From NCBI RefSeq assembly GCF_029688865.1, contig NZ_JARUKV010000007.1:1-64000 (forward strand): a stretch of DNA of 64,000 nucleotides, read 5' to 3'. This document shows, piece after piece, positions 1-64,000 of this stretch (positions within the stretch are counted from its first letter, which is position 1; the number at the start of each line of letters is the position of its first letter). This stretch comes from Natronococcus sp. A-GB7 (GTDB lineage: Archaea; Halobacteriota; Halobacteria; Halobacteriales; Natrialbaceae). The notes under the pieces are model-generated. The model ran no database searches. It was given only the letters and a program-made list of their open reading frames with translations, and was not told the DNA's origin. Position numbers and translations under genes: made by a program.

Positions 1-1080
1 TTCCGCGATTCGGTCGTCCCTTTCAGCGAGCTTCTTCGACAGACCTTGGATCGCAGCGAGCGCAACCCCTTCGGCATCGACTGTCGAGATCGATTCGTCG
101 TCGTCGCCAAGATCGAACGTTTCGGCGAACTCCTCGGCCATCGGTCCCATGTGCTTTCCGGTGCCGTTGTGCTTGAAGTTCCACGTGGTGATCTCCAAGC
201 CCTCGACGCCGTCGAGTACCGTTTCGGGATCGACCGATTCGACGTTCGTCTTCGCCGATGTAGCGCTCGTCGAGTTGAACGCCGGCGCGAAGACCGGCAT
301 CTGTGATCTGATCTCGTTCTCACCGTCCGACGTTTGGTAGGTATTACTGGAGTCGGCAAACACCACCGCCCCTTCGTGGGTCGCGTACGCTCTCCGGCCA
401 GCTGCGAACGAATTATTAGCGTGTGCGACGTTCTCCGAGCCTCCGGGTACCGTTCCCAAACTACCGTTTGCATGGTTCCTTCGTCCGCCTCCGACCGTCG
501 AGTGCGAGCCGCTTGCCGTGTTCCCGGCTCCACTAATTCCACCTCCTCCCCCGATTGTCGCTCGGAAGCCGCTGGCTTTGTTTCCGACGCCACCGCCGAC
601 CGTCGCGTCGGTATTGCTGGCTTCGTTGCCCGCTCCGCCGCTGATCGTCGCCGCCTGACCGTCGGCTACGTTGCCCCATCCGCCGGCGACCGTGTCGTAC
701 CTGCCACGGGCCTCGTTGTCCAGACCTCCACCGACCGTCGCGTGGTCGCCGCTGGCAAGAAGACCGATTTCGAGCTCATCGGCCATCTCCACATCGGACG
801 CCAGTTCGGATAGCGTGATATCCAGCGTCTCCGTCGTGTCGTCACCGACGGTGACGGATTGCTCATCGGTTTCGAACCCGATTTGTTCGCATCGCACATC
901 GTACGTACCAGGTCCAACCGAGACGGAGTACGTACCGCTTTCCTCTGTCGTGATTACCGCTTCGAGTTCCTCCGTTTCGGTATCAGTAACCGTTATCACT
1001 GCCGCTTCGATGTCGTCGTTTTCCTCGGTCGAGACGGTCCCCTCGATAATTCCTTCTTTCGATCGCATTTCTTCACTCAT
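1..1080 (-). CDS. Peptidase S74 (tail-fibre type) domain protein, C-terminus beyond window edge
   Basis: The reading frame opens with ATG at 1080 and stays open for 360 codons to base 1, so the protein is partial. Residues about 10-95 look like a carboxypeptidase-regulatory/Ig-like beta domain. Residues about 109-230 are head repeats of the YadA/Hep-Hag type, with recurring ATVGGG and NEASG units about 14-16 residues apart. Residues about 270-360 resemble the S74 intramolecular chaperone domain (SAKTNV, MGPMAEEFAETF, VDAEGVALAAIQGL). Ser272 and Lys277 have the spacing of the known Ser-Lys self-cleavage dyad, although the usual Asp after the Ser is Ala. No signal peptide is visible. GC is lower than in neighbouring genes. 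Family knowledge suggests a trimeric fibre or adhesin that trims its own C-terminal chaperone; the cellular role is inference. Confidence 0.82.
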   Translation of the reverse strand, partial: MSEEMRSKEGIIEGTVSTEENDDIEAAVITVTDTETEELEAVITTEESGTYSVSVGPGTYDVRCEQIGFETDEQSVTVGDDTTETLDITLSELASDVEMADELEIGLLASGDHATVGGGLDNEARGRYDTVAGGWGNVADGQAATISGGAGNEASNTDATVGGGVGNKASGFRATIGGGGGISGAGNTASGSHSTVGGGRRNHANGSLGTVPGGSENVAHANNSFAAGRRAYATHEGAVVFADSSNTYQTSDGENEIRSQMPVFAPAFNSTSATSAKTNVESVDPETVLDGVEGLEITTWNFKHNGTGKHMGPMAEEFAETFDLGDDDESISTVDAEGVALAAIQGLSKKLAERDDRIAE

Positions 1081-1105
1081 GATTTCTTTCCGCTTCTCGA
1101 GAAAC

Positions 1106-1113
1106 GATATAGG
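1106..1113 (-). promoter_or_regulatory. Putative TATA box of the S74-domain gene
   Basis: On the minus strand this AT-rich octamer (CCTATATC) is centred about 29 bases ahead of the ATG at 1080. That spacing fits a leaderless or nearly leaderless haloarchaeal transcript and supports the chosen start. Confidence 0.4.
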
Positions 1114-1131
1114 CGGTAAGATAGCTATCTA

Positions 1132-1164
1132 CTGCAATCCGAGCAAGTGTTGCTCGGATTGCAG
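1132..1164. terminator. Perfect 15-bp inverted repeat (hairpin)
   Basis: CTGCAATCCGAGCAA at 1132-1146 and its exact reverse complement at 1150-1164 are separated by only GTG. The element lies downstream of elp3 and upstream of the S74 gene, both read leftward. It could end elp3 transcripts or act in the S74 upstream region. It has no T-tract next to it on the minus strand. Confidence 0.6.
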
Positions 1165-1303
1165 CGGCCGAGAACCGGTCACCTGCTACACCCGAGCCAG
1201 TCGAGTGTGTTCGGTCGAGACAGGATGGCAGGGTGGGAAAAACGGACGCGACACCAGTTTCAGACTGGAAGATCGCGACAAGCTTCTGTTTTCGTTCTGC
1301 TAG

Positions 1304-3007
1304 CTAGAGTCGCTTGCTGACGTAGGGGCCGTCCTGCGTGTACCCCAGCTTGTTCCGGTAGTACTCCCGGGCGCCGATCCCCGAGATGACGCTCAACTTG
1401 TCGTAGCCGGCGTCGGCCGCGAGCTCCTCCGCGCGGTTCATCAGTCGGCGGCCGTACCCCTTGTGCTGGTGCTGGTCGGTTTCACCCTCGTCGCCCATGG
1501 CAACCTCGCTGCCGTAGACGTGGAGTTCGCGGACGATAGCGGCGTTCTCGAGCTCGGGTCGGATCCGATCGCCCGTCGCGGCCGAGGGGGAGCCGCCCGC
1601 GGTGCCGCCGTCGTTGGGAAACCGGAGGCGACAGAAGCCGACGAGGAGGTCCTTCTCGAAGTCCTCGAACGAGATGAACTTCTCCGTGCCGCCGCAGGCG
1701 TCGTAGCTCATCACGTCGAGTTCGACGTTCTCGGGCGTCTCGTCGTTCATCCCGGCCTCCCGACAGCGGATGCAGTCACAGGACCAGCCGTGTTCGTCCA
1801 TCCGCTTCCGGGCGAGCTGTCTGAGGTTCGACTTCCAGACGCCGGCGTCGATGTAGTCGGCCGGAATGTCCCGCTGGACTCGCTGGAGGCGCGTGTAGCG
1901 GGGTATCATGTCCTTGATCTCCGCGACCAGGTCGGCGGCCTCCTCGTTGTCGAGCGGGTCGAACTCCCCTTTGTGCCACCAGTCGTAGGTCGCGGTGCCC
2001 CGGACGATCAGCGTCGGGTAGATCTTGAGGTAGTCGGGTTTCCACTGCTCCTGCTCGAACAGCCGACGGAAGTCCTCGAGACACATCTCCTTGGACATCC
2101 CCGGCTGGCCCGGCATCATGTGGAAGCCGACCTTGAAGCCCGCGTTGCGGAGCCGGCGGTTGGCGTCGATCGACGCCTGAGCGCCGTGGCCGCGGTGCAT
2201 CTCCCGATTGATTCGCTCGTAGGTCGTCTGGACGCCGACCTCGACTTTCGTTCCGCCCAGGTCGAGCATGCGGTCGATCTGCTCGGGGTCACACCAGTCG
2301 GGTTTGGTCTCGAAGGTCGTTCCGATATTGCGGATCTCGTTCGTCTCGTTTTCGGCGATGACGTCCTCGAGGTACTTCCACTCGTACTCCTCGGGATCCT
2401 CCGCGAAGCTGACGCCCTCGGCAGGTTCGGGCTCCTTGTCGACGTCGTAGTCGTTCATCGCCTCGAGGGCGCGCTTGACGAACCACTCCTGGTAGTCGTG
2501 GCTACGGGCAGTCATCGTCCCGCCCATCAGGATCAGCTCGACCTTGTCGACGGGGTGACCGATCTCCCGGAGCTGCTCGAGGCGCAGAGTGACCTGGCCG
2601 TACGGGTCGTAGTCGTTCTGGACGCCCCGCGCCGCGGCGGGTTCCTCGCCCGTGTAGCTCTGGGAGGACGAGAACTCCGAGTCGGGGCCGCCGGGGCAGT
2701 AGAGACACTTCCCGTGGGGACACCGTTCGGGCGAGGTCATGATCGCGACCGGGGAGACGCCCGAGGCGGTCCGGACGGGTTTGCGCCGAAGCACCGACTC
2801 GAGTTCCTCGCGGTGCTCCTGGGGCGCGTGATCCAGCAGCTCGGAGTTTTTCGGCACCTTCGGCGCCGAGTGCTCCGAACACGCCTCGAGCTTGGCCTTC
2901 TCGACCTCGTCGCGGTCGATCTCGCCGTCGAGGATCCGCTCGACGAGCGTCTCGCAGACCTTCTCGAACGCGTCGGTTTCGGTCGGTTCGGGCGTCTCGG
3001 TACTCAC
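1304..3007 (-). CDS. elp3: tRNA uridine-34 carboxymethylation enzyme Elp3 (radical SAM/GNAT)
   Basis: 567 residues. Archaeal Elp3 uses S-adenosylmethionine and acetyl-CoA to start cm5U modification at tRNA wobble U34. The radical-SAM half carries CPHGKCLYCPGGP (Fe-S cysteines) followed by QSYTGEEPAA. The C-terminal GNAT half contains HKGYGRRLMNRAEE and ends in GAREYYRNKLGY. The frame is open to 3157, but that extension would run into the divergent gene at 3110. I chose GTG at 3007 because an AT-rich CTTATT box lies about 29 bases ahead, typical of a leaderless start, and the sequence from there (VSTETPEP) looks like a normal acidic haloarchaeal N-terminus. Confidence 0.95.
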   Translation of the reverse strand: MSTETPEPTETDAFEKVCETLVERILDGEIDRDEVEKAKLEACSEHSAPKVPKNSELLDHAPQEHREELESVLRRKPVRTASGVSPVAIMTSPERCPHGKCLYCPGGPDSEFSSSQSYTGEEPAAARGVQNDYDPYGQVTLRLEQLREIGHPVDKVELILMGGTMTARSHDYQEWFVKRALEAMNDYDVDKEPEPAEGVSFAEDPEEYEWKYLEDVIAENETNEIRNIGTTFETKPDWCDPEQIDRMLDLGGTKVEVGVQTTYERINREMHRGHGAQASIDANRRLRNAGFKVGFHMMPGQPGMSKEMCLEDFRRLFEQEQWKPDYLKIYPTLIVRGTATYDWWHKGEFDPLDNEEAADLVAEIKDMIPRYTRLQRVQRDIPADYIDAGVWKSNLRQLARKRMDEHGWSCDCIRCREAGMNDETPENVELDVMSYDACGGTEKFISFEDFEKDLLVGFCRLRFPNDGGTAGGSPSAATGDRIRPELENAAIVRELHVYGSEVAMGDEGETDQHQHKGYGRRLMNRAEELAADAGYDKLSVISGIGAREYYRNKLGYTQDGPYVSKRL

Positions 3008-3109
3008 TACACGGAGTTGGTTCCGGAGCGTGAATAAGCGTGTCGGACTCGCTACCCTTCCGTTCGGGAGCAGCACGGCTTTGACCGCTCGCGCGCAACG
3101 GTACCCTGA

Positions 3110-3568
3110 ATGCGCGAGATCGAGCTCTCGTACACCGTCGAACCGCCGGCCGAGCAACTCCGTGAGCGACTGACGCCGCGTTCGATCCTCGAGTACGCGG
3201 ACGTCTACGAGATACGGTCCTGCGAGCCGACCGACGATGGGGCCGAAGCGACGGTCGCGATCGACGGAACCGAGATGACGGTACGGTTCTCGCCGCTCGA
3301 GAACGGGTACGAGTACCGCTTCGTCGACGGTGGGATGTTCGAGGAGCGGTACTCGAGAGTCACCGTCGAGGACGGCGAGGAGGCCCGCGTCACGGCGACG
3401 GCCAGATACACGTTCGACTCGATCTGGTCGTTCGTGCTCGATCGACTGGGCGCGAAGACGGTGCGCCGAGAGCTCGAGCTGACGATCACGAACTTGCTCG
3501 AGGACGTCGCGGCTGACGAATCGGAGCCAGTAGCCGACGAGCCAGAACGGGCGGACGGCGGGGACTGA
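3110..3568 (+). CDS. SRPBCC-like (START/polyketide-cyclase fold) protein
   Basis: 152 residues, divergent from elp3. It opens with a strand-rich segment (REIELSYTVEPPAEQLRERL) followed by alternating strands, and a long C-terminal helix near residues 105-135 (SFVLDRLGAKTVRRELELTITN). This layout matches small SRPBCC ligand-binding proteins common in haloarchaea. The tail is acidic and probably disordered. No catalytic motif is evident, so the ligand is unknown. The family assignment rests on overall pattern rather than a diagnostic motif. Confidence 0.75.
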   Translation: MREIELSYTVEPPAEQLRERLTPRSILEYADVYEIRSCEPTDDGAEATVAIDGTEMTVRFSPLENGYEYRFVDGGMFEERYSRVTVEDGEEARVTATARYTFDSIWSFVLDRLGAKTVRRELELTITNLLEDVAADESEPVADEPERADGGD

Positions 3569-3608
3569 AGCCGCGTCGCCGTTCCGGTCACAGCCCGCGT
3601 CTCGGGGT

Positions 3609-4046
3609 TTAGCGCTCGTACTCGAGGTCGCGGTCCCGGGTCGACTCGCGTTCGTTTCGTCGTTCGCGTCGCCAGCGGTCGGCGTCCTCGAGGCTCTCGG
3701 TCTCGAGCAGCCGATCGAGCTTGCGCTCGAACTGCTCGTCGGTCAGCTCGCCCGCGGCGTAGCGATCCCGAAGCCGTTCGAGGGCGTCGGTGGCCGACGG
3801 CTCCTCCGCTTCCGCCTCCTCGAGGGTCTCGGGGTCGATCTCGTCTTCGGTCCACCACTCCCGGACGTCGTCCTCGTCGCCGAACAGCAGTGCGACCATC
3901 GGCACGACGACGACGTACCCGAAGAGCAGCGCCGCGAGCCACCATCCCTGGCCGGTGAACATCGCGGCGAGCCAGATCCCGGTCACGAGCGTCGCCGTCA
4001 CCTCCGTAGCGTTCTCGCGGAGCCGCATCCTCGGATCGGCGCCCAT
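3609..4046 (-). CDS. SHOCT domain membrane protein
   Basis: 145 residues. Two hydrophobic segments at about residues 18-38 and 40-55 form a membrane hairpin. An acidic linker follows, then a SHOCT motif at about residues 87-112 (LERLRDRYAAGELTDEQFER). SHOCT is a short oligomerisation motif seen at the ends of many small prokaryotic membrane proteins. The C-terminus is highly charged (RWRRERRNERESTRDRDLEYER region). It converges on the SRPBCC-like gene; no partner is apparent. Confidence 0.85.
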   Translation of the reverse strand: MGADPRMRLRENATEVTATLVTGIWLAAMFTGQGWWLAALLFGYVVVVPMVALLFGDEDDVREWWTEDEIDPETLEEAEAEEPSATDALERLRDRYAAGELTDEQFERKLDRLLETESLEDADRWRRERRNERESTRDRDLEYER

Positions 4047-4130
4047 ACCCTACGTGTGATAGCAACTGCCAAATGCGTTTCTGACCGGCGCTGCCGCTGA
4101 TCGGGTCGTGGACGACGGAGAAGGGTGCGA

Positions 4131-6263
4131 TTACGCGAGCGTCTCGCCGAGCGCCTCGAGTGCGGCCTCGTGAACGGCGTCGCGCTCGCCGGGCAGGAAC
4201 TCGACGTGGCCGTCTTGCCCGCCGACGACGTGGACGCCGCCGTTCGGAACGCGCTCGGCGATCGCGTTACCGAGCGCGCGGACGTCGATCGCTTCGGTCG
4301 TCCGGACGTGCAGTTCGTCCTCGCCGATACCGAGCGTGGCGGCCGACTCCTCGCGCTCGCGGCGGTGGAGCGCGTCCAGCAGCAGGATCGTCGTCGGGAA
4401 ATCGTACCGGTGAGTGAACGCGTCGGTGTCGAGCACGGTGACGGTCAGCCCGTCGACCTCCTGCACTGAACGGTTCTCGCGGGCGGTCTCGAGTTCGGTC
4501 TCGAGCTTGTCGCGGAACTGCTCGGAGACGTGGGCCGCGAGGTCGGCGTTCCCGTCGAACAGCAGGTCGGCAACGAGTTCGCGCTTGTCCTTGTAGCTCT
4601 GGTAGAACGCCTCGAGGGCGACGGCCTCGCGTCGCTCGGAGATGTCCGTCTCGTCGTAGCCGGCCTCGGTCGCGAGCTCGAGGTACGCCTCGGGGGCGTT
4701 CTCCCAGTAGCTGACCGCCGGCAGGTGCTCGAGGTCGTCGCGGACGTCGTCGTTGACGTGGGCGGCAACGTTCGCGGCGAGAGCGGTCGAGGTCAGGTCG
4801 GTGACGTCAACACCGGAGAGCGACGGGGCGACGGCCGCCGAGACGGCGTCGACGATCTCCTCGTCGGCGCGGCTGTCGTCGATCACCAGCGCCTCGGCGC
4901 CGTACAGCGAGAGCAGCTCGTAGCCGTCGGCGGACTCGACGGTCGAACCGGTACCGACGAGCACGACCAGCGGCAGCTGCTCGTCGTGGCGGTCACGGGC
5001 CTCGAGCATCGAGGTGACGTCGTCGGTCGCAGCGTCCATGTCGTACACCCGGCCCTCGAGCGGGCGGCGCTCGAAGTAGTGGTACTCGGCGTCCTCGCGG
5101 GTGTGTTTCTCGCGGATCAGTGGGAGCGCGGCGCGCTCGATGGCGGCGCCGGCGACGTAGCCGTCGGCGGTCGCGGCGTGGCGAACGACGACGGGTCGAG
5201 CCTCCATGATCGCACGTCGGATCGCCGTCGCGGCGTCGCCGATCTCGTCCTCGACGGCCGCGACCGCGTCGTGGTCGGCGAGCGGGGCGACGTCGGCCGG
5301 TCGGGCCTCGCGCTCGATCGCGCTCTCGAGGCGGTCGACGACGGTCTCGCGGGCCTCGTCCTCGAGGATCTCGAGGGTCTCGGTCTCGACCTGCAGGTCG
5401 CCGTGGTGGCGCTCGATCTCGCCCTCAAGGGCGACGACGTCCTCGACGTCGACGTCGGGGTAGGCCCGAACGCCGGCCTCCTCGAAGGCCGCGCACTCGA
5501 CGGTCGCAGTCTCGTCGCGCAGTTCGAAGACCGTCGGGCCGGAGGTCTGGCGGACGCCAGTGATCTCGCCCTCGAGGCGGACGACGCTGCCGACCTGGTT
5601 CTCGATGGCGTCGATCGTCGTTCGCTTCAGCGCCGGCTCGGCCTCCGGCTCGGCGTCGGCGGCGTCGTCGGTCGCGGACGTCGAGACCGTCGTCGTCTCG
5701 GCGGCGACGGAGCCGCTCTCGGCGGCAACCGTCTCGGTCCCGCCGGTCGACGGACTCGAGTCGTCGCTCGGCCCGGCGTCGTCTGCGCTCGCGCTCGGTC
5801 CGGCGTCGGCGTTGGTGTCGCTTGCGCTCGGTCCGGCGTCGGTCTCGTCGGTCTCGTCGACCTCGTCGTCGGCTTCGTCGGCTTCCTCGGGGAGGAACTC
5901 GTCGTCGGCCGTCTCGACCAGGTGGCCGCGGAACTCGCGTTCGCGCTGGCGAATCGACCAGCCCAGATCGACGTTGCCGTTGTCCCGGACGTCGAGCACC
6001 TGGACGAACACCTCGTCGCCGGGCTCCCAGTCGAGACTCTCGAGTCGCTTGTCCAGTTCGCTTCTGTGCAACAGACCGGTTACGTGGTCGCCGATATCGA
6101 TGAATACACCGAAATCGGCGTAGCCGTCGACGGTTCCCCGGTAGTAGCGACCGGGGGTGAGCTGCGAGGGGGTGGTTCCGCGGAACTCGAAGACCGCGTC
6201 CTCCTCGTGGCTCTCGCAGATCTCGCCGTCGACAGACGTGCCGCAGATGATACAGTTACCCAT
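4131..6263 (-). CDS. RecJ-like DHH-family protein with Zn finger, S1 and OB domains
   Basis: 710 residues. It starts with a small zinc ribbon (CIICGTSVDGEICESH), then an S1 RNA-binding domain at about 25-110 (GRYYRGTVDGYADFGVFIDI), an acidic Ser/Asp-rich linker, an OB-fold at about 215-290 (GSVVRLEGEITGVRQTSG) and a RecJ/DHH-like region to the end. This matches the archaeal COG1107 type of RecJ-like exonuclease. Where RecJ has DHH the protein reads VIDDSRAD, and the first motif is RHAATADGY, so the metal-binding set is altered. Nucleic-acid binding is well supported; nuclease activity is uncertain. Confidence 0.85.
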   Translation of the reverse strand: MGNCIICGTSVDGEICESHEEDAVFEFRGTTPSQLTPGRYYRGTVDGYADFGVFIDIGDHVTGLLHRSELDKRLESLDWEPGDEVFVQVLDVRDNGNVDLGWSIRQREREFRGHLVETADDEFLPEEADEADDEVDETDETDAGPSASDTNADAGPSASADDAGPSDDSSPSTGGTETVAAESGSVAAETTTVSTSATDDAADAEPEAEPALKRTTIDAIENQVGSVVRLEGEITGVRQTSGPTVFELRDETATVECAAFEEAGVRAYPDVDVEDVVALEGEIERHHGDLQVETETLEILEDEARETVVDRLESAIEREARPADVAPLADHDAVAAVEDEIGDAATAIRRAIMEARPVVVRHAATADGYVAGAAIERAALPLIREKHTREDAEYHYFERRPLEGRVYDMDAATDDVTSMLEARDRHDEQLPLVVLVGTGSTVESADGYELLSLYGAEALVIDDSRADEEIVDAVSAAVAPSLSGVDVTDLTSTALAANVAAHVNDDVRDDLEHLPAVSYWENAPEAYLELATEAGYDETDISERREAVALEAFYQSYKDKRELVADLLFDGNADLAAHVSEQFRDKLETELETARENRSVQEVDGLTVTVLDTDAFTHRYDFPTTILLLDALHRREREESAATLGIGEDELHVRTTEAIDVRALGNAIAERVPNGGVHVVGGQDGHVEFLPGERDAVHEAALEALGETLA

Positions 6264-6365
6264 CTACACGGACCAAGCAGTTTCGCCCTAAAACGGTTGT
6301 CGGAATGCGTTCGCGGCAGTACCGATCGATCCGCGCGCGAAACGATCGCCGGAATCGGCCGTCGT

Positions 6366-6629
6366 TCACTCGAAGACCGGGGAATCGTCCTCGAGGGCCT
6401 CGACGTCTTTGACGATCTTGCGGACGTCTTCGGGGAACAGCGACACCTGCACCTCGTTGCCGTCCTCGTCCTCGAAGACGAGTTTGACCCGTTTGTCGCC
6501 GAACTCGCGGGCCTCGGCCGCCTCGACGTCGAACAGCTTGACCGTCGCGGACTTGTTCGTCGGACCGACGTTCTTGATCGATCCCTCGTTCAGTTCGATC
6601 ATGAACTCCTCGAGTGAAAGCGAGAGCAT
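6366..6629 (-). CDS. Conserved small haloarchaeal protein of unknown function
   Basis: 87 residues, upstream of and in the same direction as the RecJ-like gene, about 100 bases away. It is a compact, beta-rich, charged protein ([20 protein letters not shown], then [20 protein letters not shown]), with no transmembrane segment. An internal ATG at 6602 with GAGGAG just ahead is an alternative start giving 78 residues. I do not recognise a named family. Confidence 0.65.
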
Positions 6630-6781
6630 ACCCCACCGTAGGGGAGCCGTACAAAAAACGCCACGGCATCGCCCCGCGGGTTGCCGGCTCGTCGTTCCGG
6701 TCGCTGCCTGCGGTCGCGGGCGGTCCGTGGCAGTTCCTGCGGCCAGTTTTAAGGCGGTCTCCGACCAACCGTTGGCCTGCT

Positions 6782-7510
6782 ATGGAACTCACCTGGCACG
6801 GCCACTCGACGTGGTACGTCACCGTCGGCGACACCGACCTGCTGATCGACCCGTTCTTCGACAATCCGAAGACGGAGCTCGAGCCGTCGGACGTCGACGA
6901 ACCGGACTACGTACTGCTCACCCACGGCCACGCCGACCACATCGCCGACGCGGGCGAGTTCAGCGACGCGACGCTGGTCGCGACCCCCGAACTCGTCTCC
7001 TACTGCGAAGAGGAGTTCGGCTTCGAGGACGCCGTCGGCGGGATGGGGATGAACCTCGGCGGGACCGTCGAGTGTGACGACGCGTTCGTCACGATGGTTC
7101 GAGCCGACCACACCAACGGGATCATGACCGAGTACGACGTCGACGCGGGGATGCCCGCCGGCTTCGTGATCTCCGATACGAAGCCGACCCAGGTCGCCGA
7201 CGAGGAGTCGACGGCGTTCTACCACGCCGGCGACACCTCGCTGATGACCGAGATGCGCGAGGTCGTCGGTCCCTACCTCGAGCCCGACGCCGCGGCGGTG
7301 CCGATGGGCGACCACTTCACGATGGGACCCTGGCAGGCCGCCGTCGCCGTCGACTGGCTCGACGTCGACCACGCGTTCCCCCAGCACTACGACACGTTCC
7401 CGCCGATCGAGCAGGACCCCGAACAGTTCGAAAGTGAGGTCGCGGGGACGGGCAGCGACGCCGAGGTTCACGTCCTCGAGGCCGACGAGCCGTTCGAGCT
7501 CGAGAGCTGA
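6782..7510 (+). CDS. UPF0173-type metallo-beta-lactamase fold hydrolase
   Basis: 242 residues. N-terminal HGHST and THGHADH motifs, together with later [11 protein letters not shown] and QHYDTFPP, give the two-metal site of the UPF0173 metal-dependent hydrolases. The substrate is unknown. The frame is open further upstream, but [11 protein letters not shown] at 6782 is the standard family N-terminus. A TTTTAAG box about 30 bases ahead fits a near-leaderless transcript. Confidence 0.9.
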
Positions 7511-7612
7511 AGCGGTCGGACGTATCCGTCTTTCGTTTCGACGAACTCGAACCGGACGGTGTTGCCCCCGAGAACAACGTTTACGGCGACGGCAGTGGTT
7601 GTCCCGACTGCG

Positions 7613-8008
7613 ATGTCGAAACAAGTCACTACCGTCTCCGAGGAGGGGTTCAGCGCGACGAACGAGATCGGCGAGTTCGAGACGACGATCGACGCCGAGG
7701 GCGAGGAAGCGCCGGATACCCTCGAGAGCCTGCTGGCGGCGTACGCCTCCTGTTACGTGCCAGCGCTGCGCGTCGGGGGCCAACAGCGCGACGCCGGCGA
7801 CCTCGGTCGGATCGAGATCGAGTCGACGGGCGAGCTCAACGACGACGACAAGCTCGAGTCCGTTCACTTCGACATCCGCGTCGAGGGCGACGTCGACGAC
7901 GAAACCGGGCAGAAGGTGATCGACCGCGCCTTCGAGCTCTGTAAGGTCCACGACGCGCTGAAATCGGAGCTCCACGCCGACACCGACTTCCAGGGCGACG
8001 CCTTCTAG
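7613..8008 (+). CDS. OsmC family protein
   Basis: 131 residues. OsmC/Ohr-fold protein with the characteristic central helix holding a single reactive cysteine (LLAAYASCYVPALRVGG). The usual second conserved position falls in AFELCKVHDAL, giving the Cys pair associated with thiol-dependent peroxide reduction in this superfamily. ATG at 7613 is preferred to upstream in-frame codons because the protein then starts MSKQVTTVSEEGF, the normal OsmC beginning. It follows the UPF0173 gene by about 100 bases. Confidence 0.88.
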   Translation: MSKQVTTVSEEGFSATNEIGEFETTIDAEGEEAPDTLESLLAAYASCYVPALRVGGQQRDAGDLGRIEIESTGELNDDDKLESVHFDIRVEGDVDDETGQKVIDRAFELCKVHDALKSELHADTDFQGDAF

Positions 8009-8050
8009 AACCGAGAACTACTTTTTCGCCGACCGCTGTGAAGGTAGACA

Positions 8051-9094
8051 GTGACGAGCCGATTCGACTCCCGCTCGCGGGGAACGTTGGTCGTAGTCGC
8101 CGTCGTCGCCGTTCTCGTACTGGGCGGCTGTATCGGCGACGACGGACTCGACCGTGGCGGCGAGGAGTCCGAGCCCGACGCGCCGGCCGGAGAGCTCGAG
8201 ATCCACCACGTCGACGTCGGCCAGGCCGACGCGACCCTCCTCGTGACGCCGTCGGGAGAGACGATCCTGATCGACACCGGTGACTGGCGCGACGACGGCC
8301 GGGACGTCATCGACTACCTCGAGGAGCGAGGCGTCGACCGGATCGACCACCTCGTGGCGACCCACGCCCACGCCGATCACATCGGGGGCCACGCCGCGGT
8401 CATCGAACATCTCGAGGAGGACGGTGACGGCGTCGGCGCGGCCTACGATTCGGGAGTCGTCCACACGAGCGCGACCTACGACCGCTACCTCGAGGCGGTC
8501 GAAGCGTACGATGTCACGCTGTTTCAGGTCGCCGAGGGCGACGAGCTTCCCCTCGAGGACGACGCGACCGACGCAACGGTGTTGAACCCGCCTGGGGACG
8601 AGTCGGGCGACGACCTCCACTACAACAGCGTTGCCCTCACCGTGACGTTCGGCGAGTTCACCTACCTGACGACCGGCGACGCCGAGCGCGACGCCGAACA
8701 GCGTCTCCTCGAGGATCGCCCCGAGGAACTCGCGGCCGACGTCTACCAGGCGGGCCACCACGGCTCCTCGACCTCGTCGACCGAGCCGTTCCTCGACGCC
8801 GTCGAGCCGCAGGTGGCGGTGATCTCGAGCGCCGAGGACTCCCAGTACGGCCATCCCCACGACGAGGTCCTCGAATCGTTCGCCGATCGCGGCGTCGAAA
8901 CCTACTGGACGGGCGTTCACGGCCACGTCGTCGTGACGACGGACGGGGAGGAAACGAGAGTCGAGACCGAGCGCGAGGCTCCGACGAACCCGGCGGATCT
9001 TCGGGATCACGAGCCGGAAGGGGGAACGATCGCACCCTCGCTCGACGGTCCGGCCGCGATCGGTTCGTCGGCCGCTGCCGCCTCGAGCGACTGA
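8051..9094 (+). CDS. Secreted ComEC/Rec2-like MBL-fold lipoprotein
   Basis: 347 residues from GTG 8051. A hydrophobic signal segment (VVVAVVAVLVLGGC) ends in a lipobox with Cys at about residue 28, followed by an acidic linker, so it is probably a surface lipoprotein. The mature part is the ComEC C-terminal type of metallo-beta-lactamase: HHVDVGQADATLL, THAHADHIGGH, YLTTGDAE and AGHHGSSTS. Such freestanding domains are linked to extracellular nuclease or phosphodiesterase functions. The substrate is not known. It ends in a low-complexity Ala/Ser tail. Confidence 0.88.
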   Translation: MTSRFDSRSRGTLVVVAVVAVLVLGGCIGDDGLDRGGEESEPDAPAGELEIHHVDVGQADATLLVTPSGETILIDTGDWRDDGRDVIDYLEERGVDRIDHLVATHAHADHIGGHAAVIEHLEEDGDGVGAAYDSGVVHTSATYDRYLEAVEAYDVTLFQVAEGDELPLEDDATDATVLNPPGDESGDDLHYNSVALTVTFGEFTYLTTGDAERDAEQRLLEDRPEELAADVYQAGHHGSSTSSTEPFLDAVEPQVAVISSAEDSQYGHPHDEVLESFADRGVETYWTGVHGHVVVTTDGEETRVETEREAPTNPADLRDHEPEGGTIAPSLDGPAAIGSSAAAASSD

Positions 9095-9171
9095 TCGTCG
9101 GGGGACGGACGGCTCTCGACCGGCGTCGGAACTCGCCGTTCGGGTCGAGCCGAAAGGGAAGGAAGCCGCAA

Positions 9172-9328
9172 AACGGAAGCGGGGTCTGACCCCCCTGATC
9201 AAGGTGACTGTCTTGGGTGAACGGAAGCGGGGTCGAACCCTCCACGTCGAAGGTGGGGTCTTCGGGGAACGGAAGCGGGGTAGACTTCCTAACTCGAAGA
9301 CGGGGCCTTCGGAGCACGGCAGCGGGCT
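9172..9328. repeat. Tandem 48-bp repeat, three units plus a decayed fourth
   Basis: AACGGAAGCGGGGT occurs at 9172, 9220 and 9268, exactly 48 bases apart, with a degraded copy near 9315. The remainder of each unit is only partly conserved (CGAAGG and GGGGTCTTCGGGG elements). The block fills much of the 393-base gap after the MBL lipoprotein. Read on the minus strand it gives repeating TPLPF codons, but no start or credible protein covers it. It is most likely a non-coding minisatellite. Confidence 0.75.
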
Positions 9329-9414
9329 ACGGATGCATTCTGGTACGTCCGTCCACTGCCTACTTCTCTGTAGTGGGGATACCGCATTAGAGCTACCGCC
9401 AACACACATTGGTA

Positions 9415-9420
9415 TTTATA
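9415..9420 (+). promoter_or_regulatory. Putative TATA box for the gamma-carbonic anhydrase gene
   Basis: TTTATA lies about 70 bases ahead of the ATG at 9488. A start near 9445 would leave a leader of about 40 bases, longer than for most genes in this window. Confidence 0.35.
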
Positions 9421-9487
9421 CGATGGGCCGGTCGAACACACTCCGAGCGACGGTAGATTCAAGCCCCGTTCGCGAGAGGTAGCCGCC

Positions 9488-9988
9488 ATGCTTCGCTCGT
9501 TCGAAGGGACGGAACCCCAGGTCGCCGACTCGGCGTACGTCGACGAGAGCGCGGTCGTGATCGGCGACGTCGTCGTCGAGGCCGACGCCAGCGTCTGGCC
9601 GAACACGACCCTCCGTGGCGATCACGGCCGGATCGTCGTCGGCGAGGGCGCAAACGTTCAGGACAACGCCGTCCTCCACGAGGACGCCGAGCTCGAGCCC
9701 TACGCCACGGTGGGCCACAGCGCGATCGTCCACGACGCGACCGTCCGCGAGCGCGCGCTGGTCGGGATGAACGCCGTGGTCCTCGACGGCGCCCGGATCG
9801 GCGAGGGTGCGGTCGTCGCGGCCGGCAGCGTCGTCACGGAGGGAACCGAGGTCGAACCCGAGACGCTCGTCGCCGGCGCGCCCGCGGAACCGAAGGCCGA
9901 GGTCGACGACCCGCGCCTCGAGGAGACGGCGGACCGATACGTCGAGCTCTCGAGCCGCCACGCCGAGCGCTCGGAACGACTCGATTGA
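9488..9988 (+). CDS. Gamma-class carbonic anhydrase family protein
   Basis: 166 residues. A left-handed beta-helix of hexapeptide repeats (VIGDVV, VVGEGA, LVGMNA, RIGEGA) runs from about residue 15 to 130. Metal-ligand histidines of gamma carbonic anhydrases are present as LHED, VGHS and IVHD. The family hydrates CO2 or has related metal-dependent roles as a trimer. A short charged C-terminal helix follows. No operon partner is evident. Confidence 0.92.
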   Translation: MLRSFEGTEPQVADSAYVDESAVVIGDVVVEADASVWPNTTLRGDHGRIVVGEGANVQDNAVLHEDAELEPYATVGHSAIVHDATVRERALVGMNAVVLDGARIGEGAVVAAGSVVTEGTEVEPETLVAGAPAEPKAEVDDPRLEETADRYVELSSRHAERSERLD

Positions 9989-10059
9989 ACCCAGGATCGC
10001 CCACCGTCGACGCTGCGGCGAGGGAAACGCTGATACGCACACCCGCGCAATCGACGGCC

Positions 10060-10521
10060 ATGAGCGACACCTCGTGGACGGACCGGATCGTCGGCGAACG
10101 GATGACCGTCGATCAGGAGTTCTCCGCGCGCGTCCAGGACTCGCGGTTCTCGAGCCAGCAGTGGAGCCTGATCATGACCGCGACGGAGTTCGAGATCGAG
10201 GACGCCGACGACCCCGGTCGGGCCCGGATCGTCGCCAACACCGAGAAGGTCGACCAGATCATCCCCGAACTCGAGAACGTCGAACGACAGATGGGCGCGA
10301 TGGGCGGCCAGGGTGGCGGTGGTGGCGCCTCGAACTCGTCGGGCGGGGTCGTCGACTCCATCCTCGGCGCGCTCGGACTGGGCGGGGACGGTAGCGACGA
10401 CCGGGAGGAACAGCTCCGGGCGGCCGAGCAGCTCACCCAGGAGTACGCCGAGCAGCTCCAGAACCAGCTCGAGTCGAAGGGGCGATGGGAGTCGGTCCGC
10501 CAGGCCGCCGCCGGCGACTGA
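10060..10521 (+). CDS. Haloarchaeal protein of unknown function (DUF5799-like)
   Basis: 153 residues from ATG 10060. The N-terminal half (ERMTVDQEFSARVQDSRFSS, QQWSLIMTATEFEIE) is followed by a Gly-rich linker near residues 85-100 and a Gln/Glu-rich C-terminal helix. The pattern agrees with what I remember of the haloarchaeal DUF5799. There is no signal peptide or membrane segment. It follows the carbonic anhydrase gene in the same direction by about 70 bases. Confidence 0.75.
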   Translation: MSDTSWTDRIVGERMTVDQEFSARVQDSRFSSQQWSLIMTATEFEIEDADDPGRARIVANTEKVDQIIPELENVERQMGAMGGQGGGGGASNSSGGVVDSILGALGLGGDGSDDREEQLRAAEQLTQEYAEQLQNQLESKGRWESVRQAAAGD

Positions 10522-10547
10522 GACTGCCGGCGATCCGTCCCGTTCTC

Positions 10548-10688
10548 TCAGCCCGCGTGAAAGAGGGTGAACTCGCTGGCTTCGTAGATGTTGATCAGCT
10601 CCACGACGAGTTCGTCGTAGGACTCGTCCTCGATCCGCAGCCCGTCCAGCCGTTCGACGGTCTCCTCCTCGAGTTCGATAGTGGGCAT
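10548..10688 (-). CDS. Small VapB/antitoxin-like protein (DUF7557-like)
   Basis: 46 residues, read from ATG 10688 to TGA 10548-10550. The sequence MPTIELEEETVERLDGLR followed by ESYDELVVELINIYE has the short strand-helix pattern of ribbon-helix-helix antitoxin-like proteins widespread in haloarchaea. No toxin gene is adjacent, so it is an orphan. It converges on the DUF5799-like gene. Confidence 0.7.
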   Translation of the reverse strand: MPTIELEEETVERLDGLRIEDESYDELVVELINIYEASEFTLFHAG

Positions 10689-10800
10689 ACCAGTCCGTTC
10701 GTCGCCGAGGAGCAAAAGCCTCGCGGAGAGCTATCACACCACATTACTCGGGCACCGCCGAGCCACAGGGTCTTTAGGTAGCCCACCCCTCCGTCTGGGT

Positions 10801-11091
10801 ATGACCGACGACGTCGACACGACCACGATCACGATTTCGACCGACGGCGACGAGACCGACGAGGTCACGCTCCCGTCCGGACTCATCGACCTCCTCGCCG
10901 AGGGCGATCAGGACGCCGCCGAAACCGTCGGCGACATCACCCTCCTCTCGTTCGCCAGCCGCGCCCACCATATCGTCCACCACGGCGAGGGGTCGGACCC
11001 GGAGCTCGAGGCCCAGGAGGAACGCATCATGGACCAGTTCGAGGAGCGGTTCGGGCAGACCTTCGCCGAGGCGACCGGCCACCAGCACTGA
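10801..11091 (+). CDS. Conserved haloarchaeal protein of unknown function
   Basis: 96 residues, very acidic. The N-terminus is Thr/Asp-rich (TTTITISTDGDETDEVTLPS). A helical part contains HHIVHHGEG and ends ATGHQH, so the C-terminal half is unusually rich in histidine for so short a protein and could bind metal. That is inference. The start at ATG 10801 was preferred to an upstream in-frame ATG because the extension is basic and looks non-coding. Confidence 0.7.
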   Translation: MTDDVDTTTITISTDGDETDEVTLPSGLIDLLAEGDQDAAETVGDITLLSFASRAHHIVHHGEGSDPELEAQEERIMDQFEERFGQTFAEATGHQH

Positions 11092-11188
11092 CCGACGATT
11101 CCTCCTTCCGGTGTGACCGTCTCGGCAGCTACGGCTGGCGTGGTTCGTGAACCGAAGTTTTGATCACGGTTTACGGCGGTGGTGACGT

Positions 11189-11770
11189 ATGGCAACCGAA
11201 CAGAACGACGTCGAGCTCGTCGACGGCGACGTCGTCCACGCGTTCGCTCGAGCGGCGCTGCTCGCGACGCTTCTCGGCGCGGTGGCACCGATCGCAATAC
11301 CGATCCCGTTCTCTCCGGCGCCGATCACGCTGCAGGTGCTGTTCGTCTTTCTCGCCGGGCTGTTGCTCGGTCCGCTCTGGGGGACCGTCTCGATACTACT
11401 GTACCTCGCCGCCGGCGCGATCGGACTCCCGGTGTTCGCGGGGATGGCTGGCGGGCTCGGCGTGCTCGTCGGGGATTCGGCCGGCTACCTCTGGTCGTAC
11501 CCCCTGGCCGCCTGCCTGATCGGTCTGTTCGTCCACCGCGGGACCGACCTGCGTGATCCCGCCGAGATTTCGACGGCGCTGGTCGTCGTCGCGCTCGTCA
11601 CCGCGACCGTCCTCATCTACGGAATGGGCGTGGGCTACATGGCCTGGCTGCTCGAGCTCGAGCTCTGGGAGGCGATCACCGTCGGTGCCTTATGGTTCGT
11701 TCCGGGTGAGCTGCTGAAGATCGCTGCCGCCGTCGCGATCGTCGAGAGCGGTCGGATCGACACCGTCTGA
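11189..11770 (+). CDS. bioY: Biotin transporter substrate-binding component BioY
   Basis: 193 residues, about six transmembrane helices. It is the S component of an energy-coupling-factor transporter that binds biotin in the membrane. Diagnostic stretches are FSPAPITLQVLFVFLAGLLL, LYLAAGAIGLPVFAGMAGG and GYLWSYPLAACLIG. It is the first gene of bioY-bioM-bioN; its stop overlaps the next start as TGATG, indicating translational coupling. Confidence 0.95.
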   Translation: MATEQNDVELVDGDVVHAFARAALLATLLGAVAPIAIPIPFSPAPITLQVLFVFLAGLLLGPLWGTVSILLYLAAGAIGLPVFAGMAGGLGVLVGDSAGYLWSYPLAACLIGLFVHRGTDLRDPAEISTALVVVALVTATVLIYGMGVGYMAWLLELELWEAITVGALWFVPGELLKIAAAVAIVESGRIDTV

Positions 11771-12498
11771 TGCTCGAGTTCCGCTCCGTGTCGTTCGGTT
11801 TCGACGACGTAGGGGTGCTCGATAGCGTCTCCCTCTCGATCCCCGACGGCGAGTTCGTCGTCTTCGCGGGAGCGAACGGCAGCGGGAAGACGACCTTGCT
11901 GCGCCACTGCAACGGCCTGCTGGATCCCGACGAGGGGACGGTGCTGGTCGACGGCACCCCCGTCGAGGACGACGTCATCGGCGCCCGAACGAGCGTCGGC
12001 ATGGTGTTCCAGCACCCGCGCGACCAGTTCGTCGCCGCGACCGTCGGCGACGACGTCGCCTTCGGCCCCGCGAACCTGGGCCTCGAGCGCACCGAAATCG
12101 ACCGCCGCGTCGCGGAGGCCCTCGAGGCCGTGAACCTGCGGGGACGCGAGGACGAACGGATCGAACGGCTCTCGGGCGGCGAGCAGTCCCGCGTCGCTAT
12201 CGCGGGCGCGCTCGCGATGGAGCCGACCCACCTGGTGCTCGACGAACCCTTCACCGGGCTCGACGAGCCCGCGCGCCGCTCGGTGATGGATCGACTCGAG
12301 GCGCTGGCCGCCGACGGCACCGGGATCCTGCTCGCGACCCACGACCTGCGGGACGTGCTCGCGCTGGCCGACCGCGTGATCGCGATGGCCGACGGACGGG
12401 TCGTCGTCGACGACTCCCCCGAGCGGGCCCTCGAGGGACTGGACGGACTGCCCGTTCGCGTCCCTCGAGCGCGGGCGGATCTCGAGGAGCAATGCTGA
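11770..12498 (+). CDS. bioM: Biotin ECF transporter ATPase (BioM/EcfA)
   Basis: 242 residues. ABC ATPase with Walker A GANGSGKTTLLRH, Q-loop FQHPRDQF, signature LSGGEQSRVAIAGAL and Walker B HLVLDEPF, then the H-loop ATHDL. It drives biotin uptake with BioY and BioN. It overlaps bioY by one base and bioN by seven, so the three are one transcriptional unit. Confidence 0.94.
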   Translation: MLEFRSVSFGFDDVGVLDSVSLSIPDGEFVVFAGANGSGKTTLLRHCNGLLDPDEGTVLVDGTPVEDDVIGARTSVGMVFQHPRDQFVAATVGDDVAFGPANLGLERTEIDRRVAEALEAVNLRGREDERIERLSGGEQSRVAIAGALAMEPTHLVLDEPFTGLDEPARRSVMDRLEALAADGTGILLATHDLRDVLALADRVIAMADGRVVVDDSPERALEGLDGLPVRVPRARADLEEQC

Positions 12499-13196
12499 CC
12501 TACGAGCCCGGCGAGACGGTCGTCCACGACCTCGATCCCCGGAGCAAGCTCGCGGTCCAGATCGGGTTCGCGGCGACCGCGCTGGCTCACACCGCGCCGC
12601 GGGCCCTGCTCGGGCTCTCGGTCGTTACCGCGGTCGTGCTGGCGCTCGCGCGGGTACCCCTACTGCGGACGCTGTACGCCTACCGGTTCGCGCTGGTGAT
12701 CCTCGCGGTCGGTCCCCTCGTCGCTGCCGCGACCCTCGGCCCGCCGTGGATCGACCTCGAGGCCGGCCTCGCCACGGCGCTCGCGAGCTACCGGGTGCTG
12801 CTCATCCTGCTCGTCAGCGCCGCCTACGTCCGGACGACGCCGGTTCGAGAGTCCCGGGCGGCGATCCAGCGGACGATCCCGGGCAAGCCCGGACAGCTCC
12901 TCGGGATCGGCGTCGCGCTGGTCTTCCGGTTCCTGCCCGTCGTGCAGTCGGACCTGCGGACGATTCGGGACGCGTCGGCCGCGCGGCTCGGCACCGAACG
13001 GAGCGCCCGCGAGCGCGCGACGACGATCGGCCTCCTCGGGCTCTCGCGAACGTTCGACCGCGCCGATCGACTCTCGCTCGCGCTGCGAGCGCGGTGTTTC
13101 TCCTGGAATCCCACGCTGCCCGCGCTCGCGTTCTCCCGGCGGGACGCTCCCGTGTTGGGGATCGCGGTCGCGTTGCTCCTGACGGCGTTCCTGTAA
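12492..13196 (+). CDS. bioN: Biotin ECF transporter transmembrane coupling protein (BioN/EcfT)
   Basis: 234 residues. EcfT-type membrane protein linking the S component to the ATPase. The N-terminus YEPGETVVHDLDPRSKLAVQ is typical. The coupling-helix region contains DASAARLG and FDRADRLSLALRARCF, the latter with the Ala-Arg-Xaa signature of EcfT proteins. There are about four to five transmembrane helices. It closes the bioYMN operon. Confidence 0.93.
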   Translation: MLTYEPGETVVHDLDPRSKLAVQIGFAATALAHTAPRALLGLSVVTAVVLALARVPLLRTLYAYRFALVILAVGPLVAAATLGPPWIDLEAGLATALASYRVLLILLVSAAYVRTTPVRESRAAIQRTIPGKPGQLLGIGVALVFRFLPVVQSDLRTIRDASAARLGTERSARERATTIGLLGLSRTFDRADRLSLALRARCFSWNPTLPALAFSRRDAPVLGIAVALLLTAFL

Positions 13197-13313
13197 CCCT
13201 CTGGTCGGGTCGAAACGCCGGCTGTCCGGTTTCCAGGCCGCAACACTCCGGGAACGGAGAGAGGGTGGGCGAGCCGGAATTATTAACCTCCAGCCGATCG
13301 AGTCGGCTAGTGA

Positions 13314-13586
13314 ATGGCGCTTCGCCCCGGCGACATGGTCCGCGTACGTCCGGATCGATTACCCGACTCGATCGAGCGGGAACTCCCACAGGCGGAAGCA
13401 GCCGTCGGACGGGTCCTCGAGACGAGCGACGTCTCGCTGGTCGACCTCGAGTGGTACGTCGACTACGCGAGCGGCGCGGTGATGGACGGCGTCCTCCCGA
13501 AGCGCCGCAGCGACCTGCTCTGTCTCCCGACCGACGCCCTCGAGAAAATCAGCCACGACGAGTACATGGAACGACGGACACCCTGA
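13314..13586 (+). CDS. Small conserved protein of unknown function
   Basis: 90 residues. The N-terminus ALRPGDMVRVRPDRLPDSIE suggests a small SH3-like beta barrel, followed by acidic helices. An ATTATTAAC box about 30 bases ahead of ATG 13314 fits a near-leaderless transcript. No named family is recognised. Confidence 0.65.
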   Translation: MALRPGDMVRVRPDRLPDSIERELPQAEAAVGRVLETSDVSLVDLEWYVDYASGAVMDGVLPKRRSDLLCLPTDALEKISHDEYMERRTP

Positions 13587-13655
13587 TCCGATCTAGACCC
13601 GAGGTTCGGGGCGTCGGTCGATTCCGGCGCGCGCGTCTCGAGCGTTCGCATCCCC

Positions 13656-14699
13656 TTACGCCGCCGACCCGTGCCACTCCCGGCTGAAGAGATCGAAGGC
13701 GATCTTGGCCGCCCCGAGGATGACGGGCCCCACGAACAGCCCGACGGCGCCGAACATCGCGACCCCACCGAAGATTCCGAGAACGATCACCGCGGCGCTG
13801 AGAGCCCCACTCTTTCCGATGATAGCCGGGCGGAGGTACATGTCGGAGACGCTGACGAACGTCCCGTAGCCGACCAGCGCCAGGGCCGCCAGCGGTCGCC
13901 CGGCGACGACGAGGTAGATCGAGACCGGAACCCAGATCCCGAACGCGCCCACGAGCGGGAGCAGGGCGAGCACGAACGTCGCAACGGTGAGCAGGACGAC
14001 GCCCGGTACGTCGAGCAGCCAGAGACCGATTCCGAGCAACACGGCCTGGATCGCGGAGACGATCACGTTACCGACCACCGACGCCCACATGAGTCGATCG
14101 AGTTCGGTGAACAGCTCGTCTCTGGCACCGTCGCTGATCGGAACCACGGTCTGGAGCCAGTCGACCAGCCGATCGCCGTCCCGGAGCAGCCCGAAGAGGA
14201 CGAACATCGTCACCGTCAGCCCGAACGCGATCGACGGGAGCCCACCGAGGAACTCGAGGGTCCCGGTGACCGCGCCGTGGAGGCCGTGCAGGCCGTCGTC
14301 GATCTGACCCTGGTTGGCCTCGTAGGCCGCGATGGCGGCTTCGGGATCGAGCTGGTAGCCAAAGCCCTCGAGTTCGTCCTGGATCGCCATCGTGTCCAGT
14401 CCCTGCTGCTGGATCGTTCCTACGAGTTCCGAGGCCTGCCGGATCGCGACGACGAGGACGTACAGCACCGGGATCACGAGCACGAGTAGCGAGCTCGCAA
14501 TCAACGTCAGCGCCGACGCGGTCGGGCTCAGCACTCGCTCGAGGATCGTCTGAAACGGCGCGAGCGCGTAGGCGAGCACGACCGCGAGCAGGACGTACTG
14601 GAGGTACGGGAGGACGAGCAACGCCGCGAGGATCCCGGTCACCAGGGCGACGATTCCGAGGGCGGACTGTTCGGTTAGTCCCCCGCTTGTCTCGGTCAT
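13656..14699 (-). CDS. AI-2E family (PerM-like) transporter
   Basis: 347 residues, about seven to eight transmembrane helices. The family pattern is clear: an N-terminal helix pair (YLQYVLLAVVLAYALAPF), a central soluble stretch about 85-165, and a C-terminal block with LLPLVGAFGIWVPVSIYLV and YLRPAIIGKSGALSAAVIVLG. Members export small molecules or act in Na+/H+ exchange; the substrate here is unknown. It converges on the 90-residue gene. Confidence 0.92.
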   Translation of the reverse strand: MTETSGGLTEQSALGIVALVTGILAALLVLPYLQYVLLAVVLAYALAPFQTILERVLSPTASALTLIASSLLVLVIPVLYVLVVAIRQASELVGTIQQQGLDTMAIQDELEGFGYQLDPEAAIAAYEANQGQIDDGLHGLHGAVTGTLEFLGGLPSIAFGLTVTMFVLFGLLRDGDRLVDWLQTVVPISDGARDELFTELDRLMWASVVGNVIVSAIQAVLLGIGLWLLDVPGVVLLTVATFVLALLPLVGAFGIWVPVSIYLVVAGRPLAALALVGYGTFVSVSDMYLRPAIIGKSGALSAAVIVLGIFGGVAMFGAVGLFVGPVILGAAKIAFDLFSREWHGSAA

Positions 14700-14836
14700 G
14701 GACCCTCAATGTTTCCGCTGGGCAAAGAGCGTATCCGATTCGTTCTCGAGGAGCTGGCTACCGGATCGGAGAGGGTGATAACGTACAACAAGCTTATTAC
14801 AAACCATGCATAATTAGGCGACAGAGGTGGGATGGA

Positions 14837-15037
14837 ATGAAAGCTCGTCAACTGGACCCGACCGATAGACGCGTCCTCGAACGGAACTACGACTACGCGC
14901 AGAAGAACGTTCGAGTGCTTTCGACGTGGTACGAGTGCGAGACCAAACGGATGATCGAGCTGCTCGCCGAGAACGGGATCGACCTCTCGGCGAACGACGA
15001 GCAGCGATTCGGGCCGTACTACAGAGAGGCCCGATAG
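14837..15037 (+). CDS. Small charged protein of unknown function
   Basis: 66 residues from ATG 14837 (KARQLDPTDRRVLERNYDYA, later WYECETKRMIELLAENGIDL). It is probably all helical, with a single Cys. AT-rich promoter sequence (CTTATTAC and CATAATTAG around 14790-14815) and a GAGGTGGG Shine-Dalgarno-like stretch precede it. It starts a lower-GC patch that runs to about 16.1 kb. No family is recognised. Confidence 0.55.
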   Translation: MKARQLDPTDRRVLERNYDYAQKNVRVLSTWYECETKRMIELLAENGIDLSANDEQRFGPYYREAR

Positions 15038-15349
15038 CGCCACCGACAGGGAGTGTCTGCCTCGTTCGCGAGTTGGCCTGCGATAGCAGACGTCGGTAGC
15101 GGGATTGGAACCCATACGAACACGAGGTTCGCGCTACACTGCTCACGTTCGGAAAGACGCGACGAAATCGCTGGCGACGGCTTCGCCCCCTTCGTTGACT
15201 TCGATATCAGTACGGACGTGTTCATCACGAAACGAGGCATCGTTTCCCTCCTCGAAAAGAAAACGCAGCAAGTGGCAAGTCCAGAGATTTATCCTGCTGG
15301 GGACTAACATATGACATACGGGGTACCCGCGATACAGAGGTGACCCCCT
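15038..15349. other. 312-base gap, lower GC, no confident gene
   Basis: Open frames exist on both strands, for example a plus frame at 15053-15307 and a minus frame ending at 15143, but neither has a recognisable domain or a convincing start. The segment belongs to the same lower-GC patch as its neighbours. An old gene remnant is possible but not supported. Confidence 0.4.
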
Positions 15350-15892
15350 ATGAGCAATAAGGACGAAAACGAGCGGGACGACAGTGAACGGAAGGCACCT
15401 GTACGCGATAACCAACAGAGGGATCCCTCCCTTGCAACAGCTATCGAGAGTTCGCTTCAAGCGGGATTGCGATCGTTGTCAGAGGGATTAGAGAAGGTAG
15501 TCGGAGAAGACGCAAAGCGATCTTCAAGAGGCCCACCCCGATCGCGTCCTCCGGCTCGAAGAACTCGGGCAAATCAGCGACAGCGCACGGACGATCAGGA
15601 ACGGTCGCGAGCACGCACGTCCGGGTCCACGGACTGTTTGATCGATACTCGTCGTGACGACGGCGAGTTCGTGGTTATCGCCGATCTTCCCGGAGCCGAC
15701 AAAGACGATCTCACAGCAGGGATCGATCCGAGAACAAACGAACTCGTTATCAGGAAAACGGGCACCACTGTTGGCCGGGTTGAGCTTCCCTGGACCTCCT
15801 CTGAAATGCAAAAGGCCTGGTTCAAAAACGGTGTTCTCGAAGTGTATATCCGATCGGACGACACCGAGCAGTCCGAGAAGTCGGTGTCGTAG
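15350..15892 (+). CDS. GvpH-like protein with C-terminal Hsp20 domain
   Basis: 180 residues. The N-terminal half is polar and basic (ESSLQAGLRSLSEGLEKVVG, then an Arg/Ser/Pro-rich linker). The C-terminal half is an alpha-crystallin-like domain (EFVVIADLPGADKDDLTAGI, then DPRTNELVIRKTG, VELPW and FKNGVLEVYI). This is the layout of GvpH, the chaperone-like accessory protein of gas vesicles. No other gvp gene is present in the window. The codon use is less GC-rich than in flanking operons. A GAGGTGA stretch sits just ahead of the ATG. Its role outside a gas-vesicle cluster is unknown; a small heat-shock protein is the alternative. Confidence 0.8.
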   Translation: MSNKDENERDDSERKAPVRDNQQRDPSLATAIESSLQAGLRSLSEGLEKVVGEDAKRSSRGPPRSRPPARRTRANQRQRTDDQERSRARTSGSTDCLIDTRRDDGEFVVIADLPGADKDDLTAGIDPRTNELVIRKTGTTVGRVELPWTSSEMQKAWFKNGVLEVYIRSDDTEQSEKSVS

Positions 15893-15905
15893 AGTTCGTA
15901 TTTTC

Positions 15906-15942
15906 CAGTTCGCTTTCACTCCGCCGTTCGGTAAGCGAACTG
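15906..15942 (+). terminator. Inverted repeat after the GvpH-like gene
   Basis: CAGTTCGCTT at 15906-15915 pairs exactly with AAGCGAACTG at 15933-15942 across a 17-base loop, starting 14 bases after the stop codon. It is a plausible transcription end structure. Confidence 0.4.
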
Positions 15943-16111
15943 ACCGAAATGGCGCCTTGGGTTTCCGATGAACGGATGGGTCGATTCTGATGGTGAGCGT
16001 TACGAACTCGCCGAGCAAAACGTCGAGACGTGTGAACGAACGCTGAGTACGGGGAGAGTACCAGTCGAAGCGGGGAGCACCGACACGGCGAGCTTCGAAC
16101 TCCGTTCCGGA

Positions 16112-16185
16112 AGCCGGTGGAGGGATTTGAACCCTCGACCTAATCCTTACGAAGGATTCGCTCTGCCAGTCTGAGCTACACCGGC
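16112..16185 (-). tRNA. tRNA-Thr (anticodon CGT)
   Basis: The minus strand folds as a standard cloverleaf. The acceptor stem is GCCGGTG paired with CACCGGC, the D-arm contains TAGCTCAG, and the anticodon stem-loop is AATCC-TTCGTAA-GGATT with anticodon CGT. The T-arm contains GGTTCAAATCC. The discriminator base is T, as in archaeal tRNA-Thr. CCA is not encoded and no intron is present. It reads Thr ACG codons. Confidence 0.95.
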
Positions 16186-16281
16186 GCTGAACGCGTTTAG
16201 TGATAGGAGCGATAGCCGGCATAAGGATTGCGAATCGTCGTGGTCGTGCGACCCCCTCCCGTGGATCGGTGCAGGAGCGAA

Positions 16282-17262
16282 CTACTGCTCGAGCCGGACG
16301 TCCAGACAGACGTTCAGCTCGTGGGGCGCGTACGAACGGACCGTGTGTCGGGTCTCGACGGTCACCTCGTACTCCGGCTCGGCGGCCTCGCGGATCGCGC
16401 GCTCGCCGGGACCGAACGGGTCGTCCTCGTGCTGAATATCGTAGTAGTGCAGCGTACAGTCCTCGCCCGCGATCGTTACCGCCGACTCGAGGAAGGCGTC
16501 TGCGCTGTGGGGCAGGTTCATCACGATCCTATCGGCCCAGTCCTCGTAGTCGGGGGCGACCTCGCGAACGTCGTCGCAGATCGGCGCGACGCGGTCCTCG
16601 ATGCCGTTCCGGCGGGCGTTCTCCCGGAGGTAGTCGATCGCGGTCTCGTTGACGTCGACGCCGACGCAGTCGGCGCCGCGCTTCGCGAACGGGATCACGA
16701 ACGGGCCGACGCCCGCGAACATGTCGAACGCCCGCTCCCCCTCCGTCACCTGCTCGGCGACCCGGTGACGTTCGGTCGCGAGTCGGGGCGAAAAGTACAC
16801 CTCGGCGAGATCCAGCGCGAACTCGCAGCCGTACTCGCGGTGGACGACCTCCGTGCCCTCGCCCGCGAGCAGCTCCCAGTCCCGAACCCGCGTCTCGCCT
16901 TTGACTTTCGAGGCCTTGTTCAACACGGTGTCGACGGGGAGATCCGACTCGAGGATCGCGTCGGCGATCGTCCGCGCGCGCTCGGCGTCGTCCTCGTCGA
17001 GCAGCGCGGCCTCGCCGAGGCGTTCGTAGGACGGCTCGAACGAAAGCAGCTCCGCGGGGGTCGTCTGGCTCCGGCGCTCGTCGACGGCTCGCTCGACGAG
17101 ATCGTACTCGCTCGAGAGTGCGTCGGGGTCGGTGACCGGGACGTACAGCCAGCCGTCCGCGACGGTGATCTCGTAGTCGTCGTCGATCAGGTCCGCCTCG
17201 GCGAGGGTCGAGCGCGTCGCTTCGCCCGCCTCGGGCTCGACGCGGACACACGGCACCTCCAT
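16282..17262 (-). CDS. trm5: tRNA (guanine-37-N1)-methyltransferase Trm5
   Basis: 326 residues from ATG 17262 (MEVPCVRVEPEAGEATR). Archaeal Trm5 methylates G37 beside the anticodon to prevent frameshifting. Order: an N-terminal D1 region, a middle D2 domain (VDTVLNKASKVKGETRVRDW), then the Rossmann domain with the SAM-binding DMFAGVGPFVIPFAKRGA and the catalytic-face NLPHSADAFL. Five codons upstream another ATG is possible. It lies next to the tRNA gene and divergent from dphB. Confidence 0.93.
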   Translation of the reverse strand: MEVPCVRVEPEAGEATRSTLAEADLIDDDYEITVADGWLYVPVTDPDALSSEYDLVERAVDERRSQTTPAELLSFEPSYERLGEAALLDEDDAERARTIADAILESDLPVDTVLNKASKVKGETRVRDWELLAGEGTEVVHREYGCEFALDLAEVYFSPRLATERHRVAEQVTEGERAFDMFAGVGPFVIPFAKRGADCVGVDVNETAIDYLRENARRNGIEDRVAPICDDVREVAPDYEDWADRIVMNLPHSADAFLESAVTIAGEDCTLHYYDIQHEDDPFGPGERAIREAAEPEYEVTVETRHTVRSYAPHELNVCLDVRLEQ

Positions 17263-17319
17263 ACCGACACTCGCCACCGCCGGCTCCTAACGCTGACGCT
17301 TCGATCGCCGTGTCGAAAG

Positions 17320-17327
17320 CTTATAAC
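17320..17327 (+). promoter_or_regulatory. TATA box of dphB
   Basis: CTTATAAC is centred 27 bases ahead of ATG 17351, indicating a leaderless transcript. Confidence 0.55.
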
Positions 17328-17350
17328 GGCCGCTCGCGCTACCGACGGCC

Positions 17351-18124
17351 ATGCTCACCTTCATCGGGCTCGGGCTCTACGACGAGCGGTCGATCACCGT
17401 CGAGGGTCGACGAGCGCTCCGGGAGGCCGACCGGGCCTACGCCGAGTTCTACACCAGCAAGCTGCTCGGAACAACCGTCGAGGAGCTCGAGGACGCACAC
17501 GACGTCTCGATCGAGGTCCGCGATCGGGCGGGCGTCGAGCAGGAACCCGAGGAGATGCTCGCCGCAGCCGAAGACGAGGACGTCGCCTTCCTCACGGCGG
17601 GGGATACGATGATCTCGACGACCCACGTCGACCTCCGGCTGCGCGCACACGACCGCGGGGTCGAGACGCGGGTGATCCACGGCGTCACCGCCCAGACGGC
17701 CGCCAGCTCGCTGACCGGCCTGCAGAACTACCGGTTCGGGAAGGCGACGACGCTCCCGTTCCCCTACGCTCACGGTGCCGACGGGCTCCCCGCGAGCGTG
17801 ACCGAGACGATCGACGCAAACCGGGCTGACGGACACCACACCGTCGTTTATTTGGATATTAAGGCCGAGCGCGGCGAGTACATGACCGCCGACGTCGGCG
17901 CCGAGTTGCTGGCCGAAGTCTACCCCGATCTCGTCGGCGTCGTCGTCGCTCGAGCGGGCAGCCCCGACCCCCTCGTTGCGGCCGGGACGATGACCGAACT
18001 CGCACAGCGGTCGTTCGGTGATCCGCTGCACCTGCTGGTCGTCCCCGGCGACTGCCACCTCCTCGAGGCCGACGCGCTCGTCGAGCTGGCCGGCGCCGAT
18101 AGAGACGCTCTCGATATCGTGTGA
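17351..18124 (+). CDS. dphB: Diphthine synthase DphB
   Basis: 257 residues. It transfers methyl groups from SAM to the modified His of elongation factor 2 in diphthamide synthesis. The fold is tetrapyrrole-methylase-like: LTFIGLGLYDERSITVEGRR at the N-terminus, AFLTAGDTMISTTHVDLRLR, and VIHGVTAQTAASSLTGLQNY in the middle. Length and motifs match archaeal DphB throughout. It is transcribed divergently from trm5, another translation-fidelity gene. Confidence 0.96.
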   Translation: MLTFIGLGLYDERSITVEGRRALREADRAYAEFYTSKLLGTTVEELEDAHDVSIEVRDRAGVEQEPEEMLAAAEDEDVAFLTAGDTMISTTHVDLRLRAHDRGVETRVIHGVTAQTAASSLTGLQNYRFGKATTLPFPYAHGADGLPASVTETIDANRADGHHTVVYLDIKAERGEYMTADVGAELLAEVYPDLVGVVVARAGSPDPLVAAGTMTELAQRSFGDPLHLLVVPGDCHLLEADALVELAGADRDALDIV

Positions 18125-18259
18125 AAAACCGCCAGCGGGCGAACTGTTAGCCATCGGATAAGCGTCTCCGCACCGATCGGTCTCGGATACAATCGTTTCG
18201 GGAAGAAGGTTTAGTACCTCTATTAACAAGTATACAGGTACGGAACGTTCAAATCACAC

Positions 18260-20152
18260 ATGGATAACGGCAACAACACTGGATTCGGGTCGTCCAGGCG
18301 GCGGCTACTGGCCGCTGTCGGTGCAACGTCGGCGACGCTCGCCGGCTGTACGGACTTCCTGTCCGAAGAGGAAAACGGCGACGACGGTGGGAACGGTGAC
18401 GACTCCGGCAACGGCAACGGTGACGGGAACGGCGACGACTCGGACGACGGTGGGGACGGCGGAGGGGAGACGCTATGGCCCGCGATCGACGACGGCGAAC
18501 TGCTGGCCGACTTCGAGGAGGAGCCGACCAGACGAACTGGCGAGGTCTCGGTGTCGTCCGAGGACGCGCGGCGGGGGTCACAGGCCGCAGTCATCGAGGA
18601 CGAGGAGGGCGAGTCGGCGGGGCTGACTGTCTACTTCTCGGAGGCGATCGACCTCACCGAGCACGACGTCTCGTTCGCGGCCAAACCCGAGTCCGCGAAC
18701 CGGATCGTCGTCGAGTTCGTCGCGCCTGGTCGGGAGAGTCGGCTCACGACCGTCCGGACCGTTCCCGGAGAGTTCACGGGCTGGTTCCGGCTCGACTGCG
18801 GGTACGAACACAAACCCGGCGACGAGCCGGATCTCTCGAACGTCACCGCGATCAACATCCTCGCGACGAACGACGGCCGACCGATCAAGATGGCCGTCGA
18901 CGACCTGCGAAAGGTCGAGTCCGTCGACAACGGGAAGGCGATCCTCCTGTTCCACGGCGGCTACGAGTCCCAGTACGAGATCGCCGCCGACATGCTCGAG
19001 GAGCGCGGCTGGCGCGCCGCCGTTCCGCTCCCGCCCGAGGCGATCGGTGAGGGCGGTCGGATGGACGCGACGCAGCTCCAGGAACTGCAGGACCGGGGAT
19101 GGGACATCTGTTCGAACCCGTCGACCACGACGGCGCTCTCGGATTCGCCTCCGGACCGACAGCGGACCGTCCTCGAGAACGCGAAGAACATGCTCGAGCA
19201 ACAGGGCTTCGAGGACGGCGCGCGTCACCTGCTCGTCCCCGGCGATCGGATGAGCGAGGAGACCTACGAGGTCGTCAGGGACGTCCACGAAACGTCGTTC
19301 CTGTTCGGCTCCTGTCCGAGCACGATGCCGCCGACGGAACGTCACATGATCCCCCACGTCTGGGGGCCCTCGCTTCACGACGGCGTGCGCCGGCACATCA
19401 ACCTCGTCGATCAGTACAACCAGCTCACCGTGTTGCGCATGCAACGGATCGTCGACACGGACGAGCCGGAGGGAAGCGAGATGAGCCTCGACGAGTTCGA
19501 GCACCTGCTTGATCACCTCGAGACCCGCGGTCTCGACGTCATCACGCCTTCCGACCTCGTCGACGGCGAGTACGAGGTACACGGTGCCGAGGAGACGATC
19601 GAGCGACCCGAAGGAACCATCTTCGAGGCCGGCCAGTCCCACGACCTCGACGGCAGCGGTTCCGGAAGCGAGAGCGTCGACCTCGACGAGGGGCTGGTCG
19701 TCGCGGAGTTCTCCCACGACGGGGACGACGAGTTCGTCGTCGAGCTCGACGGCAACACCCTGACGGCGTCCGGAGCCGCCAGCGGCGAGTCGGTCGCGAC
19801 CGTCGGCGGCGGAACCGCGACGCTCGAGATCGAAGCGGACGACGACTGGTCGATCGATCTCAGCCAGCCGGCGGTTCACAGCGACGACCTCGAGGAGCTT
19901 CCGGTCGAACACTCCGGCAGCGGCTCGGGGTACGTCGGGCCGCTCTGGACCGAAGGCGGTGTCTCCCTGTCGCCGACCCACGACGGCGACGGGACGTTCG
20001 TCGTCGACGGCTACGGCGCGGACGGCAGCCGAGAACAGCTCGTCAACCAGACCGGCTCGTTCGACAGCTCCCGTTCCTACGCGGCCGGCGGAACGGTTTG
20101 GATCAACGTCGAGGCCGACGGCGACTGGACGCTCGGCGCCGACTCGGCCTGA
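18260..20152 (+). CDS. Tat-type lipoprotein related to polysaccharide deacetylases, catalytic motifs lost
   Basis: 630 residues. SSRRRLLAAVGATSATLAGC gives a twin-arginine signal with a lipobox Cys at residue 30, followed by a Gly/Asp/Asn-rich spacer to about 70. Residues 75-215 resemble a carbohydrate-binding beta domain. Residues 225-440 match the NodB deacetylase fold around GGYESQYEIAADMLEERGWR. The metal-binding DD of TFDDG is replaced by FHGG at 231-234, and the usual HxxxH block reads SNPSTT at about 285-290. Two similar beta domains follow (about 475-540 and 550-630). It is probably a surface glycan-binding protein rather than an active deacetylase. Confidence 0.8.
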   Translation: MDNGNNTGFGSSRRRLLAAVGATSATLAGCTDFLSEEENGDDGGNGDDSGNGNGDGNGDDSDDGGDGGGETLWPAIDDGELLADFEEEPTRRTGEVSVSSEDARRGSQAAVIEDEEGESAGLTVYFSEAIDLTEHDVSFAAKPESANRIVVEFVAPGRESRLTTVRTVPGEFTGWFRLDCGYEHKPGDEPDLSNVTAINILATNDGRPIKMAVDDLRKVESVDNGKAILLFHGGYESQYEIAADMLEERGWRAAVPLPPEAIGEGGRMDATQLQELQDRGWDICSNPSTTTALSDSPPDRQRTVLENAKNMLEQQGFEDGARHLLVPGDRMSEETYEVVRDVHETSFLFGSCPSTMPPTERHMIPHVWGPSLHDGVRRHINLVDQYNQLTVLRMQRIVDTDEPEGSEMSLDEFEHLLDHLETRGLDVITPSDLVDGEYEVHGAEETIERPEGTIFEAGQSHDLDGSGSGSESVDLDEGLVVAEFSHDGDDEFVVELDGNTLTASGAASGESVATVGGGTATLEIEADDDWSIDLSQPAVHSDDLEELPVEHSGSGSGYVGPLWTEGGVSLSPTHDGDGTFVVDGYGADGSREQLVNQTGSFDSSRSYAAGGTVWINVEADGDWTLGADSA

Positions 20153-20183
20153 GTCGTTCGTCGATTCGGAGAACGGGCGCCTT

Positions 20184-21164
20184 TTACAGCCGGTCGATGA
20201 TCGCGTTCGTCACGTCCTCGGTACTCGCGTCACCGCCGAGGTCGCCCGTCTGCGGTCCTTCCTCCAGGGTCGCCTCCACGGCCGACCGGACCGCGGCGGC
20301 CTCCTCGTCGTACTCGAGGTACTCGAGGAGCATCGCCGCCGAGAGGATCGCTGCGGCGGGGTTGGCGACGCCCTCGCCGGCGATGTCGGGGGCGGTGCCG
20401 TGGACGGGTTCGAACAGCGCCCGCTCGGAGCCGACGTTCGCGGAGGGGAGCAGGCCGAGTCCGCCGACCAGCCCGGCCGCGAGATCCGAGAGAACGTCGC
20501 CCGCGAGGTTCGGACAGACGATGACGTCGAACTGCTCGGGGTCGAGACAGACCTTCGTCGCGAAGGCGTCCATCAGTACCTCGTCGGTCTCGACGCCCGC
20601 CTCGCTGGCGACGTCGGCGACCGTCTCGCGGAAGAGGCCGTCGGTCTCGCGCATTACGTTCGCCTTGTGAGCGATCGTAAAGCCGTCGTGGTCGCCTTGC
20701 TGGACGTACTCGCAGGCAAACTCCGCAAGCTGTCGGGAGGCCGTCTCCGTCGTCACGCGGGTGAGGGTTGCAACGTCGTCGGTGAGGCGATCCTCGTGGC
20801 CCGCGTAGACGCCCTCGGTGTTCTCCCGGAGGAAGACGAGATCGGTCTCCGGGCGGACGGCGTCGACGCCGGGGTAGGCCGTCGCGGGACGGACGTTGAC
20901 GAACGACCCGACGGCCTCCCGGAGGGGCAAAATCACGTCAGCCGCAGTCTCGCCGGCCGCGCCGAACAGCGTCGCGTCGGTCGACGCGGCGAGGTCGTAC
21001 GTCTCCTGGGGCAACGGGTCACCGGTCTCCTCGGCGACTGCGTCGCCGGCCTCGGCCTCGGTGAACTCGAAGTCGATCTCGAGGGCGTTCAGTACGTCGA
21101 CCGCTGCGGGTGTGACCTCCTGGCCGATTCCGTCACCGGGGACGACGGCGATCTCGTGAGTCAT
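20184..21164 (-). CDS. leuB: 3-isopropylmalate dehydrogenase LeuB
   Basis: 326 residues from ATG 21164. It oxidises and decarboxylates 3-isopropylmalate in leucine synthesis. Motifs are [19 protein letters not shown], the [10 protein letters not shown] substrate loop, VFLRENTEG context, [14 protein letters not shown], and the C-terminal [19 protein letters not shown] signature. It is the last leu gene on this strand, separated from leuD by a subtilase gene. Homologous isocitrate dehydrogenase is less likely given the length and context. Confidence 0.93.
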
Positions 21165-21241
21165 GTCGAACTCTCGCGCGCCGGGGAAAAAGAGGGTATC
21201 GAATACCACGAGAACTGCCCGCCTGCGAGGCGGAATCCGGG

Positions 21242-23497
21242 TCAGGATCGCGCCAGCCGTGCGACGCCGACCGCGACGACCACGCCGGCCGCGGCGAGAA
21301 CGATCGGACCCGGTCCGCCAGAACCGCCCTCGGTAGGCGCGACGACGACGGTCTCGGTCGTTTCCTCGTCGATCGCCCCCGTTTCGACGGTGGTCGACTC
21401 GAGATCCGATCCGGAGGCCGTCACCGTGTACTCCTCGCCGGTCCCGGGAACCGTGACCTCGAGCGTTCCGTCTTCGGCCGTGCGGTCGTCCGCCTCGAGC
21501 GTGCCCCCGGATTCGGATTCGATGGCGACGGACGCGTTCTCGACCGGGTTTCCGTCCGTGGTCTCGACGACGATCTCGAGGGTCGAATCACCCTCCATAT
21601 CGAACGACTCGGTCCGGGTTTCCGAGTCCGCGACGGCGACCGGTCGCTCGTCCTCGAGGCGTCCGGGTGCGTCCACCTCGAGCGCGTACTCCTCGCCGCC
21701 GGGAACGGCGTCGATCCGGTAGCTCCCCTCGTCCGTTCGCTCGCCCGGATACGAACCGGTCGGCCCCGTCGCCGCGACCGTTCCATCGTCGACCGGCGTT
21801 TCGAACCCGTCGTCCTCGAGGTCGACGTCGATCGTCCCGCTCCCGGTGAGCGAGAGATCGACGGTCGCCGATCCGTCGGCCGGCGGCGACGCCGTCTCCG
21901 ACGTCGCTTCGTAGCCGGAGCCGTCGGCGACGATCTCGTACTCCCGGTCGGCCTCGAGGCCCTCGAACTCGAACGTCCCCTCGGAGTCGGTCGTCGTCTC
22001 GTGGCGGTCGCCGTCGCCGGTGGCCGTGACCGTCGTTTCCTCGAGGGGTGCGCCCGTGACCGTATCGGTCGCCGTTCCCTCGATCGTCGAGTACGAGCCG
22101 GCTCGCTCGATCGCCGCCGGGACGTTAATGATCCCGTGCCCGTCGCGCTGGCCGTCGCCGCCGACCGCGGTCTCGGTCAGCGCGGCCTCGAGTTCCGTCG
22201 CGTCGAGCGTCGTCGCCGTCGCCGACTGGACGAGCGCGGCTGCTCCGCCGGCAGCGGGCGCGGCCATGCTGGTCCCGCTCTTGATCGTGTACCCGCCGCC
22301 GGGGGCCGTGCTCGTGACGTCGACGCCGGGGGCGACGAGGGTCGGAACCTCGTACGAGCCGGGCCAGTGCTCCGGCGCGTCCGAACCCCACGTCTCGGCC
22401 GTCTCGATCTCCTCGCTGCTCGAGAACTCGGGGACGGTGCCATCGTCGTCCACCGCGCCGACGCTGGTCGTGTCGTGGAGGTTGCCAGGCGACGTCGAGG
22501 TTTCTGGACCCTGATTGCCGGCCGAACTGATGACCGGCGTTCCGGCGTCGTTCGCGTTCTCGATGGCCTCGAGCAGCCCGGCGTTGTACCCCTCGATCCC
22601 CAGGCTCAACACGATGACGTCCGCGTCCGTCTCGACGGCCCACTCGAGACCCGCGATGATGTCGCGCTGGTAGCCGACGCAGTCGTCGCCGCCACAGTGA
22701 GTCATCACGGCGCCGTGGTAGAGGTCAGCGTCGGGGGCGACGCCGATCTGCGTCCCGCTCTCGTTGCCCCCGGTGACGACGCCCGAGACGTGGGTGCCGT
22801 GATCGTCGTAGGCGATCGGCTCGTCCGAGGGATCGTCGCCGAAGTCGCGCCACTCGGCGACGTCGAGGTCCGGGTGGTCGCCGTCGACGCCCGAATCGAG
22901 AACCGCGACGGACGTTCCCTCGCCCTCCGTGCGGTAGGTATCCCACGCCTCGGGAACGTGTAGCTGCTCGAGCCCGGCCGAGGGACCGTCGGTCTCGAGG
23001 TCCTCTGCCTCGGCATCGGCCCCGTTCACGGTCCGATCGACCGCACCGGAGACAGCCTCGTCGGCGCTGATCGCGGTGACTCCATCGGCTCGAGCGAGCG
23101 TCTCGAGATCCATCCGATCGGTGTCGACCGTCGCGAGGACGGCCGTGGTGAGCCAGAACTCCCGTTCGACGGTGACGGCGTCGCTCGAGGCGACCTCCCG
23201 GTCGAACCGTTCGTGGCTCGCCTCGACTTGCGTCCGTCGGTCCGCGGGCTCCTCGCTACCATCCGACGGAGGTGACTCGAGGTGGACGAAGACGGTGACC
23301 TCGCCCTCGGCGTCCTCGAGTGCGGGATCGATCGACGTCTCCTGTGGTTCGGAGCCGTCGACATCGACGCCCGTTCCGACGCCGTCGGCGGTCGCTCCGA
23401 CCGCTGCTCCCGGGATCAGCCCGACGACCAGCACGAGTGCGAGAAGAACGGCTCTCGGCCGGGTCGCGAGACGGTCAGCTATCGATCCCGGAGACAT
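21242..23497 (-). CDS. Secreted, membrane-anchored subtilisin-family (S8) protease
   Basis: 751 residues from ATG 23497. Signal segment [20 protein letters not shown], an I9-like propeptide to about 150, then the S8 catalytic domain about 180-480. The triad is Asp201 ([12 protein letters not shown]), His233 (DDHGTHVSG) and Ser410 (SGTSMAAP), with oxyanion Asn near 328. Three carboxypeptidase-regulatory-like beta domains follow (about 485-715). A C-terminal hydrophobic helix ([17 protein letters not shown]) then ends ARLARS, like archaeal sorting/anchor tails. Its own TATA box supports independent expression despite its place between leuD and leuB. Confidence 0.92.
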
Positions 23498-23520
23498 TAG
23501 TGTAGTATAGAAATTCAATA

Positions 23521-23527
23521 TACTAAA
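23521..23527 (-). promoter_or_regulatory. TATA box of the S8 protease gene
   Basis: Minus-strand TTTAGTA is centred 27 bases ahead of ATG 23497 in a locally AT-rich stretch. This decides the start in favour of 23497 over the in-frame ATG at 23518 and predicts a leaderless mRNA. Confidence 0.55.
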
Positions 23528-23585
23528 TATGATCGGCCGTTAGCTGTCGCTGCTCGATCGGTGCAAACGGCAAAAGTGGAGGTCG

Positions 23586-24227
23586 CTACTCGGCTTCGGG
23601 AATCGCGCCGGACTCGACGTACGGCAGTTCGCGGGCGGTCTCCCGAACCGCACCCGCGTTGGACTTCATCAGCGCCGTCGTGTCCCAGACGCCGTCGACC
23701 AGGGCCTTGCGCTGGGCGTCGTCGACGGTGACGTCGATCGTCTTCGAGCCGTAGGTGACGGTCTCGGCCTCGACGTCGATCTCGAGTTCGCCCTCGGGGT
23801 TCTCGTCGACCCAGTCCTGGAGCGCCTCGATCGTCTCGGCGTCGGCCGTGACGGTCGGGATGCCGAGCGCGAGACAGTTGCCCGCGAAGATCTCCGCGAA
23901 GCTCTCGCCGATGATGGCGTCGATCCCCCAGCGCATCAGCGCCTGAGGAGCGTGCTCGCGCGAGGAACCGCAGCCGAAGTTCGAGTTGACCACCATCACC
24001 GAGGAGTCCTGGAACCGCTCCTCGTTGAACGGGTGGTCTTTCTGCTCGTCGTCCTCGTCGAACCGGAGGTCGAAGAACGCGAACTCGCCCAGTCCGTCGA
24101 AGGTGACGACCTTCATGAACCGCGCGGGGATGATCTGGTCGGTGTCGATGTCGTTGCCCCGGATCGGGATGCCCGAGCCGGAGACAGAATCGACCTCGGG
24201 GATCTCGACCTCGTCTGTGTCGCCCAT
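23586..24227 (-). CDS. leuD: 3-isopropylmalate dehydratase small subunit LeuD
   Basis: 213 residues. Pairs with LeuC to isomerise 2- to 3-isopropylmalate. Swivelling-domain motifs are IRGNDIDTDQIIPARFMK and NSNFGCGSSREHAPQALMRW. The start codon overlaps the leuC stop by one base (TAATG), so the two are translationally coupled. Confidence 0.95.
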   Translation of the reverse strand: MGDTDEVEIPEVDSVSGSGIPIRGNDIDTDQIIPARFMKVVTFDGLGEFAFFDLRFDEDDEQKDHPFNEERFQDSSVMVVNSNFGCGSSREHAPQALMRWGIDAIIGESFAEIFAGNCLALGIPTVTADAETIEALQDWVDENPEGELEIDVEAETVTYGSKTIDVTVDDAQRKALVDGVWDTTALMKSNAGAVRETARELPYVESGAIPEAE

Positions 24228-25651
24228 TAGGCGGTCACCTCCGCTTCCGGCAGCTCACGTACATCGGTTACTTCCCCGGTGATCGCCGCCGCGGCGACCA
24301 TCTGCGGGTTCATCAGGACGGTCCGACCGTCCTTGCTGCCCTGGCGACCGACGAAGTTCCGGTTCGAGGAGGAGGCGCTGGCCTCGTCGCCCTCGAGCTG
24401 GTCCTCGTTCATCCCGAGACACATCGAACAGCCGGCGTTTCGCCACTCGAAGCCGGCGGCTTCGAACACGTCCTTTAGCCCCTCCTCCTCGGCGGTCTTC
24501 TGGACGCGCTGGCTGCCGGGGACGACGAGCGCACGGACGTCGTCGTGGACCTCGCGGCCCTCGACGATCCGGGCCGCACGACGCAGGTCGGGGAGCCGAG
24601 CGTTGGTACAGGAGCCGAGGAAGGCGACGTCGATGTCGTACCCCGCCATCGTCTCGCCGGGCTCGACGCGCATGTGTTCCTGGGCGCGTCGTGCGGTGTC
24701 CTGCTTGTCCGCAGGCAGCTCCTCCGGCTCGGGGATCGGATCGCTGATCCCGATCCCTTGACCTGGGGTCGTCCCCCAGGTGACGACGGGCTCGAGCTCG
24801 TCGGCGTCGATGTGGACGACGTCGTCGTACTCGGCGTCCTCGTCCGAGCGAATCGACTCCCAGTACGGCTTGAGCTCCTCGAACTTCTCGGGATTGTCCT
24901 GGAAGTAGTCGGTGTCCTCGAGCCACTCGTAGGTGGTCTCGTCGGGGTTGACGTAGCCCGCGCGAGCGCCGCCCTCGATCGACATGTTACAGATCGACAT
25001 CCGACCCTCCATCCCCAGGTCCTCGATCGCGGACCCGGCGTACTCGTAGACGTAGCCGACGCCGCCCTCGGTGCCGAGTCGGCGGATGATCTCCAGGATG
25101 ACGTCTTTGGCCTCGACGCCCTCGCCGAGTTCGCCGTCGACCTGGATCTTGCGGACCTTCTGTTTCTCCATCGCGATGGTGCCTGTCGCGAGCACGTCCC
25201 GGATCTGGCTGGTGCCGATGCCGAACGCGAGCGCGCCGAAGGCGCCGTGGGTCGAGGTGTGGGAGTCGCCACAGACGATCGTCTTCCCGGGCTGGGTCAG
25301 CCCCTGCTCCGGACCGACGACGTGAACGATCCCCTGGTCCCCGCTGTTGGGGTCCGAGAACTCGATTCCGGCCTCGCGGACGTTGCGCTCGAGTTCGCTC
25401 ATCATCTCCTCGGCGGCGTCCTCCTCGTAGGGTCGGGACTGGTCGGCCGTCGGGATGATGTGGTCGACCGTCGCGTGCGTCAGTTCGGGATAGGCGACCT
25501 CGAGGTCCCGCTCGCGGAGCATGCCGAAGGCCTGCGGGCTGGTGACCTCGTGGATGAGGTGGAGGCCGACGAACAGCTGGTCCTGTCCGGTCGGCAGGGT
25601 GGTCACCTTGTGGCGGTCCCAGACCTTGTCGTACAGGGTGCCCTCACTCAT
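24227..25651 (-). CDS. leuC: 3-isopropylmalate dehydratase large subunit LeuC
   Basis: 474 residues. Aconitase-fold subunit carrying the 4Fe-4S cluster. Visible motifs are [21 protein letters not shown], the first cluster Cys in FLGSCTNAR, and the other two in [11 protein letters not shown]. It overlaps the small upstream ORF by four bases and leuD by one, within the ilv-leu operon. Confidence 0.96.
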
Positions 25652-25947
25652 ACGTCGGTTGCTCCCCGCTCGTCGTCGCGGCCGTGTTCGTTGCCCCGCT
25701 CGAAGACGTCGTTCGCGTCGTCGGCGCCTTCCGGCGGCGTGTGGTCGACTCGCTTCATCGTGTCGTCGGCCGACGGGTCCGTCGCGGCTGGGTTCTCGTC
25801 GCCGGCTCCGTTCCGCCGGCCGCCGTCGGCCACGACCGTCGGGCCGCGGCTGAACAGCCGCCCGGCCGTCTCGCCGGTGTAGGGGTTGGTGTGGCTGACC
25901 GCACGCATCGAGTCGTCGTCCGATTCGGTGTCGTTCGTTCGTGTCAT
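25648..25947 (-). CDS. Small disordered protein inside the ilv-leu operon
   Basis: 99 residues from ATG 25947, between ilvC (one-base gap) and leuC (four-base overlap). It is strongly polar, with segments [20 protein letters not shown] and [20 protein letters not shown] separated by Asp/Asn/Gly-rich sequence. No catalytic motif, membrane segment or signal is seen. I recall an unnamed small ORF at this position in other haloarchaea, which argues it is a real gene. The function is unknown; tight coupling suggests a role in, or control of, branched-chain amino acid synthesis. Confidence 0.75.
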
Positions 25948-25948
25948 T

Positions 25949-26993
<1,045 letters not shown>

Positions 26994-27001
<8 letters not shown>

Positions 27002-27662
27002 CGTCTGCTGGTTGGGTGTAAGGGGTGTTGTTCGCCTCGTTGGCGGTCGATTCTGCCGGAGCGGGTGCCGCGGTGTCGTCGGTACCGCGTGCGAGCGCCG
27101 TCGTCCCGGTTCGAGCGATCTCACGGATGCCGAACTGGGAGAACGTCTCGATCGCGGCCTCGATCTTCTGACGGGCGCCCGTGATCTCGAACGTTGCGGT
27201 TTCGGGGCTCGAGTCGACGGTCTTTGCGTCGTACATATCGGCGACGGCCGCGACCTGGTCGGGTCGTTCTGCGTTGACCTTCACCAGGGCGAGTTCGCGG
27301 CGCATCGCGTCGGGCTCGAGCTCGCGCACGGCGATCACCGGAATCAGCTTCCGGAGCTGCTTTTTGATCTGGTCGATGCCGGGGTCGGGCTCCTCGACGA
27401 CGAGCGTGATCCGCGCGCGCTCGTCGTCGTCGGTCGGACCGACGGTGAGGCTCTCGATGTTGAACTGCCGCCTCGAGAACAGTCCCGAGGCTTCGGCGAG
27501 CACACCGGGTTCGTGTTCGACGAGCGCCGAGATGACGGTCCGTCGGGGTTCGTGTTTCGCCTCGACCTCGGGGTCGATGCGGATCCCCTGTTTGTTTCGC
27601 CGACCCGAGGGAGTCGGCCGCTCTCCGGGAGCGGGTCCGTCGAGGCCCTGTTCGTCCGTCAT
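26994..27662 (-). CDS. ilvN: Acetolactate synthase small (regulatory) subunit IlvN
   Basis: 222 residues. The ACT domain at about 40-115 ([20 protein letters not shown], then [14 protein letters not shown]) binds valine for feedback control of IlvB. The second domain is the ALS small-subunit C-terminal type. The N-terminal and C-terminal extensions are low-complexity, acidic and Ala/Pro-rich. It overlaps ilvB by four bases. Confidence 0.94.
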
Positions 27663-29467
27663 AGCTGATCCTCCGTCAGCGCGAACTGACCGTTGTCGCC
27701 GCCGCTCGGAACCATCGGATAGACGTTCGCCTGCGGATCGATGTGGACGTCGATCACGGAGGGACCGTCGTAGGTGAGCGCGGCGTCGATCGTGTCCGCG
27801 ACCTCGTCGTAGTCGTCGATTCGGAACCCTTCAGCGCCGAACGCCTCGGCGAGCGTGTCGAACTCGGGCATCCAGCCGTAGTCCGAGGCGGAGTGGCGCC
27901 CGTCGAAGAAGGCGTCCTGCCACTGGCGGACCATCCCGATGTACTCGTTGTTGAGCACGGCAACCGTGATGTCGAGGTTCTCGCGGACGGCGACCGACAG
28001 TCCCTGCAGCGTCATCAGGAACGAGCCGTCGCCGTCGACGCAGACGACCTCCTGGTCGTCGTCGGCCGCGAAGCGGGCGCCGATCGCCGCCGGCAGCCCG
28101 TAGCCCATCGCGCCCAGACCGTGACTCGAGACCCAGGTGCGGGGCTCGGTGTAGGTCCAGTACTGCCAGGCCCACATCTGGTGTTGGCCGACGCCGGTCG
28201 TAACGACCGCTCGGTCGCTCGTGGCCTCGTCCAGGGCCTCGACGACGAACTGCGGTTTGACCGGTTCGTCCTCCGGCGTGTCGTAGGCCATCGAGTAATC
28301 GGACTTCCACTGCTGGCACTGCGCGCGCCACTTCGTCGCTTGTGGCGACTCGTCGACGGCCTCGGTCAGCTGTTCGACGACGGTGCCGGCGTCGCCGATC
28401 AGCGGGTAGTCCGCGTGGATGTTCTTCGAGATCTCCGCCGGATCGATGTCGACGTGGATGATCTCGGCGTCGGGCGCGAACGTCTCGATGCCACCCGTCA
28501 GGCGGTCGTCGAATCGGGTGCCGACGGCGACCATCGTATCACAGTGGGTGATCGCCATGTTGGCGTAGCCGGTACCGTGCATCCCCGCACCCTCGAGTGC
28601 GAGCTCGTGGTCCTCGGGGAAGGCGCCGGTTCCGGGCATCGTCGTGACGACCGGGATCTCGTGTTCGATCGCGAACTCGCGACAGACCTCGGCCGCGTCG
28701 CCCTTGATCACGCCCCCGCCGAGCAGCATGATCGGGCGGCTGGCGTTCTCGACGCGTTCGGCCGCGGCCGCGACGATCTCGGGGTCCGCTCGTTCCTGGA
28801 CGTCGTAGGTGTCGGGCGTCCGCGGCTCGTCGGGTTCGCGGTCGGTTTCGGCGTTCGTAACGTCTTTCGGTAGGTCGACCAGCGTCGGTCCCGGTCGCCC
28901 CTCGCTCGCGAGCGCGAACGCCTCGCTGACGTCGGAGCCGACGCGGTCGGGCTCGCTCGAGAAGGTGTTGGTCTTCGTGACCGGCATCGTGACGCCGGTG
29001 GTGTCGGTCTCCTGGAAGGCGTCGTTGCCGACGAACTCCGTCGGCACCTGGCCGGTCAGTGCGACGACCGGATCCGAGTCCATGTCGGCGTCGGCCAGCC
29101 CCGTAACGAGGTTCGTCGCCCCCGGCCCCGAGGTCGCCAGGCAGATGCCCGGCTCTCCGGAGACGATGCCGTAGGCGTCGGCCGCGTGGGAGGCCCCCTG
29201 CTCGTGGGCCATCGTCACGTGGTGGATCTCGGAGTCGTACAGCGCGTCGTAGACGGGCATGATCGCGCCGCCCTGCACGCCGAAGGCGTGCTCGACCCCC
29301 GCGTTCTCGAGTGCGCGGACGACGGACTCGGCGCCCGTCGTAACCGGTGTCGGTTCGGCATCGGTTGCCGACTCGGTATCGTCAGCTTCGGACGGCTCCT
29401 CCGACGGTGTCTCCTGGTCGTCTCGCTGTTCCTCGGTCGCGGTAACTGGTGCTGCGCGTTCGCTCAT
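27659..29467 (-). CDS. ilvB: Acetolactate synthase large (catalytic) subunit IlvB
   Basis: 602 residues. Thiamine-diphosphate enzyme that makes acetolactate or acetohydroxybutyrate. After a 50-residue acidic extension come the catalytic-Glu region (AFGVQGGAIMPVYDALYDS, then HEQGASHAADAYGI) and the FAD-binding middle. The ThDP motif is GDGSFLMTLQGLSVAVREN, followed by LNNEYIGMVRQWQ. A GGAGG Shine-Dalgarno-like sequence and the palindrome GGTATCGATACC precede the ATG. Confidence 0.96.
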   Translation of the reverse strand: MSERAAPVTATEEQRDDQETPSEEPSEADDTESATDAEPTPVTTGAESVVRALENAGVEHAFGVQGGAIMPVYDALYDSEIHHVTMAHEQGASHAADAYGIVSGEPGICLATSGPGATNLVTGLADADMDSDPVVALTGQVPTEFVGNDAFQETDTTGVTMPVTKTNTFSSEPDRVGSDVSEAFALASEGRPGPTLVDLPKDVTNAETDREPDEPRTPDTYDVQERADPEIVAAAAERVENASRPIMLLGGGVIKGDAAEVCREFAIEHEIPVVTTMPGTGAFPEDHELALEGAGMHGTGYANMAITHCDTMVAVGTRFDDRLTGGIETFAPDAEIIHVDIDPAEISKNIHADYPLIGDAGTVVEQLTEAVDESPQATKWRAQCQQWKSDYSMAYDTPEDEPVKPQFVVEALDEATSDRAVVTTGVGQHQMWAWQYWTYTEPRTWVSSHGLGAMGYGLPAAIGARFAADDDQEVVCVDGDGSFLMTLQGLSVAVRENLDITVAVLNNEYIGMVRQWQDAFFDGRHSASDYGWMPEFDTLAEAFGAEGFRIDDYDEVADTIDAALTYDGPSVIDVHIDPQANVYPMVPSGGDNGQFALTEDQL

Positions 29468-29468
29468 C

Positions 29469-29480
29469 GGTATCGATACC
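29469..29480. promoter_or_regulatory. 12-bp palindrome between ilvB Shine-Dalgarno and start
   Basis: GGTATCGATACC is a perfect palindrome one base upstream of the ilvB ATG and directly next to GGAGG. It might be an operator or may simply fold as a tiny stem near the ribosome site. It is too short to decide. Confidence 0.3.
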
Positions 29481-29592
29481 CTCCTGTCGGATTCGGACGA
29501 TGCGTTCTGGTTGCTGGTGTCATCTGGTGGATTGCGGGTCGCTCGGCGGTCGGTGCGACGGATACGGGCCGGGGTCGAGGAAGGAGTTGGTG

Positions 29593-29610
29593 AGGGGCTA
29601 GTCGGCCCCT
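29593..29610 (-). promoter_or_regulatory. Hairpin in the ilvB leader (candidate attenuator element)
   Basis: On the minus strand AGGGGC and GCCCCT form a 6-bp stem around CGACTA. The 5' half is made of the last codons of the leader ORF (GTA GGG GCC) and its stop codon TAG lies in the loop. A ribosome delayed on the preceding Ile/Val codons would change whether this stem forms. No T-tract follows directly. Confidence 0.4.
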
Positions 29611-29684
29611 ACAATACGAATGCGAGCGAGCGCGCTGCCGTCGGTGTCGCGAGTGCGAACCGATGGTCGAGCGCGATCCGTCAT
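29598..29684 (-). CDS. Putative 28-residue ilvBNC leader peptide
   Basis: ATG 29684 lies about 4 bases after the start predicted from a TATTATAC box at 29711-29718, so the ORF would be read essentially leaderless. The peptide ends LARIRIVGAD. Its Ile and Val codons are ATT, ATT and GTA, which are rare in this GC-rich genome, where ATC and GTC dominate. The ORF ends inside a hairpin about 130 bases ahead of ilvB. The arrangement mimics bacterial amino-acid attenuator peptides; the regulatory role is inference. Confidence 0.4.
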   Translation of the reverse strand: MTDRARPSVRTRDTDGSALARIRIVGAD

Positions 29685-29710
29685 TACTCCACTGGTAGGC
29701 GCGGCAACCA

Positions 29711-29718
29711 GTATAATA
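29711..29718 (-). promoter_or_regulatory. TATA box of the ilvBNC-leuCD operon
   Basis: Minus-strand TATTATAC in the 332-base space between leuA and ilvB. A start near 29688 gives a leader of about 220 bases before ilvB, unusually long for a haloarchaeon, and contains the leader ORF. Confidence 0.45.
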
Positions 29719-29799
29719 GTTTCGTCCCGGGCAACGCTGGCGGGAACGACGGCGCGATAGCCGGGGCTCCCGGCCGGTGGCAAACGAGGGAGCCATCCC

Positions 29800-31027
29800 T
29801 CAGATCTGCACCTCCTCTCGCTGGCGCTCGACGCCAGCCTCCTCGGCGAACCGCTCTAAGTCCTCGACGGTGATGCGGCGCTTCTCGGCGCCGTAGTCCT
29901 TGACGCGGCGCGTTACCGTCCGCACCTCGTCGTCGGTAGGCACGTATCCGCGCTCCTCGAGGCGCTCGCGCACCGAGTGAGTCCCGGTGTGTTTCCCCAT
30001 GACCAGTCGGCGCGTCGCGCCGACCATCTCCGGGGTCATCACGCCGGGCTCGAAGGTGTCGGAGTTCTCGATAACGCCCGCGGCGTGGATCCCGCTCTCG
30101 TGGGAGAAGGCGTTGTCACCGACGACGGGTTTGTTCCCCGGCGTCTCGATCGAACTCTTCTCCTCGACGAGTTCCGAGAGCTCCATGATGCGGGTCGTGT
30201 CGATTCCAGTATCGCACTGGTAGACCGACTCGACGGCCATCACGAACTCCTCGTAGGCGGCGTTGCCGGCCCGCTCGCCGATCGAGTTGACCGAGACCTG
30301 CGCCTGGTCGGCGCCCGCTTCGATGCCCGACAGGGCGTTTGCGGTCGCCAGTCCGAAGTCGTCGTGGGTGTGGACGTCGACTCGCGCGTCCGTGTGGGAA
30401 CAGACCTTCTCGATCATCGCCCGGAACCGGTTCGGCGTGGCGACGCCGCAGGTGTCCGGGATGTTGATCCAGTCCGTTCCCGCCTCGGAGACGGCCTCGA
30501 TAACCTCGATCAGGAACGCCTCGTCGGTTCGAGTCGCGTCCATCGGCGAGAACATGCAGGTCGTCCCCGTCTCCGTGATCCGTTCGACCGACTCGACGGC
30601 GCGCTGTACTACGTCCTCGCGGGTCGCGTGCATCGAGTCCTCGATCTGGACGTCGCTGGTGCTGACGAACGTGTGCACCATCTCGACGCCGGAATCAAGT
30701 GCGGCTTCGATGTCGTCGTCGACGACGCGGGCCAGCCCGCAGGTGGTCGTCGACGTCGAGGACGCGATATCCCTGACCGCCTCGAACTCGGTCTCGGAGT
30801 TGACGGGGAATCCGGCCTCGATGACGTGGGTTCCCATCTCGTCCAGAACGGCGGCGATCTCGCGTTTATCGTCGTAGGAAAACGACGTCCCGGGCGACTG
30901 TTCGCCGTCCCGCAGCGTCGTATCGAAGACACGTGCTGACTCGATTTCGTCAGTGGAATCTAACGTGCCCTGGAAGAACTCGACCCCCCTGACTGGTGTC
31001 AGAGGTCGGGTTGCCTTGTGAAGACAT
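29800..31027 (-). CDS. leuA: 2-isopropylmalate synthase family (LeuA), apparent 1-base frameshift near the 5' end
   Basis: About 408 residues once one base is removed. It condenses acetyl-CoA with 2-oxoisovalerate (LeuA); the related citramalate synthase is an alternative. The catalytic FDTTLRDGEQSPG motif lies at 30890-30930, but no ATG or GTG precedes it in that frame after the TATA box. The ATG at 31027, 31 bases after TTTATATA, reads MSSQGNPTSDTSQG and then stops at 30950. Dropping one G from the six-G run near 30985-30990 joins it to VEFFQGTLDSTDEIESARVF. The first ATG in the main frame (30837) would delete the catalytic motif. Other features are HVIEAGFP, DVHTHDDFGLATANAL and GNKPVVGDNAFSHESGIH. 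Confidence 0.85.
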
Positions 31028-31053
31028 TGTATCCGATTCGAGGATCGACGTCG

Positions 31054-31061
31054 TATATAAA
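31054..31061 (-). promoter_or_regulatory. TATA box of leuA
   Basis: Minus-strand TTTATATA, centred about 31 bases ahead of ATG 31027, predicts a start near 31032 and an almost leaderless message. It supports 31027 as the true start and hence the frameshift interpretation. Confidence 0.6.
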
Positions 31062-31446
31062 CCTGACGCTGCCCGCGTAATGAGACGACGTGTCAGCCCT
31101 CGCAGAACTCCCCCGACGGAAGAAAATCGCAAGACATCAACGACCTATTATCCAACGGATATCCTATTATCATACTGCTCGTTCCGCGAGTCGACCTCGA
31201 AATCCCTCGTTCGAGCCTCTACGATCCATCCATATATGCTCGAAAATAACTTAATTCGGCTGGCGCGCGCTCTCCGCTGGACAGTCGGTCGGTAAGGAAC
31301 CATCACACGCCCCATATCTGGACTGTTGTCCAGCTGTTCGTATATTTCGGGACGTGAGTCGAGAGAAGAACGATCTCTCGGGACGAACCTGTCCGTTATC
31401 TACGGGGATTCGTACGTGTTACCAGCTTCTCTCCGGATCGGAACGG
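31062..31446. other. 385-base AT-richer gap upstream of leuA
   Basis: No convincing gene. It holds two small inverted repeats: CTGGAC/GTCCAG at 31318-31333 and CGAGAGA/TCTCTCG at 31360-31380. The second lies about 70 bases downstream of the Lrp-TRASH gene and could end its transcript. Short open frames here lack any recognisable content. Confidence 0.4.
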
Positions 31447-32040
31447 TCACTCGAGGGCGTCCAGATGAGACTCGTACCGGCTCAGATATCGATCCTCGCA
31501 GGAGGAACAGCAGAACGTCTTGATCTCACCGTCGACGGTCGCCGTCACGCCGTCGCCGGTGACCTGTTTCCCACAGACAACACACTCGAGGGCGAACCCG
31601 GTCGCCGAGAGCGCGGCGACGCGAGCCGACCGGTTGAGCAGCGTGACGTCGTAGCCCGACAGCGAGGCGAGATCGACCTCGCGAGCGAGCCACGAGCGGA
31701 CGTCGCCCTCGGCGATCGTCGCGTGGACGACGACGCGGCCGTCGACTCCCTCGAAGACGCGCTCGACGCCCTCGAGCTCGCCCGCGGCCGCGTAGACGTC
31801 GTCGACCGCGTCGGGGGTCGGCTCGAGGTCGACCAGCACCGAGACCTCGCCGTGGAGTCGCTCGCGGTCGACGTCGATCGTAAACCCCTGGATGATCCCC
31901 TGGCTCTCGAGCCGGGAGATCCGATCCGAGACCGCCGGCGGCGTCAGGTCGACCCGGTCGGCGATCTCCTTGTACGGCCGCCGGGCGTCGGTCGCCAGCA
32001 ACTCGAGGATCTCGAGGTCAGTCTCGTCGAGCTCGCGCAT
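31447..32040 (-). CDS. Lrp/AsnC-type regulator with C-terminal TRASH metal-binding domain
   Basis: 197 residues from ATG 32040. Residues 1-55 are an Lrp winged helix (MRELDETDLEILELLATDAR). Residues 60-145 are a RAM-like ligand domain (LHGEVSVLVDLEPTPDAVDD). Residues 155-190 form a TRASH motif (CVVCGKQV then FCCSSCEDRYLSRY). Family knowledge: haloarchaeal Lrp-TRASH proteins respond to metals such as copper. It lies immediately upstream of leuA on the same strand, so a link to amino-acid control is also possible but unproven. Confidence 0.9.
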   Translation of the reverse strand: MRELDETDLEILELLATDARRPYKEIADRVDLTPPAVSDRISRLESQGIIQGFTIDVDRERLHGEVSVLVDLEPTPDAVDDVYAAAGELEGVERVFEGVDGRVVVHATIAEGDVRSWLAREVDLASLSGYDVTLLNRSARVAALSATGFALECVVCGKQVTGDGVTATVDGEIKTFCCSSCEDRYLSRYESHLDALE

Positions 32041-32119
32041 GGACGGGAGTTGGTGAGCGCTCGCCAAGAGTGTACCGTGGAAGCGAACGTTTTTCTCGCC
32101 GCGCTTCGAGGGGATCGAT

Positions 32120-32410
32120 ATGAGCGATTTCGATCTCGACCTCCGGACCGTCGAGGAACACATCGACGAGGAGTTCGACCTCGACGGCGAAATCGTCCTC
32201 GGCGTCCTCGACGGAACGGCGCCGTCCTCGGAGTGGCTCGAGGCGGTCTCGACGGGGAACGTGCTCGTCCTCTGTGTCGAGGGCGAGGTCAACGAGCTCG
32301 CCTCCGGCTTCGCCCGCGACGTCAAGGAATCGGGCGGGAACCTCATCCACTTCCGCGGCTTTCTGGTCGTCACGCCACCTGGAATCGACGTCAACACCGA
32401 TCGACTGTAG
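32120..32410 (+). CDS. DUF5779-like haloarchaeal protein
   Basis: 96 residues, divergent from the Lrp-TRASH gene with about 80 bases between. Sequence features are LDLRTVEEHIDEEFDLDGEI, VLGVLDGTAPSSEWLEAVS and GNLIHFRGFLVVTPPGIDVN. It matches what I remember of the haloarchaeal DUF5779 family. Small alpha/beta protein, no membrane segment. The function is unknown. Confidence 0.75.
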   Translation: MSDFDLDLRTVEEHIDEEFDLDGEIVLGVLDGTAPSSEWLEAVSTGNVLVLCVEGEVNELASGFARDVKESGGNLIHFRGFLVVTPPGIDVNTDRL

Positions 32411-32519
32411 CGGTTCGATCGCGTGTGGTCGACTCGAGATCGACACTCGACGCCGGGAGTTCGGATCGGCGCAAAATTAGAGAGTACTGCCGACCCGTAT
32501 CGACGACCGTTTCGACGCT

Positions 32520-33011
32520 TCAGGCCTCGAGCTCGTCGTAGTCGAACTGTTCGCCGTACTCCGAGAGGGTGTCAAGTTCGTCCTGTTCCTCGCGCAACGT
32601 CTCCTCGAGCGTGTCCGCGGCGTCGTCCATCCCGAGCTGGTCGGCCATCGGGATGAGGTTACCGTAGACGGCGATCTCGTAGTGTTCGCTCTTCTGTCCG
32701 GCGGCGATGTTGAACCGGTCGACGGCTTCCTCGCTCGGGTCCTTGCTGATAAACTCCTCGTGAGCCTCGATCATCCCCTCGACGATCGGGTCCTCCTCCG
32801 CTTCGGCCTCGGCGTCGAGCTGGTCGAACACCTGCTCGATACGATCGACGTGTGTTCGGGTCTCCTCGCGGTGTTCGGCGAACCCGTCCGCGAGCTTCTC
32901 GTTCGAGGACGTCTCCTCGAGCTCCTCGAGGGCGTCGACGAGGCGCTGTTCCGTGTAGTAGGCGTGTTTCAATCCTTCGACGAAGAGGTCTTCGGTTGTA
33001 TCGATAGTCAT
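32520..33011 (-). CDS. YciE/YciF-type ferritin-like protein (DUF892)
   Basis: 163 residues from ATG 33011. Four-helix ferritin-like fold with metal-ligand patterns FVEGLKHAYYTEQRLVDALE, FAEHREETRTHVDRIEQVF, EAHEEF and SEHYEIAVYGNLIPMADQLG. Members are stress-induced and presumed to be iron-binding ferroxidase relatives. Convergent with the DUF5779-like gene. An ATG two codons upstream (33017) is an equal alternative. Confidence 0.9.
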   Translation of the reverse strand: MTIDTTEDLFVEGLKHAYYTEQRLVDALEELEETSSNEKLADGFAEHREETRTHVDRIEQVFDQLDAEAEAEEDPIVEGMIEAHEEFISKDPSEEAVDRFNIAAGQKSEHYEIAVYGNLIPMADQLGMDDAADTLEETLREEQDELDTLSEYGEQFDYDELEA

Positions 33012-33111
33012 GGGCAATCTATTCGGACGGACTGGGCTGCAGCCGATAAGCCGAAGGCCTGCGTCACACAGGTTCGATCGCGAACGCGACGCTCCCCGGC
33101 CTCAGATCCCG

Positions 33112-33416
33112 TTAATCGCCGAGAGACGACTCCCCCACGCCCTGTTTCCTGAAGACGGCGCTTCCGTCCTGCTTGACGGTGATCCGGTACCCCTCGTAGG
33201 AGAAGGTAACCTCGGCCTCCGCGGCGGGAACGGGCGGGTTCGAGAAGACGTGCTCGAGGATATGGTCGATGCAGTCGTACAGCGGCGTCAAATTCTCGAC
33301 CTCGACGTTCTCGAGTTCGGCGACGGTTCGGCGACGCTCACGTTCGGATCGGCCTCGTCGACGTCGAAGGTCCGGTGGACGACGGTTCGATCATCGCTTC
33401 GAGATCGGTCGGGCAT
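33112..33416 (-). pseudogene. HalOD1-domain protein interrupted by a 1-base frameshift
   Basis: From ATG 33416 the frame reads MPDRSRSDDRTVVHRTFDVD then EADPNVSVAE, the usual HalOD1 start, but stops early. The rest of the domain is in another frame (TVAELENVEVENLTPLYD, then VTFSYEGYRITVKQDG) and ends at TAA 33112. The two join if one base, most simply an A in GAACC near 33328, is restored; the corrected product would be 101 residues. HalOD1 is a haloarchaeal output domain often tied to sensory regulators. This is either a true mutation or a sequence error. Confidence 0.75.
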
Positions 33417-33451
33417 GTTCGCGTTCTTCTATCGGCAGGGTGGAAGGAAGT

Positions 33452-34159
33452 TTACCGTTCAGTTGCAGGCACCGAATTCGAGCGGAACGTGAGCCAGTGC
33501 CCGTCCGGATCGCGGACCACAGCTTCGTCGTCGGTCTCGCGTTCGATCCGGTCAACCCGGTCCTCGATCGCCTCGAGCGCCGCTTTCGGATCCTCGGTCT
33601 CGAATCCGAGGTCGACGTGGACGCCGCCGCGGCCGTCGGCGATCCCGAGGTGGGGCTCCCAGAGCTCGAGGGCCATCGGGCCGTTCAGCCGCACCCGCTT
33701 GCGGTCGGAACCGACGTCGACCGTTCGAAAGCCCAGCGCCTCGTAGAACTCGCGGGCCCGGTCGAGGGACTCGACCTCGAGGACGACCTCGAACAGGCCA
33801 TCGATCCCCGGCCCCGCGACGTCGCGCTGGCCGAGTTCGACGCAGTTCCCGTCGGGATCGTACAGGTACAGCGACCGCGAGGAGCCGAACTGAGCCTCCT
33901 CGAGGTCGTACTCGGCGCTCAGCCGATCCCACCAGTCGTCGTACTCCGCGGCGGGGATCGAGAGGGCGTAGTGGGTGTGGAGTCCGCCCCGCGGAACCGC
34001 CTCGGGTCGCCGGAGGACGAGGTCGGTCTCGCCCGCGGCCAGGACGACCTCGTTCTCGCCGTCCTCGCGGACGGGCAGGGACAGCGTCTCCGCGTAGAAC
34101 CGCCGCGCCGGCTCGAGGTACTTGACCTCGAGGGCGAGCCAGGAGAGGCCGGTAAGCAT
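33452..34159 (-). CDS. VOC (glyoxalase/dioxygenase fold) protein, two domains
   Basis: 235 residues from ATG 34159. Two tandem VOC modules: LEVKYLEPARRFYAETLSLP and LEVESLDRAREFYEALGF each open a beta-alpha-beta-beta-beta unit. Metal-binding positions appear as HTHYALSI and DPDGNCVELGQ, then VHVDLGFET and DPDGHWLTF. The arrangement resembles ring-cleavage dioxygenases and glyoxalases; the substrate is unknown. The ATG nine codons upstream is less likely. Confidence 0.9.
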   Translation of the reverse strand: MLTGLSWLALEVKYLEPARRFYAETLSLPVREDGENEVVLAAGETDLVLRRPEAVPRGGLHTHYALSIPAAEYDDWWDRLSAEYDLEEAQFGSSRSLYLYDPDGNCVELGQRDVAGPGIDGLFEVVLEVESLDRAREFYEALGFRTVDVGSDRKRVRLNGPMALELWEPHLGIADGRGGVHVDLGFETEDPKAALEAIEDRVDRIERETDDEAVVRDPDGHWLTFRSNSVPATER

Positions 34160-34321
34160 GGTCCCCTGTACTCGGGGCGGGAGCATAGAAGCGTCGCCGC
34201 GGCGAGTTCAGTGTCACCGAGGGTGGTGTGACGGGCGACGTGGCGGGGAGAGATCGGCAACGAACCGGCGGAATCGGCGGCTTCGTCCAGGTTTATGACG
34301 CGAGCGACCGTACTGCCGTCC

Positions 34322-35005
34322 ATGCCATTTCGCGTCGACGAGCGCTCGACCGAGCTTGCGGAGATCGATCGGTTCGACGGCGGCGTCGGCTGGATCGCCC
34401 ACCCCGACGAGGAGATGCAGCGGGCCAGCCACGCCCTCGAGCACGACGGCGAGGTGTGGGTGATCGACCCCGTCGACGCCGAGGGGGTCGACGCTCTTCT
34501 CGCGGAGTTCGGCGAGGTCCGCGGCGTCGTCGTCACGCTGGATCGACACAAACGCGACGCCGCCGACGTTGCGAACCGTCACGACGTCCCGGTCTACCTC
34601 CCGGCGTTCTTCGAGGGCGTCTCCGAGGAGCTCGAGGCGCCCGTCGTTCGCTTCGGTGACGAGCTCGCCGATACGGGGTTCAAGGCGCGAACGATCGTCG
34701 ACAGCCGGTTCTGGCAGGAGGTCGCCCTCTACGATCCCGATCGACGAACGCTCGTCGTCCCGGAGTCGGTCGGTACCGCCGACTACTTCCTCGCCAGGGG
34801 GGAACGCCTCGGCGTCCATCCGATGCGGCGGGCGATCCCGCCGCGGGACGCTCTCGGCGACCTCGTCCCCGATCGAGTGCTCGTCGGTCACGGCCCTGGC
34901 GTGCTGACCGACGCGACGACGGCCCTCGAGACCGCCCTCTCTCAGTCGCGGACGCGAGCCCCGCTGCTGTACGCCAAGACGGGGCGAAAGATGTTGCCGT
35001 TCTGA
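34322..35005 (+). CDS. Degenerate metallo-beta-lactamase-like protein
   Basis: 227 residues. The overall strand/helix order (VWVIDPVDAEGVDALLAEF, VVVTLDRHKRDAADVANRH, LVGHGPGVLTD) resembles an MBL fold. The HxHxDH signature position reads LDRHKRDAAD, with most metal ligands missing, so a hydrolase activity is doubtful. The N-terminus is MPFRVDERSTELAEIDRFDG. It diverges from the VOC gene. No closer assignment is possible. Confidence 0.65.
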   Translation: MPFRVDERSTELAEIDRFDGGVGWIAHPDEEMQRASHALEHDGEVWVIDPVDAEGVDALLAEFGEVRGVVVTLDRHKRDAADVANRHDVPVYLPAFFEGVSEELEAPVVRFGDELADTGFKARTIVDSRFWQEVALYDPDRRTLVVPESVGTADYFLARGERLGVHPMRRAIPPRDALGDLVPDRVLVGHGPGVLTDATTALETALSQSRTRAPLLYAKTGRKMLPF

Positions 35006-35045
35006 TAGGATACAGCTAACTGTCGCGGGCCCGTAGGAGTACGGC

Positions 35046-35468
35046 GTGGTCTACGTCACCCGTGCCCTCGTCGAGGTGTTGCTCGAGCTGGCCGAGGACG
35101 CCGATCCGGACCGGGTCAGAACCGGCGTCTCGGTGACCCCGGCCGGCGAGCTCGAGGGAGCCGAGGGGCTCCCGCCCGAGACGCCGGTCTTTACGGACTT
35201 CTTCCTCCCGGACCCCGGGAACGCGGTCAATGCGGTGTTCGGCGTCGACCTCTCGACGCCGGCCCGACAGGCCCAGGGCCAGTTCGTCTCCCACCCCGTG
35301 CGGGAGCTCGAGGTGACCAAACGCGACGACCTCGCCCAGGTGGTCTTCGTCGCCGTCCCGCCCTGGGAGATCGACGAGGCGTCGTTCGGCGCCTTCGATC
35401 GGTTCGGCGAGCGCCAGCCCCTCGAGATCCTCGACGCTCGAGCGCCCGAGCGGTCGCTCCGGGAGTGA
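35046..35468 (+). CDS. Uncharacterised haloarchaeal protein
   Basis: 140 residues from GTG 35046, about 40 bases after the MBL-like gene and in the same direction. The sequence (VYVTRALVEVLLELAEDADP, then VTPAGELEGAEGLPPETPVF, later SHPVRELEVTKRDDLAQVVF) is conserved-looking and soluble. No recognised catalytic motif. The start is uncertain because no ATG exists near the N-terminus. Confidence 0.7.
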   Translation: MVYVTRALVEVLLELAEDADPDRVRTGVSVTPAGELEGAEGLPPETPVFTDFFLPDPGNAVNAVFGVDLSTPARQAQGQFVSHPVRELEVTKRDDLAQVVFVAVPPWEIDEASFGAFDRFGERQPLEILDARAPERSLRE

Positions 35469-35522
35469 GACGGGCTGCCGTACGAAACCGGCGGGTCGAG
35501 CCCACCCCGGCGAACTGCCGCG

Positions 35523-35732
35523 TTACTCGAGGTAGCCCAGTCCGCGGAGCTGTTCGGTGATCTCCTCGAACTCGGCCTCGGTTAGCTCGCCCTGTCGCTG
35601 GTGCTGGATGACGATGCTCCGGAGCAGGAACCGGACCAGGTCGCTCGTGCTCTGGAAGCTCGTCCCCTCGATCGTTTCGTCGACGCGGTCTGCCAGATCC
35701 TTCGGGATCGAAACCGTGGTGTACTCGACCAT
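35523..35732 (-). CDS. Ribbon-helix-helix (CopG-type) DNA-binding protein
   Basis: 69 residues from ATG 35732. MVEYTTVSIPKDLADRVDET gives the N-terminal strand and first helix, and FQSTSDLVRFLLRSIVIQHQ the second helix. This is the usual dimeric repressor fold that binds DNA with its beta sheet. A Glu-rich C-terminal tail may be the effector or partner region. No adjacent toxin gene. Confidence 0.88.
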   Translation of the reverse strand: MVEYTTVSIPKDLADRVDETIEGTSFQSTSDLVRFLLRSIVIQHQRQGELTEAEFEEITEQLRGLGYLE

Positions 35733-35940
35733 ACGAAATACTCCGGCGCGGTCCCCAAAGACGTGTCGCCGCTCTGCGGTCCGTTTCCGGGAGGCGGGTC
35801 GGCGACGACTCACTCTTCGCGGCCAGCCACGGCTCGGTGCCGCGGGCTGTGGAAGTGGCCCGTCACTCGGCGCTGGAAAACTGCCGGATCGCCGATCGTC
35901 TCCGCAGCGGTTTTGATATGCGGCGTTCTACTGGCAGCGT

Positions 35941-36270
35941 ATGGGAGTCAGGCCACCATCGAACGACGACGACGACGAGCCGGAGAGCGTCGATTTCGGA
36001 ATCGCCGCCGTCGACGCGCGTCTCAGGCGCTCGGAGCTATCGTTTCCGGCGACCAGAGACGACGTCGGCGCCGAACTCGGCCACGAGCGGATCGCGTACG
36101 ACGTCCACGGAAACGACGTCGCCCTCGGCGAGATGCTCGCGGAGACCGACCAGGAGCGGTTCGACTCGCGCCAGCAGCTGCTGAACGCGCTCCACGAACC
36201 GTTCGAGGAACACCGCCGGCAGAACTCGAACGGCGTCGTCCAGCAGTTTCGATCGATGCTGCCGTTTTAG
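35941..36270 (+). CDS. DUF5789-like haloarchaeal protein
   Basis: 109 residues. After an acidic start (NDDDDEPESVDFGIAAVDAR) it shows FPATRDDVGAELGHERIAYD and the C-terminal FDSRQQLLNALHEPFEEHRR, which fits the haloarchaeal DUF5789 family as I remember it. The function is unknown. It converges on aglJ with a gap of 12 bases. Promoter sequence TTTTGATATG lies around 35910-35920. Confidence 0.78.
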   Translation: MGVRPPSNDDDDEPESVDFGIAAVDARLRRSELSFPATRDDVGAELGHERIAYDVHGNDVALGEMLAETDQERFDSRQQLLNALHEPFEEHRRQNSNGVVQQFRSMLPF

Positions 36271-36282
36271 CCGTCCCGTTCG

Positions 36283-37296
36283 CTACTCGTCGTCTCGGTC
36301 TCGTTCGCGCTCGGCCCGCGTAATCTGCTCGAGCCGGCGGCGCTGTTCGCGGTGCAGCGTCACCAGCATGTCCGAAAGCACGCCGAACATGAGCAGCTGC
36401 ACCCCGAGCAGGATCGCGGCCGCCGAGACGACCGCCAGGATCTCGTGGCCCTGCTGGTACTGGATCCATTGCCAGAGGACGTACATCGCGACGACGCCGC
36501 CGGAGGCGATGCTCGCCGAACCGAGGCTCCCGAAATAAAACAGCGGGTTGTTGGTCTTCGCCAGCGAGTACAGCGCCAGTACGATCGTTCCACCGTCCCT
36601 GAGGGGGTGGAGGTTCGTCTCCGAGGCCTCCGGGCGGGCGCTGTAACTGACCGGGACGACCGTCGTGTCGACCCCGTGTTTGACACACTCGACGGCGAGT
36701 TCGGTCTCGATCGTGAACCCGTCCGAGTCGAGTGAGAGGCGTTCGAACGACTCGGTCGTAAACGCCCGGTAGCCCGAGAGGATGTCCTCGTACTCGGCGC
36801 CGTGGATCAGCCGGAACGAGCGGTTGATCAGTCTGTTTCCGAACCCGTTCAGCGCCTTCATCGCGTCGTCGTCCATATCCGCAAACCGGTTCCCGATAAC
36901 GTGTTCGTACCCCCGCGAGAGCGGCTCGAGCATCCGTTCGGCGTCGGCCGGGTCGTACGTGCCGTCGCCGTCGACCATCAACACGTACGGGACGGTGACG
37001 TACTCGAGGGTCTCCCTGACGGCCTGGCCCTTCCCGTCGCCGGCCTGGGTGAACACCTGGGCGCCTCGCTCGCGCGCGATCTCCCGGGTGTCGTCGTCGG
37101 AGTCGCCGTCGACGACGACGACGTTCGAGTACCCCTGTTCGCGGAAGCCGTCGATCACCCCGCCGATCGTCGCCGCCTCGTTCAGCGTCGGGATGAGGAT
37201 ACAGACCTCGTCGGTCGAAATATCGCGCGTCCGCTCGCTCATCGACAGGAACGCCTCCCGCTCGAGCGTCGACGCGCGGACCCCGTCATGCTCCAT
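36283..37296 (-). CDS. aglJ: Dolichyl-phosphate hexosyltransferase AglJ (GT2)
   Basis: 337 residues. Adds the first sugar to dolichol phosphate in S-layer N-glycan assembly. The GT2 domain includes ILIPTLNEAATIGGVIDGF, VVVDGDSDDDT, and the DxD region LMVDGDGTYDPADAER. The later segment EYEDILSGYRAFTTESFERL is typical of the AglJ/DPM1 type. Two C-terminal transmembrane helices (about 245-270 and 280-300) anchor it. ATG 37296 lies about 34 bases after an ATATATTTTT box; an alternative start is ATG 37242. Confidence 0.9.
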   Translation of the reverse strand: MEHDGVRASTLEREAFLSMSERTRDISTDEVCILIPTLNEAATIGGVIDGFREQGYSNVVVVDGDSDDDTREIARERGAQVFTQAGDGKGQAVRETLEYVTVPYVLMVDGDGTYDPADAERMLEPLSRGYEHVIGNRFADMDDDAMKALNGFGNRLINRSFRLIHGAEYEDILSGYRAFTTESFERLSLDSDGFTIETELAVECVKHGVDTTVVPVSYSARPEASETNLHPLRDGGTIVLALYSLAKTNNPLFYFGSLGSASIASGGVVAMYVLWQWIQYQQGHEILAVVSAAAILLGVQLLMFGVLSDMLVTLHREQRRRLEQITRAERERDRDDE

Positions 37297-37361
37297 TGCT
37301 CGTGAATTTCGTGTCGCAGATGAAAAATATATTGGTCATGAGTGGTACAAAATAGTCTGCG

Positions 37362-38741
37362 CTACGATTCCACTATGGAGACGAGATGCTGGCGCATCCG
37401 TCCGTCGATCGGGATGTTCGCACACCGCTCGTCGAGACCGATCGTCTGGAGCAGGAGACTCGAGTCGTCGAGCAGGGAGAGTTGGAGGTAGGTGCCCTCG
37501 CGGTAACCGTCGCTGGTTCTGGTCATGTTGATGATCTTCAGCGTCTCGTACTCCCGGAGCTGGTCGGTGATGCGTTTCTTGCCGAGGACGTTGGCGTCGA
37601 TCGCCTCGGCGAACGCGCGGTAGACGCGGTACATCTCGGTGGCCTTGAACGCCGAGCGCTCGGAGAACTCGTCCATCGTCGCCAGCGCCGCGATCGCGAT
37701 CTTCGCCTGCGTGGGACAGCCCCTGATGAGATCCTGGATCCGGGTCACCTCGGCGTCGTCGTTGGCGACCCGGACGTGGCTCTCCGTGACCTGGGCGGCG
37801 TCGTTGTCCCTGGCGACCTCGCCGGCGAGCCGGAAGAGGTCGATCGCCCGGCGGGCGTCGCCGTGTTCCTGGGCCGAAAAGGCCGAACACAGCGGGATGA
37901 CGTCGTCGGTGAGCACGTCCTCGCGGTAGGCGTCGCGGCGGCGCTCGAGGATGTCGCCGAGCTGGTTGGCGTCGTACGCCGGGAAGACGATCTCGTCGGG
38001 CGAGAAGGAACTCTCGACGCGGGTGTCGAGTCGGTCGCCGTACTTCAGGTCGTTGCTGATCCCGATCACCGTAATACTCGCCTCGACGTCGTTCTCCTCG
38101 CCCGCCCGCGAGAGTTGCATGAGGAGCTTGCTGTCGTCGGCCTCCTCGGGCGGGACGTTCTCGACGTCGTCGGGCGGTGCGAGTCGGTCGATCTCGTCTA
38201 AGACGACGATGATCGCGTCGTACAGTTCGTCGATGACCGACCAGAGCCGATCGTAGTACGCCCCCGTCGCGATCCCGGAGTGGGGAATCGTGATCCCCGT
38301 CTTCTCGGGTTCGTTCAGGCTCTTCGCGAGGTGGATGACGGTCTGGACCTCAGAGCGACGCTGAGCGCAGTCGATCACCGCCCGACCGATCCGGACGTCG
38401 TTCTCGAGGCCGCGGCCGACGACCTCCCGACTGACGTAGCGGGTAACGAGGGTCTTCCCCGAACCCGATTTCCCGAGCAGGAGCGTCCCCTTGCCCGTTC
38501 CGCCGGTGATCGTCGGCTTGAGCCGTCGGGCGACGGTCTCGATCTGGTTGTTCCGGCCGACGATCTTGTTCTGGTCGGGGACGTGGTCGATCCGCAGCAG
38601 GTCCTCGTTCGCGAAGATCCGGTCTTCCTCGTCTAACACCGAGAGCGGATCGTCGCGAGACTTGGAGCGAGAGTGGGCGACCGCGCCGTGCTCGGCGGCG
38701 TACTCGCCGAGCGTCCCCGTCCCCTCCGCGTGCAAAGGCAT
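37362..38741 (-). CDS. orc1: Orc1/Cdc6-type replication initiator
   Basis: 459 residues. AAA+ origin-binding ATPase. Walker A is LLLGKSGSGKTLVTRY, Walker B IIVVLDEIDRLAPP, sensor VIGISNDLKYGDRLDTRVES, and the C-terminal winged helix starts near residue 330 (KIAIAALATMDEFSERSAFK). The first origin-box repeat begins one base upstream of the ATG, so the initiator may control its own transcription. It and the repeat field upstream form a chromosomal origin. Confidence 0.95.
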   Translation of the reverse strand: MPLHAEGTGTLGEYAAEHGAVAHSRSKSRDDPLSVLDEEDRIFANEDLLRIDHVPDQNKIVGRNNQIETVARRLKPTITGGTGKGTLLLGKSGSGKTLVTRYVSREVVGRGLENDVRIGRAVIDCAQRRSEVQTVIHLAKSLNEPEKTGITIPHSGIATGAYYDRLWSVIDELYDAIIVVLDEIDRLAPPDDVENVPPEEADDSKLLMQLSRAGEENDVEASITVIGISNDLKYGDRLDTRVESSFSPDEIVFPAYDANQLGDILERRRDAYREDVLTDDVIPLCSAFSAQEHGDARRAIDLFRLAGEVARDNDAAQVTESHVRVANDDAEVTRIQDLIRGCPTQAKIAIAALATMDEFSERSAFKATEMYRVYRAFAEAIDANVLGKKRITDQLREYETLKIINMTRTSDGYREGTYLQLSLLDDSSLLLQTIGLDERCANIPIDGRMRQHLVSIVES

Positions 38742-38763
38742 ACACCGTCTTTCAGATGAATTT
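38742..38763 (+). repeat. Origin-box copy 1 (divergent)
   Basis: ACACCGTCTTTCAGATGAA followed by TTT. It differs from the consensus at GGA to GTC and sits immediately upstream of the orc1 start codon, where it could serve autoregulation. Confidence 0.7.
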
Positions 38764-38850
38764 TCCTTAGCTCTTTCCCTCCCGAGCGGGGGTCGCTCGC
38801 GACGAGTTCGCGTCGGAATCGACGCCGCCCGCGCACTGGTCGCGAGTCAC

Positions 38851-38873
38851 ACACCGGATTTCAGATGAATTCG
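38851..38873 (+). repeat. Origin-box copy 2
   Basis: ACACCGGATTTCAGATGAAT then TCG. Matches the consensus except at the last base of the core. Confidence 0.85.
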
Positions 38874-38907
38874 CGGGGAGGATTGACTCGTCGCTTCCCT
38901 CCCACCC

Positions 38908-38928
38908 ACACCGGATTTCAGATGAAAT
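38908..38928 (+). repeat. Origin-box copy 3
   Basis: Full consensus ACACCGGATTTCAGATGAAA then T. The sequence ahead (CCCTCCCACCC on the plus strand) is the complement of a G-string. Confidence 0.88.
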
Positions 38929-38969
38929 GCTGCGAAGCCGGGACTGTTCCCGGTTGATCGCCCCCACCC

Positions 38970-38990
38970 ACACCGAATTTCAGATGAAAT
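38970..38990 (+). repeat. Origin-box copy 4
   Basis: ACACCGAATTTCAGATGAAA then T, one mismatch (G to A). Preceded by CCCCCACCC, again a complementary G-string. Confidence 0.87.
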
Positions 38991-39142
38991 GTCGCGAGGA
39001 AGAGGGTGGTGGGGGAGAGGCCGTGACAGTCGGTCGACGGTTCGGCGTGGGCTGGATCTCCGGGAGACGACCGCGACCTGCAAGCGTCTCGAGTGCTTCT
39101 AGATCTCCGTTCGCGGGCGAGACAGCCGGTGAGTCCGCGATA

Positions 39143-39160
39143 TCATCTGAAATCCGGTGT
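39143..39160 (-). repeat. Origin-box copy 5 (inverted)
   Basis: TCATCTGAAATCCGGTGT on the plus strand, the exact reverse complement of the core. It opens the opposed half of the origin. Confidence 0.87.
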
Positions 39161-39519
39161 CGGATCGGAGAACGAACTCGAGACGTGGGCTCCCCGTGAC
39201 ACCAGTGACGTCGACACCTCGAGTCGCTCGATCCGAGTCCGCTTCCGGGCAGAGATTGGCGATATATAAACAACGGAGAAGGGTCGTCGTTCGATTGCGG
39301 AAACCCAATACAGAACGGTTGGTTCGGGATTGTCCCACTACACTACTACTACTAGATTACCACTAGAGTAAAATATATAATAGCAGTCAGAGGCCGTTCC
39401 AGTCGAGACTCCTGTAGAGATACGTAGGTCGTGTATAGCGCTCTCTGCTCTCCGTAGAGCTTCTCGAGCGAGCTCGAGCCGGAGCCATCGCCACCCCACC
39501 CCCTCCCCGCCTCCGACCG

Positions 39520-39540
39520 ATTTCATCTGAAATCCGGTGT
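39520..39540 (-). repeat. Origin-box copy 6 (inverted)
   Basis: Full-length inverted consensus (TTTCATCTGAAATCCGGTGT) followed by GGGGG. It closes the origin region on the aglF side. Confidence 0.88.
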
Positions 39541-39665
39541 GGGGGTGTCCGTCCCCAAACCAACCCCGATCGCGTTCGAACCGCCGTCCGAACCCTGAAG
39601 ATCCGTCCGGTCTACGAGGGAGAGTCGTCGCTCCCTCGAGGACCCGCTCGAGAACCAGTCGACAG

Positions 39666-40397
39666 CTACTCCAGGATCGGTGCCTCGGCTTCTCGCACGC
39701 GCCGTTCGGCTTCCTCCCGGTCTTCGGGGTAGCCGACGTCGATCCGCCAGCCGTCCATTCGGATCGCGTCGATCGTCCGTCCCGACTGGATGAGGAGATC
39801 GATCGCATCGGGCAGTTCGTACTCCCCGCGGTCGGAGGGCTGGACGAGGTGGCAGGCGTGGAAGATCGCGGGCGTGAACGTGTAGAAGCCGGTCATCACG
39901 AGGTTCGATGGCGGCTCGTCGGGTTTCTCGACGACCTCGACGATCTCGCCGTACTCGTTGGTGTCGAGCACGCCGTATCGGGAGGCCTCCTCGTAGGGAA
40001 CCTCCTCGACGAGAAAGGCCGCGTCCGCGCGCTCCTCGTGCTGGCGTTTGATCACGTCTCCGAGGTTCCCCCGGAAGACGTTGTCGCCGAGCATGAGCAC
40101 GAAGTCGTCGTCGACGTGGGGCTCGGCCTGGAGTATCGCGTGAGCGAGCCCGAGCTGTTCGCGCTGGTGGGCGTAGGTGATCGGGACGCCCTCGTAGGCG
40201 TCGCCGTAGCGCTCGATGAGCTGCTCTTTCTGGTAGCCGACGACGACGACGAGTTCGGTGACGCCGATCCCGAGCAGGTTGTCGAAGACGTCCTCGACGA
40301 GCGGCTTTCCGTCGACCTCGACGAGGGCCTTGGGTTTGTCTTCGGTGAGCGGCCGGAGGCGAGTTCCCTCACCGGCGGCCAGCACGACTGCTTGCAT
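39666..40397 (-). CDS. aglF: Sugar-1-phosphate nucleotidyltransferase (AglF-like UTP-glucose-1-phosphate uridylyltransferase)
   Basis: 243 residues from ATG 40397, the same length I remember for Haloferax AglF. It supplies UDP-glucose for S-layer glycan synthesis. N-terminal AAGEGTRLRPLTEDKPKALV is the pyrophosphorylase signature; FVLMLGDNVFRGN gives the metal-binding Asp and EVVEKPDEP the substrate site. The C-terminal WRIDVGYPEDREEAER is typical. dTDP-glucose synthesis is the alternative. It is separated from aglJ by orc1 and the origin. Confidence 0.85.
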   Translation of the reverse strand: MQAVVLAAGEGTRLRPLTEDKPKALVEVDGKPLVEDVFDNLLGIGVTELVVVVGYQKEQLIERYGDAYEGVPITYAHQREQLGLAHAILQAEPHVDDDFVLMLGDNVFRGNLGDVIKRQHEERADAAFLVEEVPYEEASRYGVLDTNEYGEIVEVVEKPDEPPSNLVMTGFYTFTPAIFHACHLVQPSDRGEYELPDAIDLLIQSGRTIDAIRMDGWRIDVGYPEDREEAERRVREAEAPILE

Positions 40398-40509
40398 GTT
40401 CGAACAGTCTCCTCGAATTACCAAATAGTTTGTGTACGTGTGACGCGGCTCGGAAAGATAGTCGGCAGCGGCGAACCCCTGGGTACTCGAGCCGGGTCCG
40501 ATCCGTGTA

Positions 40510-41502
40510 CTACTCCGACACGCGCGAGAGATCATCCGTGACCGCGCGGAGATCGGGGTGGTCCGCGAACTCCCGGTACTCCGCCGGAAGCTCCTCGAGG
40601 GAGTCCGCCGCCGCGAAGCGCTCGCGGACCGTCGCCCACCGTTCGTGGCGGACGACGACGACGGGCACCGCCTCGAGACCGAGCAGCCTGGCGATCGATA
40701 GCCGGTGTTTGCCCGCGCTGAATCGGATGATCTCACCGTCCCGGCCGATCCCGACGCGCATCTCGTGGGGGAACTCGCCTCCCAGGATCGACTTCATCGC
40801 GGCGCCGCCGGTCTCCATCCCGTCGTCCGCGCGCTCGAGGAGTTCGTCCTGGGGAACGTGCCCCTCCCCGGCCATCGACTCGTAGAGGGCGTCGAGGTCG
40901 GCACACCGCCGCTCGAGCTCCTCGGGCGTCGACGACCGCCAGTCCTCGAGCCCGTTCTCGATCTTGCAGGCCGCGTACCGGTACTTGGCGGTCGCCTCCC
41001 AAGATTCGCCGTCTCGGAACCGGGCCTCGAGCGAGCGGTGAATCCGGGTCTCGATCCACTCGGTTCGAAACCGGTCCCAGCGGCCGCCGACGACCCCGAC
41101 GATCGGTTCGGCGTGTACCGGCGAGCGTGTCGTATCGCCGTCCTTCGTCGGAAACTGGGCTTTCCCGAACCGCGACTGGTAGCGAAGATCGGCCGGATCG
41201 ATCTCGACGACCGTCGGGAGATCCGACGACGTCGGTTCGCCGGCTGCGCTCCGGTGACGGATCGCCCACCAGTAGCCCAACGCGTTCTCGTGCAGGTATC
41301 CGCGGGTTCGGCCGAGAGCCCCAGTAACTCCCGAGAGCTGGTAGAACACGAGCAGCTTCCGCCACGACGAGGTCAGGGCCGCAAGAACGAGAAGCTGATA
41401 CCCGGCGTCGGGTTCGTCGAGCGTGGCGGCGACCCCGGATCGGTCGAGTGCGTCGAACACGATCGAGCCCGTTACGAACCCCTCTGCAACGACGGCGTTC
41501 AC
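40510..41502 (-). CDS. ParB-like-fold protein, paralog 1 of 3
   Basis: 330 residues, probably from GTG 41502. N-terminal half is helical (LLVLAALTSSWRKLLVFYQL). Then VEIDPADLRYQSRF, the segment HRSLEARFRDGESWEAT, LDALYESMAGEGHVPQDELL, and the C-terminal block VGIGRDGEIIRFSAGKHRLS then IARLLGLEAVPVVVV. The GKHRL-IA-LLGL-VPV pattern recalls the ParB/sulfiredoxin nucleotide-binding fold. It shares all these blocks with the genes at 41562 and 42546. The function is unknown; context points to surface glycan synthesis. Confidence 0.75.
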   Translation of the reverse strand: MNAVVAEGFVTGSIVFDALDRSGVAATLDEPDAGYQLLVLAALTSSWRKLLVFYQLSGVTGALGRTRGYLHENALGYWWAIRHRSAAGEPTSSDLPTVVEIDPADLRYQSRFGKAQFPTKDGDTTRSPVHAEPIVGVVGGRWDRFRTEWIETRIHRSLEARFRDGESWEATAKYRYAACKIENGLEDWRSSTPEELERRCADLDALYESMAGEGHVPQDELLERADDGMETGGAAMKSILGGEFPHEMRVGIGRDGEIIRFSAGKHRLSIARLLGLEAVPVVVVRHERWATVRERFAAADSLEELPAEYREFADHPDLRAVTDDLSRVSE

Positions 41503-41561
41503 GTTGGATCCAGTGATTTAACGTGGGGGCAGAGTTACTAATACGTGAGGGAATCGGTAGA

Positions 41562-42491
41562 GTGAATCTCGTCCACAGATCTCGACGAATACTCCGCGAA
41601 GACGGCGTTCTATCTCTGCTGTGGCGATCGGTACGGTTCGTCTGGACGACGACCGTCTGGCGGCGGGAACTCGTCCAGTGGCTCCCCGCGAGCGCGGTCG
41701 CCCTGGCGTTCGCCGTCCGGAGTCGGCTCCTTCCCCACGTGAGCGACGCGAACCCGACTCGGCCGATCCGGGTCGATCCCGACGAGATCGAGTACTACCA
41801 CGGCAGCGACGATCCCTGGCGGCTCGGCCACGTCATCGACAGCGACTGGGACGACCCCGAGGGACGGTTCGAGGAGACGGCCGTCTACCGGTCGCTCGAG
41901 GCCCGGTTCCTCGAGGGCGACGACTGGGCGGAGACCGAACTCTACGCCGAGTACCGCGACCGACTCGAGGACGGCGATCCGTACTGGCGGTGTACGACGG
42001 AGGCGGAGCTCGAGGCCTACTTCGAACGGATCGACGACCTCTACGAGTCGATGGCCGAGGAGGGGTACCGCTCCCAGCGGGCGCTGCTGGCCGACGACGA
42101 CGCCGACCCCCGCGAGGAGAACACCGACGCGGTCCATCCGGTGGTCCAGGAGATCGGCGTCAACGTCTATCGGGACGGCGAACTGGTCAAGAAGGGCGCC
42201 GGCTTCCATCGGCTGGCGATCGCGAAGCTGCTCGATCTCGAGGAGATTCCGGTGACCGTGCGGGTCAGACACGCCGACTGGCAGGCGGTCAGAAACGAAA
42301 TTCGCGCGGCCTCGAGTCGCGCCGAACTGAGCGAGCGAGCCGAGTCCCACCTCGACCACCCAGATCTCCGGGACGTCGTCCCCGAGCGCTGGCGACAGTC
42401 GCAGCCCGAACTGACGGCGGACGCGGAACACGAGGCGTCGGGGGCCGACGGCTCCGAGGACGACGACGACGTTCCAGTCCCACAGCGGTAG
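41562..42491 (+). CDS. ParB-like-fold protein, paralog 2 of 3
   Basis: 309 residues from GTG 41562; a GTG 13 codons upstream is possible. A hydrophobic stretch near residues 38-55 (WLPASAVALAFAVRSRLL) may touch the membrane. Then IRVDPDEIEYYHGSDDPW, YRSLEARFLEGDDWAETELY, DDLYESMAEEGYRSQRALL, and VYRDGELVKKGAGFHRLAIA with KLLDLEEIPVTVRVRH. The tail is acidic. Divergent from paralog 1 with only about 60 bases between the starts. Confidence 0.75.
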   Translation: MNLVHRSRRILREDGVLSLLWRSVRFVWTTTVWRRELVQWLPASAVALAFAVRSRLLPHVSDANPTRPIRVDPDEIEYYHGSDDPWRLGHVIDSDWDDPEGRFEETAVYRSLEARFLEGDDWAETELYAEYRDRLEDGDPYWRCTTEAELEAYFERIDDLYESMAEEGYRSQRALLADDDADPREENTDAVHPVVQEIGVNVYRDGELVKKGAGFHRLAIAKLLDLEEIPVTVRVRHADWQAVRNEIRAASSRAELSERAESHLDHPDLRDVVPERWRQSQPELTADAEHEASGADGSEDDDDVPVPQR

Positions 42492-42545
42492 CCGACGCGG
42501 GCCGAGCCAGCACGGTTAACTACCGCTGTCCGGAACCCCTCGGAC

Positions 42546-43262
42546 GTGTCCTATCTCCTCGAGCGAGTGAAAGAAACCTGGCGACGAGACGGCGCTCGCG
42601 CGGTCGCCGACGAGACGGTCGCCCACCTCCGGTGGCGTCTCGAGGGCTCCGCGGCGTACGGCGCGGTCCGGACCCGCGAGCTCGAGCTTCGGGACCGTCA
42701 CGTCGACGCCGATCCGCTGGAGCTGACGTGGGTCGACCCCGCCGAGATCGAGTACGTCGTCGGCGAGCTGGTTCCCGACGAGAGCGCCGACTCCCACTTC
42801 GAACGCCCGAACGTCCCGAGCCAGGGGCGAGACGGAATCGGCGCCGTCCGTGGGGGCGAGTGGGACCGACCGACGGTTCCGTTCACCGAACTCTCGGAGT
42901 ACCGCCTCTTCGAGGAGCGCTTTCTCGAGGGCGTCCCCTGGACGGAGACCGAGTTCGTCGACCGTCACCGTCGCTCGCCCGACTCCGACTGGAGCGAGCG
43001 GAAGCTGTTGCACAAGCTCGAGCGCTTCGACGACCTCTACGAGACGATCGCGACGGAGGGGTATACGACTCAGCGCGAACTCGGCGGCCACCCGCTGAAC
43101 GAGATCATCGTCTACGCTGGACGGGACGGCGAACTCCGGTGGCACGAGAACGGCCGCCACCGGCTGGCGATCGCGAAGCTGCTCGACCTCGAGGCGGTGC
43201 CCGTACTGATCACGGTCCGTCACCGCAAACTGCTCTTTCCGGGCGAGCGCTCGCCGCCGTAG
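42546..43262 (+). CDS. ParB-like-fold protein, paralog 3 of 3
   Basis: 238 residues from GTG 42546, 54 bases after paralog 2 and likely cotranscribed. It is the shortest copy, lacking the long N-terminal helices. Shared blocks are LTWVDPAEIEYVVGELVP, GAVRGGEWD, YRLFEERFLEGVPWTETEFV, DDLYETIATEGYTTQREL, and RDGELRWHENGRHRLAIAKL then LDLEAVPVLITVRH. It ends at the RH motif with little tail. Convergent with a GT2 glycosyltransferase. Confidence 0.77.
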   Translation: MSYLLERVKETWRRDGARAVADETVAHLRWRLEGSAAYGAVRTRELELRDRHVDADPLELTWVDPAEIEYVVGELVPDESADSHFERPNVPSQGRDGIGAVRGGEWDRPTVPFTELSEYRLFEERFLEGVPWTETEFVDRHRRSPDSDWSERKLLHKLERFDDLYETIATEGYTTQRELGGHPLNEIIVYAGRDGELRWHENGRHRLAIAKLLDLEAVPVLITVRHRKLLFPGERSPP

Positions 43263-43282
43263 CCGGACGAGCGGTCGTCCCG

Positions 43283-44200
43283 TTAGCCGAGCCGATTCGC
43301 ACACAGCGCGAGCCGGCTCTTCGCCTCGAGGAGGATCAGCAACGCCCCACAGCCGACGCTGGCCGCCCAGTAGTAGAGGGTATAGCGCGCGTTTCCGGGA
43401 TCGATCGCCAGTGCGTGCCTGAGGTAGGCGGCTGCCGGCTCCCGTCGCCCGTTCTCGGCGTAGATGATCGCGACGTTGGCCGCAAACTCGGCGCGTCGAC
43501 GCCGGCCGACGTGTTCTCCGTGTCGCTCGAGCACCCGCCGGTAGCCCTCGAGCTTCCGGTCGGGATCGGTTCCGATCCGCTCGCCGTCGGTGTGGCGGTC
43601 CAGGAGTACCTCGGGGACGCCCTTGATCTCGGCGCCCTCGTCGGCCGCCAGCAGACGGAGGTAGAACTCGTAGTCCTGGACGGCCGGCAGCTCCTCGTCG
43701 AGGGGACCGACGTCGTCGAACGCCGACGCGCGAAAGGTCGTCGCCGAGAAGCTCCCGACGGGGTTGCCCCGCCCGAGGTCCTCGAGGGTCACCCGCTTCT
43801 GCGCCCGAATCACGTCGTAGACCGCGCCGTCACGGCGCTTCCGGTAGGAGGTGTAGACGCCGCGAACCTGCTCGGGACCCTCCCGAAAGCTCTCGAGGAC
43901 GCGCTCGAGGTGGGTCGGCGCCAGCTCGTCGTCGGAGTCCAGAAAGGAGACGAACTCGCCGGTCGCCCGTTCGATCCCGCGGTTCCGGGCGGCGTTCGCC
44001 CCGCCGTTCGTCCCGGTCTCGAGGACCACCAGCCGATCGTCGTCGTACGAGCCGAGGACCGCGTCGGTCCCGTCGGTCGAGCCGTCGTCGACGACGATCA
44101 CCTCGAGGTCGTCGCAGGTCTGTGCAAGCGCGCTGTCGATCGCCCGACCGACGACCGACGCGCGGTTGTACGTCGGGATGACGATGCTGACCGCAGGCAT
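43283..44200 (-). CDS. GT2 glycosyltransferase with C-terminal TPR-like helices
   Basis: 305 residues. GT-A domain: VSIVIPTYNRASVVGRAIDS, IVVDDGSTDGT, and the DxD-like FVSFLDSDDELAPTHLE; the acceptor side has LPAVQDYEFYLRLLAADEGA. Residues 230-275 form a TPR-like helix pair (NVAIIYAENGRREPAAAYLR, then HALAIDPGN), followed by a probable membrane helix (YWAASVGCGALLILLEA). A surface-glycan role is inferred from motif and neighbours. Confidence 0.9.
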   Translation of the reverse strand: MPAVSIVIPTYNRASVVGRAIDSALAQTCDDLEVIVVDDGSTDGTDAVLGSYDDDRLVVLETGTNGGANAARNRGIERATGEFVSFLDSDDELAPTHLERVLESFREGPEQVRGVYTSYRKRRDGAVYDVIRAQKRVTLEDLGRGNPVGSFSATTFRASAFDDVGPLDEELPAVQDYEFYLRLLAADEGAEIKGVPEVLLDRHTDGERIGTDPDRKLEGYRRVLERHGEHVGRRRRAEFAANVAIIYAENGRREPAAAYLRHALAIDPGNARYTLYYWAASVGCGALLILLEAKSRLALCANRLG

Positions 44201-44272
44201 TCAGTTGCCCTTCCTCTCGCCCCAGAAATCAAAGCCCTTTTGATCGGATCCGTATACTGCTAAACGAACTCG

Positions 44273-45169
44273 ATGACGACCGTCTCGATCATCACGCCCG
44301 TCTACAACGACTTCCCGGGACTCCGCGAGACGGTCGACTCGCTCGCGGACCTCTCGACCGAGATCGACTGGGAGTTCGTCGCCGTCGACAACGGCTCGAC
44401 CGACGGCACGTACGACCGCGCCGAGCGCTACGTCGCGGATCGACTCGAGGGCACCGTCCTGTGCGAGGACGGGATCCAGTCCTCCTACGCCGCCCGCAAC
44501 GCCGGCGTGCGACACAGCGACGGCGACGTCCTCGCGTTCGTCGACGCCGATATGACCGTTCCCGAGGGGTGGCTCGAGGACGCCCTCGACGCCTTCCGTG
44601 TCGCGGAGGCCGACTACATGGGCTGTGCCGTCGAACTCGAGGTTCCCGGTGACCCCTCGCTCGCGGCCCGCTACGACCACCACTCCGGCTTCCCGGTCGG
44701 CCACTACCTCGAGGGCCAGCGCTTCGCGCCGACGTGCTGTCTGTTCGTCCGTCGCGAGGTCTTCGCCGACGTCGGCCTCTTCGATCACCGACTGACCTCC
44801 GGGGGCGACAAGGAGTTCGGCAATCGGGTCGACCGGGCGGGGTACGACCTGCACTTCGCCGCCGACGTCACCATGCACCATCCCGTCCGGGGCTCGCTCG
44901 GCGCGCTCGTCCGGAAAGACCTCCGCGTCGGCCGGGGGCTCTGTCAGCTCCAGCGCCACCATCCGAATCGGTACGGGACGCCCGGGATCCCGCCCCGTCC
45001 TTCCGGCGTCAAACAGCCGGACCCGGATCTCGAGCGGCGAGATCGCCTCCTTTTCGGCGCGCTCGAGACCGCGCTGACGGGCGTTCGCGGTGTCGGCTAC
45101 TACCGCGAGTACCTCGCCGGGAAGCGAGGGGGGAAGCCGACCGGATCGATTCCCTCGCTCGCGGAGTAG
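44273..45169 (+). CDS. GT2 glycosyltransferase
   Basis: 298 residues. VSIITPVYNDFPGLRETVDS, VAVDNGSTDGTYDRAER, and the metal-binding VLAFVDADMTVPEGWLEDAL identify GT-A family 2. The acceptor region has LTSGGDKEFGNRVDRAGYDL. No membrane helix is obvious. Divergent from the preceding GT2 gene with about 70 bases between starts. Confidence 0.92.
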   Translation: MTTVSIITPVYNDFPGLRETVDSLADLSTEIDWEFVAVDNGSTDGTYDRAERYVADRLEGTVLCEDGIQSSYAARNAGVRHSDGDVLAFVDADMTVPEGWLEDALDAFRVAEADYMGCAVELEVPGDPSLAARYDHHSGFPVGHYLEGQRFAPTCCLFVRREVFADVGLFDHRLTSGGDKEFGNRVDRAGYDLHFAADVTMHHPVRGSLGALVRKDLRVGRGLCQLQRHHPNRYGTPGIPPRPSGVKQPDPDLERRDRLLFGALETALTGVRGVGYYREYLAGKRGGKPTGSIPSLAE

Positions 45170-45174
45170 CGGAC

Positions 45175-46332
45175 CTACCCCGGCAGCCGGCCCGTACGCT
45201 CGACGAGCACGAGGACGACGACCGTCGCACCGAGTACGACCGCGGCGCTCGCGAACACGGTGTCGTAGGCGTACCCGCTTTCGACGAGCGAGCCGACGGC
45301 CGACGAGCCCAGCGCCTGCATCAGCATCCACGTGGAGCTGAACACCGCGTAGGCGCTTCCCCGCGTCGAGTCCGGTAGCGTATCGAGGAGGTAGGTGTCG
45401 ATCGCGGGAAAGAGGGCGTGAATGATGAAGCCGACCACCGTCGAGAGGACGATCAGTCCGATCAGCCCCTCTACTTGCGTCAGCACGAGGACGCTCGCGG
45501 AGAACGCGCCGACGATCCCCAGCAGGTACGGGACGTGGGGAAACCTGTCGGCCAGGTCGCCGCCGAAGAAGAAGGCGGGGACGCCGGCGGCGAAGATGAT
45601 CGTCAGCATCATCCCTGCCGCCCAGTCCGAGAGCCCCTTCGACTGCATGTACAGCTCGTAGAAGTTGAACAGCCCCTGCCAGACGAACGAGGCCGCACCG
45701 ACGATCGCCAGCGCGGTGACGATCAGCTTCCACTCCGAGAGCGCGCCGGCGACGAAGTCGCGGTCGGCGTCCCCTGCGGTCGGCAGCTCGGCGTTTCTCG
45801 CCGCGAACCACGTGTAGACCGTGATCGCCGCCGCGCCAACCGCGATCGCCCACAGCGAGAGCCGCCAGTCGACCAGCAGCGTGAGCGCGACGAACGGCGC
45901 GGCGATCACCGCTGCGACCTGGCTGGCAGCGCCGTGGATGCCGAGGATCCGACCGATGCGTGTCGGATACAGCTCGCTCAACAGCGGGTTCGCCGAGACG
46001 AAGTAGATCCCGGAGGCGATCCCCATGAGGAAGGCTCCGATCATGAGGTGTTCGACCGTCGTCGCGGTCGCAGTAAGCGCCGAGGAGCCCGCGAGGACGA
46101 GCCCCGACACGAGGACGACGTGGTGGCGGGGTACCTTCGTGAGGATCCACCCGGTCGGGAGCCGGGGCGAGGCGCTGCCGACCCAGGCGAGGGTCACGAT
46201 GAGGCCGGCGGTCGCCTCGCCGATTCCGAACTCGGCGATAAAGACGTCCAGAAGCGGCGCGAAGACGATCCTGGCGAGATTTACCAGAAAGACGAGTCCG
46301 CAGAGAGAGGCGAACAGTCTGGCGCGTGTCAC
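45175..46332 (-). CDS. Major facilitator superfamily transporter
   Basis: 385 residues, twelve predicted transmembrane helices. N-terminal LARIVFAPLLDVFIAEFGIG and GLIVTLAWVGSASPRLPTGW, with the loop 2-3 region LTKVPRHHVVLVSGLVL. The second half repeats the pattern (GGDLADRFPHVPYLLGIVGA). The substrate cannot be told; it converges on a GT2 gene with five bases between the stops. Confidence 0.92.
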   Translation of the reverse strand: MTRARLFASLCGLVFLVNLARIVFAPLLDVFIAEFGIGEATAGLIVTLAWVGSASPRLPTGWILTKVPRHHVVLVSGLVLAGSSALTATATTVEHLMIGAFLMGIASGIYFVSANPLLSELYPTRIGRILGIHGAASQVAAVIAAPFVALTLLVDWRLSLWAIAVGAAAITVYTWFAARNAELPTAGDADRDFVAGALSEWKLIVTALAIVGAASFVWQGLFNFYELYMQSKGLSDWAAGMMLTIIFAAGVPAFFFGGDLADRFPHVPYLLGIVGAFSASVLVLTQVEGLIGLIVLSTVVGFIIHALFPAIDTYLLDTLPDSTRGSAYAVFSSTWMLMQALGSSAVGSLVESGYAYDTVFASAAVVLGATVVVLVLVERTGRLPG

Positions 46333-46487
46333 GGTCGATGTTTCTAACGGGTCATCTCAAGCGTTCCGAAGTCGGCGCGAGATCGGTTCGGGGTGGTGGA
46401 CACTCGAGAGACCCACCGAAACCGCTCGAGCGGAACCCGGAGGGGGCGACCCGAGACGTTTTGCTCGACGAACCCCTATCCAGGTCG

Positions 46488-46793
46488 ATGCCGACGACGT
46501 GTGCGCTCTGTCGACGAGTCGTCCCCGACGAGCGGATCGACGACCCCCAGGTCGTCCAGGAACACCACCTCCGCCCCGAGGAGCGAGCCACGAGCCCGAC
46601 GGTGATGCTCTGTCGCCCCTGTCACAAACAGATCCACGCTCTGTTCACGAACGAGGAGCTCCGCGAGGCGTACGACACGATCGAGGCCCTGCGGTCGGCC
46701 GACCGCCTGCAGGGGTACGTCGACTGGATCAGGGGGACGAACAAGCTCGAGATCCAGGTCAGAACGAGCGATCGGGTGCGTGACGGCAGATAA
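46488..46793 (+). CDS. HNH endonuclease-like zinc protein
   Basis: 101 residues from ATG 46488. CALCRRVVPDERIDDPQVVQ, then EHHLRPEE, and LCRPCHKQIHALFTNEEL: two CxxC pairs and the His residues of an HNH fold. Small haloarchaeal HNH proteins of this type are common and uncharacterised. The longer open frame upstream of 46488 overlaps the MFS promoter region and is not used. Confidence 0.85.
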   Translation: MPTTCALCRRVVPDERIDDPQVVQEHHLRPEERATSPTVMLCRPCHKQIHALFTNEELREAYDTIEALRSADRLQGYVDWIRGTNKLEIQVRTSDRVRDGR

Positions 46794-46875
46794 CGGCGTT
46801 CATCGGTACGATCTGTGTTTGGGTTGCCCGCAAAACGGCCGTTCGCCCGGGGTTCGCTGTCGGTGAAACGAACGA

Positions 46876-47089
46876 TCAGTCGTCGCCCGGACGCGGCATC
46901 GCCTCTATCTCTCGAATCTCGGTCGTTTCCCGTACGCGATCGTACTGTCGCTGCCACGCCTCTCTCGGAAACAGGTTGTTTCGGTCGAACAGGTCACGGG
47001 CGTCGTCGGTGAGCGTACAAACTTGTACGGGTAGCCGCGGACGCGTTCGCCGGGCTCGACGACCAACTCCTCGAGCACGCCAGCAGCCA
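46876..47089 (-). pseudogene. Remnant of a winged-helix DNA-binding protein
   Basis: The minus strand encodes GVLEELVVEPGERVRGYPYK, then in a shifted frame TLTDDARDLFDRNNLFPREA, WQRQYDRV and EIEAMPRPGDD before TGA 46876. These are C-terminal parts of a common haloarchaeal helix-turn-helix regulator. The N-terminal half is missing: the upstream end coincides with the 14-bp inverted repeat at 47090. The frameshift lies near 47005-47020. Confidence 0.7.
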
Positions 47090-47125
47090 GTGAACCGCCT
47101 CGGGGCTTGAGCCGAGGCGGTTCAC
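47090..47125. terminator. 14-bp inverted repeat after the GH15 gene
   Basis: GTGAACCGCCTCGG at 47090-47103 pairs perfectly with CCGAGGCGGTTCAC at 47112-47125 around GGCTTGAG. It starts 8 bases after the GH15 stop, fitting a terminator. The sequence is also reminiscent of hairpins at the ends of haloarchaeal IS200/IS605-type elements, and it marks the broken end of the HTH remnant. Confidence 0.55.
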
Positions 47126-47132
47126 GTTCCAG

Positions 47133-49019
47133 CTACGACCCCGACCGGAACAGCGTCTCGATCCCGTCGGGGTCGAAGTCCTCCGGCGAGACCTCGCCGT
47201 CGGCCTCGAGCGCCCGCGTGAGGTAGGAGGCGCTGTTGAGCAGTCCGAGGTGGCTGAACGCCTGTGGGAAGTTCCCCAGCAGCTGGCCGCTGTCGGGGTC
47301 GAGCTTCTCGGAGTAAAGCCCGAGCGGGCTGGCGTGCTCGATCAGCGACTCGAAGTACTCCTCGGCGAGCTCGAGGCGGTTCGAGAGGACCAGGGCGTCG
47401 ATCAGCCAGAACGAACAGAGCACGAACCCCTCCTCCTCGTCCTCGCGGACGTCGCTGCCGACGAAGCGAACGACGAGCCCGTCGTCGGTCGTCAGCTCCT
47501 CGAGGACGGTGTCGATCGTGTTCTGGATCCGTTCGTCCTCGGGCGGCAGGAACTCGTAGATCGGGAGCAGCAGGGCGGTGGCGTCGATCGCCTCGTCGCT
47601 GTCGAAGTGCTGAACGAAGCTGCCGGCCTCCTCGCTGTACCCGCGTTGCTCGATCGCCTCACGCAGCGCCTCGCGCTCCTCGCGCCAGCGCTGGAGGGGT
47701 GCCTCGAACCCGTTTTGCTCGGCGATCGAGATCCCGCGGTCGAGCGCGACCCAGCACAGCAGCTTCGAGTGCAGGAAGTGGCGGTGTTCCTCGCGAAACT
47801 CCCAGATACCGGGGTCGCGCTCGGACCAGTGAGCGCAGACGTAGTCGACGAGGTCGCAGATCGCGTCCCACTGCTCGTCGGTCAACGAGATCTCGTCGTC
47901 GTACTGAATCGTCTCGTAGACCGCCTGGACGATCGTCCCGTAGGCGTCGAGCTGGCGCTGGGGAGCCGCGCCGTTGCCGATTCTGACGGGGCGGGTATCC
48001 CGATACCCCGAGAGGTGTTCGAGGATCTCCTCCTCGACGTCGGTCTCGCCGTGGAGCCCGTACAGCGGCTGGATCTCCGCGGGATCGTTCTGCATGACGT
48101 CGACGAACCAGTCGAAGTAGTCGCGGGCCTCCTGGCGGTGGCCGGTGTCGTGGAGAGCCTGGACGGTGAACTTCGCGTCCCGGATCCAGTTGTACCGGTA
48201 GTCCCAGGTGCGATCCGACCCGATCTTCTCGGGGATCGAGGTCGTCGCCGCGGCGGGGATCGCCCCCGTCTCGTGGTGGATCAGGAGCTTGAGGACGAGC
48301 TCCGATCGGATCACCATCTCGTACCACCGCTCGGGCATCGAGTCGGGCGTCTCCTCGCGAGCGCTGAGCCACGACCGCCAGTAGCGCTTCGTTTCGTCGA
48401 GGACCGTCTCCGGATCGAGTGAGGCGAGCGGTTCGGCCCCGCCGTACTGGACGCCGAGCCAGCACGTCTCGCCCTCTTCGAGCGAAACCGTCCCGGTCGT
48501 GGCCGGCTCCGACTCGGCCAGTTCGAGTTCGGGCTCGAGCCGATCGTCCGCGACCAGATGAAGCTGCTCGTCGTCGCTTCGCGCCGCCACGCCGTCGTCG
48601 GTCCGCTCGAGGATCGGGTCGACCCGGGCGTAGTCGAACCGGGGCTCGAACTCGACGGCGAACTCGACCTCGCCGCGGTCGCACTCGAGTCGGCGGTAGA
48701 TGGCCTGCTGGAACTCCTCGTCTTCCGTGTCGTCGTCCTCGATCGGCATGAAGTCGGTGACGGTCGCCTGGCCGTCGTCGGTTTCGAACACCGTCTCGAG
48801 GACGTTCGTCCGGTCGACGTACCGGTGATGGGATTCGTAGTTCGCCTCCGGGTGGGCAGCGAAGTGACCGCCCCGGTCGAGATCGAGGATTCGAGCGAAG
48901 ACGCTCGCGTCCTCGAGGTGCGGGAAGCAACACCAGTCGATCGAGCCGCAGCGACTGACGAGCGCACAACGGTCGTCGTTGCCGATGACGCCGTAGTCGC
49001 GAAGTGGGAGATGGTCCAT
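47133..49019 (-). CDS. Glycoside hydrolase family 15 protein (glucoamylase/trehalase type)
   Basis: 628 residues. N-terminal trehalase-like beta domain (LPLRDYGVIGNDDRCALVSR then DWCCFPHLEDASVFARI), then the (alpha/alpha)6 barrel. Catalytic-region motifs are DRTWDYRYNWIRDAKFTVQA (general acid region), GIWEFREEHRHFLHSKLLCW and GNFPQAFSHLGLLNSA. It cleaves alpha-glucosidic bonds from non-reducing ends. No signal peptide, so it is probably cytoplasmic. Divergent from the HtrA gene. Confidence 0.94.
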   Translation of the reverse strand: MDHLPLRDYGVIGNDDRCALVSRCGSIDWCCFPHLEDASVFARILDLDRGGHFAAHPEANYESHHRYVDRTNVLETVFETDDGQATVTDFMPIEDDDTEDEEFQQAIYRRLECDRGEVEFAVEFEPRFDYARVDPILERTDDGVAARSDDEQLHLVADDRLEPELELAESEPATTGTVSLEEGETCWLGVQYGGAEPLASLDPETVLDETKRYWRSWLSAREETPDSMPERWYEMVIRSELVLKLLIHHETGAIPAAATTSIPEKIGSDRTWDYRYNWIRDAKFTVQALHDTGHRQEARDYFDWFVDVMQNDPAEIQPLYGLHGETDVEEEILEHLSGYRDTRPVRIGNGAAPQRQLDAYGTIVQAVYETIQYDDEISLTDEQWDAICDLVDYVCAHWSERDPGIWEFREEHRHFLHSKLLCWVALDRGISIAEQNGFEAPLQRWREEREALREAIEQRGYSEEAGSFVQHFDSDEAIDATALLLPIYEFLPPEDERIQNTIDTVLEELTTDDGLVVRFVGSDVREDEEEGFVLCSFWLIDALVLSNRLELAEEYFESLIEHASPLGLYSEKLDPDSGQLLGNFPQAFSHLGLLNSASYLTRALEADGEVSPEDFDPDGIETLFRSGS

Positions 49020-49154
49020 GATGAGTCAGCGGACCTCGTGGTCCGTTCTGCAAGCGGATACGGAAGGGGATACGAGCGATAGCCAGCAAAAGGGTGCGCC
49101 AGCAAGCGCCGGGTGTTCGCTGTCGCGGGGGGTGTAAACGAGGGTGAGCGTTTT

Positions 49155-50267
49155 ATGACCCTACTCGAGGTGGCACACCCCGTGAGTTCAGCAATCACGC
49201 GCAGGCGGCTGCTCGGCGCCGCCGTCGGCGCCGTCGCCGTCGGTACCGGGAGTGGTGCGGCCGACGGCCGCGGCCGTCGGCGCTCCGGACGCCTCGAGCG
49301 CACGACGCGGGCGCAGGTCGACGAACGGTACACCGAGATCTACGACGCGACGATCGACGCCGTCGTGCTCGTCAACGTCTTCGGCGACGAGATCCCCGCG
49401 GGGCTGGGCTCGGGGTTCGTCGTCGACGGCGACTACGTCGTGACGAACGATCACGTCGCGGGCGACGCGAGCGAGGTCGAACTCCAGTTTCGCGACGAGC
49501 AGTGGCGCTCGGCGTCGGTCCTCGGCTCGGACGTTCACAGCGATCTAGCCGTCCTCGAGGTCGACGACATCCCCGAGGCTGCCTCGACGCTGTCGTTCGC
49601 GGAGGCGGAGCCCACTGTCGGCCAGGAGGTACTCGCCCTGGGCAACCCGCTGGGGCTCGACGCCTCGATCTCCCAGGGGCTGGTCAGCGGGATCGACCGC
49701 TCGCTACCGAGTCCGACCGGGTTTTCGATCCCTGCAGCGATCCAGACCGACGCCCCGGTCAACCCCGGAAACAGCGGCGGTCCGCTCGTCGACCTCGAGG
49801 GCGACGCCCTCGGCGTCGTCTTCGCCGGCGCGGGCCAGACGATCGGCTTCGCGATCTCGGCGGCGCTCGCGAATCGGGTCGTCCCCGCCCTCGCCGAGGA
49901 CGGGGAGTACGAACACGCCTACCTGGGCGTCAGCGTCGTTCCCGTCGGCCCGCTGCTGGCCGAGGCGAACGATCTCGAGGAGTCCCGTGGCGTCCTCGTC
50001 GCCGACGTCTCCTCGGACGCACCCGCGGAGGGCGTCCTCGAGCCGGCCGACGGGGTCGAATCCGTCGACGGCGATCCGGTCCCGGTCGGCGGCGACGTGA
50101 TCATCGCGATCGACGGCGAGGAGATACCCAACCAGGAGCGGCTGTCCTCCGTGCTCGCGCTCGAGACCTCGCCCGGTGACGCCGTCGAGATCGAGGTCGT
50201 CCGGGCGGGCGAACGGGAAACGGTCGAGTTGACCCTCGAGCCACGACCCGACGTCGACCTTCCGTGA
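49155..50267 (+). CDS. HtrA/DegP-type serine protease with Tat signal and PDZ domain
   Basis: 370 residues from ATG 49155. ITRRRLLGAAVGAVAVG is a twin-arginine signal. The trypsin-like domain carries His100 (VTNDHVAG), Asp130 (SDLAVLEV) and Ser207 (NPGNSGGPL). A PDZ domain follows at about 265-355 (AYLGVSVVPV, then GGDVIIAIDGEEIPNQERLS). It is an extracytoplasmic quality-control protease by family. A stop codon is followed in the same frame by a fragment of another gene. Confidence 0.93.
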   Translation: MTLLEVAHPVSSAITRRRLLGAAVGAVAVGTGSGAADGRGRRRSGRLERTTRAQVDERYTEIYDATIDAVVLVNVFGDEIPAGLGSGFVVDGDYVVTNDHVAGDASEVELQFRDEQWRSASVLGSDVHSDLAVLEVDDIPEAASTLSFAEAEPTVGQEVLALGNPLGLDASISQGLVSGIDRSLPSPTGFSIPAAIQTDAPVNPGNSGGPLVDLEGDALGVVFAGAGQTIGFAISAALANRVVPALAEDGEYEHAYLGVSVVPVGPLLAEANDLEESRGVLVADVSSDAPAEGVLEPADGVESVDGDPVPVGGDVIIAIDGEEIPNQERLSSVLALETSPGDAVEIEVVRAGERETVELTLEPRPDVDLP

Positions 50268-50495
50268 TCGTCGCGGGACGAGCCCGGACAGGCGCACGCA
50301 GGGGCGACCGAGGCGGTCACGAAGGAGGACGTCGCGGAGGTCGTCGTCTGTGGCTCGGATCCCGAAGAACACATCGAGGGGATCCAGGAGTACGTCGATG
50401 CCGGGTTCGACCACGTCGCGGTCCACAACGTCGGCTCGAACCAGGCCGAGTCCGTCGAGTTCTACGAGGAGGAGGTGCTGCCGGCGGTGCAGTAG
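50268..50495 (+). pseudogene. C-terminal fragment of an F420-dependent LLM-class oxidoreductase
   Basis: Directly after the HtrA stop and in the same frame, 75 codons read ATEAVTKEDVAEVVVCGSDP, EEHIEGIQEYVDAGFDHVAV and ESVEFYEEEVLPAVQ before TAG at 50493. This is the end of luciferase-like F420-dependent enzymes (glucose-6-phosphate dehydrogenase-like type). The first roughly 250 residues are absent and there is no start, so it is a remnant. Confidence 0.75.
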
Positions 50496-50538
50496 CCGAC
50501 GGACGGCTCGAGTGCCCGTACGGTCGGGTACTCGAGCG

Positions 50539-50736
50539 TCAGGAGTCGGTCTCGCCTTCCGCTTCCTCGAGATCGTCGGGCTGCTCGTCGGATCGGGGGG
50601 CGTTCTGTGTACCGAGGTCGTCGTCGCCGTCGTCGACCTCGTCTGGATCGCGGTCGACGCGCTCGAGTTCCTCTTCGACCTCTGCCTCTCGTTCCGCCTC
50701 GTACTCGTCGGCGCGGTCGGTGTCGTCTTCGGCCAT
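50539..50736 (-). CDS. Small very acidic, disordered protein
   Basis: 65 residues from ATG 50736 (MAEDDTDRADEYEAEREAEV, then EEELERVDRDPDEVDDGDDD). Almost entirely Asp/Glu/Arg with a Gln/Ser-containing tail. Likely real as haloarchaea carry many such proteins, but composition alone can mislead. No function is suggested. Confidence 0.5.
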   Translation of the reverse strand: MAEDDTDRADEYEAEREAEVEEELERVDRDPDEVDDGDDDLGTQNAPRSDEQPDDLEEAEGETDS

Positions 50737-50881
50737 ACCGGATCCGACTTCGTGAGCGATCGGTTTGATCCTCGGGCCGTCGACTGCAACGTCGGCACAG
50801 GCGTATCTCTCGTTTCGTTTCAAGAACAGGACAGCTGACACGAAAGACAGATAAAAGAGCCCGCACTGTGAACGGATAGAT

Positions 50882-51067
50882 ATGGACGTTCCGTACGACC
50901 TCACCTCGTACGTTCGGGTGTTGAAGATGGCGACGACACCCACTACCGAGGAGTTCCTCCAAGTATCGAAGATCGCCGGGGCCGGGATCCTGCTCGTCGG
51001 ATTCCTCGGCTTCATCATCGGCGGAATCATGCTGCTGTTGACCGGCGACGCCGGTGGTGCCTTCTAA
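50882..51067 (+). CDS. secE: Protein translocase subunit SecE
   Basis: 61 residues. A short cytoplasmic amphipathic segment ([20 protein letters not shown]) precedes one transmembrane helix ([20 protein letters not shown]). It clamps the SecY channel. Immediately upstream of spt5 with a TAATG overlap, the conserved archaeal and bacterial secE-nusG arrangement, which confirms the call for such a small gene. Confidence 0.93.
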
Positions 51068-51504
51068 TGGGCATCTACGCGGTCAAGACGACGGCCAGCC
51101 AGGAGCGCACCGTCGCCGACATGATCATCAACCGCGAGGAGCCCGAGATCCACGCCGCGCTCGCGCCAGACTCGCTGACCTCCTACGTGATGGTCGAGGC
51201 CGACGACGACGCCGTGATCACGCGGGTGCTCGAGGACATCCCTCACGCGCGAAGTATGGTCCCCGGGCGATCCGACATCTCGGAGGTCGAGCACTTCCTC
51301 TCGCCGAAGCCGGACGTCGAGGGGATCGCCGAGGGCGACATCGTCGAGCTCATCGCCGGCCCGTTCAAGGGCGAGAAGGCCCAGGTCCAGCGCATCGACG
51401 AGGGCAAGGATCAGGTGACGGTCGAACTGTACGAGGCGACGGTTCCGATCCCAGTGACGGTGCGGGGCGACCAGATCCGCGTGCTCGACAGTGACGAACG
51501 GTAG
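51067..51504 (+). CDS. spt5: Transcription elongation factor Spt5 (NusG homolog)
   Basis: 145 residues. NGN domain at 1-85 (GIYAVKTTASQERTVADMII, then HARSMVPGRSDISEVEHFLS) and KOW domain at about 90-125 (EGDIVELIAGPFKGEKAQVQ). With Spt4 it clamps RNA polymerase and aids processivity. It overlaps secE by one base. Confidence 0.96.
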   Translation: MGIYAVKTTASQERTVADMIINREEPEIHAALAPDSLTSYVMVEADDDAVITRVLEDIPHARSMVPGRSDISEVEHFLSPKPDVEGIAEGDIVELIAGPFKGEKAQVQRIDEGKDQVTVELYEATVPIPVTVRGDQIRVLDSDER

Positions 51505-51669
51505 TTCGTCAGTCAGTACGAACGGGCACATCGTGTCCGTAGGCGTCTCCGAGGAGCGGTAGCGAGTCGGTTCGCTCGGTGCGAACGACATGAGCACTGA
51601 GGACGTTTTCTACAGAGATACAGCGAGAGTGCCTCGGGGTCGCTCGAAAATATTCGATTTTCGTGATGA

Positions 51670-51690
51670 CGAGACGCCGAAGGCGTCTCG
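51670..51690. terminator. 9-bp inverted repeat after the DUF389 gene
   Basis: CGAGACGCC, loop GAA, GGCGTCTCG. It starts 22 bases beyond the stop of the leftward DUF389 gene. A wider pair, CCTCGGGG at 51632 and CCCCGAGG at 51701, encloses it. It probably ends transcripts from one or both sides. Confidence 0.5.
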
Positions 51691-51712
51691 AACCACTTGT
51701 CCCCGAGGTACT

Positions 51713-53086
51713 TCACTCTATTTTGCAAGCTGGGGTCTCGACGCGAAGCGAGGCACCCGACGACGCGTTCCCCGGATCGCCGTCGTTGGGGAGTGTCTCA
51801 CTGTGCGTCGTAACCTGCTGAATGCGGACGTCGACCGGTTCGTCCACGTGCGGTTCGATCGCCGCGACGAGTCGGTCCGACAGTGGCGGATCGAGATCCC
51901 GCTCGGGCCCGGTAACCGTGACGACGATCGCATCGATCGACCGTATTGGGTAGTCGTCACCGAGTTCGACCGTTACCGTCTGGACGCCAACGGTCTCGTA
52001 CGCTGGGGCAGCGAGGACGTCCTCGACGCTGGCTTCGGCGTCCGACTCGAGCTCCGCGGCGCGAAATTCGACGACCGTCGCACTCACGAGCGGGACCACC
52101 AACAGCAGCATGACGGCCCCGAGGACGGTCACGAACACGATCGTCTGGCGACGGGCGGCCGTAAGCGAGAACAACCCCGCGGGTCGGTAGCCACCGCTCC
52201 AGAGGGTAACCAGCGCCGCGAGGTTGATCGACAGGGCGTTGACCAGCGTGAGGATCAACGCGCCGACGGCCGCACCGAGGAGCTGCCAGGCGATGGCGAT
52301 CCCGACCGCTGCGGCCGGCGGGATCAGCGCCGCGGCGATCATCACGCCGACGATAGCCTCGGAGAGTTCACGCGTGAGACTCAGAATCCCCGCGACGCCG
52401 GCACCGAGTGCGACCACGAGCGCGAGCAGGTTCGGCGCGACACGCTCCTCGAGCTCCGCGATGGCGACGACGTCGACCCCGGCCGGCTCGATCCCGGCGA
52501 TTCTGACCAGTCCTGCGAGCAGCACCGCGCCGACGATCGCGATTCCGAGTCCGCCGAACTGGTAGGCGAGACCGGTCCGCCGGAGGTTGGCGTCAGCAAC
52601 GACGACTCCGATGCTTGCGGCCAACGCCGGGCCGATCAGCGGCGCGATCACCATCGAGCCGACGACGACTGCGGGCGAGTCGAGTAACAGCCCGGAGGTC
52701 GCCACGATCGCACTGATGAACGTCATCGTGGCGTAGACCAGAAACGACGGCGTCAGTTCCGAGGCTCGGGTCTCGAGCTCCTGTCTCGAGATGCGACCGC
52801 CGGTGGCCGCGCCGTGGCCGGACCGTGTTTTGAGTCGAGCGACGTCCTCGGAGAGTACCGTCCGGGCGTCGATGACGACGATGCTTGCGTCCTCGCTGAT
52901 TCCGGCGTCAGTCAGTCGATCGAGCACCCGCTCGACGGCGTCGCTCGGGAGTGGAAACCGAACGACCGCGACGTACCCTCGGCCGCTCGTTTCGTCGGTG
53001 ACGACGTAGTCGAGGTCTTCGTCTTCCAGGATCTCGAGAACCGTGGCCTGGCGGCCGGGCGGGATCATGACCTCTACGTAACGCAC
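51713..53086 (-). CDS. TIGR00341/DUF389 family membrane protein
   Basis: 457 residues. A soluble N-terminal domain (MRYVEVMIPPGRQATVLEIL) precedes about eight to nine transmembrane helices. Family blocks are AIVATSGLLLDSPAVVVGSM, VIAPLIGPALAASIGV, and MIAAALIPPAAAVGIAIAWQ. The C-terminus is soluble again. The physiological role is unknown. Convergent with spt5. Confidence 0.93.
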   Translation of the reverse strand: MRYVEVMIPPGRQATVLEILEDEDLDYVVTDETSGRGYVAVVRFPLPSDAVERVLDRLTDAGISEDASIVVIDARTVLSEDVARLKTRSGHGAATGGRISRQELETRASELTPSFLVYATMTFISAIVATSGLLLDSPAVVVGSMVIAPLIGPALAASIGVVVADANLRRTGLAYQFGGLGIAIVGAVLLAGLVRIAGIEPAGVDVVAIAELEERVAPNLLALVVALGAGVAGILSLTRELSEAIVGVMIAAALIPPAAAVGIAIAWQLLGAAVGALILTLVNALSINLAALVTLWSGGYRPAGLFSLTAARRQTIVFVTVLGAVMLLLVVPLVSATVVEFRAAELESDAEASVEDVLAAPAYETVGVQTVTVELGDDYPIRSIDAIVVTVTGPERDLDPPLSDRLVAAIEPHVDEPVDVRIQQVTTHSETLPNDGDPGNASSGASLRVETPACKIE

Positions 53087-53322
53087 GTCCCGTCGGACGG
53101 CGGCCAGAACGATACGGATTTCCGACGGGAGTCGGGAGAGTCATCGACCGGTGACTGTTGATCGACACCAGGTCCGCAAAGATAATCTCTCGAGGCAAGT
53201 TACGACCGGACAACGAGTCGTTGGCTGTGACGTATTACTCTGCCAATAGTATTCGTTCGCTACCGGCGTGCGTGCCGAATCAGAATGCATAACCCGACGC
53301 TCGCAAAAGGGCTCACGTACTC

Positions 53323-54087
53323 GTGAGCGATGGAGAGGAAGTTCGGGTCGACTGTCACGTGAAGGTGCTCAACGACGCCGTCGTCGAGCGCGCGACGCGT
53401 GCCGGCCTCGACGCAATCGTCTACGCACCGCACTTTACCCGCCTGCCGGAGATCCGCGAGCGCGCGGCGGCCTACTCGAGCGACGACCTGCTCGTCGTCC
53501 CGGCCAGAGAGGTCTTTACGGGCTCCTGGCGGGACCGCAAACACGTCCTCGCGATCGGTCTCGAGGAGCCCGTTCCGGACTTCATTCCCCTCGAGGTGGC
53601 GATGGCGGAGTTCGACCGCCAGGGCGCCGCGGTGTTAGCTCCCCATCCGGAGTTCGCGACCGTGAGCCTGGGCGAGCCCGAACTGCGAACGTACGCGAAG
53701 ACGATCGACGCGGTCGAGATCTTCAACCCGAAACACCTCCCGTCGCACAACCGCCGCGCCCGCGAGCTGTGTGACATGCTCTCCTATCCGCCGTTTACCT
53801 CCTCGTACGCCCACCTGCCGAGTTCGGTCGGCGTCGCCTACACCGCCTTCGACGCGACGATCGACTCCGAGGCCGACCTCGTCGATGCCCTCGAGAACCG
53901 CGTCGCGCGGCGGGTCGTCTACGATAACGGTCCCAGGCGGCTGCAGACGTCGGCCCGCGAGCTCGCCCACCTCTGTTACGAGAACACCTGGAAGAAGGCC
54001 GACCGACTCTTCCTCTCGGGAATCGAGCCGACCCATCCCGGCCACATCGCCTACGACGGTCGGTTCGACGACGTCGCGCTCTACTGA
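53323..54087 (+). CDS. PHP-associated domain protein
   Basis: 254 residues from GTG 53323. PHP-type TIM barrel with VDCHVKVLND in place of the usual HxH, then IVYAPHFTRLPEIRERAAAY, VVPAREVFTG, RKHVLAIGL, LAPHPEF and VEIFNPKHLPSHNRRARE. The Lys at the second His position appears general in this haloarchaeal group from memory. A metal-dependent phosphoesterase is the likely type; the substrate is unknown. Confidence 0.88.
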   Translation: MSDGEEVRVDCHVKVLNDAVVERATRAGLDAIVYAPHFTRLPEIRERAAAYSSDDLLVVPAREVFTGSWRDRKHVLAIGLEEPVPDFIPLEVAMAEFDRQGAAVLAPHPEFATVSLGEPELRTYAKTIDAVEIFNPKHLPSHNRRARELCDMLSYPPFTSSYAHLPSSVGVAYTAFDATIDSEADLVDALENRVARRVVYDNGPRRLQTSARELAHLCYENTWKKADRLFLSGIEPTHPGHIAYDGRFDDVALY

Positions 54088-54245
54088 TCCGACTCTTCCT
54101 CGAGGGCCTCCGCGATGCGCTCGAGCTGCAGGCCTACGTAGCAAAGCGCCTGCGTCTGCATGATCGCCGGATCGGTCGTCCACTCGTCGGTGATGTAGGC
54201 GGCCTGCTTTCCGGCTCGATCGAGCTGTGTGGTATCGTTTGCCAT
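54081..54245 (-). CDS. Small helical protein of unknown function
   Basis: 54 residues from ATG 54245 (MANDTTQLDRAGKQAAYITD, then QTQALCYVGLQLERIAEALE). Probably two helices. Its stop overlaps the convergent PHP gene by seven bases. Small conserved haloarchaeal ORFs of this style are common; no function is known. Confidence 0.65.
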   Translation of the reverse strand: MANDTTQLDRAGKQAAYITDEWTTDPAIMQTQALCYVGLQLERIAEALEEESDQ

Positions 54246-54318
54246 CGGTGTCGGGTTCGTCACCGATCCGGGAAGGTTTTCGGATCGAGGCATTCCGTGA
54301 GAAGCGAGCGCTATCGCC

Positions 54319-54783
54319 CTACTCCCTGCAGTCGGAGGCGCGAACCTCCTCGAGGGTTCGTTCGACGCGCTCCCAGTGACTCCCCCGCCAGAAGAACTGC
54401 CCGCAGTCGGTACAGACCCGGACCGCCGTCTCCGCGGGATCCGGCGCGTACTCCGGCGTCGAACGGCCGGGCTCGACGGCCTCGAGCGATCCGTTACAGC
54501 GCCCGCAGAAGCGCGGCTCGTCATCGAGTGTAAGCTCGAGTCCAGCCGCTGCGAGTTCGGCGAGCTGAGCCTCGACGTCGCGCGTCTCGAGGAGGATCGC
54601 GTCGTCGGCACGGGTCGCGAGCTGAACGTCTCGCGTGACGAGCGTCCGGTCCTCATCCCGCGCGACGGCGAGCAGTGCGTCGTCGGCCTCGAGTCCCCGA
54701 TCGCCGGCGTAAGCGGTGTCGTGGCCGCACATTCGAAGGTAGGCGGGCAGGCCGCCGCACATGACGTCGAGGAGGATTCGCAT
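54319..54783 (-). CDS. Mut7-C RNase domain protein
   Basis: 154 residues. PIN-related Mut7-C fold with the acidic starts ILLDVMCGGLPAYLRMCGHD and DRTLVTRDVQLATRADD. A C-terminal zinc ribbon (CGRCNG then CTDCGQFFWRGSHWERV) is typical. It follows polX on the same strand with no gap (stop of polX at 54784), suggesting cotranscription. Confidence 0.92.
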   Translation of the reverse strand: MRILLDVMCGGLPAYLRMCGHDTAYAGDRGLEADDALLAVARDEDRTLVTRDVQLATRADDAILLETRDVEAQLAELAAAGLELTLDDEPRFCGRCNGSLEAVEPGRSTPEYAPDPAETAVRVCTDCGQFFWRGSHWERVERTLEEVRASDCRE

Positions 54784-56535
54784 TCAGTGCAGGAACTCGC
54801 ATAGCTCCTCGAGCGTCCAGGTGTTGATCACGTCCGCGGGCTCGGCCCAGCCGCGACGAGCGGTGTGGACGCCCCAGCGCATGTACTCCAGCGTCGTGGG
54901 CTGGTGGGCGTCAGTGTTGACCGAGATGGGCGCGCCCGCCTCGACCGCAGCCTGGACGGCGCTGCCCCAGAGATCGAGCCGTCGCGGGTTGGCGTTGACC
55001 TCGAGTGCCGTCCCGTGTTCGGCCGCGGCTTCGCCGAGCGCGGTCGCGTCGAAGTCGAGCCCGGAGCGCTCGTTGAGCAGCCGCCCGCTGGGGTGGCCGA
55101 GCACGTCGACGGCTGGGTTCTCGATCGCCGCGACGAGTCGAGCCGTGGCCGTCGTGGCGTCCTGGCCGAGCCCGCTGTGGGGCGAGGCGACGATCACGTC
55201 GAGGGCCTCGATGACCTCCTCGCCGAGGCCGATCCCGCCGTCGGCGTCGACGTTGGCCTCGATTCCCGCGAAGACCTCGATCTCGGCGGCAGCGGCGACC
55301 TCGCGGATCGCCTCGACCTGCTCGAGGATTTCCGTATCAGTGAGACCCATGTCGGCGACGACGCCCGGTCCCTCGGCGTGGTCGGCGACGCCGTAGTAGT
55401 CGTAGCCCATCTCCGCGGCCGCCTCGACCATCGCCTCGATCGAGGTGTTGCCGTCGGACCACTCGGTGTGCGTGTGGAGGTCGCCCCGAATATCGTCGCG
55501 GGTGAGCAACTCGGGGAGTTCGCCAGCAGCCGCGGCGTCGATCTCGCCGCGATCCTCGCGCAGCTCGGGCGGGATCCACTCGAGGTCGAGCGCCTCGTAC
55601 ATTCCCTCCTCGGTTTCGCCGGCGACCCGCTCGCCGACGCGCTGACCGGCGTCGGGATCGTCGATCTCCGAGACGTCGAACGCGCCGTACTCGTTCAGCT
55701 TGACGTCGCGGTCGATCGCGTAGTTGCGAAGCGTGATGTTGTGGTCCTTACTCCCCGTAAAGTACTGCAGGGCAGAGCCGAACTCCTCGGGGACCACGGT
55801 CCGCAGATCGACCCGGATCTCCCCGACGCGGACGCTGGCCTTCGCGGGGCCGGACTCGATCTCGCTGTCGACGGAGTCCCAGCCGACGAACGACTCGATG
55901 ACGTCCTCGGCGTCCTCGGTCGCGACGAGGACGTCGACGTCGCCGATCGTCTCGCGCCACCGTCGAATGGAGCCGGCGACCTCGCAGCGCCGGACGTCCT
56001 CGAGGGACTCGAGGAAGGCCAGCACGTCGTCGGCTAGCGGTCGGGCCTCCCCGAGCAGCTGGCGCTGGCCGATCGTGCGGGCGAACTCGAGGTTCTCCGT
56101 GATGTTCTCCTCCGTCTTCGGGCCGAACCCCTTGACCTCCTGGATCTCGCCGGCCTCGGCGGCCTCCTCGAGGTCGTCGAGCGTCTGGACCCCGAGTTCG
56201 CGGTAGAGCTTGCCCGCCGTTTTGGGGCCGACGCCCTCGATCCGGGTGAGGTCGGCGATGTCGATCGGTAGTTCGGCGCGAAGCTCCTCGAGTTCCTCGA
56301 TCTCTCCGGTCTCGACGTACTCGACGATCTTCGAGGCGATGGCGTCGCCGACGTGGTCGAGCGTCTCGATCGACTCCCGATCGTCCGCGCCGACGTAGTC
56401 GGCGATCGGCGTCGGGTGGGCGCGGACGCTCTCGGCCGCCCGCCTGTAGGCGCGGGGTTTGTACTCGACGTCGTCGGCCTCGAGCAGGTCGGCGAACTCC
56501 TCGAACCGGCCCGCGAGTTCTGCGTTGGTCGTCAT
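54784..56535 (-). CDS. polX: Family X DNA polymerase with PHP exonuclease domain (PolX)
   Basis: 583 residues from ATG 56535. Order: helix-hairpin-helix lyase-like domain (YRRAAESVRAHPTPIADYVG, then LTRIEGVGPKTAGKLYREL), polymerase palm with AGSIRRWRETIGDVDVLVAT, and C-terminal PHP domain from about residue 345 (DLHTHTEWSDGNTSIEAMVE, later VDVLGHPSGRLL and NTDAHQPTTLEYMRWGV). It acts in base-excision and gap repair. The frame stays open far upstream, but that part is antisense of other genes. Confidence 0.94.
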   Translation of the reverse strand: MTTNAELAGRFEEFADLLEADDVEYKPRAYRRAAESVRAHPTPIADYVGADDRESIETLDHVGDAIASKIVEYVETGEIEELEELRAELPIDIADLTRIEGVGPKTAGKLYRELGVQTLDDLEEAAEAGEIQEVKGFGPKTEENITENLEFARTIGQRQLLGEARPLADDVLAFLESLEDVRRCEVAGSIRRWRETIGDVDVLVATEDAEDVIESFVGWDSVDSEIESGPAKASVRVGEIRVDLRTVVPEEFGSALQYFTGSKDHNITLRNYAIDRDVKLNEYGAFDVSEIDDPDAGQRVGERVAGETEEGMYEALDLEWIPPELREDRGEIDAAAAGELPELLTRDDIRGDLHTHTEWSDGNTSIEAMVEAAAEMGYDYYGVADHAEGPGVVADMGLTDTEILEQVEAIREVAAAAEIEVFAGIEANVDADGGIGLGEEVIEALDVIVASPHSGLGQDATTATARLVAAIENPAVDVLGHPSGRLLNERSGLDFDATALGEAAAEHGTALEVNANPRRLDLWGSAVQAAVEAGAPISVNTDAHQPTTLEYMRWGVHTARRGWAEPADVINTWTLEELCEFLH

Positions 56536-56972
56536 CGTCCTCGCCCCTGGCTGTTTGCGTCCTTCTGGCCGAGTGCCTTCTTCAGGAACGACATCCAGCG
56601 CTTCTTGTCGGCGGCCTGCTGGGCCTTCTGTTCCTGTTCGAGGTTCGTCGGCCCGAGGTTCTCGAGGGCGTTCAGCGCGCGATCGATCCCGATAATCCCC
56701 TGGGCGAGCTCCTCGCCCTCCTCGCGGGAGACTGCGCCCTCCTCGATGGCCTCGACGCGCTCGACGCGCTCGCGGCGCAGGTTCCGTTTGGCCTGCTCGA
56801 CGCGGTCGCGCTCGCCGGGGGGTACCGTGTCGCGGCGCTTGATCTCGAAGACGAACGTTCGGAGGTCGATCTCCTCGCCCTGAACGGTGATCGTCTCCGG
56901 GATGTCCGCGCCGACGGTGGCGCCCTCGCGCTCGACGCGCTCGAGCAGCTGCTTGCGCTCGTACTCTTGCAC
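56532..56972 (-). CDS. DUF5788 family protein
   Basis: 146 residues from GTG 56972. VQEYERKQLLERVEREGATV, GADIPETITVQGEEIDLRTF and a helical C-terminal half (LEQEQKAQQAADKKRWMSFL). Overlaps polX by four bases, so the pair is coupled; a role connected with repair is inference. Confidence 0.85.
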   Translation of the reverse strand: MQEYERKQLLERVEREGATVGADIPETITVQGEEIDLRTFVFEIKRRDTVPPGERDRVEQAKRNLRRERVERVEAIEEGAVSREEGEELAQGIIGIDRALNALENLGPTNLEQEQKAQQAADKKRWMSFLKKALGQKDANSQGRGR

Positions 56973-57153
56973 ACCCCTCCGTTGGGGGCTGAACGGCAAA
57001 AGTGTACGTCACGAGCTCGCCGACCACGGGCCGATCGCCGCTCGAGGCACGCGTCGACCGGGCTCCGCTCTCGGCCACCGTCCAGGAGATTCGCCCGCAA
57101 GCGTCGGAGCTGAACCCCAAATCCCTTGAGAGTGCCACTCCTATCTCGGCGCA

Positions 57154-58092
57154 ATGGCCACGTGCGACGTGTGTGGGAGAGAGGAAAGCATGCCCTACAA
57201 CTGCCGGCACTGTGGGGGCACCTACTGTTCGGAACATCGACTGCCGGAGAACCACGACTGTACCAGTCTCAACAACTGGAACGATCCTCAGGGGGTCTTC
57301 GACAGCGGGTTCGACGACAGCGTCGACAACGGGGGGACGGCGAAGAGCTCGGGTCTGACCGACAAGCTCCCGATCGACACCGGGCCGGGCGGCCCCTTGG
57401 GGTACTTCCGCGGGAACATGACCTACACGGTGCTGGCGCTGATGTGGGTCACGTTCGCGCTTCAGGGGATCGTCGAGCTTACGCTCGGCTCGGGCGTCCA
57501 TCGATCGCTGTTCGTTCTCGCCCCCGAGAGTCCGGAGTACGTCTGGACGTGGATCACCTCCATCTTCGCCCACGGCGGGTTCCTGCATATCGTCTTCAAC
57601 AGCATCGTGATCTTCTTCTTTGGCCCGCTGGTCGAGCGCTACGTTGGCTCGCGGGACTTTCTGGGGCTGTTCCTGATAAGCGGTGCCGTCGCCGGTCTCA
57701 GCCAGATCGGGATCCAGATCCTGCAGGGCGTGCCGCCGGGTTTCGGCGGCGTGGTCGGCGCCAGCGGCGCCGCACTGGCGATCATGGGCGTGCTCACGAT
57801 CCTGAACCCTAACCTCACCGTCTACCTCTACTTCATCCTGCCCGTCCCGCTCTGGATCCTCGCGGCGGGGACGGCGCTGATCAGCGTCATCTTCATCGGC
57901 ACCGGCGGCGGCGGGAACATCGCCCACGCGGCTCATCTCGTCGGGCTCGTGATCGGACTGGCCTACGGCGAGTACATCAAACGCACACAGAACGTGCGAG
58001 CACCCGATCAGTTCCAGCTCGGCGGTGGCGGCCCTGGCGGCCCTGGCGGTCCCGGTGGCCCCGGTGGACCGGGCGGGCGCCGTCGCTTCTGA
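57154..58092 (+). CDS. Rhomboid intramembrane protease with N-terminal AN1 zinc finger
   Basis: 312 residues. AN1-type finger at 1-37 (CDVCGREESMPYNCRHCGG, TYCSEHRLPENHDC), a linker, then six transmembrane helices. Catalytic Ser204 is in GASGA and the His is in AHAAHLVG near 261; FAHGGFLHIVFNSI is the L1-TM2 family motif. The C-terminus is a Gly-Pro repeat. It cleaves membrane proteins within the bilayer. Confidence 0.95.
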   Translation: MATCDVCGREESMPYNCRHCGGTYCSEHRLPENHDCTSLNNWNDPQGVFDSGFDDSVDNGGTAKSSGLTDKLPIDTGPGGPLGYFRGNMTYTVLALMWVTFALQGIVELTLGSGVHRSLFVLAPESPEYVWTWITSIFAHGGFLHIVFNSIVIFFFGPLVERYVGSRDFLGLFLISGAVAGLSQIGIQILQGVPPGFGGVVGASGAALAIMGVLTILNPNLTVYLYFILPVPLWILAAGTALISVIFIGTGGGGNIAHAAHLVGLVIGLAYGEYIKRTQNVRAPDQFQLGGGGPGGPGGPGGPGGPGGRRRF

Positions 58093-58149
58093 GCGCGCAG
58101 CCGAAAGCCCAGGCACTGATTTTCCCGCGCCGTCAATCCCGCCGTACCG

Positions 58150-58941
58150 ATGCACGTCTCCCGCCCCGACCTCGTTCCCGACGCCTCGCTCGAGCGCTCG
58201 GAGATGGAAACCCTCCAGCGCGAGATCGCCGACGCCGCGGTTTTCGAGGACGACCTCGAGTTCGATCCCGCCGTACTTGGCGATCCGCTGGCCGCGTCCT
58301 CGAACGCGGGCGACCCCCCGATCGTCGCCGGGGTCGATCAGTCGTTTCTCACGAACGAGGCGGGCGACCAGGATCGAGCGCTGTCGGCCGTCGTCGCCGT
58401 GCAGGGCGGCGAGGTGATCGAACGGGTCCACGCGGTGACCCCCCTCGAGATCCCCTACATCCCCGGCCTGCTCTCCTTTCGCGAGGGCGCGCCGATCATC
58501 GACGCGCTCGAGGAACTCTCCGTCGACCCCGACCTCTTGCTGTTCGACGGCAGCGGCCGCATCCACTTCCGACAGGCCGGGATCGCGACCCACATGGGCG
58601 TCGTGCTGGACGCGCCAAGTATCGGAATCGCGAAGAGCCTGCTCTGTGGTAGCCCGCGCGAGGACCTCGAGGACCTCCCTGAGGGGACGCGTGTCGGAAT
58701 CGAGGCGAACTCGAGGGTCGACGCCGAGGACGGCACCCTGCTTGGTTACGCCGTTCAGACCCGCCAGTACGACTCGCCGGATCGGTACATCAACCCGCTG
58801 TACGTCAGCCCGGGCCATCGCGTCGGCCCCGAGACGGCGGCCGACGTCGCCCTCGCGCTGTCGTCATCGTACAAGCTTCCCGACCCCGTTCGGCTGGCCG
58901 ACAGCTACGCCGACGAGGCGAAACGCGGGCTCGAGGAGTAG
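58150..58941 (+). CDS. nfi: Endonuclease V
   Basis: 263 residues. Cuts DNA near deoxyinosine. Motifs are IVAGVDQSFLTNE (metal Asp), EIPYIPGLLSFREGAPIIDA, LLFDGSGRIHFRQAGIATHM and GVVLDAPSIGIAKSLLCG. C-terminal RYINPLYVSPGHRVGPETAA is typical. Starts at ATG 58150, 57 bases after the rhomboid gene. Confidence 0.95.
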   Translation: MHVSRPDLVPDASLERSEMETLQREIADAAVFEDDLEFDPAVLGDPLAASSNAGDPPIVAGVDQSFLTNEAGDQDRALSAVVAVQGGEVIERVHAVTPLEIPYIPGLLSFREGAPIIDALEELSVDPDLLLFDGSGRIHFRQAGIATHMGVVLDAPSIGIAKSLLCGSPREDLEDLPEGTRVGIEANSRVDAEDGTLLGYAVQTRQYDSPDRYINPLYVSPGHRVGPETAADVALALSSSYKLPDPVRLADSYADEAKRGLEE

Positions 58942-59280
58942 GCGACGGGAACGAGTGTCGCGACGTGCCCGCGTTCGTCAACATCTCGGCGAGTACGGGG
59001 CCGAAATCCGAATCCGGAGGACCGACGAGTTCGACGGGAACAGCTCGGGCGTGATCGCCGCTCGGACGGGAGCGAAGGCGGCTCGAGCGAATCGAAAGAG
59101 TTCGACGTCGTTTTGCTTCGGAACCCGTCTCGACGAACGAGAACAGCGTTCTGCCGACCCGAACACGGGGAGTCCCCACCTCCTCCCCAACCGACTTCTG
59201 CTCACGGGTGCTGTGCACCCGTTCGCACGGTCCGCGGTACCTTCGGTTCCGCGCTACGCTCCCTGCGGTCGCTCGTCCAC

Positions 59281-59300
59281 TGGCAGAGCGCGCTCTGCCA
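59281..59300. repeat. 20-bp perfect palindrome
   Basis: TGGCAGAGCGCGCTCTGCCA equals its own reverse complement. It lies in the gap between the endonuclease V and SDR genes. It may be a terminator, a protein-binding site, or part of a decayed element. Confidence 0.7.
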
Positions 59301-59516
59301 AGCCTTTGCTCGTATTACTCGCAAAGACCTCACACGATGTCGAACCGCGCCTCGCTTCGCTCGTCGCGATTCAGCGTGTGCCACGTCGTTCGGTTCCTCG
59401 AGCGCGAGTCCGAACCCGAACGACGGCGCTGCACGCCTCGTCACGGGTCCTCGAGCCAGTAGCACCGGTCCGTTCTCCGCTCGGGGTGACTTTCAGACCG
59501 GCACGATAAACCGTCG

Positions 59517-59524
59517 ATACTTAG
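59517..59524 (+). promoter_or_regulatory. TATA box of the SDR gene
   Basis: ATACTTAG is centred about 29 bases before ATG 59550, fitting a leaderless message. Confidence 0.45.
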
Positions 59525-59549
59525 GTATCCACTCTCGAAACGGTCACGC

Positions 59550-60497
59550 ATGGCCATCGCTGAGGAAGCCGACGACGGGGCGGGCGACGACGCGACCGCC
59601 GCAGACGACACTCGCCGGGAACCGACGGACGAGACCGAGACGGCCGACGCGACCGAGGACCGCTACACGCGCAAGAAGTGCGTGCTGATCACCGGCTGCT
59701 CGTCGGGGATCGGCCACGCGACCGCGCGAGCGTTCCTCGAGAAGGACTGGCAGGTGATCGCGACGGCCCGGAACGTCGACGACATCGCGGACCTCGAGGA
59801 GGCCGGCTGTACGACCCTCGAGCTGGACGTCACCGACCCCGACCAGGTCGCCGACGTCGTCGAGCGCACCGTCGAGATCGGCGGCGCGATCGACTGTCTG
59901 GTGAACAACGCGGGCTACGCCCAGATGGGGCCGATCGAGGACGTCTCCACGGTCGACCTTCACCGCCAGTTCGACGTCAACGTCTACGGCCCCCATCGCC
60001 TCGCTCGGGCCGCACTCCCGCATATGCGCGCCCAGGGCGAGGGGCGGATCATCAACGTCTCGAGCGTCGCGGGCCGGGTATCCTTCCCCGGCTACGGCGC
60101 TTACTCGGGCTCGAAACACGCCCTCGAGTCGATGAGCGACGCGCTCCGGGGCGAGGTCGAGGAGTTCGGCATCGACGTCGTGCTGATCGAGCCCGGTCCG
60201 GTCGAAACCGAGTTCTCGGATCGGATGGACGAGGAGCTCCCCGAGTCCCGGCGCACGCCGGCCTACGAGTCGCTGTACGAGATCTACGACGAGGCCCAGC
60301 TGATCGGCGGCGGGCAGGGCGGTCCCTTCGCCTCCACGCCCGCGGAGGTCGCGACGGCGATCGTCGAGTCGGCGATCCGCTCGGAGCCGCCGGCCCGCTA
60401 CCCCGTCGGCCCGCTCGGGCAGTTCGGCGTCTACGCCCGGTTCCTCCCCGACCGGCTCCAGGACGCCCTCTACGGCGTCGTCCGGAAGCTCGTCTGA
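59550..60497 (+). CDS. Short-chain dehydrogenase/reductase
   Basis: 315 residues. After an acidic 48-residue N-terminal extension comes the Rossmann fold: VLITGCSSGIGHATARAFLE (cofactor glycine motif), LVNNAGYAQMG, the catalytic Ser in INVSSVAGRV, and YGAYSGSKHALESM (Tyr-Lys pair). Closest in pattern to classical SDRs acting on small lipophilic alcohols or sugars; the substrate is unknown. Confidence 0.93.
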   Translation: MAIAEEADDGAGDDATAADDTRREPTDETETADATEDRYTRKKCVLITGCSSGIGHATARAFLEKDWQVIATARNVDDIADLEEAGCTTLELDVTDPDQVADVVERTVEIGGAIDCLVNNAGYAQMGPIEDVSTVDLHRQFDVNVYGPHRLARAALPHMRAQGEGRIINVSSVAGRVSFPGYGAYSGSKHALESMSDALRGEVEEFGIDVVLIEPGPVETEFSDRMDEELPESRRTPAYESLYEIYDEAQLIGGGQGGPFASTPAEVATAIVESAIRSEPPARYPVGPLGQFGVYARFLPDRLQDALYGVVRKLV

Positions 60498-60556
60498 CGC
60501 CGCGACCGGTCGTTGCAGAATACTTATACTTCGGCGCGGAGACGATTCGCACATCG

Positions 60557-61123
60557 ATGTCGGACGGTCCCGTCGGAGTCGTCGAGCTCGCCGACAGGAT
60601 CTCCGAGCTGCTGTACGGGATCGCCGGCTGGCTGACCGTCGGAGTCGGACTGTTGTTGACCGGCGCTGCGTTCGCGTTCGGCTACAGCGTCGCGGCCGGC
60701 GCTGCCCGGGTCGACGCCGCCGTCGGCGCCGGGCTGCTCGCGCTCTTCGTGCTCCTGGCGGGGCTCGTGACCGTCGCGCTGGGACTTTTCCTCAACCCCC
60801 GCTTTCGGCGTCGCCTGGATCGACGCCACGAACTCACCCAGTTCGGTCGCGTTCGGTCCGTCGATCGGCGGGTCGTCCGACCCGAGGAGGACTGTCTCGA
60901 GCGCTGTGTCGACTGCGGCGATCGGGTCGAGAAGGGGCTCGTCCGGCGCTACCGCGAGGAGTACGCGCTCGCGGGACTGCCCGTCTACACGCGCTCGGAG
61001 GGGTACAACCACTACTGTCTCGAGTGTGCGACCGCCGAGCTCCGCGGCGAGGACGTCGCCGACTCGGTGTCGGACGCCGTGACCGATCGGTCGGACCGCA
61101 GCCTCGAGCGCGCGGAGCGATAG
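60557..61123 (+). CDS. Membrane protein with C-terminal zinc-ribbon-like segment
   Basis: 188 residues from ATG 60557. Two transmembrane helices (IAGWLTVGVGLLLTGAAFAF, then AGLLALFVLLAGLVTVALGL). The soluble tail holds CLERCVDCGDRVEKG and YNHYCLECAT, four or more Cys in CxxC-like pairs that could bind zinc. A TACTTATA box lies about 31 bases ahead. Unknown function. Confidence 0.8.
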   Translation: MSDGPVGVVELADRISELLYGIAGWLTVGVGLLLTGAAFAFGYSVAAGAARVDAAVGAGLLALFVLLAGLVTVALGLFLNPRFRRRLDRRHELTQFGRVRSVDRRVVRPEEDCLERCVDCGDRVEKGLVRRYREEYALAGLPVYTRSEGYNHYCLECATAELRGEDVADSVSDAVTDRSDRSLERAER

Positions 61124-61369
61124 TCAGTCGCCGGCCGCTCGCGCATCGTCCCCGGAGTCGTCGACGGCGAACGCCCCGCCCGGACACCGACGGACGCGCC
61201 CGGCCCGCTGGAGGTCGCGACACCGACGGTCGATCGTCAGCGGATGTGCGGCGAGGCGATCGGCCAGCTGGGAGCTCGTCATCGGACCGTCGTCGCTCAG
61301 TAGTTCGAGGATCGCGCGCTCGTTCCGGTCGGAAGGCGGTTCGTCCGTCGGCATGGTATACTCCGACAT
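61124..61369 (-). CDS. Small winged-helix DNA-binding protein
   Basis: 81 residues from ATG 61369 (or 76 from ATG 61354). RNERAILELLSDDGPMTSSQ then LADRLAAHPLTIDRRCRDLQ is a helix-turn-helix, with RVRRCPGGAFAVDD as the wing. Probably a transcription regulator of unknown target. Its stop abuts that of the convergent membrane-protein gene. Confidence 0.8.
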   Translation of the reverse strand: MSEYTMPTDEPPSDRNERAILELLSDDGPMTSSQLADRLAAHPLTIDRRCRDLQRAGRVRRCPGGAFAVDDSGDDARAAGD

Positions 61370-61507
61370 TGGCCGAGCGACGGATGAATGACGCTCCGGT
61401 TCCCAGTCGGCGAGAACGGCTCCGAGCGACGCGCTCGAGCCGGGTACCGGGCGCTCGGCGGCGCTCAATCGGTCGGTACGACTCGAGTGAAAGAAAGGAA
61501 CGCGAAC

Positions 61508-63310
61508 TCAGCCGTCGAACGCTTCGGCGAAATCGGTCGGCAGCGTCCCGATGTCGATCCCCCAGGCCAACGGGAGCCACAGGAGCGCGACGATCGTGAT
61601 CAGGACGATGCCGATGACGTTGAGCCCGACGCCGACGCGGGCCATCTGCGGGAGGGAGATGTAGCCGCTGCCGAAGACGATAGCGTTCGGCGGCGTCGCG
61701 ACCGGGAGCATGAACGCGAACGATGCAGCGGTCGCACCGGCGATCATCAGCCCGTAGGGATGGACGCCGATCCCGACCGCGACCCCCGCGAGAATCGGCA
61801 TGAGCATCGCCGTCGTCGCCGTGTTCGAGGTGACCTCGGTCAGGAAGATCGTCATCGCGACCACGGTGAGGAGGATGAGGACCATCGAGACGCCCTCGAG
61901 AGCGGCGAGCTGTTCGCCGATCCAGGCCGCGAGTCCGGTGTCGCCGAAGCCGGAGGCGATGGCGAGCCCGCCGCCGAACAGGAGGATGACCCCCCAGGGG
62001 ATGTCGACGCCGTTGGTCCAGTCGAGCAGGAACGTGTGGTCGCCGTCCTCGGTCTTGGTCGGCAGGGTAAACAGGACGAGTGCGCCACCGATGGCGACGA
62101 TCGTGTCGGCGTCCTCCGGTGGTGTGATCCCGAGGGTCGGCTCGAGCAGGCTGGCGCCGATCCAGGACAGCGCCATCCCGACGAAGACGACGAGCACCAT
62201 CCGTTCCTGGCTGCTCATCGCGCCGAGTCGCTCGAGTTCGCGATCGATCGTCTCGGCGCCGATCGGCAGCTCGTCGAACTGCGGCGACATCGCGAGCCGG
62301 GTCACGTAGACGTAGACCGTCGCGAGTCCGACGATCGAGATGGGGACGCCGTAGAGCATCCACTCGGCGAAACCGATCGTCGTCCCGAACAGCTCGCCGG
62401 CCTGGCCCGCAAAGAGGATGTTCGGCGGGGTGCCGATGAGCGTCGCGACGCCGCCGACCGAGGCGCCGTACGCGATACACAGCATCAGGGCGACGCCGAA
62501 GGAGAACTCTCCCTCGCTGGTATCGATGTCGAGCCCCGTCTCGTCGACGAGATCCGCGGTCTGGTAGATGACCGCCAGCGCGATCGGCACCATCATCATC
62601 ACCGTCGCGCTGTTGGAGACCCACATCGAGAGGAACGCGGTCGCGAGCATGAACCCGAGAATGAGCCGCGAGGGTTCGGTACCGACGGCCTTGATCGTCC
62701 GCAGGGCGATCCGTCGGTGCAGCCCCCAGCGCTGCATCGCCATCGCGAGGAAAAAGCCACCCATGAAGAGGAAGATCAGCGGGCTGGCGTAGGACGGCGT
62801 CGTGTCCGCGACCGGCAGCGCACCCGTCAGCGGAAAGAGGACGATCGGGAGCAGCGACGTCGCCGGGATCGGGATCGCTTCGGACATCCACCAGACCGCG
62901 ACCCAGGCGGTGACGGCGGCGACCGCCTGCCCCTCCGGGGTCAGCCCCTCCGGCGTCGGCGAGACGAAGATCGCCGCAAAGAGCAGCGGGCCGAGAACGA
63001 ACCCGATCTTCTGTCGCAGTTCGTAGGTGCCGCCGACGTCGAACGGCGACCGATCGTCGCCGTTAGAGCCGTCGCCGTCGTCTCCACCGCCGAGTCCGCC
63101 GTTATCGGGATCGTCGTTCGGGTCGCGGCCGCCGTCGGTGAACGCCTCCTCGGCGACGCGTCGTTCCGCCGCCGAGAGCCCGTCCAGGTCCTCGGCGATC
63201 GCCCGGCCGTCGAGTCGGAGGTACGCCTTCGTCTGCTCGTTGAGAAACCACAGGTACGCCCAGAACCGCTGTATAGCGAGTTGACACCTGTCGAGGGAGT
63301 TCGATACCAT
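61508..63310 (-). CDS. Divalent anion:Na+ symporter family (SLC13/DASS) transporter
   Basis: 600 residues. A polar N-terminal region of about 95 residues (with a Gly/Asp-rich linker) precedes about 11-12 membrane segments. The paired SNT motifs of the family are clear: FLSMWVSNSATVMMMVPIAL and FLTEVTSNTATTAMLMPILA. VPFGPxTPPN-like blocks include VATLIGTPPNILFAGQ and MLPVATPPNAIVFGSGYISL. Substrates are usually C4-dicarboxylates, citrate or sulfate. Confidence 0.94.
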   Translation of the reverse strand: MVSNSLDRCQLAIQRFWAYLWFLNEQTKAYLRLDGRAIAEDLDGLSAAERRVAEEAFTDGGRDPNDDPDNGGLGGGDDGDGSNGDDRSPFDVGGTYELRQKIGFVLGPLLFAAIFVSPTPEGLTPEGQAVAAVTAWVAVWWMSEAIPIPATSLLPIVLFPLTGALPVADTTPSYASPLIFLFMGGFFLAMAMQRWGLHRRIALRTIKAVGTEPSRLILGFMLATAFLSMWVSNSATVMMMVPIALAVIYQTADLVDETGLDIDTSEGEFSFGVALMLCIAYGASVGGVATLIGTPPNILFAGQAGELFGTTIGFAEWMLYGVPISIVGLATVYVYVTRLAMSPQFDELPIGAETIDRELERLGAMSSQERMVLVVFVGMALSWIGASLLEPTLGITPPEDADTIVAIGGALVLFTLPTKTEDGDHTFLLDWTNGVDIPWGVILLFGGGLAIASGFGDTGLAAWIGEQLAALEGVSMVLILLTVVAMTIFLTEVTSNTATTAMLMPILAGVAVGIGVHPYGLMIAGATAASFAFMLPVATPPNAIVFGSGYISLPQMARVGVGLNVIGIVLITIVALLWLPLAWGIDIGTLPTDFAEAFDG

Positions 63311-63467
63311 CTGCTCGGGCGTTTCGAATCGGGGATTAAAAAACGCCGAGATTCGGCCGTCGGGATGTTAACATCGGACAGTTTCGATCGAACGCGGTCG
63401 GACGATTACCCGCGGGTCGACCGGCGCCCGTCGAAACCTACATCTTCGAGCCGGCGGAACTCGAGCC

Positions 63468-63854
63468 GTGCCCCTGCTACAGTTCGACACGACCCGATCG
63501 CTCTCACCCGACGAACGGACGGCGTTCGCAGAGCGGGTGACGGCGATCTACACCGACGAGATGGAGACGACCGCGGGCCACGTCGCGGTGACGATCCGCG
63601 AGCGCGAGCCCTCGGCGATGCACCTCGGCCGCGAGGTCGAGGGGCCGCTGCTCTTTCTCGACGCCGAGATCCGTCGCGGACGCCCGTTCGAGCGCAAGCG
63701 AGCGTTCGCGCTGGCGACTATGGAGTACGCCGGCGACGCCCTCGAGATCCCCGACGAGAACATGAAGGTGGTGTTCACCGAACACGAGGGCGAGGCGATG
63801 ATGGGCGTCGATCGTGTCGGCGGCGAGTGGAACGGGGACGACGGGGACGACTGA
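63468..63854 (+). CDS. Tautomerase family (4-OT/MIF-like) protein
   Basis: 128 residues from GTG 63468. Pro2 directly after the start (MPLLQFDTTRSLSPDERTAF) is the catalytic base of the superfamily. GHVAVTIREREPSAMHLGR continues the family pattern. It catalyses keto-enol tautomerisation of an unknown substrate. Acidic tail. Confidence 0.88.
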   Translation: MPLLQFDTTRSLSPDERTAFAERVTAIYTDEMETTAGHVAVTIREREPSAMHLGREVEGPLLFLDAEIRRGRPFERKRAFALATMEYAGDALEIPDENMKVVFTEHEGEAMMGVDRVGGEWNGDDGDD

Positions 63855-63953
63855 GCGAGGATGGCTGGGGTCGAGACGCGCCGGAACTCGAGAACGCCGC
63901 GCCGTCCGCCGGTTCCGTCACGGTAAAGCGGCCCCGTCGGAAAGGCGCGGTCG

Positions 63954-64000
63954 ATGGATCGGTCCTACTGGCGGACGGTCTCGCTGATCGCGCTCTGGCA
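63954..64000 (+). CDS. Start of a gene cut by the window edge
   Basis: ATG 63954 reads MDRSYWRTVSLIALW before the sequence ends. A hydrophobic segment begins at once, so it is perhaps a membrane protein. Too little remains for a call. Confidence 0.4.
   Translation, partial: MDRSYWRTVSLIALW

Follow-up and report, generated by a model that had tools for sequence, protein, structure and literature searches.

Three adjacent paralogous genes of a haloarchaeal glycan locus, termed A, B and C here, may belong to a hitherto undescribed subfamily of archaeal proteins with the ParB/sulfiredoxin (Srx) fold, which lies near SbnI, SerK and the CBS-SerK-like proteins and takes part in building surface glycans, be it N-glycans, the S-layer or exopolysaccharide. 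We put the probability of this reading at about 0.5. The family is neither named nor described in Pfam or NCBIfam, and it is present in about a third of the haloarchaeal genomes, with as many as 12 copies per genome, and is linked to AglB, AglF, flippases and glycosyltransferases. If the reading is true, the ParB fold, which is known from chromosomes and serine kinases, was recruited into surface-glycan biology, and the family would supply candidates for the genes behind those decorations of archaeal N-glycans and exopolysaccharides that lack an explanation. It would then be, to our knowledge, the first family of the ParB fold with a demonstrated part in glycan synthesis, and we found no ParB-like proteins in glycan clusters in the open-licence literature.

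The window, which is the whole stretch of 64,000 nucleotides of Natronococcus sp. A-GB7 that was analysed, contains the three open reading frames that a sequence-only reading had placed at 40510-43262, all at the coordinates and on the strands given in Table 1. A is divergent from B and C, the starts of A and B being about 20 bases apart, and C follows B in the same direction after about 55 bases. The start of B is uncertain, as the frame is open in orthologues from start sites lying up to 39 bases downstream, and the true start of B may lie about that much further on. C is truncated, ending shortly past the VRH motif. The shared blocks that had been claimed for the three proteins hold in their order, but as a consensus only, since the letters differ. 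Thus the first block is IDPADLRY in A, VDPDEIEY in B and VDPAEIEY in C, the GxVxGxWD-type block is GVVGGRWD, GHVIDSDWD and GAVRGGEWD, respectively, and the following block is RSLEARFRDGESWEAT, RSLEARFLEGDDWAET and RLFEERFLEGVPWTET; the next block listed is GKHRLSIARLLGLEAVPVVVVRH, and the GxxR motif of A is GKHR. The claimed paralogy was borne out on searching the genome with B, which gave A with E = 7e-32 and C with E = 9e-19, and the similarity of the three, judged from their sequences, is far beyond chance. The search gave 12 places in all, namely A, B, C and nine more.

The trio has orthologues in Natronococcus (L014, L015) and in a MAG of the Natrialbaceae (L013), relatives that by themselves would point to a host in the Natrialbaceae, probably a Natronococcus-like one; those of A include copies in L013 and L015. 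The dN/dS values against orthologues are 0.34-0.39 for A, 0.21-0.24 for B and 0.15-0.18 for C, and therefore A, B and C are real genes, each under purifying selection. In Natronococcus sp. A-GB1 (L014 6887-7942) the A orthologue appears to be frameshifted in its C-terminal third with loss of the GxHR block, which could be a sequencing error. The trio is indeed flanked by an AglF-type gene on one side and two glycosyltransferase genes on the other. Genes of the same GT2 type as that at 36283-37296 are found again in aglB-type clusters with family members. No parA was found beside the window genes, the neighbours being AglF, GT2, MFS and Cdc6 genes. An Orc1/Cdc6-type gene (37362-38741) also lies within the glycan locus, with a GT2 gene on one side and the AglF gene on the other.

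Table 1. Genes of the locus (window positions) and sequence features of paralogue B (residue positions)
Feature	Position	Strand	Description
GT2 glycosyltransferase	36283-37296	minus	C-terminal hydrophobic segments; PF00535, E 1e-19
AglF-type sugar-1-phosphate nucleotidyltransferase	about 39666-40397	minus	PF00483, E 4e-45
Paralogue A	40510-41502	minus	330 aa, ParB/Srx-fold family member
Paralogue B	41523-42491	plus	322 aa, ParB/Srx-fold family member
Paralogue C	42546-43262	plus	238 aa, ParB/Srx-fold family member
GT2 glycosyltransferase	43283-44200	minus	PF00535, E 4e-36
GT2 glycosyltransferase	44273-45169	plus	PF00535, E 9e-25
B, N-terminal basic helical arm	about residues 1-77		
B, beta1 VDP	residues 84-86		
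B, GxWD in inserted region	residues 107-110		SDWD in B
B, LYESM..GY helix	residues 173-182		
B, RDG	residues 217-219		
B, GxHR P-motif	residues 227-230		
B, VRH	residues 248-250		
B, HPDL	residues 279-282		

Scans of A, B and C against Pfam, NCBIfam, PHROGs and PADLOC gave no significant family. A GYF_2 match was rejected as chance. The ParB matches in PHROGs are weak (E 0.0075 or worse) yet fall on the right block. With a profile of 19 members, the family was found in 70 of 194 genomes of the haloarchaeal class and in 35 of 65 genera, each such genome giving between 1 and 12 matches; a few members lie outside the class, elsewhere in the phylum (G378, G403, G231). Among the positions that at least 90% of 82 members keep (B numbering) are W109, D110, W135, T138, G181, R217, G219, G227, R230, R249, H250, W253, H279 and P280; W109 and H250 are invariant, W253 is nearly so, and D110 is kept in 96%. 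The tree assigns A, B and C to three different parts of the family, each together with its own orthologues, the deep nodes being weak. Recent local triplication was rejected on this ground, and the trio looks, from the tree, to be assembled from old subfamilies and not by fresh tandem duplication. Adjacent pairs of members recur in several genera, some of the listed pairs being halves of broken genes (L203). The patchiness and the adjacent pairs may be said to resemble the diversification of glycosyltransferases in surface-antigen islands. Split or truncated copies (L203 1106-1868 with 11390-12761; L200 10714-11498) are as expected of genes decaying in variable islands.

The resemblance to ParB/sulfiredoxin folds proposed by the sequence-only reading, which had called for a structure search, was recovered in the predicted structures. 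AlphaFold models made from the family alignment have a mean pLDDT of 87.9 (pTM 0.80) for B and 84.8 for C, and in Foldseek searches of the PDB they retrieve almost only ParB/Srx-fold structures, with Noc, Srx, KorB, ParB, PadC and SbnI at the top and unrelated proteins confined to the weakest rows; SerK structures are among the matches of the C model only. The E-values are weak (best 0.008 for C and 0.07 for B, none reaching 0.001), probably due to an insertion of about 80 residues that splits the ParB core after the VDP strand and before the LYESI helix. The Noc match has a probability of 0.99 for the C model, and SbnI superposes with an rmsd of 2.6-2.9 A over 63-79 columns. As the two paralogues agree and the match list is uniform, the assignment of the predicted models to the ParB/Srx nucleotide-binding fold is firm, the weak E-values notwithstanding. 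It may be noted that PF02195 (ParB_N) matched none of the 19 members scanned at E<=1 and nothing in the genome, and that neither an HTH nor a ParB C-terminal dimerization domain was found in any family scan of the members.

The P-motif GxxR (Box II) is well kept, G227 in 81 and R230 in all of the 82 members. The arginine of this motif is needed for NTP binding, its mutation abolishing binding in the ParB-fold proteins tested, and the identity of the nucleotide is not predictable from sequence in such proteins (PMC12704722). By eye, the LYESI..GY helix lies where ParB has the helix that precedes the GxxR block, and it may be the counterpart of the base-contacting helix and loop of the Box I C-motif. 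Nucleotide binding by the family is likely.

Among named families SbnI and SerK are the closest, in line with the free serine kinase folds suggested earlier, and sequence comparison gives evidence for this that is separate from the models. The NCBIfam SbnI model, the best-matching named family, matches 5 of the 82 members (best E 2.5e-4), and SerK matches one (0.007). In a PDB sequence search SbnI was the sole ParB-fold match (E 0.2), and a match to the hydrolase 5b49 was rejected as chance. SbnI, the staphylococcal free serine kinase (PDB 5uje/5ujd/6nr6), shares with the family the core fold and the GxHR P-motif with the helix and strand after it. The archaeal family adds the insertion of about 80 residues with GxWD between beta1 and the LYESI helix, an N-terminal arm and a C-terminal HPDL tail; its context is glycan as opposed to siderophore, and the serine-kinase catalytic residues are not identifiable in it. 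The family profile also picks up CBS-SerK-like proteins, known from haloarchaea and other Halobacteriota, in many genomes (hhalign probability 93, E 3e-7), where the alignment covers the C-terminal block only, from RDG...GxHR to a shared HP motif, and the family lacks their CBS domains. Archaeal SerK (TK0378, PDB 5x0b) is an ADP-dependent serine kinase of cysteine and serine metabolism (PMC5120207). Only 26 of 79 members have the Asp of its DGHHR motif, A, B and C not among them, and no family residue could be matched to its catalytic Glu30, the place of that loop being taken by the GxWD-bearing insertion. The CTPase domains of ParB, Noc and KorB have the core fold and the GxxR motif in common with the family but differ in their HTH and C-terminal dimerization domains, PF02195 match and ParA partner. 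Srx shares the core fold (TM-score 0.28-0.51 for C, normalised to Srx), but the catalytic Cys of its GCHR motif is present in 1 of 79 members and no peroxiredoxin context was seen. With no Srx cysteine, alignable SerK catalytic loop or ParB DNA-binding domain, the family is set apart as a new subfamily.

For the glycan context, about 19 kb was fetched around each of 60 family members along with 36 control stretches at arbitrary positions of the same genomes, and core glycan genes were scored by tblastn with labelled haloarchaeal glycan proteins as queries. At least one such gene was present in 41 of 60 family neighbourhoods against 3 of 36 controls (OR 24, Fisher p = 3.7e-9), where 41 is a lower bound, as L093 (flippase) and L095 (Capsule_synth) were missed by tblastn and are glycan by Pfam, a recheck made on the family side only with the controls scored by tblastn alone. 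AglB was present in 10 of 60 and in none of the 36. The family loci are best-scoring matches, several of them from the same genus, and orthologous loci of related species are non-independent; also the controls come from main contigs, whereas many family loci are on accessory replicons or islands. These limits are partly answered by counting de novo neighbour clusters by genus, where out of 38 genera a Wzx-type flippase is the commonest (19), followed by GT4 (17), GT2 (17), epimerase (13), AglF-type (10) and AglB (7) genes. Five further paralogue loci of the genome itself were examined (C5, C25 twice, C56 and C9), and all are in glycan clusters, each with a flippase-type gene and most with glycosyltransferases; the twelfth place (C22) is a weak match. 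In plasmid records of Halobaculum the gene order is conserved and includes flippase, GT, GNAT, deacetylase and epimerase genes. Outside the haloarchaea, a member (L198) has a PF04464 glycerophosphotransferase-like gene on one side and PF02719, DegT and cytidylyltransferase genes on the other, which resembles the layout for pseudaminic-acid synthesis, the pathway name being our reading of these genes. The linkage is not universal, as members outside glycan loci include L067 (near hydrogenase genes), L112, L114 and L117-L119, of which L112 and L114 adjoin a gene read by eye as srp54. Neither of the two outcomes that would have counted against the sequence-only reading, an unrelated predicted structure or neighbourhoods elsewhere devoid of glycan genes, was seen; glycan genes are strongly enriched around the family in other genomes, and from this linkage a role in surface-glycan synthesis is very likely.

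In the mechanism that we propose, the core domain would bind a nucleotide through the GxxR P-motif, while the lineage-specific insertion with GxWD, together with H250 and W253, would form a pocket for a glycan-pathway substrate. The basic, non-transmembrane N-terminal helical arm would dock on the anionic membrane, the site where polyprenol-linked glycans are built, and phosphoryl transfer or another NTP-dependent modification of a sugar or lipid-linked glycan would follow, the neighbouring glycosyltransferases specifying which. We infer the docking; in 78 of 82 members the N-terminus is more basic than the rest of the protein, a property that 63% of control genes show, and transmembrane anchoring was rejected in favour of peripheral docking as only 2% of N-termini pass the 19-residue hydropathy cut-off. 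Phosphotransfer is a guess guided by the kinship with SerK and SbnI, and a doubtful one. The kinases or nucleotide-dependent modifiers suggested by the sequence-only reading likewise stay a conjecture, as the SerK catalytic loop could not be located in the family. As tentative as phosphotransfer is the wider proposal that ParB/SerK-fold enzymes, in many divergent copies per genome, act on sugars or on glycans linked to polyprenol, phosphorylating them or modifying them in some other NTP-dependent way, in the N-glycosylation and exopolysaccharide pathways of archaea.

The main rival is that the proteins are ParB-fold pseudo-enzymes that bind a nucleotide or nucleotide-sugar without catalysis and gate a glycosyltransferase, a flippase or the cluster's transcription. 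A recent survey established the ParB fold as a versatile module for NTP binding; its proteins can act as switches, and many bind CTP, ATP or GTP with no catalysis known for them (PMC12704722). Polysaccharide and cell wall go unmentioned in the main text of this survey, whose domain counts are built on PF02195, a model that does not pick up the present family. The unconserved SerK and Srx catalytic signatures would suit such a switch and the recurrent adjacent paralogues could be heterodimers, but no HTH or ParB dimerization domain was found in the family scans, and the conservation of W109, H250 and D110 in lineage-specific parts suggests a substrate pocket; on balance we consider the switch rather unlikely. 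Less probable again is a glycan-active enzyme of different chemistry built on a ParB-like scaffold, such as a transferase for a nucleotide-activated sugar or a non-phosphoryl group, with GxxR holding the donor pyrophosphate. P-motifs generally bind phosphates, the family clusters consistently with NDP-sugar and cytidylyltransferase genes, and its copy number varies as in glycosyltransferases; against this, its closest relatives are kinases, and we know of no ParB/Srx-fold member with nucleotide-sugar or non-phosphoryl transferase chemistry.

It is very improbable that the genes are passengers with a mobile-element, DNA-maintenance or defence function that share glycan islands because both are hypervariable. 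The patchy distribution and broken copies would fit, as would members near mobile elements (L022, L119) and a TnpB/IS605-type gene (10469-11740) between the B and A orthologues of a same-genus genome (L061 8740-12898). But the clusters with AglB, AglF and flippase genes span many genera, the Halobaculum gene order repeats, A, B and C are under purifying selection, and there are neither viral relatives in phage records or viral contigs (a single weak phage match has E 0.04) nor meaningful defence-family matches in the PADLOC scan. That they are canonical ParB-type segregation or DNA-binding proteins with no tie to glycans has a negligible chance, for the fold is ParB-like but PF02195 and HTH matches are absent, the neighbours in the window are glycan genes and not parA, and the family has glycan neighbourhoods elsewhere too.

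Some other genes were seen in the neighbourhoods. A small P-loop (AAA_33-type) ATPase/kinase-like gene (L063 9020-9823) adjoins or is near several family members, and an AAA family ATPase is annotated near members in L016 and L017. Also, a DUF7475 gene (L087 8773-9180) is found near members in six genera, being directly adjacent in 5 of the 6.
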